A DNA stretch of 25,800 nucleotides from a virus, in IMG/VR virus record IMGVR_UViG_3300025781_000064, positions 1 through 25,800 of that record. One strand, 5' to 3'. Of the stretch, positions 1-25,800 are shown piece after piece. Numbering within the stretch: the stretch's first letter is position 1; every line of letters begins with the position of its first letter. A program made the position numbers and the translations under genes. The notes beneath the pieces are model-generated. The model was given only the letters and a program-made list of their open reading frames with translations. It did not search any database and was not told the origin of the DNA.

Positions 1-39
1 GCTATACTCAATACACACAAACACTATTAAGGAAATAAT

Positions 40-309
40 ATGTCAGATTTTACACCAAAAGTCCCTGAAGTTAAATTCAACAAGAATGGTTATGAGATTC
101 GTTCAGATATCTTAGCATTAGCCAAAGATGTTGTTCAACAAGAATATCAAATGAAATTTGCAGGTTGGGAACTTTCTGCAAAGCGTGATGAAAAAACAGG
201 AGAACTTGTCTCTACTGTAGCTATGCCAGAGTTTCCAGGACTAGACAAGATTCTAGAGACTGCGGAAAAGATGTATGGTTTTGTAAATCAATCAACTACT
301 AAAAAATAA
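40..309 (+). CDS. Conserved phage-type small protein, unknown function
   Basis: This 89-aa soluble protein has no signal peptide, membrane segment or recognised catalytic motif. It is mixed charged, with a motif GYEIRSDILALAKDVV near residues 17-32 and MPEFPGLDKILETAEKMYGF near the end. The general look recalls small conserved proteins of T4-like marine phages, but I cannot attach a function. The start is supported by AAGGAAAT about 8 bases upstream of the ATG. It is the last plus-strand gene before a perfect palindrome that separates it from a convergent minus-strand gene. Upstream sequence is cut off by the window edge, so its operon is not visible. Confidence 0.8.
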   Translation: MSDFTPKVPEVKFNKNGYEIRSDILALAKDVVQQEYQMKFAGWELSAKRDEKTGELVSTVAMPEFPGLDKILETAEKMYGFVNQSTTKK

Positions 310-317
310 TCTCAACA

Positions 318-337
318 ATGCCCCATTAATGGGGCAT
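318..337. terminator. Perfect 20-bp palindrome between convergent genes
   Basis: A perfect palindrome (ATGCCCC, loop ATTAAT at the centre, GGGGCAT) sits in the 32-bp gap between the converging genes. It has no clean U-tract on the plus side; on the minus side a T-rich stretch follows after about 10 bases. It is probably a bidirectional terminator, inferred from position and GC-rich stem. Confidence 0.55.
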
Positions 338-341
338 ACCT

Positions 342-1076
342 TTATCTTCCTATCCACTCTTTAGTTCTATATGGTTTACCAACTCTAGCGTGTGGAAGAT
401 AGTGTATAACCTTTTTCTTTAATCTTTTAATGATGATGTGATTGTGGTCGTGATCAAACGCCTTAAGATAGTCTCTCCAGCAATTACTTTTCCTTCTCTT
501 TTTACTTTGATCCTCATTAAGATATTGTGTAATCAACTGTTCGTCACCTTTGAACTTTGACACCAATTCACATGCGATATTAAATCCATATGCATCTATC
601 TCATCACTTTTTCCTAAATAACTTTGAGCCTGATTTTGTTCGTCCTTTTCGGCTCTACTAGCATAATCTGGTAAATCTTTAAACTTTCTCCTGCGAAATT
701 GACGCATGTGGATAATTTCATGTAGAATGGTGTCGGCAAATAGTATAGCTAACCTATTAAATCTAGTCTTATTGACAGTTATAAATTCGTCAACTGGATT
801 ATAAACTAATACTATTTCAATACATTTTTGTTTATCTTTGTCATCATCACTGTAATATGTGCCGCCCAAATATGAATACCCGTGTTCTACCATGATATCT
901 GTCCGTTTTACAGCATTTATCGGTAGCATTGATTTTATGTGCCTAGATATTATTTTATGATATTTGTCAACCGTAAGTTGTTTATTGACTATTTTTGGAG
1001 AAATTTTGGTAAAAGAATCCACTAGACCTTGACGATCTAGCAATGACCAATCAAACTTTGCAGTGTTTCTAGCCAT
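342..1076 (-). CDS. HEXXH zinc metallopeptidase-like protein
   Basis: This 244-aa protein carries HEIIH at residues 119-123, the zinc-binding HEXXH signature, where the two His bind zinc and the Glu is the catalytic base. An acidic residue in SDEIDAY (Glu159) is a plausible third ligand, giving a gluzincin-like arrangement; that is inference. The C-terminal 60 residues are basic (SKKRRKS, IIIKRLKKKV), which could mean nucleic-acid or virion association. There is no signal peptide, so it should act in the cytoplasm or the particle. The start ATG has GGGAG upstream, and a late-promoter-like GATAAATAC lies about 22 bp before it. It is the only minus-strand gene in the first 15 kb. The exact family (SprT-like or other) is not settled. 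Confidence 0.7.
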   Translation of the reverse strand: MARNTAKFDWSLLDRQGLVDSFTKISPKIVNKQLTVDKYHKIISRHIKSMLPINAVKRTDIMVEHGYSYLGGTYYSDDDKDKQKCIEIVLVYNPVDEFITVNKTRFNRLAILFADTILHEIIHMRQFRRRKFKDLPDYASRAEKDEQNQAQSYLGKSDEIDAYGFNIACELVSKFKGDEQLITQYLNEDQSKKRRKSNCWRDYLKAFDHDHNHIIIKRLKKKVIHYLPHARVGKPYRTKEWIGR

Positions 1077-1097
1077 GTATATCTCCCGTATACCACT

Positions 1098-1106
1098 GTA
1101 TTTATC
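1098..1106 (-). promoter_or_regulatory. T4-late-like promoter box GATAAATAC
   Basis: GATAAATAC on the minus strand resembles the T4 late consensus TATAAATA. A start site about 6 bp downstream would give a short leader with a GGGAG ribosome site for the metallopeptidase-like gene. It lies back-to-back with the sigma70-type promoter at 1136, so the region would be a divergent early/late switch. Confidence 0.45.
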
Positions 1107-1131
1107 GTGTTTTCATGCATTTTTGTGACTA

Positions 1132-1190
1132 AAATTTGACAATAAATCGTTTTGGGTATATAATAGAATCTTAGACAGTTGATTAAAGGA
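1132..1190 (+). repeat. 59-bp promoter repeat, copy 1
   Basis: Positions 1132-1190 are identical to 1439-1497. The repeat contains the whole promoter, the first transcribed bases and the Shine-Dalgarno AAAGGA, so the two small genes downstream have the same expression signals. Confidence 0.95.
1136..1164 (+). promoter_or_regulatory. Consensus sigma70-type early promoter
   Basis: TTGACA (1136-1141), a 17-bp spacer and TATAAT (1159-1164) match the bacterial sigma70 consensus perfectly. The spacer begins AATAAAT, shared with the promoters at 1443, 19839, 20119 and 23256. It drives the 80-aa gene at 1198. Confidence 0.9.
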
Positions 1191-1197
1191 GACCGTA

Positions 1198-1440
1198 ATG
1201 AAAGTTCTGTACACGAGCCCCGTTTTCAAGAATCTTGATGGTTCTGGTCGTCAATTTATGATTCCCGCAAAGGCAGTACAAACATATTCAAAACGGGATG
1301 CTGCCCTTCTTGTAATGACCCAAATGGGCGGTATCCATGCTAAACTGACCCCTGAGTTCATTGCATACCGCAAATCAATGATGGCCGCAAAGCGTAAGAT
1401 TGAGCGTGAGGGCTGGTTCAGTGAAATGGTGTCTGCCTAA
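1198..1440 (+). CDS. Small protein of unknown function, early promoter
   Basis: This 80-aa basic protein is soluble by appearance, with no membrane segment or recognised motif. The C-terminal third (YRKSMMAAKRKIEREGWFSEM) is likely one positively charged helix. The start is well supported: AAAGGAGACC precedes the ATG by about 7 bases, inside a perfect 59-bp promoter repeat. Expression from a consensus sigma70 promoter suggests the host polymerase makes it immediately after infection, which is typical of small host-takeover proteins. That role is inference from context only. The stop codon overlaps the start of the second promoter repeat. Confidence 0.8.
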   Translation: MKVLYTSPVFKNLDGSGRQFMIPAKAVQTYSKRDAALLVMTQMGGIHAKLTPEFIAYRKSMMAAKRKIEREGWFSEMVSA

Positions 1441-1497
1441 ATTTGACAATAAATCGTTTTGGGTATATAATAGAATCTTAGACAGTTGATTAAAGGA
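1439..1497 (+). repeat. 59-bp promoter repeat, copy 2
   Basis: Identical to 1132-1190. It begins at the last two bases of the preceding stop codon and ends in the Shine-Dalgarno of the next gene, so the gene at 1198 sits between two identical promoter cassettes and could be lost or multiplied by recombination between them. Confidence 0.95.
1443..1471 (+). promoter_or_regulatory. Consensus sigma70-type early promoter
   Basis: TTGACA (1443-1448), a 17-bp spacer and TATAAT (1466-1471): same sequence as the promoter at 1136. It drives the genes from 1505 onward. Confidence 0.9.
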
Positions 1498-1504
1498 CTA
1501 CAAA

Positions 1505-1732
1505 ATGGCTTTCGAAAAAATCGTTCTCGACAAAGTTGCTAAAGTTCTCAAAGATGACAACCGTGCTCTTTTTATCTGTGGTACATTGTTTGTTGAATGT
1601 TCAGAAGTTGAGGCACGCAAGGTGTTTCACAAACTGAGCAAAGACTATGGTCTTGGTAAAATTCAAGTCAATGGTCCTATCTCCAACGGTGCTGATGTTA
1701 TGCCCGAATTTTGTTACGATTTTGTTGCTTAA
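1505..1732 (+). CDS. Small protein of unknown function, early promoter
   Basis: This 75-aa protein starts MAFEKIVLDKVAKVL and contains a central GTLFVECSEVEARKVFHKL stretch. The helix-strand pattern suggests a small compact alpha/beta fold. No catalytic motif or membrane segment is visible and I do not recognise the family. The ATG follows AAAGGA from the second promoter repeat. The next gene starts 9 bases after its stop codon, so it is probably the first gene of an operon that runs to about 4250. Confidence 0.8.
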   Translation: MAFEKIVLDKVAKVLKDDNRALFICGTLFVECSEVEARKVFHKLSKDYGLGKIQVNGPISNGADVMPEFCYDFVA

Positions 1733-1741
1733 GGAATAGTC

Positions 1742-2512
1742 ATGAGTGGATTTGTTGATGTTAGTGGTATGACAAGTGAAGATGTTCGCCGCATGGGTCA
1801 TGCTGATGACTATGATCAATCTCGCACTTTCAAACGCAATCCTTACGCATATCGTAAACCTATGAACAAAACCCCTAAAATTAAAATCAATCACAATGCC
1901 GATGATGTATGGGCCGCGGCAGTAGCCGCTCAACGCATTAACGGTGCATATGTCAAACTGAGTCAGATTTCTGAATCTGATCCTGCACTGACAAAAAAAT
2001 CTAACCGTATGATTGTAGAATCATTGCTTACTGATCCTACTACTATCGCCGATGAGGATCGTGAACTAGGTCGTAAGGTTCGTTCCCACTATCAAGCATT
2101 CACCTTCAAAATCTTGCAAGGAAAACAACTAAACGAATTCAACAACACCGCTATGTTGATTGCCAACCGTGATGTTATTACTAGCACATATGATGTTGCA
2201 GTGATTGCTAGTTTGCCATCAAGTTATGAGAAGGCAGTCAAGAGCAATGATGTTACCAGCCGTATCAATTTTGCACGAGGTGGCTTTATTGGTGATGTCA
2301 ATGACAAGGTAACTCTTAACATTGAGGTGCTCAAACAGGTGTATAGTCAAAAATTTGCTACTTGGTATTTGACTGGTATCACTGGTGAGGATCAAGTCGT
2401 GTTTTTTGCTTGTAGGGAAAACTATGATGTTGGTAATTTTCTTACTATCACAGGTAAGGTAAAGAGCCATCGTGAAAATTCAACTCAACTTAGCCATGTA
2501 AAGGTGCTTTAA
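1742..2512 (+). CDS. Putative OB-fold-type protein, possibly nucleic-acid binding
   Basis: This 256-aa protein has a charged N-terminal region (about 1-60) and a helical middle. Its C-terminal segment (about 190-256) reads like a five-strand OB fold: VTLNIEVLKQ, FATWYLTGITG, DQVVFFACREN, then FLTITGKVKSHRE and a final LSHVKVL strand. The pattern G-(hydrophobic)-TGKVKSH resembles OB-fold modules in phage and plasmid replication proteins, where it binds single-stranded nucleic acid. That assignment is by eye. The ATG follows AAGGAATAG. It sits in a likely early operon and its stop is directly followed by a tiny lipoprotein gene. Confidence 0.7.
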   Translation: MSGFVDVSGMTSEDVRRMGHADDYDQSRTFKRNPYAYRKPMNKTPKIKINHNADDVWAAAVAAQRINGAYVKLSQISESDPALTKKSNRMIVESLLTDPTTIADEDRELGRKVRSHYQAFTFKILQGKQLNEFNNTAMLIANRDVITSTYDVAVIASLPSSYEKAVKSNDVTSRINFARGGFIGDVNDKVTLNIEVLKQVYSQKFATWYLTGITGEDQVVFFACRENYDVGNFLTITGKVKSHRENSTQLSHVKVL

Positions 2513-2513
2513 A

Positions 2514-2663
2514 ATGAAAACAGTACTAACTATTTTATCATTGACTTTTATTACAGGATGTAGTACAGTAGCAGGAGCAGTATCAGGATTAGGTGATGAT
2601 GTAAAAGCAGGAACCGATACCGTATCATCTTGGATTAAACCCAACCGTGAGGTGAAAAAATGA
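2514..2663 (+). CDS. Entericidin-like small lipoprotein
   Basis: This 49-aa protein begins MKTVLTILSLTFITGC, a short signal peptide ending in a lipobox (I-T-G-C), so Cys16 would be lipid-modified. The mature part (STVAGAVSGLGDDVKAGTD) matches the look of the entericidin EcnA/B family, small bacterial lipoproteins with a Gly-Asp-Asp/Ala-Gly core. Entericidins are linked to cell-envelope toxicity and lysis; whether this one does the same is unknown. The stop overlaps the next start in an ATGA-type junction (2660-2663), so translation of the two membrane-associated proteins is coupled. Confidence 0.7.
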   Translation: MKTVLTILSLTFITGCSTVAGAVSGLGDDVKAGTDTVSSWIKPNREVKK

Positions 2664-2788
2664 AAAACTTTTTTATCGGAACTATATTTGGTATTGTTAT
2701 CGCTACTGTAGGCTTTAGCGGCATTGCCCGCTTGCTTGACAATGGTGTCAACAAAGTCAAACAAGTAACTGTAGAACAAACTCAGTGA
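2660..2788 (+). CDS. Single-pass small membrane protein
   Basis: This 42-aa protein has one membrane helix, FFIGTIFGIVIATVGFSGIA (residues 4-23), followed by a short polar tail LDNGVNKVKQVTVEQTQ. It starts within the stop codon of the entericidin-like gene, so the pair is co-translated. Tiny single-pass proteins of this kind in phages are often lysis accessory or superinfection-exclusion factors, but nothing here decides between them. Function unknown. Confidence 0.65.
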   Translation: MKNFFIGTIFGIVIATVGFSGIARLLDNGVNKVKQVTVEQTQ

Positions 2789-2817
2789 AGTTCAAACGCA
2801 AACAACTGGAGGATAAA

Positions 2818-3255
2818 ATGGGTTTAGACATGTATGCTTATGTCGGTCGTCCGGGACAGCAAAAAGAATTCTATGAACAAGGAGGTCTTGAATATAATTC
2901 AAAGACAGATGATTGGGTTGTTCCTGCAGGTGGAGTTCAAAAACCACGTCAAATCGCATACTGGCGTAAACATCCCAGTCTACATGGTTGGATGGAACAA
3001 CTTTGGGAACGCAAGATGATTGCCGAAGGTGTAGATAACCCTCACCAATTCAATGGCATTGAACTTGAATTGACATGGGAAGATGTGGATGAACTTGAAC
3101 GAGCAGTGCATCATGGTCAATTACCATACACTAAAGGTTTCTTCTTTGGTGATCCAAAAGATGAATACTATAAAGAAGATGACCTGCAATTTTGTATTGA
3201 TGCTAAGACAGAATTGTTCTTGGGCCTGAAAGTGTTTTACAACAGTAGCTGGTGA
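2818..3255 (+). CDS. Conserved phage protein with MGLDMY N-terminus
   Basis: This 145-aa protein opens MGLDMYAYVG, a start shared by a family of phage and plasmid proteins of unknown function, and has the typical later AYWRKHPSLHGWMEQLW segment. I chose ATG 2818 over an in-frame GTG at 2785 because CTGGAGGAT lies just upstream and the family begins at this methionine. It is rich in Trp and acidic residues and appears soluble. A catalytic role cannot be assigned. It lies in the operon between the small membrane proteins and the SSB-tail protein. Confidence 0.8.
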   Translation: MGLDMYAYVGRPGQQKEFYEQGGLEYNSKTDDWVVPAGGVQKPRQIAYWRKHPSLHGWMEQLWERKMIAEGVDNPHQFNGIELELTWEDVDELERAVHHGQLPYTKGFFFGDPKDEYYKEDDLQFCIDAKTELFLGLKVFYNSSW

Positions 3256-3258
3256 TAT

Positions 3259-3576
3259 ATGAGACTAATGCTAGGTAATGTAGATCGCCCAAGTTTACTT
3301 GTTGAGATTGAACAAGAAAAGTCTCCTACTGAATTTGACTTTTGGGTAGTCAATGGTGCCTGGCGTGGTACATACACTAACGGTCATATAACAGTTTGGG
3401 ACCCTCCATCTGGATCTTGGTCTAATCTTGACATAAATGAAATTTTGTGCGATAATCAAGATAGACTAAGAGGTGATTACCAAGAAGTGTTCAATAACTT
3501 TAGTAACCCTGATTATGTTGCACCTAAGCGTGAGCCAGTAGTGTTTCACGATATGGATGACGATATCCCTTTTTAA
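3259..3576 (+). CDS. Small protein with bacterial SSB-type C-terminal tip
   Basis: This 105-aa protein ends ...FHDMDDDIPF. Bacterial single-stranded DNA-binding proteins end in nearly the same tip (E. coli SSB: MDFDDDIPF), which docks RecQ, ExoI, PriA, RecO, HolC and other repair proteins. The body (DFWVVNGAWRGTYTNGHITVWD) is beta-rich and Trp-rich but I cannot identify a standard SSB OB fold, and at 105 aa it is shorter than SSB (about 170-180 aa). It may recruit or decoy host SSB partners; that is inference from the tail. It lies 3 bases after the preceding stop and has no strong ribosome site of its own. Confidence 0.75.
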   Translation: MRLMLGNVDRPSLLVEIEQEKSPTEFDFWVVNGAWRGTYTNGHITVWDPPSGSWSNLDINEILCDNQDRLRGDYQEVFNNFSNPDYVAPKREPVVFHDMDDDIPF

Positions 3577-3577
3577 A

Positions 3578-3685
3578 ATGTATATTACAAACAAATACGA
3601 TTCAATCAGACTGCCCTACAGTGAAGAATTGTTAGAGTGGCTGATTGAAACTTATCCTTACTCAAAATATGTGGTGGTAGAATGA
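3578..3685 (+). CDS. Tiny hypothetical protein (35 aa)
   Basis: This 35-aa frame (MYITNKYDSIRLPYSEELLEW...) fills the gap after the SSB-tail gene. Its ATG lies one base after the previous stop and its TGA overlaps the next ATG (ATGA). The tight spacing is what supports it; there is no motif. Possible function unknown. Confidence 0.5.
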   Translation: MYITNKYDSIRLPYSEELLEWLIETYPYSKYVVVE

Positions 3686-3858
3686 AATTTTTTATTGGTG
3701 TAATGATACTGACAGTTATGTGTCGTGCTGGTTACGACCACTATAAACAAGTCAAGCTTGATATGTTTCGTGTCGGCTGTACTTATGTTGATGCACCAAT
3801 GGAAGAAATTACAAAGTGCCGCAATCGTGCCGAAGCTTATATGGATGGACTATTATGA
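3682..3858 (+). CDS. Small membrane-anchored or secreted protein (58 aa)
   Basis: This 58-aa protein begins MKFFIGVMILTVMCRAG, a short hydrophobic segment that could be a signal peptide or anchor, then a polar part with two more cysteines (Cys33, Cys46) that could form a disulfide in the periplasm. Both ends overlap neighbours in ATGA junctions (3682-3685 and 3855-3858), which supports it as a real translated gene despite its size. Family not recognised. Confidence 0.6.
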   Translation: MKFFIGVMILTVMCRAGYDHYKQVKLDMFRVGCTYVDAPMEEITKCRNRAEAYMDGLL

Positions 3859-4250
3859 ACTTGTCATATCACAGTAAAAACAAACTAATGCAAACATTTG
3901 CACATTGGCAAGTGCCAAGAGATTTTGCAGACCCGTTCTATAACTACCTTGTATATGGTTATACACCGGGTAGTTGTTTCACAAGTGTCCTGGCAAACGA
4001 TTTTATAAGTGCAATCGCACGTAGTCACCCTAGCAATACTGTTGATGCATTTAAGGCACTGGTAGGTTGGATGCGTGATACTATGCCAAAAGAAGCATAT
4101 GGTAGTTATGAAAAAGTTGCCAAGTGGACTGAACTAAATCCAGAACAACGGCGTGCTATTTTAGAACAAACTGGTTTAGTCTTTACCACTAAAGAAGAAG
4201 TAGTAAAGATTCTAAAAGATGAACCTTCAAGTGAACCACGCTTTTATTGA
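3855..4250 (+). CDS. Conserved phage-type protein, unknown function
   Basis: This 131-aa protein begins MNLSYHSKNKLMQTFAHW. I take ATG 3855, which overlaps the previous stop, rather than an in-frame upstream ATG at 3816 that would bury the 58-aa gene. The segment DFADPFYNYLVYGYTPGSCF and the later NDFISAIARSHPSNT look like a compact helical domain. Similar proteins seem common in marine T4-like phages, but I know no function. It is the last gene before the promoter at 4254. Confidence 0.75.
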   Translation: MNLSYHSKNKLMQTFAHWQVPRDFADPFYNYLVYGYTPGSCFTSVLANDFISAIARSHPSNTVDAFKALVGWMRDTMPKEAYGSYEKVAKWTELNPEQRRAILEQTGLVFTTKEEVVKILKDEPSSEPRFY

Positions 4251-4253
4251 AGG

Positions 4254-4282
4254 TTGACAATAAACACAAATGGTGTTATACT
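4254..4282 (+). promoter_or_regulatory. Sigma70-type promoter of the ligase gene
   Basis: TTGACA (4254-4259), a 17-bp spacer and TATACT (4277-4282), followed by ATAATCTAAATCAGTCAACGGAG. The transcribed start resembles the promoters at 1136, 1443 and 23256 (AATCTTAgACAGT). It overlaps the end of the upstream gene by nothing and lies 28 bp before the ligase ATG. Confidence 0.9.
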
Positions 4283-4310
4283 ATAATCTAAATCAGTCAA
4301 CGGAGTAATA

Positions 4311-5660
4311 ATGTCAGCAAGTTGGATCAAAAAACTAAACGAATCAGATAGTCGCCTGCATAAAGAAGATGTGATTAAGCAGGCGCTTGAGGCAAGTGTT
4401 CTTGGTAGCACTAATAGCCAAGTGTTCTTAGGCTTTCTCAAAGCTTGTTACAATCCCTATGTGACATTTGGTGTCAAGCAAATTCCTGACACAGTAGGTA
4501 TCATCGATGCCGAAAATCCCTGGAGCGAATTCAACGACCTATTACTTGGTTTAAGCCAACGCAAATTAACAGGTCATGCGGCAAGGGATTCTATTCAAGA
4601 AATGGCAGAGCGTTTTGACAGTGTTGAATGGAATACATTTTGTGCTCCTGTACTGCGCCGAGACATGAGAGCAGGTATTTCATCTACTACAATCAACAAG
4701 ATTGTTAAAAAGACTGACTACGAAATTCCAATCTTTGGTTGCCAACTTGCAACTAACAGTGAAGGTCGTCCTGAGATGAAGGGCAACAAACGCCTTGAGC
4801 CTAAATTAGATGGTGTTCGTGCATTGTTTGTTGTTATCCCTAGCGATAGTGGTGAGATTGCAACTATTTGTTACAGCCGCAATGGTAAAGTCTTTGAAAA
4901 CTTTAGTCACATTGAAAAACAAATTCACGACAATTTTGTTCCACTCGTCCGTGCATGTGTTAAGGTAGATCAAGGTCGATCATTGATTGATGGCTTTGTG
5001 CTTGATGGTGAAGTGATTGGTAACACATTCCAAGAACTCATGCGCCAAGCACGCCGCAAAGATAATGTGCAGGCAGAGGATAGTGTGTTCAATGTGTTTG
5101 ACATTATCCCATTGCAAGACTTCCGTCGAGGTCATTGGAACGCACAATTGCGTAAGCGTATTGCATTACTAGATGCCATGCGTCCAGTAGTTGACACGAT
5201 GCCTAATGTTGAATTACTCCCACACATCATGGTTGACCTTGACACTGCCGCAGGTAAGGATCAACTTGAGCGTTATGCTAAGGACAATGTGAACGCAGGG
5301 TTTGAAGGCATTATGATTAAGAATATGGATGCTCCATATCAATGCAAGCGTAGCACTGATTGGATGAAGTTTAAGCCTGTATATGATTACGACTTGACTG
5401 TGATCGGAATAGAAGAAGGAACGGGTAAGAATATTGGTCGCATGGGCGCTTTAGTGTGCGAGGGCATTGATGACGGTAAGCATATCACAGTCAATGTTGG
5501 TAGTGGTTATACTGATGTAGAAAGACAATCATACTGGGATGACAAAGAAAGTGTTATTGGTCAGACTGCGGTGGTGATGGCTGACGCTATTACCCAAAAT
5601 CAGGATGGTAGTTATAGTTTACGCTTTCCTAGATTTAAGACTTTCCGCGATGACAAGTAA
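4311..5660 (+). CDS. ATP-dependent DNA ligase (T4 gp30 type)
   Basis: This 449-aa enzyme seals nicks in duplex DNA through an enzyme-AMP intermediate, serving phage replication and repair in the cytoplasm. Motif I is EPKLDGVR with the adenylated Lys at 165; motif III DGEV is at 232-235; FDII (motif IIIa) at 263-266; EGIMIK (motif IV) at 332-337; and WMKFKP (motif V) at 351-356, followed by the OB domain. The N-terminal about 140 residues are a helical DNA-binding domain as in T4 gp30 (487 aa), so it is slightly short but complete. The ATG follows CGGAG. A degraded copy of its last codons lies just downstream. Confidence 0.95.
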   Translation: MSASWIKKLNESDSRLHKEDVIKQALEASVLGSTNSQVFLGFLKACYNPYVTFGVKQIPDTVGIIDAENPWSEFNDLLLGLSQRKLTGHAARDSIQEMAERFDSVEWNTFCAPVLRRDMRAGISSTTINKIVKKTDYEIPIFGCQLATNSEGRPEMKGNKRLEPKLDGVRALFVVIPSDSGEIATICYSRNGKVFENFSHIEKQIHDNFVPLVRACVKVDQGRSLIDGFVLDGEVIGNTFQELMRQARRKDNVQAEDSVFNVFDIIPLQDFRRGHWNAQLRKRIALLDAMRPVVDTMPNVELLPHIMVDLDTAAGKDQLERYAKDNVNAGFEGIMIKNMDAPYQCKRSTDWMKFKPVYDYDLTVIGIEEGTGKNIGRMGALVCEGIDDGKHITVNVGSGYTDVERQSYWDDKESVIGQTAVVMADAITQNQDGSYSLRFPRFKTFRDDK

Positions 5661-5671
5661 ATGATGTTATA

Positions 5672-5734
5672 ATGAAAACGGTTCTAGATGTGTTGGTCAA
5701 CGACATGAAAGAACATTTCGGACTGGCACAGTAA
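5672..5734 (+). CDS. Possible 20-aa peptide between ligase and its duplicated tail
   Basis: A short frame (MKTVLDVLVNDMKEHFGLAQ) starts 11 bases after the ligase stop. There is no clear ribosome site and no known family. It may be a micro-gene or a leftover of the event that duplicated the ligase end. Confidence 0.25.
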   Translation: MKTVLDVLVNDMKEHFGLAQ

Positions 5735-5737
5735 ATC

Positions 5738-5794
5738 ATGGTTACTTACAGTTTGCGTTTCCCTCGATTTGTCCGTTTTCGTGACGACAAATGA
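5738..5794 (+). pseudogene. Duplicated C-terminal fragment of the DNA ligase
   Basis: The 18-codon frame reads MVTYSLRFPRFVRFRDDK. The ligase ends SYSLRFPRFKTFRDDK, so 12 of the last 14 residues match exactly, in the same order and with a stop at the same place. At DNA level the copies differ at many third positions, so the duplication is old or the fragment came from a different ligase allele by recombination. Similarity seems to continue past the stop, since both copies are followed within about 20 bp by a TATAAT box. It is too short to have ligase activity. Confidence 0.75.
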
Positions 5795-5809
5795 TTTTTT
5801 GTGTATAAT
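5781..5809 (+). promoter_or_regulatory. Probable promoter within the ligase-tail duplicate
   Basis: TATAAT (5804-5809) is a perfect -10 box; the -35 position (GTGACG, 5781-5786) matches only 4 of 6. It would serve the gene at 5832, and its -35 lies inside the ligase-like codons GAC GAC. Confidence 0.5.
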
Positions 5810-5831
5810 ACAATTTTAACTAGGAGATTTT

Positions 5832-6158
5832 ATGTTTAAAGGTATTTTGGCAGGTATTGGTGCACTGGTTTTGTTCTTGGCACTGTGTTTTGGATTGAAT
5901 CTATTTGGATTAGCAAATTATAGTTTCTTTGCGCCAAAGTATCGTGCTGTAGAGAATCAGGTCTATCATGAGTCCGAACAATACAATGAAGGCATGATCC
6001 GTGACTTGGAAAATCTACAAATGGAATATATCAAGGCTGATGACGCAGGTAAGCAAAGTTTGCGAGCCATTACATTGCATCGTTTTAGTGTGTATCCAGA
6101 AGATAAGATGCCACCAAATCTCCGTAACTTTTACAATGACTTGAAAGCAGGAAAATGA
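5832..6158 (+). CDS. Membrane-anchored conserved phage protein
   Basis: This 108-aa protein has one N-terminal membrane helix (about residues 4-25, GILAGIGALVLFLALCFGLN) and a soluble helical part with the segment YHESEQYNEGMIRDLENLQMEY. The topology would place the helical domain in the periplasm or cytoplasm; the sequence does not decide. I have the impression that this family recurs in phages but no function is known to me. The ATG follows CTAGGAG. Its stop overlaps the next ATG, starting a run of four coupled envelope genes. Confidence 0.75.
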   Translation: MFKGILAGIGALVLFLALCFGLNLFGLANYSFFAPKYRAVENQVYHESEQYNEGMIRDLENLQMEYIKADDAGKQSLRAITLHRFSVYPEDKMPPNLRNFYNDLKAGK

Positions 6159-6262
6159 AAAACGCATTGACAATGATCGTTCCCGAATGGGTTGGTAAGG
6201 TTGTTTACTTTGCCCTAGGGTTTATGGTTTGTTTTACTCTGATTATTAAAGGTATTCTATGA
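6155..6262 (+). CDS. Tiny single-pass membrane protein (35 aa)
   Basis: This 35-aa protein, MKNALTMIVPEWVGKVVYFALGFM..., has one membrane helix (about 14-33) and ends KGIL. Both ends overlap neighbouring genes in ATGA-type junctions (6155-6158, 6259-6262), the main evidence that it is real. It lies between a membrane-anchored protein and two lipoproteins, so it is likely part of an envelope-directed operon. Function unknown. Confidence 0.6.
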   Translation: MKNALTMIVPEWVGKVVYFALGFMVCFTLIIKGIL

Positions 6263-6711
6263 AACTCTTACTATCTATGGTTGCAGTAGTAACCATGTTA
6301 GCGGCATGTAGTGACGGTCATGACTATCGTAATAGTCAACAAATTGAGCGTGACAACCAAGAGAAGTCATTGAAGATTATGGCACAGAGCATTGGCATGC
6401 CAGCAATCACAAACTTTGCTGAAAAAAGAATGATGAAGGATGTGTTGGAGTTGCGTGACAAGATGCAACCTACATACACATACCTTGTTGGTGCAAACAA
6501 TCAACTCACTAAATTGTGTGATAGTGTTGGCTATGGCTTGCCTTATGCTACACAATACACCAATCCAAGTCTAGCAGATCCGAATGGATTGTATACCCCT
6601 GCAAGTGCAGACGGTACTTGGGTCTTGTGTTTGAATCCTCACAACAAAAAAGTTGAACCTCAATATATTGAACCTCGTGTTATCGTAACTACTTATCCAA
6701 TGGAGAAATAA
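6259..6711 (+). CDS. Predicted lipoprotein, paralogue A of a tandem pair
   Basis: This 150-aa protein begins MKLLLSMVAVVTMLAAC, a lipoprotein signal with lipobox L-A-A-C and Cys17 as the lipidation site. The mature protein carries IGMPAITNFAEKRMMKDVLE, then CDSVGYGLPYATQYTNP, and ADPNGLYTPASADGTWVLC. The next gene encodes the same architecture with these blocks nearly unchanged. Two conserved cysteines in those blocks could form a periplasmic disulfide. A phage lipoprotein of this kind could alter the envelope, for example superinfection exclusion, but no function is established. Confidence 0.75.
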   Translation: MKLLLSMVAVVTMLAACSDGHDYRNSQQIERDNQEKSLKIMAQSIGMPAITNFAEKRMMKDVLELRDKMQPTYTYLVGANNQLTKLCDSVGYGLPYATQYTNPSLADPNGLYTPASADGTWVLCLNPHNKKVEPQYIEPRVIVTTYPMEK

Positions 6712-6712
6712 A

Positions 6713-7195
6713 ATGAAATTCATATTGTCTATTATCGCTATCACTGCAATTCTTACTGGTTGCAATGTTCGCCCTGACAGTCGTGAAATTGAATCTAAGA
6801 AACAAGAAGAAATGCAATTGCAAGCTGTCCAAAGTGTTGGTATGCCAGCTATCACTAACTATGCTGAAAAGCGTATGATGAAAGATATCTTGGAACTGCG
6901 TGATCAAAATGTGGCTACCACAACCTACATCACCGATATGAATGGCAAGTTGCATAAGATTTGTAACAGTGTTGGTTATGGCTTGCCCTATGCTACTCAG
7001 TATACTAACCCACAAATGAAGGTTACTGGACAGAATGGTAACATTTCATTGCCTCAAGCTGATCCAAACGGATTGTATAGTCCTGCAAGTGCAGATGGCA
7101 CATGGGTATTATGTGTTGACAGTAAAACCGGTAAAGCAAAGCCAGTGTTCATTGAACCTCGGGTGATTGTTAGTCCTATCACATTAGGAGAATAA
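6713..7195 (+). CDS. Predicted lipoprotein, paralogue B of a tandem pair
   Basis: This 160-aa protein begins MKFILSIIAITAILTGC (lipobox L-T-G-C, Cys17). It is clearly homologous to the preceding gene: VGMPAITNYAEKRMMKDILE, CNSVGYGLPYATQYTNP and ADPNGLYSPASADGTWVLC align with the same spacing apart from a Gly/Asn-rich insertion of about 12 residues (MKVTGQNGNISLPQ). The signal peptides and the first mature residues differ strongly while the core is kept, pointing to divergence after tandem duplication. It follows its partner by one base. Confidence 0.75.
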   Translation: MKFILSIIAITAILTGCNVRPDSREIESKKQEEMQLQAVQSVGMPAITNYAEKRMMKDILELRDQNVATTTYITDMNGKLHKICNSVGYGLPYATQYTNPQMKVTGQNGNISLPQADPNGLYSPASADGTWVLCVDSKTGKAKPVFIEPRVIVSPITLGE

Positions 7196-7330
7196 ATGAT
7201 GACCTTAAATGAATTTAGTATGTTTATAACAGGAGTGTTCTGGGGCATCTTTATCATAGAACCAATTTGGCGCATTGCCAAAACAATTTACACAAACGCT
7301 AAGGAGGCGCAAAATGGTAACAATCGTTAA
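7196..7330 (+). CDS. Small membrane protein (44 aa)
   Basis: This 44-aa protein (MMTLNEFSMFITGVFWGIFI...) has one hydrophobic helix at about residues 7-27 and a basic tail ending NGNNR. It starts at the last base of the preceding stop codon and its end overlaps the next gene by 17 bases in another frame. No motif. It continues the run of small envelope genes. Confidence 0.55.
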   Translation: MMTLNEFSMFITGVFWGIFIIEPIWRIAKTIYTNAKEAQNGNNR

Positions 7331-8054
7331 ACATGAATGGCATCAAGTTGATGCACAATTTGCATATGATCTAGATGCTGAAAAACTCAGTGAAATTTAT
7401 CCTGACTTAGATGAAGATGAAATCACTGCAATGCTAGAGCGTATTGAAGCCGGCGAGGAAGACATTGAAGATATTATCAATGAAGCATGGAACAATGATG
7501 TAGATATTGATTGGGATCGTCAATATGATGACTGGTGGACTGACCGTAAAGGTGGTTATGATATTACCTATGAACTAGGTGACGAAGATAGTTGGGTAAC
7601 ACCTGATACTCCACCAGAACCTACACATAAATGCACCAAGTGTAAATGGACTGGACAAAGTTATGATGCTGATTGGAAATATCCAGAAGAAGGTAGTGAT
7701 GAAGAAATGACCAAGATTTGTCCATACTGCGAAAGTGAAACTGAGTTAACAGAGGTTGGTTTACAAAAACAAAAAGAACATGAAGAAATGATAGCACAGT
7801 GGGAGCAAGAAGAAAAGGACGCTGAGAAAGCTGTGCCGTGTTTCAGTTGCGGTGCTATGCATAAAGAAAGTGAATTACCTGAAATGAATGGTCATTATCA
7901 TTGTCCTGATTGTAATGAAGGTTGGGTCATGATGGATATGCGTGAAGATGATGAAGATGATGATGAAGAAATTGGTAAGCTACATCAAGCATTAGAAGAA
8001 CTCAAAGTAGAATTTGATAAACTTATTAAAGACGAGTCTGAAAATAAAAAATGA
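7314..8054 (+). CDS. Acidic protein with two zinc-ribbon-like CxxC pairs
   Basis: This 246-aa protein starts at ATG 7314, preceded by a strong AAGGAGG site; an in-frame upstream ATG (7275) has none. Residues 1-100 are very acidic. A first zinc ribbon uses C107-x2-C110 and C136-x2-C139; a second uses C176-x2-C179 and C197-x2-C200. A stretch of acidic residues (EDDEDDDEE, about 211-219) precedes a C-terminal helix. Acidic zinc-ribbon proteins could mimic nucleic acid or bind transcription or repair complexes; this is inference. It is likely cytoplasmic. Its stop overlaps the next ATG. Confidence 0.75.
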   Translation: MVTIVKHEWHQVDAQFAYDLDAEKLSEIYPDLDEDEITAMLERIEAGEEDIEDIINEAWNNDVDIDWDRQYDDWWTDRKGGYDITYELGDEDSWVTPDTPPEPTHKCTKCKWTGQSYDADWKYPEEGSDEEMTKICPYCESETELTEVGLQKQKEHEEMIAQWEQEEKDAEKAVPCFSCGAMHKESELPEMNGHYHCPDCNEGWVMMDMREDDEDDDEEIGKLHQALEELKVEFDKLIKDESENKK

Positions 8055-8251
8055 CACCACAAGAACTAGTAGGTAAATCCTATATATTTGAAGATGGAAA
8101 CAGAATTGAAGTAATTCAAATAAGAGAACAAGACGAAATGCGAGGAGGTGCATCTGTCACATACCTAGCTTATCAAGGTCCAGGTATTCCTCAAAAATTG
8201 ATACTCAATTATGATAAATTCATTGATATTTACGGGCAACTATTTGAATGA
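8051..8251 (+). CDS. Small beta-rich protein of unknown function
   Basis: This 66-aa protein (MTPQELVGKSYIFEDGNRIEVIQIRE...) looks like a small beta barrel, with strands around YIFEDG, RIEVIQIRE, SVTYLAYQG and KLILNYDKFIDIYG. It is coupled to the zinc-ribbon gene through an ATGA overlap (8051-8054). No known family or active site. It is the last gene before the region changes to larger genes with late-type promoters. Confidence 0.65.
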   Translation: MTPQELVGKSYIFEDGNRIEVIQIREQDEMRGGASVTYLAYQGPGIPQKLILNYDKFIDIYGQLFE

Positions 8252-8273
8252 ATATAATATAGGTCTATGTTAT

Positions 8274-8281
8274 AATAAATA
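8274..8281 (+). promoter_or_regulatory. T4-late-like box AATAAATA beside a start codon
   Basis: AATAAATA ends 5 bp before the ATG at 8287. In T4, transcription starts about 6 bp beyond the box, so the message would begin at or next to the start codon. No Shine-Dalgarno is present, consistent with a leaderless message. Confidence 0.4.
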
Positions 8282-8286
8282 TTCTA

Positions 8287-9894
8287 ATGCGCTTAAAATT
8301 TCTATCATTCTCTAACTTAACATTATTGGTAGCACTGTCATTGAGTACAGTTGCCGCCTATTATAGTATCATTGGTTTAACTGCCATCTTTGCAGGTGCA
8401 GTTATTCCAGTTATCATCATGGGTAGTATTCTTGAAGTAGGTAAGATCACTACTACTGTATGGCTACGCAAATATTGGAGTCGTGCTAGCTGGGTATTGA
8501 AACTCTACTTAGTACCTGCCGTTGTTGCATTAGCATTACTAACCAGTATGGGTATCTTTGGATTTTTATCTAAAGCTCACATGGAGCAGGGTGTAACATC
8601 AGGTGACGCACAAGGCAAAGTAGCAATATACGATGAAAAAATTAAAACCGCAAAGGACAATATAGATGCTAATCGCAAGGCTCTTAAACAACTTGATGAA
8701 GCAGTCGATCAAGTCATGGGCCGCAGTACATCAGAACAAGGTGCGGATAAAGCAGTTCAGATTCGCAGATCACAAGCCAGTGATCGTAAAAGATTACTTG
8801 CCGAGATACAAGAGGAGCAGAAAACAGTTAGTAAACTATCTGAGGAGCGTGCGCCACTTGCCAGTGAATTAAGAAAAGTAGAAGCTGAAGTTGGACCAAT
8901 TAAGTATATCGCCGCATTGATTTATGGTGACAACGCTGATCAAAATATGTTAGAGTCAGCAGTGCGTTGGGTAATCATATTGCTTGTGACTGTATTTGAT
9001 CCACTAGCTATTGCGTTAGTTCTTGCTGCCAATGCAAGTAAAGGTTGGGACGATGAAGAATACGAAGAATACAAACCTGATACTTGGGTCGCTGAGGTAG
9101 GTGAAAAGCCAACACAAGAAGAAAAAGCTGAATATGAAGAAGATGATGCTCCAATCACTGATGATCAGCTTGAACAAATAAAAGATAGTGTAAGTGAAAA
9201 CCTAGATAATACAACAGAAAGTGTATTTGACAAACATCCTTACTTAACACAACCGTTTTCTCATTTTAATAGTATTAAACCAATGGTGAGTAAATCACCG
9301 GAAGAACCAAGTGATATTGAACTAGAGCCTTGTTACAAGTGTGGTACACCTTTAATTAATGCTCCAGGTATAGGCCCTTTCTGTCCTAACAAAGAATGTG
9401 ATGTACTAGACAATACTAGCGGTGAGTCTATAACATGGACATATATCCCACCTGCACCTATAGAGCCAGAAGTAGATACGATTGAAACTGTTGGTACGAC
9501 AATAGAAAGACCATATCAGGATTTGGAGGGCGGCTATGTAGTGTTTGACGGTAAGCACATGCATAAGGAAGTATTAAAGAATGTTCGCCCAGATTTACTT
9601 AAATTGGTTGCAGATAATGCGAGACAAAGTAATACTAATTTTGGGACAGAGTTTCCTAGAATGGCTGACAAAGGTGATACTTTTGTAAGGGTAGATGTAT
9701 TACCAAATAAGGTATACAAATTTGATGGAACTAGATGGATATCGGTCAACAAGGATCAAGCAACAAGTTATTTGCATGACCAGGAATATATCAAGTATTT
9801 GGTAGAAAAAATTGATGCAGGTGAATATGATGTTGATCTATTATCTGATAGTGAAAATCAACAAATTGAAGAATATTTGACCAAAAAGTCTTGA
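8287..9894 (+). CDS. Four-TM coiled-coil membrane protein with zinc site and virion-type C-terminus
   Basis: This 535-aa protein has predicted membrane helices at about 8-27, 29-52, 71-95 and 222-248. A coiled-coil loop (112-203) lies between the third and fourth; the last helix contains VTVFDPLAIALVL. After an acidic stretch (255-290) comes a possible zinc site C349-x2-C352 / C366-x4-C371. The C-terminus has GDTFVRVDVLPNKVYKFDG followed by RWISVNKDQA, a pattern I associate with phage structural proteins. The topology recalls DUF4407-like membrane proteins. It might sit in the host inner membrane with its tail facing the cytoplasm. No Shine-Dalgarno is seen; the start is set by the frame and the adjacent late-type box. 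Confidence 0.7.
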   Translation: MRLKFLSFSNLTLLVALSLSTVAAYYSIIGLTAIFAGAVIPVIIMGSILEVGKITTTVWLRKYWSRASWVLKLYLVPAVVALALLTSMGIFGFLSKAHMEQGVTSGDAQGKVAIYDEKIKTAKDNIDANRKALKQLDEAVDQVMGRSTSEQGADKAVQIRRSQASDRKRLLAEIQEEQKTVSKLSEERAPLASELRKVEAEVGPIKYIAALIYGDNADQNMLESAVRWVIILLVTVFDPLAIALVLAANASKGWDDEEYEEYKPDTWVAEVGEKPTQEEKAEYEEDDAPITDDQLEQIKDSVSENLDNTTESVFDKHPYLTQPFSHFNSIKPMVSKSPEEPSDIELEPCYKCGTPLINAPGIGPFCPNKECDVLDNTSGESITWTYIPPAPIEPEVDTIETVGTTIERPYQDLEGGYVVFDGKHMHKEVLKNVRPDLLKLVADNARQSNTNFGTEFPRMADKGDTFVRVDVLPNKVYKFDGTRWISVNKDQATSYLHDQEYIKYLVEKIDAGEYDVDLLSDSENQQIEEYLTKKS

Positions 9895-9919
9895 AACTTA
9901 TTTGGCTTTAGTATATAAT
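9891..9919 (+). promoter_or_regulatory. Sigma70-type promoter for the LPP20/FlgT-like pair
   Basis: TTGAAA (9891-9896), a 17-bp spacer and TATAAT (9914-9919). The -35 box overlaps the stop codon region of the upstream gene. A 30-bp gap leads to the ATG at 9950. Confidence 0.75.
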
Positions 9920-9949
9920 AACAGCATTATCAATTTAATGGAGCTTTCA

Positions 9950-10573
9950 ATGAAACTTAGTCTTGTCGCTGTAGTAATTGCTATGGCATTTACAGGTTGT
10001 GCCTCAATCAAAAACGAAGGCGAAGGTCTTGTAAAAAATCAAAAACTTTCTACATCATTTACACAAGAAAAAATTAAAATTGAAACCAGTTGCACCTGGC
10101 ATTTGTTAAGTAAAAACGAGTGTGAAGTTGTTGCCATTGAATCAACTGGAACTGCCACATCATTTGGTAATACTGCAAACAATCGTAAAAACGCATTGAT
10201 TGTTGCTGAAATGAGAGCCAACTCACATGTTGCTGAGTTTATTTCTAAAGATATCTCTACCACACGGGTAACATCTACAATTTCTAAAAACCTTGAAAAA
10301 GCCAACGATAAGATTAAATCTGGCAGTGATGATGGGTCAACTGTGGAAATGTCAGATAAGGAAGCTTCTACTATTAGTTTGCGAGAAAATAATAATGAAA
10401 CTGTGCATAGACTAACAGAAACAATTCGCACTTCATCTCAGGCTATCCTTAAAGGATTTATAAAAATCAACGAAGAGGTAGTTGGTAATCAAGAGGTTGC
10501 AGTTACTATTCGCTGGGACAAAGACAGCGAAAAAGCGGCTGATATGTTGCGTAGAAAATTTAACCGTAATTAA
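9950..10573 (+). CDS. Predicted lipoprotein, LPP20-like
   Basis: This 207-aa protein begins MKLSLVAVVIAMAFTGC, with lipobox F-T-G-C and Cys17 as the acylation site. I start at ATG 9950 because GGAG lies 6 bases upstream; an in-frame TTG at 9902 would run through the promoter. The mature protein contains NRKNALIVAEMRANSHVAEFISKDI, an alpha-helix typical of LPP20/FlgP-like outer-membrane lipoproteins, and ends with a beta-strand region EEVVGNQEVAVTIRWD. It lies 3 bases before a secreted FlgT-like protein, and FlgP- and FlgT-type proteins work together at the outer membrane in bacteria. A role in remodelling the host envelope is inference. Confidence 0.65.
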   Translation: MKLSLVAVVIAMAFTGCASIKNEGEGLVKNQKLSTSFTQEKIKIETSCTWHLLSKNECEVVAIESTGTATSFGNTANNRKNALIVAEMRANSHVAEFISKDISTTRVTSTISKNLEKANDKIKSGSDDGSTVEMSDKEASTISLRENNNETVHRLTETIRTSSQAILKGFIKINEEVVGNQEVAVTIRWDKDSEKAADMLRRKFNRN

Positions 10574-10576
10574 AAT

Positions 10577-11542
10577 ATGACACGGTTACTAATTATAGTA
10601 GCGTGTCTGTTCTTATCTATTAACTGTTTTGCTAATGATTATATCCTGGTATCAGGAGAAGGTCGTACAATTGAACAGGCTAAAGAAAGTGCATTCCGTC
10701 AGGCTATCCAAATAAAAGTAGGAACTATCGTTCTAAGTGAGCGTGAAGCTATCATGGATAAATTAAACCGTGACGATATTTCAGTATACAGTGCAGGGTA
10801 TGTGACAGACTATAAAACATTGTCTGTCAACGAATCAGGAAACCGTGTTGTTGTCGTGTTAAATGTTTTGGTTAAAGAAAGCAAGTTACTTAACCAAACA
10901 CTAAGTACTGGCAAAACAATAAAGGAAATCGATGGAGATAAATCCTTTGTAGGATATGATACTTACCTCAAACAAAAGGATCAGGCTGACAAATTATTAT
11001 CAGCACTGATGACTACATATCCCAAAAATGCATACATCTTAACTCAAGGTACACATAGAATTTTAGTAGATAGCTATAGAAATGGTATTATTGAGATCCC
11101 ATATGTATTAAAGTGGAACTTTGACTTTATACGAGCATTTAATGAAATAGTGGTGTTGGTACAAGATAACAATTATGGTTGGTTAGATGTTGCTCCTAGT
11201 AACATAAAGCTTGGGCATAGAACACACTATAAGTTCAATGATGCTATCATGCTTGATAATATCAAGTCTAAGTTTTTGTATGAAAACTATATGCATATAT
11301 GGTTGGATATCAAGGATAACAGTGGTAATGTTTTATATCAAATGTGCTACAATTCATCTAAACCACCAGGAAGTTTCTTTTCTTCAGGAGACCCTACTGA
11401 ATTTAGAATTTATGATTTTATGAAAGATGAAGGAGTCATTAGAGTAATGATCGCCCCTGAATACCGTGATGTAATACAACGGGCCTCAAGGATAGAACTA
11501 TCAGTATCATCCGATCGTGAATGTCAAAAAATAAAACATTAG
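10577..11542 (+). CDS. Secreted FlgT-like periplasmic protein
   Basis: This 321-aa protein has a signal peptide ending near residues 17-20 (LFLSINCFAND). Mature residues about 22-115 look like the N-terminal domain of FlgT/LPP20-type proteins: GEGRTIEQAKESAFRQAIQ, then IKVGTIVLSEREAI, an SVYSAGYVTDYKTL segment and a strand VVVVLNVLVKES. In bacteria FlgT stabilises the flagellar H ring in the periplasm. The remaining 200 residues are unlike FlgT and hold beta-strands and two cysteines. It follows the lipoprotein gene directly and shares its promoter, so the two probably form one envelope complex. No flagellar genes are seen nearby. Confidence 0.65.
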   Translation: MTRLLIIVACLFLSINCFANDYILVSGEGRTIEQAKESAFRQAIQIKVGTIVLSEREAIMDKLNRDDISVYSAGYVTDYKTLSVNESGNRVVVVLNVLVKESKLLNQTLSTGKTIKEIDGDKSFVGYDTYLKQKDQADKLLSALMTTYPKNAYILTQGTHRILVDSYRNGIIEIPYVLKWNFDFIRAFNEIVVLVQDNNYGWLDVAPSNIKLGHRTHYKFNDAIMLDNIKSKFLYENYMHIWLDIKDNSGNVLYQMCYNSSKPPGSFFSSGDPTEFRIYDFMKDEGVIRVMIAPEYRDVIQRASRIELSVSSDRECQKIKH

Positions 11543-11550
11543 AATAAAAA

Positions 11551-11558
11551 GATAAATT
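11551..11558 (+). promoter_or_regulatory. T4-late-like box GATAAATT before clpX
   Basis: GATAAATT lies 5 bp before the clpX ATG, the same spacing as at 8274 and 16927, and there is no Shine-Dalgarno. It matches TATAAATA at 6 of 8 positions, so it is a weaker candidate than those. Confidence 0.35.
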
Positions 11559-11563
11559 AATAT

Positions 11564-12763
11564 ATGACCAATGAAAATAAACTAGAGCATTGCTCTTTTT
11601 GTGGGAATCACAAGGATAAAGTACTAAAACTAATAGTTAGTGAAGATGTCGCAATATGCAGTGATTGCATTGAGTTATGTTCCCAGTTAATGGAAGATGA
11701 TCCTGTAGATACAGAAAACAAAAAAGAAACAGTAATACACGATCCGTCATCTATTAAGGAATATCTTGACCAACATGTGATCGGGCAAGAAAGTGCTAAA
11801 ACAGTATTGAGTGTTGCAATTTCTAATCATTATAAGCGTATTACTCACCCACCAAAGAACCTTGAAATACAAAAAGGTAATGTATTAATTATTGGGCCCA
11901 CAGGTAGTGGTAAAACATTGCTTGCTAAAACTGTAGCAAAATATCTCAATGTTCCCTTTGTAGTAGCTGATGCAACAAGTTTAACTGAAGCTGGTTATGT
12001 GGGTGATGATGTTGAAAGTATGATATCTATGTTAGTTAATGCCTCAGGTGGAGACCCTAAACTAGCAGAGCGAGGTATTGTATTTGTAGACGAAATTGAT
12101 AAAATCGCCCGTAAAAGTGAATCTACATCTATCACCCGTGATGTAAGTGGTGAGGGCGTACAACAAGCATTATTGAAATTAGTTGAAGGCACTGTTTGTC
12201 GTGTACCAGCACAGGGTGGAAGAAAAAACCCAAATGGAGATATGTTAGAGATTGACACAAAGAACATATTGTTTATTGCTGGTGGGGCATATGTAGGATT
12301 GAAGGACATTATTGGTAACCGTGAGAATGGTACTAGTATTGGATTTGGAGCTGACATAAAAAATTCCAAAAAGGAAGGTGATTTAAGTAATGCCACTCCG
12401 GACGATTTAACTAAGTTTGGCATGATTCCAGAATTTATTGGACGATTTACTACAACAGTAAGCATTAGTGAATTGGATAAGTCTGACTTAAAGCGTGTAT
12501 TGACTGAAGTTAAAAATAACTATATTGACCAATACAAGTATTTGTTAAGCATCGATGGTATAGAATTAGTATTTGAGGATGAGGCTTTAGATCAGATAGT
12601 AGATAACTGCTTGAAACTAAAGACTGGTGCAAGGGGTTTACATACCGAAATTGAAAGGGTATTGATGCCTCATATGTACAACACTAAACAATATAAAGAA
12701 AATAAGGTAAAACTGATAAATATTACTAGGGAACAAGTACTAAACCCTAACATAATTTTATGA
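11564..12763 (+). CDS. clpX: ClpX, AAA+ unfoldase subunit of ClpXP
   Basis: This 399-aa protein is a full-length ClpX (E. coli 424 aa). It unfolds tagged proteins using ATP and feeds them to ClpP in the cytoplasm. The N-terminal zinc domain has C10-x2-C13 and C32-x2-C35; Walker A GPTGSGKT is at 111-118; pore loop GYVG at 144-147; Walker B IVFVDEID at 172-179; the ClpP-docking IGF loop at 259-261; EFIGR at 290-294; and sensor 2 GAR at 355-357. One oddity: the pore-entrance RKH motif is RKN (220-222), and the equivalent loop in E. coli helps select ssrA-tagged substrates. A C-terminal extension of the E. coli protein is missing. It overlaps rpsU by 4 bases. Confidence 0.95.
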
Positions 12764-12981
12764 GTATAAAAGGCAGACGAGTTAATGTTATTGACGGCAA
12801 TGTAGAAAAAGCATTGCGTAAATTCAAAAAGAAGATCACCGATCAGGGATTACTTCAGGAACTCCGCGACCGTCAAGAATTTGTCAAGCCTACTGTAAAG
12901 CGTAAAATAGCAAAGGGCCAAGCTAAAAGTAGATGGCAAAAGTATTTGAGAAATCAGAGCCTCCCTAAGAAACTATTTTAA
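12760..12981 (+). CDS. rpsU: Phage-encoded ribosomal protein bS21
   Basis: This 73-aa, very basic protein matches the S21 family along its whole length: [32 protein letters not shown], then SRWQKYLR and PKKLF. S21 sits on the 30S platform near the 3' end of 16S rRNA and affects start-site selection. It is one of the ribosomal proteins repeatedly found in phages, for example in the pelagiphage HTVC008M, where it may replace the host copy. Its ATG overlaps the clpX stop (ATGA), so it is made with ClpX. The link to protein quality control and to the several genes here that lack a Shine-Dalgarno is suggestive but not shown. Confidence 0.93.
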
Positions 12982-13020
12982 GTTTCCAAAATAATATATT
13001 TTTTTGCACATTCTTGATAG

Positions 13021-13029
13021 AATAAATAC
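13021..13029 (+). promoter_or_regulatory. T4-late-like box AATAAATAC before dnaK
   Basis: AATAAATAC, preceded by G, would place the transcription start near 13034-13035, which is exactly the first base of the hairpin in the dnaK leader. An alternative sigma70-like reading (TTGCAC at 13004, TACATA at 13027) is poor. Confidence 0.45.
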
Positions 13030-13034
13030 ATATC

Positions 13035-13089
13035 GTAGATGCTTAACGGGTCTACAATTAAAAAATCTTGCTTTTTAAAGGAGAAAACT
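13035..13089 (+). promoter_or_regulatory. ROSE-like RNA thermometer in the dnaK leader
   Basis: A first hairpin pairs GTAGA (13035-13039) with TCTAC (13051-13055). A second one closes over the Shine-Dalgarno: C13067-G13083, T13068-A13082, T13069-G13081, G13070 unpaired, C13071-G13080, T13072-A13079, T13073-A13078, with a four-base loop TTTA. UUGCU facing AGGA with a spare G is the defining core of ROSE thermometers. T13066-A13084 can add one more pair. The hsp20 leader has the same hairpin. Confidence 0.65.
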
Positions 13090-14976
13090 ATGAGCAAAGT
13101 CATTGGTATCGACCTTGGTACCACAAATTCATGCGTAGCCATTATTGAGAATGGCAATCCCAAAGTAATTGAAAATAGCGAAGGTGCTAGAACAACACCA
13201 AGTATCGTAGCGTATGCTAACGATGAAATCTTAGTTGGTGCAAGTGCTAAACGCCAAGCAGTTACAAATCCAAAGAACACAATTTACGCAGCCAAGCGAT
13301 TAATCGGACGCAAGTTTGATGAACAGGCTGTACAAAAAGATATTGATTTGATGCCATACTCTATTGTCAAAAATGACAATGGCGATGCATGGGTACAAGT
13401 TAATGACAATAAGCTAGCACCACCACAAATTAGTGCTGAAGTATTGCGCAAAATGAAAAAGACTGCGGAAGACTATTTGGGTACAGAGGTTACACAAGCA
13501 GTTATTACTGTTCCAGCATACTTTAATGACAGTCAGCGTCAGGCAACAAAGGATGCAGGTCGTATCGCAGGACTAGAAGTATTGCGCATTATCAATGAAC
13601 CAACAGCAGCCGCACTTGCGTATGGTGTTGATAAACAAGATAATCGTGATCGCAAAGTTGCAGTATATGACTTGGGTGGCGGTACATTTGATATTTCAAT
13701 TATAGAAATTGCTAACATCGATGGCGATAAACAAATTGAAGTTCTTTCCACTAACGGTGATACATTCTTGGGTGGTGAAGATTTTGACCAACGAATCATG
13801 GATTATTTGGTTGATGAATTCAAAAAGGATTCAGGTATTGATTTAACCAAAGATGTGTTAGCACTACAGCGACTAAAAGAAGCTAGTGAAAAGGCAAAGA
13901 TTGAACTATCTAGTTCAGCACAAACAGATGTTAACTTGCCATATATCACAGCAGATGCTAGTGGTCCTAAACATATGAACATCAAACTATCTCGTGCAAA
14001 ATTAGAAAGTTTGGTTGACGAACTTATCAAGCGCAGTATCGAACCTTGCAAAACTGCAATGGCAGACGCTGGTGTAAGTGCTAGTGATATTGATGAAGTT
14101 ATTCTTGTAGGTGGTATGACACGCATGCCTAAGGTACAAGAAGAAGTTGAAAAATTATTTGGCAAGGCTCCCCGCCGTGATGTTAATCCAGACGAAGCTG
14201 TAGCAGTAGGTGCTGCCGTACAAGGTAGTGTTCTTGCAGGTGACCGTAAGGATGTATTGTTACTTGATGTAACTCCATTAAGTCTAGGTATTGAAACATT
14301 AGGCGGAGTGATGAGTAAGTTGATTCAAAAGAACACTACAATTCCAACTAAACAAAGCCAGACATTTAGCACAGCCGAAGATAATCAATCAGCAGTTACT
14401 ATCAAAGTATTCCAAGGTGAGCGTGAACTAGCTAAATTCAACAAAGTATTAGGTGAGTTCAACTTAGAAGGTATTGTACCCGCACCAAGAGGTATGCCAC
14501 AAATTGAAGTTACTTTTGATATTGATGCAAATGGTATTATGCACATCAGTGCTAAAGACAAAGGCACAGGTAAAGAAAATAAAATTACCATCAAATCAGA
14601 TAGTGGTTTGACTGAGGCAGAAATTCAAAAGATGGTTCAAGAAGCTGAAGACAATGCAGAAGCAGACAAAAAATTACGCACATTGATTGAAGCACGAAAC
14701 CAAGCTGAAGGCACATTACATTCATTCCGTGAAGACTTTAAAAAGTACAGTGATAAAGTTACTACAGAAGAAAAAGAAAAGGCTGAAACAGCAATCAATA
14801 ATGTTGAACAGGCTATCAGCGGCGAAGATACTGAAAATATTCAGGAATCTATCAAACAATTGCACGAAGCTATTGGTCCAATAACCAAAGTAAAGTACGA
14901 AGAGGAGCAAAAATCACAGAATGCTGATTCTGTGGTTGATGCAGAAGTTAAAGAGGCAGAAGAGGCTGCTATTTAA
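13090..14976 (+). CDS. dnaK: DnaK, Hsp70 molecular chaperone
   Basis: This 628-aa protein is a complete bacterial-type Hsp70 (E. coli 638 aa). It binds exposed hydrophobic segments and cycles with ATP to refold proteins in the cytoplasm. The nucleotide-binding motifs are visible: GIDLGTTNS at residues 5-13, [11 protein letters not shown], and [13 protein letters not shown]. The interdomain linker is [11 protein letters not shown], and the C-terminus ends [14 protein letters not shown], similar to the proteobacterial DVVDAEFEEV tail. I start at ATG 13090 (MSKVIGID) because AAAGGAG lies just upstream; an in-frame ATG at 13039 would translate the leader. No dnaJ or grpE is present in the window, so co-chaperones would come from the host or another part of the genome. 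Confidence 0.97.
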
Positions 14977-14984
14977 CTATATTC

Positions 14985-15012
14985 TGAGGGTGCCGCATAG
15001 GGCGGGCCCTCA
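14985..15012 (+). other. Imperfect RNA hairpin between dnaK and hsp20
   Basis: TGAGGG (14985-14990) pairs with CCCTCA (15007-15012), with an inner CCGC/GCGG pairing (14993-14996, 15002-15005) and small bulges. No U-tract follows, so it is not a classic terminator. It can be the upstream hairpin of the thermometer below, or an mRNA processing or stability element between the two cistrons. Confidence 0.6.
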
Positions 15013-15020
15013 ATGTCATA

Positions 15021-15037
15021 CTTGCTTAATTAAGGAG
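15021..15037 (+). promoter_or_regulatory. ROSE-like RNA thermometer over the hsp20 Shine-Dalgarno
   Basis: CTTGCTT (15021-15027) folds on AAGGAG (15032-15037): C15021-G15037, T15022-A15036, T15023-G15035, G15024 bulged, C15025-G15034, T15026-A15033, T15027-A15032, loop AATT. UUGCU against AGGA with an unpaired G is the ROSE signature, which controls small heat-shock genes in many proteobacteria. Heating should open the hairpin and free the ribosome site, 8 bases before the ATG at 15045. Confidence 0.7.
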
Positions 15038-15044
15038 AAATAAA

Positions 15045-15485
15045 ATGACAAGAGAATTAACATTAAGAGCATTGGATATCCCAAGTATCCAGAAATTCGC
15101 AGTTGGTTTTGACAACATGTTTGATGAAATCATGCGAACAACAGCACAAACTACTAACTATCCACCATACAATATTGTAAAGTATTCAGACGATACCTTT
15201 GCTATTGAATTGGCTGTAGCTGGGTTTAAAGATGGTGAGATTTCAATCGTCACCGAGCGCAACCAACTTACAGTTAAGGGTGAGCAAGTTATAGATTTAG
15301 ATAGTCAAGTTGAATATCTATACCATGGTATTTCAGCACGAAATTTCCAACGCACATGGACTTTAGCAGCCTATGTCAAAGTTGTGAATGCTAAGTCTGA
15401 AAATGGAATATTAACAATCAACTTAGAGCGTGAAATTCCTGACGAACAAAAGCCAAAGACTATTGACATTACTTACACTAAATAA
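15045..15485 (+). CDS. Small heat-shock protein (Hsp20/IbpA type)
   Basis: This 146-aa protein is a small heat-shock protein that holds unfolding proteins for DnaK-dependent refolding. The N-terminus has YPPYNI, a hallmark just before the alpha-crystallin domain of class A (IbpA-type) members. The domain runs about 38-132, with the conserved AKSENGILTINL strand (A-x-x-x-x-GIL). The C-terminal tail has the I-x-I motif in KTIDIT, which mediates oligomer assembly. Length fits IbpA (137-142 aa). The ATG is preceded by AAGGAG inside a ROSE-like hairpin, as for E. coli ibpA. It lies 68 bp after dnaK, and a terminator follows. Confidence 0.95.
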   Translation: MTRELTLRALDIPSIQKFAVGFDNMFDEIMRTTAQTTNYPPYNIVKYSDDTFAIELAVAGFKDGEISIVTERNQLTVKGEQVIDLDSQVEYLYHGISARNFQRTWTLAAYVKVVNAKSENGILTINLEREIPDEQKPKTIDITYTK

Positions 15486-15494
15486 TATAATAAG

Positions 15495-15523
15495 AGTGAG
15501 TGATAATATATTGCTCACTTTTT
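15495..15523 (+). terminator. Rho-independent terminator after hsp20
   Basis: AGTGAG (15495-15500) pairs with CTCACT (15514-15519), followed by TTTTT and AAA. The stem is short (6 bp, 13-base loop) but the U-tract and position support it. Confidence 0.65.
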
Positions 15524-15545
15524 AAACCCTAGCTAGGTATCAAGT

Positions 15546-15851
15546 ATGTCTAAAACAGAAACAAAAATCAAAATTAAGCCCAATCTTTCCTTAGCAGAAC
15601 CTCCATTGTTTAAAATCATTTATATCAATGACAATATAACAAGTATGGAGTTTGTGATAGGCAGTTTAATTGATTACTTCAATTACAATCAGGATACTGC
15701 ACAGTCTATTACAACTACCATTCATGAGGAAGGAAGTGCGACTGTAGCCGTATTACCATACGAGATTGCCGAACAAAAAGGAATTGAAGTGACCCTTGAG
15801 GCTCGCAATCAAGGGTTTCCACTACAAGTGAAGGTAGAAGCTGAACATTAA
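15546..15851 (+). CDS. clpS: ClpS, N-degron adaptor for Clp proteases
   Basis: This 101-aa protein is a ClpS adaptor (E. coli 106 aa). It binds proteins with Leu, Phe, Tyr or Trp at the N-terminus and hands them to ClpA for ClpAP degradation. The binding pocket is preserved: YINDNITSMEFVI matches E. coli LVNDDYTPMEFVI, with Asn28-Asp29 and Met34, and the pocket histidine is His60 in TTIHEEGSA. The N-terminal tail (about 20 residues) that ClpA engages is present. ClpA is not seen here, and ClpX is not the usual partner. The stop overlaps that of the converging gene on the other strand by 3 bases. Confidence 0.92.
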   Translation: MSKTETKIKIKPNLSLAEPPLFKIIYINDNITSMEFVIGSLIDYFNYNQDTAQSITTTIHEEGSATVAVLPYEIAEQKGIEVTLEARNQGFPLQVKVEAEH

Positions 15852-16549
15852 ATAGCTACTTCTATTCGTTTAGCCCAATAGTTATTTCGGTTATAATAAC
15901 TGTTATTAAGATAGTTGATACCATTGATATTGGTATCAACTATTTTTTCATATGTACCATATACCCAATGCGATACTTTGTCCTCAGTATCAGCTAACAA
16001 TCCAATCGTTAAATTTAATTGATCGTCAATGGTATCTGGATGTTCTCCGAAGTACAAGTCAATGCTAGGAACTGAACTAGATGCAACTATTATTTTCTTT
16101 ACATCTAAATGCTTTTGTAATCTCTCTATAGTATTCTTTAAATAAAGAACATCCTCATTACGATTCTGTTCTAAGATAGCATCTTTTACAATGTCTGTTT
16201 TATCAACTTTGCCATACCATCCATTAACACCTATAATTGCTATTCCATCTACTATAACAACATGCTGGTGCATTACTGCTACATTACGAATCATCCTGGC
16301 TAGTTTATAAATCTCTTTAGTACGGGCATCAATGTCCACAGCCTTGTCATATTCCAATGGCCCAAGTGAATAGAATATACCTTGGTAATACTTGGACAAA
16401 TGCATTAGGGTTTGGCGAATAACACGCAGATCATCACTTATATTACCCGCTATGATACAATACAGACTGGTAGCTTTGCCTTCCCAATTGAAACTATCAG
16501 AGATTGATAAATTCAAATCACTGATTACATCAAACCCTATTTGAGTCAT
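15848..16549 (-). CDS. Metallophosphoesterase-fold pseudoenzyme
   Basis: This 233-aa protein follows the layout of calcineurin-like phosphoesterases, but its metal ligands are replaced. The D-x-H motif is DLN (11-13), GDxxD is GNISDD (35-40), GNHE is GPLE (63-66), the His-containing HHxP block is ASSSVPS (156-162), and the final GHxH is GTYE (198-201). The intervening strands and the VDGIAIIGVNGW segment are kept, so the fold looks preserved while catalysis is probably lost. Asp11, Asp39 and Asp40 alone cannot form the usual two-metal site. An intact family member begins at 25102. The gene is 3 bases after a basic-tailed protein and is likely co-translated. Structural or regulatory use is inference. 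Confidence 0.7.
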   Translation of the reverse strand: MTQIGFDVISDLNLSISDSFNWEGKATSLYCIIAGNISDDLRVIRQTLMHLSKYYQGIFYSLGPLEYDKAVDIDARTKEIYKLARMIRNVAVMHQHVVIVDGIAIIGVNGWYGKVDKTDIVKDAILEQNRNEDVLYLKNTIERLQKHLDVKKIIVASSSVPSIDLYFGEHPDTIDDQLNLTIGLLADTEDKVSHWVYGTYEKIVDTNINGINYLNNSYYNRNNYWAKRIEVAI

Positions 16550-16552
16550 TTA

Positions 16553-16867
16553 TTATTTTGTAACTTGAATTTTGGGTTTTCTTGGTGCTCTAGGCTTTGC
16601 TGGTACTTTAGTAACTGCAGGCTTTTCTGCTTTTGGTGTACGAGGCTTGCGTGGCTTCTTAGCAGGTGCTACTGTGGCAACATCTACAGCCGGTCCACCA
16701 CCTGATGTAGTGTCACCTAAGGGTGCTACTGCAGGTACAGTTTCAATTACTGGGGTAGTAGGAACTGCTAATGTAGAGGTCTCGACCTTATAAGGTGCTG
16801 TTTCTGTGGCTGGCGCTACTGGGGTTGCGGACCCAAACCCGAATAGACTTTTAAGAAATTTGATCAT
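16553..16867 (-). CDS. Pro/Ala/Lys-rich protein with histone-H1-like tail
   Basis: This 104-aa protein starts at ATG 16867 (MIKFLKSLFGFGS), because AAGGAG precedes it; an in-frame TTG 15 bases upstream contains that ribosome site itself. After a short amphipathic or hydrophobic N-terminus, it is low complexity: Pro/Ala/Thr/Val in the middle (15-65) and a very basic KKPRKPRTPKAEKP/KPRAPRKPKI tail (70-104). The tail resembles histone H1 and AlgP-type C-termini that bind DNA without sequence preference. It could condense phage DNA or tether another protein to DNA in the particle. It heads a two-gene minus-strand operon. Confidence 0.75.
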   Translation of the reverse strand: MIKFLKSLFGFGSATPVAPATETAPYKVETSTLAVPTTPVIETVPAVAPLGDTTSGGGPAVDVATVAPAKKPRKPRTPKAEKPAVTKVPAKPRAPRKPKIQVTK

Positions 16868-16886
16868 AATTTTCTCCTTCAAACTG

Positions 16887-16894
16887 TATTTAAT
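16887..16894 (-). promoter_or_regulatory. Weak late-like box on the minus strand
   Basis: ATTAAATA matches TATAAATA at 6 of 8 positions and lies about 20 bp before the basic-tail gene start. It is back-to-back with the box at 16927, so the 74-bp gap could be a divergent late promoter region. Confidence 0.3.
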
Positions 16895-16926
16895 ATAGGA
16901 CAGGAATTTTATATTTTTTCCATACA

Positions 16927-16935
16927 GATAAATAC
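16927..16935 (+). promoter_or_regulatory. T4-late-like box GATAAATAC
   Basis: GATAAATAC ends 6 bp before the ATG at 16942, with no Shine-Dalgarno between them. By T4 spacing the transcript would start about 1-2 bases before the start codon, giving a leaderless message, as proposed at 8274 and 11551. Confidence 0.45.
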
Positions 16936-16941
16936 TAGACT

Positions 16942-18462
16942 ATGCGTGAATTTATTAATATCATTGAACAATTAAATGAAAGTACTGGTTTAGCGGGACG
17001 AAAACCAGGAGATGTTTTCAAAAATGAAAAGGGTGATGAAGTTACATTTAATGACATTGAATTCTTTCCTGAAGTTGGAAAGTACACCCCGGAAGAACTT
17101 GAACATGCATTGGCTGAAGTAAATAAAAAAGTTCCCAATATTATTTGGCAAAACAATCCATCATCAAGAACAGGTGGGTTTGCTTTAATTTCATTTGGTA
17201 ATTTTGTTATAGGACAATATCTTCAACAAATTAAACCATCACGCAATGATAACTATATCCCAAATACATTTAATGTAGATGGGTCAACTTATAAGTTTGG
17301 TGGTAAGGCGGCTGCGAAATCAGAGGCAGGATTGAGTCCACAAGATTTATTATCAAATAAACTTGACTTAACTATAGCAGATATAATGAATCAACTTGCT
17401 AGTAGTTTAGGAACAGACAATCCATTGTATGCAGTTGCACATAAAATTGCAATAGGTCAACCATTGCCTATGTCATTTGATGCACCCAAAGGTGTTAGTT
17501 TTACTGCTTTCCGTGATTACTTCTGTGAAATATTACAACCTATTGCTTTGCAAAAAGGGCAATATACAGGCAATGCGGCTGATGCAGCAAGTAAGTTTTT
17601 AGGTGGTAGTTTTCAAAATACAACAATCAGCTTTGACCAAAGTAAAACAGCTGGGCTTAGCGATAGTATAATGACAACCAAAGATGGTCGTAGTGTATTA
17701 GTCAGTACTAAAGGTGGCAAAGGTGCTACTGCAAGTGTAAAAAACTTACTTGATCAAATCAATCAATTATCAGAAACACCTGACGGTCAAAAGTTTTTAG
17801 CCAAACATAAAGAGGTAGTTGATTTATTACAAGATATACAAAAAGCTGGTATGGCAGGTGCCCCATTGATGTTAGGTGTAAAATATGGTATCATCAGCCC
17901 AGATGATGCAGAAATGATTAGAGCCTTCAAGCAAATAGGTCCGGTTAATATGGATAATATTGAACAGTTGGGTCTAAGTAAGAAGTTATTAAAATTAGCA
18001 CAAGAAAGAGGTACAGACAATCCTGACAATGTTAATTTATATTATCATTTGATTGCTGCCGTTGCACACAAGGCTGCTGAAGAAGTAAATGAAAAAACAA
18101 AATTCAGTTCTGCTGCCGCTGATATACTAAACAATGGTGCATTGATTCAAATGTATACCAAAGCAAACGAAGGCAAAGATAAATGGACCTTGCAAGAATT
18201 TAATACAGTTTATCCTGGTAAAAGTATCAAGGGTGTTTTTCTATCAGCAGGTAAGACATATTACAGTACTGACATCAAAGGGAATTATACATTTAAAATT
18301 GATAAAGGTGCTGGTACAACAAAAGATGATGATGCTACTACAGTCACTAGAGCAAAGCGTGAGAAAAATACTGATACCGATGACTTTGCCGCATCAGCTA
18401 AAGATATTGTTAACCCAGTATCAAAGCCAAAAGAAAAGGGCATCAGAGCTAAACGAAAATAA
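16942..18462 (+). CDS. Putative internal virion protein, MREFINIIE N-terminus
   Basis: This 506-aa protein opens MREFINIIEQLNES. T4 proteins packed in the head (Alt, the internal proteins) start with a capsid-targeting peptide of similar look (MELITELFDE, MKTYQEFIAE), so this may be a virion-packed protein cleaved at the N-terminus. The middle has SDSIMTTKDGRSVLVSTKGG (about 241-260) followed by KGATASVKNLL. The Asp-x(n)-(S/T)-x-K spacing is vaguely like a PD-(D/E)XK nuclease core, but weak. The C-terminus is basic (VTRAKREKN, IRAKRK). Function is unknown; an injected effector or core protein is possible. The start is set by the frame and by the late-type box just upstream. Confidence 0.65.
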   Translation: MREFINIIEQLNESTGLAGRKPGDVFKNEKGDEVTFNDIEFFPEVGKYTPEELEHALAEVNKKVPNIIWQNNPSSRTGGFALISFGNFVIGQYLQQIKPSRNDNYIPNTFNVDGSTYKFGGKAAAKSEAGLSPQDLLSNKLDLTIADIMNQLASSLGTDNPLYAVAHKIAIGQPLPMSFDAPKGVSFTAFRDYFCEILQPIALQKGQYTGNAADAASKFLGGSFQNTTISFDQSKTAGLSDSIMTTKDGRSVLVSTKGGKGATASVKNLLDQINQLSETPDGQKFLAKHKEVVDLLQDIQKAGMAGAPLMLGVKYGIISPDDAEMIRAFKQIGPVNMDNIEQLGLSKKLLKLAQERGTDNPDNVNLYYHLIAAVAHKAAEEVNEKTKFSSAAADILNNGALIQMYTKANEGKDKWTLQEFNTVYPGKSIKGVFLSAGKTYYSTDIKGNYTFKIDKGAGTTKDDDATTVTRAKREKNTDTDDFAASAKDIVNPVSKPKEKGIRAKRK

Positions 18463-18474
18463 TATCCATAATAG

Positions 18475-18503
18475 TTGACTCTGTGTGTAGTTTTTACTAT
18501 ACT
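18475..18503 (+). promoter_or_regulatory. Sigma70-type promoter of clpP
   Basis: TTGACT (18475-18480), a 17-bp spacer and TATACT (18498-18503). It lies between the stop of the preceding gene and the clpP ribosome site (AAGGAAG), so clpP has its own sigma70-type promoter, unlike clpX and dnaK, which have late-type boxes. Confidence 0.8.
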
Positions 18504-18529
18504 ATTGTTTCAACTAATTAAGGAAGTTT

Positions 18530-19108
18530 ATGAGTTTAATTCCAATGGTCATTGAGCAAACCTCTAAAGGTGAGCGTAGTTATGACATTTACAGCCGTTT
18601 ATTAAAAGACCGTGTTATTTTACTTGAAGGTGAAGTACATGACCAAATGGCAAACCTTATCGTTGCCCAATTATTATTCTTAGAGTCAGAGGATGATAGG
18701 GATATATCTATGTATATAAATAGCCCAGGTGGTAGCGTTACTGCAGGTCTTGCAATTTTAGACACTATGAAATTCATCAAACCGGATGTTCAAACAATCG
18801 TTATGGGTCATGCTTGTAGCATGGGTAGCTTGCTTGCTAGTTCAGGAACCAAAGGAAAACGAATCATCTTACCCAGAGCGCGCCATATGATTCATCAGGT
18901 TAGTTCTGGTACTAGAGGAACAGCCATCGATATGAAAATCGCACTAGAAGAAACTTTGCGATTGAATAAAACACTCACTGAAATTTATGTTGAAAATACA
19001 GGAAAATCATATGAACAACTAGAAAAGGACATGTCAAGAGATTTCTACATGGACGCCGAAGAAAGTGTCGCATATGGTCTTGCTGACAAAATTTTAACTT
19101 CCCGCTAA
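18530..19108 (+). CDS. clpP: ClpP, serine protease subunit
   Basis: This 192-aa protein is ClpP, the proteolytic chamber that degrades substrates unfolded by ClpX or ClpA in the cytoplasm. The triad is Ser97 (GHACSMGS), His122 (ARHMIHQ) and Asp171 ([10 protein letters not shown]). The N-terminal loop [20 protein letters not shown] is near-identical to the mature E. coli protein. There is no propeptide: the start is at [10 protein letters not shown], so it would be made already mature apart from Met removal. The hydrophobic pockets that accept the ClpX IGF loop cannot be assessed by eye, but the phage encodes both partners. The 3' end overlaps a homing endonuclease by 15 bases. Confidence 0.97.
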
Positions 19109-19693
19109 TTTACAATTGGCCCCGTGAAATCTACTAAGAATATGCGGGGCTATTTCTTTACCACAGTAATTACATACCACCCTAGGCTTTGGTTTTCTTA
19201 ATTTAGTTCGCTGTGTTTCTGACATTGGTATGCCTTTGTTAGCAGGAGTGCAGCCTTTTCGGTTACCAATGAAGCCCTGATGCAATGCTCGTTCTCTTGC
19301 GTTATGTCGCTGTTGATCGTTCCATTTATTGCCAAAGTTAGGATTATTGATACCTGTTATATCATGTTCTTCGTGCCATTTCGTTTTAGCAGTTGCAATT
19401 GACATTCTAGCAGAGTCTGTCCAGATTTTCCCTGATGTCCCGTCTCCACCGTCAGTCATATTTCTGAGTATTCCGGTACCTAAATCTTTTCTGCCATACT
19501 GTGCTATCAGCTTTTCCTCTAAATTAAATGCTTGTTGTTCGGTAAGATTTGTTTCTATTATTTGAATGCGATTTTTATCGACTGGCTTTGGTACATTACG
19601 TTGATTTTTATAAGCTCTACTACCTGAGCCCTTTCCAATGTAATACGGAGTTCCGTCTTCACGCAAGTATGCGTAAACATAATAAATAGTCAT
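19094..19693 (-). CDS. GIY-YIG homing endonuclease, copy 1
   Basis: This 199-aa protein is a free-standing GIY-YIG endonuclease. The catalytic module is at the N-terminus: YYVYAYLRE (2-10), [12 protein letters not shown] (17-28) and the later EEKLIAQYG with Glu58-59. Two NUMOD3-like repeats follow (NNPNFGNKW and downstream), then a C-terminal zinc finger [21 protein letters not shown]. Such enzymes cut a related allele and are copied into it. The gene is antisense and lies between clpP and the terminator at 19803. The ATG is preceded by AAAGGAGC. Its leader is repeated at 24961 before the second homing gene. Confidence 0.92.
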
Positions 19694-19719
19694 GCTGATT
19701 GCTCCTTTATAGCATTAGA

Positions 19720-19749
19720 GTAGTTGGGAATTCCCGTTCCGCGAACTAC
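19720..19749 (-). promoter_or_regulatory. GTAGTT/AACTAC hairpin in the homing-gene leader
   Basis: A 6-bp stem encloses an 18-base loop that contains the palindrome GGGAATTCCC. The same stem is at 24999-25028. In T4, homing genes are kept silent early by leader hairpins; this could do the same. Confidence 0.5.
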
Positions 19750-19754
19750 ACTTT

Positions 19755-19762
19755 TATTTATC
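19755..19762 (-). promoter_or_regulatory. T4-late-like box GATAAATA of homing gene 1
   Basis: GATAAATA on the minus strand about 60 bp before the ATG, just upstream of the leader hairpin; the second homing gene has AATAAATA at the same place. Confidence 0.45.
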
Positions 19763-19788
19763 AAAATTGTTACAAAACGTTAGTACGT

Positions 19789-19806
19789 AAGTATTCATTT
19801 TTAGCC
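19789..19806 (+). repeat. 18-bp inverted repeat, left copy
   Basis: AAGTATTCATTTTTAGCC is repeated in inverted orientation at 23126-23143, downstream of rIIB. A 12-base part also occurs at 23168-23179. Both long copies overlap or abut a terminator, so the rII block is bounded by the same sequence on each side. Confidence 0.85.
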
Positions 19807-19827
19807 CCGATAAAAAGGGGCTTTTTT
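19803..19827 (+). terminator. Rho-independent terminator, probably of clpP
   Basis: AGCCCC (19803-19808) pairs with GGGGCT (19817-19822) and is followed by a run of six T. No other plus-strand gene lies between clpP and this point, so it is most likely the clpP terminator, separated from it by the homing gene. Confidence 0.85.
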
Positions 19828-19838
19828 ACGCCCAAAAT

Positions 19839-19867
19839 TTGACAATAAATGGGTAACCTGCTATACT
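19839..19867 (+). promoter_or_regulatory. Sigma70-type early promoter
   Basis: TTGACA (19839-19844), a 17-bp spacer beginning ATAAAT, and TATACT (19862-19867), then ATAATC as in the ligase promoter. It drives the 76-aa gene at 19892. Confidence 0.88.
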
Positions 19868-19891
19868 ATAATCATAGTAAAGGAATAGATC

Positions 19892-20122
19892 ATGACTTAC
19901 ACACTGTACCGAGTAGTCAACTACAAAACAGGTTTTCATCGGTCAATCATGTTCATGACCGACATGAACGGTGAGCGTATGGATCGTTTTTGGGACTTTG
20001 GTTCTATGGATGTGTTTGATGTAGCTAGGACTATCGAGACTTTCAATGAAATCAAAGTGTCAATTGAAAGTATTACAAAAACTGATTTCGTCAAAAAGTT
20101 CGGTGATCGGTTTACGATTTGA
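19892..20122 (+). CDS. Small protein of unknown function, early promoter
   Basis: This 76-aa protein (MTYTLYRVVNYKTGFHRSIMF...) is soluble, with an alpha/beta look and no recognised motif. It has its own promoter and an AAAGGAATAG ribosome site 5-12 bases upstream. The -35 of the rIIA promoter overlaps its last codons. Position just ahead of rIIA and the strong promoter suggest an early phage protein; a more specific role cannot be read. Confidence 0.78.
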   Translation: MTYTLYRVVNYKTGFHRSIMFMTDMNGERMDRFWDFGSMDVFDVARTIETFNEIKVSIESITKTDFVKKFGDRFTI

Positions 20123-20147
20123 CAATAAATCCAAAACCTGATACAAT
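20119..20147 (+). promoter_or_regulatory. Sigma70-type promoter of rIIA/rIIB
   Basis: TTGACA (20119-20124), a 17-bp spacer beginning ATAAAT, and TACAAT (20142-20147). The first -35 bases lie within the end of the preceding gene. It drives rIIA and, through a two-base gap, rIIB. Confidence 0.85.
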
Positions 20148-20180
20148 ACTTGTATTGACACTGAAACACAGGACTAATAA

Positions 20181-22334
20181 ATGATTATCAATCATGCTCC
20201 ACAAAACGAAGCCATCATTTCTAATGTAAGTGAGGTTGGTGAGTTTCGTATTCGCAATAGTGCCAAGGCTTTTAACATCTTGAGTTCGGGTCTGTATGCT
20301 AACAAGATCCGTGCTATTATCCGTGAACTATCTTGTAATGCAGTTGACAGCCATGTTGCGGCTGGTAAACACAATACACCTTTTGATGTGCATCTGCCTA
20401 ATGCATTAGAGCCTTACTTCAGCATCCGTGACTATGGTACTGGCTTGAGTCATGATCAGGTTACAAACATCTACACCACATACTTTGAGTCCACAAAGAC
20501 TGCATCCAATGAATTCATTGGTGCATTGGGACTCGGTTCAAAGTCACCCTTCTCCTATACGGACAATTTTACGGTTACCGCGGTACAGAACGGTAAGAAG
20601 GGAATCTACTCTGCCTTCATTAATGAACAAGGCGTGCCATCTATCGCATTGATGATGGATGAAGAAACCACAGACCCTAACGGTGTTGAGGTTCGCTTTG
20701 CTGTAGCCGAACAACATGACTTTGAGAAGTTCCGTTTTGAGGCTAGGCAGGTGTACGAATACTTCAAACTGCGTCCTGTGGTTAGTGGCAACGCCGACTT
20801 CGAGTTTAAGGACCCTGAATACAAAGAAACAGATATTATTCCAGGTGTTCACTATGCCGATGGCAGTCGTAATAGCTATGCTATCATGGGTAACATTAAG
20901 TATCCAATTGACATTCCTAACAGTGACAAGGTGCTTGGTGTACTGCATGGTCTGTTGCAGTGCAGTCTTGTCATGGAATTCAATATCGGCGAACTTGACT
21001 TTCAAGCAAGTCGTGAAGGCTTGAGTTATATTCCTCAAACAATCGAGGCTATCAAAAAGAAACTGGAAGCATTGAATAATCAATTGGCAATTCATATTGC
21101 AGTTGAGGCTGACAAAATTGATAACTTGTGGGAACGAGCAATTTACTTGAGCAAGCGTCATGAGGACTATCTGTTTAAGCAGGCAGTTATCAAGTATCTA
21201 AAAGACACTAAGTTTCCGTTGTTGGATACTAACACAAATTATTGGAGTTTATTAAAGAGTTTTCCTCTTGAAACCAAAGAATTGGCTAGTAAGTATAACA
21301 TTGTGATTCGTGGCTTTACCAAAAGCCGTAGTTATAATGTATGTTCTATTATTAAGCCAAAGTCTTCACATACGACTGTAAACGGCGTTGGTGTGTTGTT
21401 TGACGAATGGGATATCCGTGTAAGTGATAGCACTTACTTTGTGTTCAACGATACAAAAGTTGGTGCGTTGGAACGCGCAAAATTTCATTGGAAAAATTCC
21501 AAGTCAATTACACATAATTCAACTGTGTATGTGATCGAGGCTGCTGACAAGAAAAAGATGGTAGAGAAGGTTGCTTTCTTAACTGATTTGATGATGCCTC
21601 CTACTAAACAAATACTCAAGGCAAGTGAATTGCTTGAGAAGGAACGAGTAGGTTCGATAGGTGCTAATGTCACTATCATGCGATTGGAAGAAGGTCGTAG
21701 AAATACTTGGCGTGATCGTGGTCAGATGGTATGGCGTGATGCAGGTAAGGCAGATCAGTTTGATGATAACAAAACATATTACTACTTGTCACTAAGTGGT
21801 TTCAAGAGTCTTGGTCTTGTTGAAGATGTTAAGTGTTTGCAAGCACACTTGCACACTAGCAATATCTTTACTGATGATATCTATGGTGTTCGTAAGAATG
21901 ACTTAGAATGGGTTAAGACACAAAAGAACTGGGTCAACTTGGATGAGTTTGTTGTGGGCAAACTGACACAACTGGGCCAAGCAGATGTAATGGGTTTGGT
22001 CAAAAAGAGTATTGACTGGAAAGAATTTTTTCAGTATAATGCTACTACTCATATAAGTAATGTTCATAGTCCATACTTAGTGTTGTACAACACATTTAAG
22101 GATGTAAATGAATCTGATCATAAGTTGCGTTTGAGTTTAGAGTGGTTGTGCCGTCAGTATAAAGTAACGACATCAAATAACATTGATCCAGGTGCTTTGA
22201 TTGACAAATACACTAAAGAGGTTGAGGCTATTAAACAGCGTTATCCGTTGATTAAAGGTCTTAGCAAATATAGTGTTCGTGGTATTGATGTAGCGGAATA
22301 TATTAACTTAATTGACACACAGAAAGGTGTTTGA
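20181..22334 (+). CDS. rIIA: rIIA-like GHKL ATPase protein
   Basis: This 717-aa protein is close in length to T4 rIIA (725 aa). The N-terminal GHKL ATPase domain is clear: N-box E49-L-S-C-N53-A-V-D56, DYGTG at 84-88, and GALGLGSKSPF at 114-124. Around it, AKAFNILSSGLYANKIRAII matches the family. In T4, rIIA and rIIB sit at the inner membrane and let the phage escape exclusion by the lambda rexAB system; the molecular activity is still unclear. The ATG follows CAGGAC. The upstream promoter is sigma70-type. The stop is one base before rIIB, so the two are co-translated. Confidence 0.93.
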   Translation: MIINHAPQNEAIISNVSEVGEFRIRNSAKAFNILSSGLYANKIRAIIRELSCNAVDSHVAAGKHNTPFDVHLPNALEPYFSIRDYGTGLSHDQVTNIYTTYFESTKTASNEFIGALGLGSKSPFSYTDNFTVTAVQNGKKGIYSAFINEQGVPSIALMMDEETTDPNGVEVRFAVAEQHDFEKFRFEARQVYEYFKLRPVVSGNADFEFKDPEYKETDIIPGVHYADGSRNSYAIMGNIKYPIDIPNSDKVLGVLHGLLQCSLVMEFNIGELDFQASREGLSYIPQTIEAIKKKLEALNNQLAIHIAVEADKIDNLWERAIYLSKRHEDYLFKQAVIKYLKDTKFPLLDTNTNYWSLLKSFPLETKELASKYNIVIRGFTKSRSYNVCSIIKPKSSHTTVNGVGVLFDEWDIRVSDSTYFVFNDTKVGALERAKFHWKNSKSITHNSTVYVIEAADKKKMVEKVAFLTDLMMPPTKQILKASELLEKERVGSIGANVTIMRLEEGRRNTWRDRGQMVWRDAGKADQFDDNKTYYYLSLSGFKSLGLVEDVKCLQAHLHTSNIFTDDIYGVRKNDLEWVKTQKNWVNLDEFVVGKLTQLGQADVMGLVKKSIDWKEFFQYNATTHISNVHSPYLVLYNTFKDVNESDHKLRLSLEWLCRQYKVTTSNNIDPGALIDKYTKEVEAIKQRYPLIKGLSKYSVRGIDVAEYINLIDTQKGV

Positions 22335-22335
22335 A

Positions 22336-23100
22336 ATGACCTATCCATTTATTGTTCAAGGTAATAACATTACAGTCGTTATTGGTAACAAACCATATAC
22401 GATTAGTAAATCACACATCACCTATCAAAAGGTGTTGGATGCTATCAAGGCAGGTGACTGGGATACCGTTAAAGATATTATCGATCCTAAGAAGGTCGTA
22501 TTGAATTACGGTCAAGGTAATGTGAGTGTCCAGGGCGAGAAGTTGTTCTGGAAGGGTAAGGAAATGCATAACGCATTGACTAAGCGTATGATTGCTATGT
22601 TGCAAGATGGTTTCCCAATCGAGCCACTAGTTTACTTCATGGAAAACTTGATGGAAAACCCAAGTCACCGTGCAGTGAATGAGTTGTATGGCTTCTTAGA
22701 AAAGAATGACTTGCCAATTACACCTGATGGTTTTTTCCTTGCTTACAAGAAAGTTCGCAATGACTACATGGATATCCATAGTGGTACATTCAATAACAGT
22801 GTTGGTTACATCTGTGAAATGGATCGTAATACTGTTGATGATGACAAGGATAATACTTGTAGCACTGGTTTGCACTTTTGTAGTCAAGAGTATCTAAGTC
22901 ACTTTGGTGGCAGTGATAGTCGCACAATGATTTTGCAAATCAACCCTGCGGATGTTGTAAGTATTCCTCGTGATTACAACAATAGCAAAGGTCGTACTTG
23001 CAAGTATGTTGTTATTGGTGAATTGGGTGTTGATCCTGAGGAAGCATTCACTGCACCTGTGCAAGAAAATGCAAACACTGACGATTACAACGAAATCTAA
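22336..23100 (+). CDS. rIIB: rIIB-like protein
   Basis: This 254-aa protein is a shortened rIIB (T4 rIIB 312 aa). The N-terminus (YTISKSHITYQKVLDAIKAG) and the C-terminal domain LPITPDGFFLAYKKVRNDYM with SVGYICEMDRNTVDDDKDN and CSTGLHFCSQEYL are typical of the family. I start at ATG 22336; an in-frame TTG at 22312 lies inside rIIA and has no ribosome site. It works with rIIA, and the gene order and coupling are as in T4. A strong terminator follows within a few bases, closing the operon. Confidence 0.92.
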   Translation: MTYPFIVQGNNITVVIGNKPYTISKSHITYQKVLDAIKAGDWDTVKDIIDPKKVVLNYGQGNVSVQGEKLFWKGKEMHNALTKRMIAMLQDGFPIEPLVYFMENLMENPSHRAVNELYGFLEKNDLPITPDGFFLAYKKVRNDYMDIHSGTFNNSVGYICEMDRNTVDDDKDNTCSTGLHFCSQEYLSHFGGSDSRTMILQINPADVVSIPRDYNNSKGRTCKYVVIGELGVDPEEAFTAPVQENANTDDYNEI

Positions 23101-23122
23101 AAGCCCCCGAAAGGGGCTTTTT
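23101..23122 (+). terminator. Rho-independent terminator after rIIB
   Basis: AAGCCCC (23101-23107) pairs with GGGGCTT (23113-23119) and is followed by TTT. The stem can extend by two A-T pairs into the rIIB stop codon. Confidence 0.88.
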
Positions 23123-23125
23123 AGT

Positions 23126-23143
23126 GGCTAAAAATGAATACTT
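23126..23143 (-). repeat. 18-bp inverted repeat, right copy
   Basis: The reverse complement of 19789-19806 (AAGTATTCATTTTTAGCC). Together with the partial direct copy AGTATTCATTTT at 23168-23179 it forms a local inverted repeat of 12 bp with a 25-bp spacer. The 190-bp gap up to 23316 holds these repeats and a promoter, and no gene. Confidence 0.85.
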
Positions 23144-23255
23144 TTATATCTTAAAAAAGTAAACTATAGTATTCATTTTATCCATTCAGGAACACTAGGA
23201 CCAATACTTTATTTCATAATACATACTCTCAAGCTATTTTTTAATCTACCAATAT

Positions 23256-23284
23256 TTGACAATAAATGGTTTTGGATATATAAT
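23256..23284 (+). promoter_or_regulatory. Consensus sigma70-type early promoter
   Basis: TTGACA (23256-23261), a 17-bp spacer and TATAAT (23279-23284), with the same AATAAAT and AGAATCTTAaACAGT flanks as the promoters at 1136 and 1443. It drives the genes at 23317-24376. Confidence 0.92.
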
Positions 23285-23316
23285 AGAATCTTAAACAGTC
23301 AACAACAGGAGTTAAA

Positions 23317-23775
23317 ATGGCTACTCATTCAGCAATTGGTGTGATGCATGGTGACAAGTGTAAGGCAGTCTATTGTCATTGGGATGGCTATCTTAGCCAC
23401 AATGGTCGTGTCTTGCTGGAGCATTATTCTGACAGTGCAAAAGCAAATCACCTCGTTGCACTAGGTGACATTAGTTCGCTGGCTCCTGAAATTGGCGAGA
23501 AGCATCCCTTTAGTCCTTTTGACTTGCCTGAAGAAATGCGTAATATGACACAGGGCCAGTTTGAAGAAAAGTTTGGCAACATGACTACCTTCTATGGTCG
23601 TGACCGTGATGAGACTGGTGTTGAGTTTAAAACATTCTTCAACGATCAAGAATTGTTCGCCGGCATCGATGCAGAATACTTCTATGTGATGCATGACGGT
23701 GTCTGGTTCGTGTCTACTGGCGCTGAGTGGTCGTTGTTGAGCGAAGCAATCGCTAAAGAAACGGAAGTGGCATAA
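23317..23775 (+). CDS. Conserved phage protein, MATHSAIGV family
   Basis: This 152-aa protein belongs to a family seen in many phages that opens with MATHSAI, a Val/Lys stretch and YCHWDGY, then LGDISSL. The block DKCKAVYCHWDGYLSHNGRVLLEHY is the most typical part. Its function is unknown to me. It is soluble and acidic. The ATG follows CAGGAG. The stop overlaps the next ATG by one base, so it is the first gene of a three-gene early operon. Confidence 0.82.
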   Translation: MATHSAIGVMHGDKCKAVYCHWDGYLSHNGRVLLEHYSDSAKANHLVALGDISSLAPEIGEKHPFSPFDLPEEMRNMTQGQFEEKFGNMTTFYGRDRDETGVEFKTFFNDQELFAGIDAEYFYVMHDGVWFVSTGAEWSLLSEAIAKETEVA

Positions 23776-24038
23776 TGAAAACATTGGAAAAATTAGTTAA
23801 GAAATTTGGTCTTGTTCAAGACAAGCGTTATAAGAAAGGTAAAGTTTTTCGTTTGAAAGGTGGCTTTCCTAATCGTGATGTCCTAGAAAAAATAGGATAT
23901 GACCTGATATGTGTAGACAGTGTAAGCACAGTTTACAAATCTTGGACTGATGGTTCTGTTGTGTCCTCATCTATGTACAAAGGTGACTTTGCATTTGATG
24001 ACAAGGCAAACAGTTCTTACAAATATGACATGTATTGA
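23775..24038 (+). CDS. Small basic protein of unknown function
   Basis: This 87-aa basic protein (MKTLEKLVKKFGLVQDKRYKK...) has a helical, lysine-rich start followed by strands around DLICVDSVSTVYKSW. It ends SSYKYDMY. No known family. Its ATG overlaps the preceding stop (TAATG), so translation is coupled. Confidence 0.72.
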   Translation: MKTLEKLVKKFGLVQDKRYKKGKVFRLKGGFPNRDVLEKIGYDLICVDSVSTVYKSWTDGSVVSSSMYKGDFAFDDKANSSYKYDMY

Positions 24039-24046
24039 AAGTAGAT

Positions 24047-24376
24047 ATGGAAGCAGTAGTAGAAACAACAGTTTGGAGTGATAGCAATAATGCCAATCAT
24101 ACATACTTGCTTGACGGAAGCAAAATGGTTGCGTATATCAAGGTTGGTTCTACTACTCCTGTCTATTTCAAAAACCCGATCACAATCGACAAGCGTGGTC
24201 GTAAGTTTGTGTCAGTAAAGCCAAATCCCTTTAAGAAAATTAAGGAAAAGAGTACAATCATCAAAGTGTCAGGTAGTAAAGGTGCAGTATATTCTATCGA
24301 CACCGAAGATAAAACATGCACATGCGCGGGATTTCAGTTTAGGTCGACCTGTAAACACTTACAGTTGCTGCCGTGA
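24047..24376 (+). CDS. SWIM zinc-finger protein
   Basis: This 109-aa protein ends with a SWIM finger: C-T-C-AGFQFRST-C-K-H (CxC-x8-CxH), a zinc module that binds nucleic acid or proteins. The front part is beta-rich, with NANHTYLLDGSKMVAYIKVG and a basic NPFKKIKEK stretch. The start is uncertain: ATG 24047 is chosen, but an in-frame TTG at 24035 overlapping the preceding stop would add four residues and give tighter coupling. The last 43 bases overlap the homing endonuclease on the other strand, and the protein ends only five residues after the CKH, so its C-terminus may have been trimmed by the insertion. Confidence 0.78.
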   Translation: MEAVVETTVWSDSNNANHTYLLDGSKMVAYIKVGSTTPVYFKNPITIDKRGRKFVSVKPNPFKKIKEKSTIIKVSGSKGAVYSIDTEDKTCTCAGFQFRSTCKHLQLLP

Positions 24377-24972
24377 TACCTTGCAAGGGGTGAAGGAGCA
24401 AAGAATTTTTTGCAATGCGGACATTCTGATTTTGTCCTATTTTTTGCCCTAAATGATTGAAGTTCTTTTGCTGAATTAGTTTGTTTCTTGCCGTACATAG
24501 GGTTAGCCATTCCTGAATTATCTTTTCCTCTAGTAGACATTGATCGTGATTTCTTTAGCTGGTCAGACTTTTCTTTACCGTACAAGTCCTCATATGATTT
24601 GCCCTTAAATCTCATAATTGCACGGGACGCTTGCGCTATCTTTTCAGAGTCTGAATGAGTTTTTCCGTACATACCATTAATTTCACCAAAACATCCTCCG
24701 CCGTCTCCGTTTTCTTCTTTTAAGTTAGCCCATTTTTTGCTATCAACTACGGACCATAATCTACTATAAAATAGGCCCCATGCTCTTATTGCTGATTTAG
24801 AAATACAACGGTGTAGTATTTTAGTATCATATGCATATCCGTGTTTTTGTAAGTGAAGATTCCATCTTGTTCCTGATCCTGTATATTTGTGTGGATCAAG
24901 TTTGGAAGTATAACCCAAATAGTTTAGGCCAGTGATTCTATGTGTCTTTACATAGAGGTAATAAATAGTCAT
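24334..24972 (-). CDS. GIY-YIG homing endonuclease, copy 2
   Basis: This 212-aa protein has the GIY-YIG module at the N-terminus (YYLYVKTHRITGLNYLGYTS), NUMOD3-like repeats (GMYGKTHSD, NPMYGKKQTN) and the C-terminal zinc finger CPHCKKFFAPSPLARYHGSNC, which aligns with that of the first copy. The two proteins share start MTIYY and finger but diverge in the middle, so they are related elements with different targets. The gene is antisense; its 3' end runs into the SWIM gene. The ATG is preceded by AAAAGGAGC. The leader repeats that of the gene at 19693. Confidence 0.92.
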   Translation of the reverse strand: MTIYYLYVKTHRITGLNYLGYTSKLDPHKYTGSGTRWNLHLQKHGYAYDTKILHRCISKSAIRAWGLFYSRLWSVVDSKKWANLKEENGDGGGCFGEINGMYGKTHSDSEKIAQASRAIMRFKGKSYEDLYGKEKSDQLKKSRSMSTRGKDNSGMANPMYGKKQTNSAKELQSFRAKNRTKSECPHCKKFFAPSPLARYHGSNCKCLQVDLN

Positions 24973-24998
24973 GCTGATTGCTCCTTTTAAGCGTTAGA

Positions 24999-25028
24999 GT
25001 AGTTGGGAATCTCACCTCCGCGAACTAC
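24999..25028 (-). promoter_or_regulatory. GTAGTT/AACTAC hairpin in the second homing-gene leader
   Basis: Same stem as at 19720-19749; the loop sequence differs, so the stem rather than the loop is conserved. Confidence 0.5.
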
Positions 25029-25033
25029 ACTTA

Positions 25034-25041
25034 TATTTATT
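25034..25041 (-). promoter_or_regulatory. T4-late-like box AATAAATA of homing gene 2
   Basis: AATAAATA on the minus strand at the same distance from the ATG as the GATAAATA of the first copy. Confidence 0.45.
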
Positions 25042-25049
25042 CCAAACTA

Positions 25050-25078
25050 TTGACAATTATTAAAATATACTATATAAT
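25050..25078 (+). promoter_or_regulatory. Consensus sigma70-type promoter
   Basis: TTGACA (25050-25055), a 17-bp spacer and TATAAT (25073-25078). It drives the phosphoesterase gene at 25102. Confidence 0.9.
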
Positions 25079-25101
25079 ATGATATTAATAGGAAATTTAT
25101 T

Positions 25102-25800
25102 ATGAAAGTAGCCTTGGCGTCGGACATCCATTTGGAGTTCCAAGATATCATACTGAAAAACACAGAGAACGCAGAGGTTCTTATACTGTCCGGCGACATC
25201 CTTGTCGCTGAGGACCTGCACAACCATCCTGAAATGGATTATAGTATGTACTCCAATGTCAATCTTGCTGACCTTGGTCGTAGACAAGCTGTTGCACTGC
25301 GCTTCCGTGACTTTTTAAAGCGTGTTAGTTTCCAGTTCCCACATGTTGTTTACATTGCAGGTAACCATGAATTCTATCATGGTAAGTGGAAAGCATCGTT
25401 GCAATACTTGCGTGATGAATGTGCCAAGTTTGCCAATGTCTACTTCCTTGAAAAAGAACTTAAGGTTATCAATGATGTAACATTCATTGGTGCTACATTG
25501 TGGACTGACTGTAATAAGGGTGATCCATTGACACTTCATGCATTGGCTGATATGATGAATGATTACAAAATCATTCGCAATGACGAGCATAATTACTGCA
25601 AGTTACGCCCTGCACATAGTATGTATCGTCACCAACAAACACTTGCTTACTTGAAAGCAGTACTTCCTGACATGAAAGATAGCAAGGTTGTGTTTGTAGG
25701 ACATCACGCACCTACTAAATTGAGTACGCATGACCGATATAAGCACAAAGTACATGAACTAATGAACGGTGGCTACAGTAGCGACCTGAGTGAATTCATC
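25102..25800 (+). CDS. Metallophosphoesterase (calcineurin-like), 3' end outside window
   Basis: The frame is open to the window end (233 codons), so the gene is partial here. The two-metal site is intact: ASDIHLEF (Asp8, His10), LSGDI (Asp at 32), AGNHEFY and VGHHAPT. It should hydrolyse a phosphoester, possibly a nucleotide or nucleic-acid substrate, in the cytoplasm; the substrate is not evident. The last motif (GHxH) would lie beyond the window. The ATG follows AGGAAAT and a consensus promoter. Compare the catalytically dead relative at 15848-16549. Confidence 0.88.
   Translation, partial: MKVALASDIHLEFQDIILKNTENAEVLILSGDILVAEDLHNHPEMDYSMYSNVNLADLGRRQAVALRFRDFLKRVSFQFPHVVYIAGNHEFYHGKWKASLQYLRDECAKFANVYFLEKELKVINDVTFIGATLWTDCNKGDPLTLHALADMMNDYKIIRNDEHNYCKLRPAHSMYRHQQTLAYLKAVLPDMKDSKVVFVGHHAPTKLSTHDRYKHKVHELMNGGYSSDLSEFI

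What the first reader, a model, noticed from the sequence alone, without database searches (positions are those of the whole stretch)
15013..15044. ROSE-like RNA thermometer on the phage hsp20 gene
CTTGCTT folds on the AAGGAG ribosome site with a bulged G, giving UUGCU against AGGA, exactly the ROSE core. ROSE elements control small heat-shock genes in bacteria. An upstream hairpin (14985-15012) gives the usual multi-hairpin layout. A thermometer on a phage gene would mean heat-tuned translation by the virus.
Basis: partly seen in the sequence, partly recalled or inferred. Interest (0 to 1): 0.88.

Follow-up and report, generated by a model that had tools for sequence, protein, structure and literature searches.

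The report
Heat-sensing RNA leaders on phage chaperones
A virus of bacteria carries, just in front of its small heat-shock gene and again in front of its dnaK gene, an RNA fold that closely matches a known bacterial heat sensor (ROSE), and the same fold sits before chaperone genes in hundreds of other phage sequences, which suggests that many phages tune chaperone production to temperature; the heat response itself has not been measured.

Summary
CUUGCUU (15021-15027) can pair with AAGGAG (15032-15037), leaving G15024 bulged, behind a stable hairpin at 14985-15012. Rfam ROSE_3 matches the whole leader at 33.7 bits (family cut-off 43; E 1.3e-5 for the 221 bases searched). The gene is hsp20, in a T4-like phage fragment. 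It is not a one-off. Among leaders fetched by protein alone, 116 of 141 phage hsp20 and 54 of 68 phage dnaK leaders carry the core, against 2 of 172 other genes on the same contigs. Hairpin I shows strong compensatory change (9 of 11 pairs); the closing pair of hairpin II also co-varies. A covariance model built from these leaders finds cyanophage, Pelagibacter, Methylophilales and jumbo-phage hsp20 leaders, chromosomal hsp20 leaders of three bacteria, and a Pseudomonas-type ibpA leader, the class tested experimentally as thermometers. Temperature response itself is inferred: folding energies alone do not set these leaders apart from ordinary genes. I found no report of ROSE elements in phages or on dnaK in the open-access library searched.

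The parts
14985..15012 (+). Hairpin I of the hsp20 leader (11 pairs, bulged G14992 beside a U14991-G wobble); predicted to stay folded
   Evidence: covariation in relatives
15021..15037 (+). Hairpin II: anti-SD CUUGCUU (15021-15027) paired with AAGGAG (15032-15037), bulged G15024; ROSE core
15015..15049 (+). GUCAU (15015-15019) that can pair with AUGAC (15045-15049), closing the start codon too; seen in the closer relatives only
15045..15485 (+). hsp20 (IbpA-type small heat-shock protein); keeps the equivalents of E. coli IbpA Tyr34 and Arg93
   Evidence: Pfam HSP20 E 3.7e-17; 38% identity to E. coli IbpA
13021..13028 (+). AATAAATA, T4-like late-promoter motif 6 bases upstream of the dnaK leader hairpin
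13035..13055 (+). Hairpin I of the dnaK leader (GUAGAU-(G13041)-C...GGUCUAC type)
13067..13083 (+). Hairpin II of the dnaK leader: CUUGCUU (13067-13073) with AAGGAG (13078-13083), bulged G13070
   Evidence: 45.7 bits, E 2.7e-10, not in the model's training set
13090..14976 (+). dnaK (Hsp70), start at 13090 rather than the mechanical ORF start 13039
   Evidence: Pfam HSP70 E 1.8e-262; phage relatives up to 86% identical start here

Best explanation
The leader is a short, two-hairpin ROSE-type element that controls translation of the phage hsp20 gene, and a second copy controls the phage dnaK gene. At low temperature the anti-SD strand CUUGCUU holds the ribosome-binding site AAGGAG in a weak hairpin that is strained by a bulged G and a U-G pair; on warming this hairpin opens and ribosomes load, while hairpin I stays folded as a 5' cap or folding guide. 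Shown here: both hairpins are conserved, hairpin I by compensatory change; the element is tied to phage chaperone genes; it is related by covariance model to a Pseudomonas-type ibpA leader, the class tested as a thermometer. Inferred: that it responds to temperature in the phage's host, and that opening of hairpin II is the switch. For dnaK the late promoter would begin the transcript at hairpin I; hsp20 is most likely translated from the same dnaK-hsp20 message.
For: ROSE_3 match over the full leader and in Melnitz phage and IMG/VR relatives. Leaders fetched by protein only: hsp20 116/141, dnaK 54/68, other SD-led genes on the same contigs 2/172, Fisher p 1e-57 and 7e-38. A DNA-pattern scan of IMG/VR: 104 of 122 occurrences with a start codon lie before hsp20, against 3 of 117 occurrences in bacterial genomes. 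Hairpin I: 9 of 11 pairs with two-sided changes, covariation score 0.518 against 0.192 shuffled, 0/500, and slid controls at or below 0.12; an alignment-free test agrees. Hairpin II: closing pair T-A in 200 leaders and A-T in 6, against 6 mismatched T-T or A-A, p 2.5e-8. Model R1 finds the window dnaK leader; Melnitz and 11 further isolated phages of cyanobacteria, Pelagibacter, Sinorhizobium and Pseudomonas, each at the hsp20 leader; three chromosomal hsp20 leaders and a Pseudomonas-type ibpA leader; and, weakly, the E. coli ibpB leader. Short Pseudomonas ROSE-like elements of the same two-hairpin plan gave 3.3 to 8.3-fold induction between 25 and 42 C (PMC3669281).
Against: No temperature experiment exists for any phage copy. 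The score is below Rfam's gathering cut-off. Nearest-neighbour folding predicts SD opening from 0.019 at 25 C to 0.12 at 42 C for the window hsp20 leader, but across 217 chaperone leaders the predicted opening and its temperature dependence are not more thermometer-like than for other SD-led reading frames, so energies alone do not support a special heat response. Hairpin II cannot show much two-sided change because its 3' strand is the SD.
Confidence: 0.82

Rival explanations
1. The same leader works mainly as a protein-sensed switch: phage Hsp20 (IbpA-type) binds it and represses translation until aggregates titrate Hsp20 away, so hsp20 and dnaK rise together with protein damage, with or without a temperature response.
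For: E. coli IbpA represses its own translation through its thermometer 5' UTR and needs Arg93 and an aromatic residue at 34 (PMC10474464). Phage Hsp20s keep Arg at that place in 212 of 239 (Lys in 27) and Tyr/Phe at the other in 238 of 239; E. coli IbpB has Gln. The bulge letter is the same in dnaK and hsp20 leaders of one contig: 50 G/G, 17 A/A and, after removing misreads, one clear mixed contig; hairpin I and II bulges also agree, 101 G/G, 13 A/A, 1 mixed.
Against: The A-type leaders form one or two lineages, so shared descent explains most of the agreement. Arg-to-Lys changes do not track the bulge letter (p 0.7). No binding data. It does not exclude heat sensing: E. coli ibpA does both.
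Confidence: 0.35
2. A temperature-independent brake: the hairpin only sets a low, constant translation rate for late chaperone genes.
For: Folding energies do not single these leaders out.
Against: A constant brake would not require a near-invariant CU(U/C)GCUU with a bulge in the same layout as a tested heat sensor, nor restrict it largely to hsp20, dnaK and groES.
Confidence: 0.12
3. Intergenic terminator or processing hairpin between dnaK and hsp20, with the CUUGCUU match a coincidence.
For: The GC-rich hairpin I lies in the dnaK-hsp20 gap.
Against: No U run follows it. The same pair of hairpins occurs directly after promoter motifs and before dnaK and hsp20 genes elsewhere. 47 of 103 leaders have NATAAATA within 20 bases 5' of hairpin I, against 1.9 expected.
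Confidence: 0.02

Closest known systems
Short ROSE-like thermometer of Pseudomonas ibpA (PMC3669281); a Pseudomonas-type ibpA leader resembles the Rfam ROSE_3 consensus
   Same: Two hairpins; [quoted passage not shown] 5' hairpin with GAUGCCGA..UCGGGUC in close phage relatives; gene is a small heat-shock gene.
   Different: In phages; often starts at a phage late promoter instead of sigma-32; also on dnaK and groES; hairpin II has only 6 pairs; scores below the ROSE_3 cut-off.
ROSE_2-type leaders of E. coli ibpA/ibpB
   Same: Same SD-pairing core and gene type; R1 finds the ibpB leader at 23.9 bits.
   Different: Larger multi-hairpin layout; no Rfam ROSE_2 match in the window.
ROSE-G (PMC12857270)
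   Same: Bulged-G motif opposite the SD, on genes other than hsp20.
   Different: CUGCU with opposing bulged Gs, on ABC transporter genes in Pseudomonadota; no phages mentioned.
Phage RNA thermometers: lambda cIII (PMC4166951) and SPbeta blyA fourU (PMC10586365)
   Same: RNA thermometers in phage genomes.
   Different: Different motifs and genes; the 2023 paper says that only one had been described in a phage before it.
IbpA self-repression through its 5' UTR (PMC10474464)
   Same: Same gene type and leader type; key residues conserved in the phage protein.
   Different: Shown only for bacterial IbpA.

Membership tests
[quoted passage not shown]
ROSE-type RNA thermometer (structural class) | Bulged G in that helix, conserved in relatives | tested here: met
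   G15024 and G13070; about 185 of 217 dereplicated leaders have G and about 22 have A (some of these loci were fetched with a pattern that demanded G)
ROSE-type RNA thermometer (structural class) | One or more stable 5' hairpins, conserved as structure | tested here: met
ROSE-type RNA thermometer (structural class) | Lies in the 5' UTR of a small heat-shock gene | tested here: met
ROSE-type RNA thermometer (structural class) | Translation rises with temperature | not testable with these tools
   energy model inconclusive
Rfam ROSE_3 (RF02523) | Score at or above the gathering cut-off of 43 bits | tested here: not met
   33.7 bits, best family and full length; so not filed as a ROSE_3 member
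Rfam ROSE and ROSE_2 | Match to the family model | tested here: not met
   no match up to E 10 in 14900-15120
fourU thermometer | Four U opposite the SD | tested here: not met
   anti-SD is CUUGCUU

The most novel reading that the evidence does not exclude
Phages run a chaperone regulon of their own at the level of translation: one family of ROSE-type leaders on hsp20, dnaK and sometimes groES senses heat and is also bound by the phage's own Hsp20, so that one RNA code (including the shared G or A bulge letter) coordinates the whole set independently of host regulators.
Probability: 0.25. Interest if true: 0.9.

Novelty: new variant of a known kind. Interest (0 to 1): 0.76.

Why it matters
Cyanophage small heat-shock proteins have been studied for over a decade; the two papers on them read here give no account of their control. 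If the leaders work as their bacterial relatives do, chaperone supply in a large share of aquatic phages depends directly on temperature at the step of translation, independent of host sigma factors. That would give a testable link between warming, burst size and phage heat tolerance. It also extends ROSE elements to viruses and to dnaK and groES, and offers hundreds of natural variants (bulge G or A, loop length, stem strength) for working out how ROSE elements set their temperature.

Tried and rejected
Rfam at gathering scores: no hit. freshwater-2 RNA as an alternative family: 22.5 bits, E 0.14, lacks the anti-SD. S-PM2 Hsp20 as query: only 2 loci. Folding energy as evidence of thermosensing: rejected, ordinary SD-led frames score as strongly. 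Link between the IbpA-type Arg-to-Lys change and the bulge letter: none. Terminator reading: no U run. clpX, clpS and clpP in the window: no such leader. Automatic bulge calls contain some misread rows (L282 is a false start; L288 and L310 hit the wrong match), corrected by eye from the sequences printed.

Full report
What is there. The window is a fragment (25.8 kb virus record) of a T4-like phage: it has rIIA and rIIB relatives and an ATP-dependent DNA ligase, with clpX, dnaK, hsp20, clpS and clpP. The finding lies in the 68-base gap between dnaK (stop at 14976) and hsp20 (ATG 15045). The described hairpins are at the stated coordinates.

Rfam. At gathering scores nothing matches. In the permissive search of 14900-15120, ROSE_3 is the best family, covers all 69 model positions and scores 33.7 bits, E 1.3e-5; as a single-family search of the record E is 3.6e-7, and none of 14 control genomes rings. 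The score is below the cut-off of 43, so I do not file the element as a ROSE_3 member, but the aligned features are those of the class: 5' hairpin with a bulged G, then C-U-U-(G)-C-U paired with the SD.

Relatives fetched by protein. A scan of IMG/VR with the window Hsp20 gave 14 loci; all carry CU(U/C)GCUU or the variant UUUGCUU before AGGAG, most with an obvious 5' hairpin. Scans with DnaK and with Hsp20 of Methylophilales phage Melnitz added 160 loci. Counted on these, on the isolates and on the window, without selecting on the leader, the core lies within 22 bases of GGAG in 116 of 141 distinct hsp20 leaders and 54 of 68 dnaK leaders, against 2 of 172 other SD-led frames on the same contigs, both of these in a suspected Pseudomonas contaminant record. 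Most hsp20 exceptions are near-variants (CUUACUU, CUUUGCUU). Allowing an A bulge, and adding loci found by pattern, the counts are 222 of 232, 70 of 70 and 15 of 309.

Pattern scan and control. The same pattern in bacterial and archaeal genomes gives 117 hits, 36 with a start codon, of which 3 precede hsp20. Those three (L150, L208, L231) lie among ordinary chromosomal genes, so some bacteria (two titled Rickettsiales and SAR86) have the same leader.

Isolated phages. Melnitz, P-SSM4, P-SSM2, S-CAM1, S-B64, S-PM2, S-CRM01, S-SSM5, Syn1, ACG-2014f, HTVC115P (Pelagibacter), Phosso (Sinorhizobium jumbo phage) and MIJ3 (Pseudomonas jumbo phage) all show the two-part leader by eye; S-B68 has a degenerate one. 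Record annotations and two papers on cyanophage small heat-shock proteins (PMC5028025, PMC3827213) do not mention it.

A second copy in the window. The dnaK leader has AATAAATA at 13021-13028, hairpin I at 13035-13055 and CUUGCUU..AAGGAG at 13067-13083. It was not in the training set of model R1 and scores 45.7 bits, E 2.7e-10.

Structure tests. In alignment A2 (34 leaders closest to the window by Hsp20 similarity, MAFFT without structure) 94.8% of cells pair, 9 of 11 pairs of hairpin I show changes on both sides, the covariation score is 0.518 against 0.192 for shuffles (0/500), and sliding by 1-3 columns drops it to 0.12 or less; RNAalifold predicts nearly the same helices unaided. An alignment-free test on 184 dereplicated leaders gives 66-83% pairing at outer positions 1-5 against 41-55% shuffled. 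Hairpin II cannot vary freely, but its closing pair does: T-A in 200, A-T in 6, T-T in 5, A-A in 1. Caveats: some A2 rows came from the pattern scan, which fixes the anti-SD letters; sequences are related, so shuffle counts are not probabilities.

Model search. R1 finds, besides phage leaders, a Pseudomonas-type ibpA leader in record L258 at E 7e-6, the class that was tested experimentally (PMC3669281), the three bacterial hsp20 leaders and a phage groES leader, and the E. coli ibpB leader weakly.

Promoters. Of 103 leaders with a clear hairpin I, 47 have NATAAATA within 20 bases upstream, nearly all 0-6 bases before the stem, against 1.9 expected in shuffles. By the known geometry of T4-like late promoters (background knowledge) the RNA would begin at or next to hairpin I. 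The window hsp20 lacks such a motif and is probably read from the dnaK transcript (inference).

Temperature. Predicted joint SD opening of the window hsp20 leader rises from 0.019 at 25 C to 0.12 at 42 C; one in-silico control modelled on the published stabilising mutation stays closed at all temperatures. Over 217 leaders, however, predicted opening (median 0.048 at 20 C, 0.19 at 42 C) is not lower, nor its change larger, than for 309 other SD-led frames, some of which are not real genes. The energy model does not include the non-standard pairs known in ROSE cores (background knowledge). So heat sensing rests on homology, not on energies.

A shared bulge letter. In one branch of dnaK+hsp20 phages the bulge is A instead of G in hairpin II, usually in hairpin I as well, and in both dnaK and hsp20 leaders. 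The tree needs one or two origins, so this is few events, but it means several sites changed together. A common ligand is one reading; the phage Hsp20 is a candidate, since it keeps the Arg and aromatic residue that E. coli IbpA needs to bind and repress its own leader. Arg-to-Lys variants do not track the bulge letter, which does not help that reading.

Literature. Searches of the open-access library for phage ROSE elements, cyanophage RNA thermometers and RF02523 found none. Known phage thermometers there are lambda cIII and SPbeta blyA. Subscription papers and preprints were not searched, and the public Rfam hit lists were not available, so prior notice of ROSE_3 hits in phages cannot be excluded.

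Verdict. The finding is real and larger than stated: a widespread ROSE-type leader family on phage chaperone genes. Mechanism by SD melting is the best-supported account, with protein-sensed repression as a compatible second layer.

Noticed in passing
window 19094-19693 (-) and 24334-24972 (-): Two homing-endonuclease-like genes share a nearly identical leader (UCCCAACUACUCUAA.GCU..AAAGGAGCAAUCAGCAUG), as if the leader moves with the gene.
   Followed up: no
L076:10714-10779 and L335:about 3060-3123: Phage groES genes carry the same two-hairpin leader (G type and A type respectively).
   Followed up: partly
L061:4140-4206: A short, phasin-like protein gene has a complete copy of the leader with a late-promoter motif.
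   Followed up: no
L298, L301, L304, L309, L312, L335, L340, L345, L347: Many leaders with an A bulge also have an extra hairpin (GGGCAUAGUGCCC type) between hairpins I and II.
   Followed up: partly
L261:800-997: A strong manA RNA (181.6 bits) lies in phage P-SSM2 between regA and purL, near hsp20.
   Followed up: no
L258 (OQ572409.1, Pseudomonas phage Y7): This unverified phage record looks like bacterial Pseudomonas DNA around its hsp20/ibpA.
   Followed up: partly
window 13039-13089: The longest mechanical dnaK ORF start (13039) is misleading; it runs through the leader, and the likely start is 13090.
   Followed up: yes
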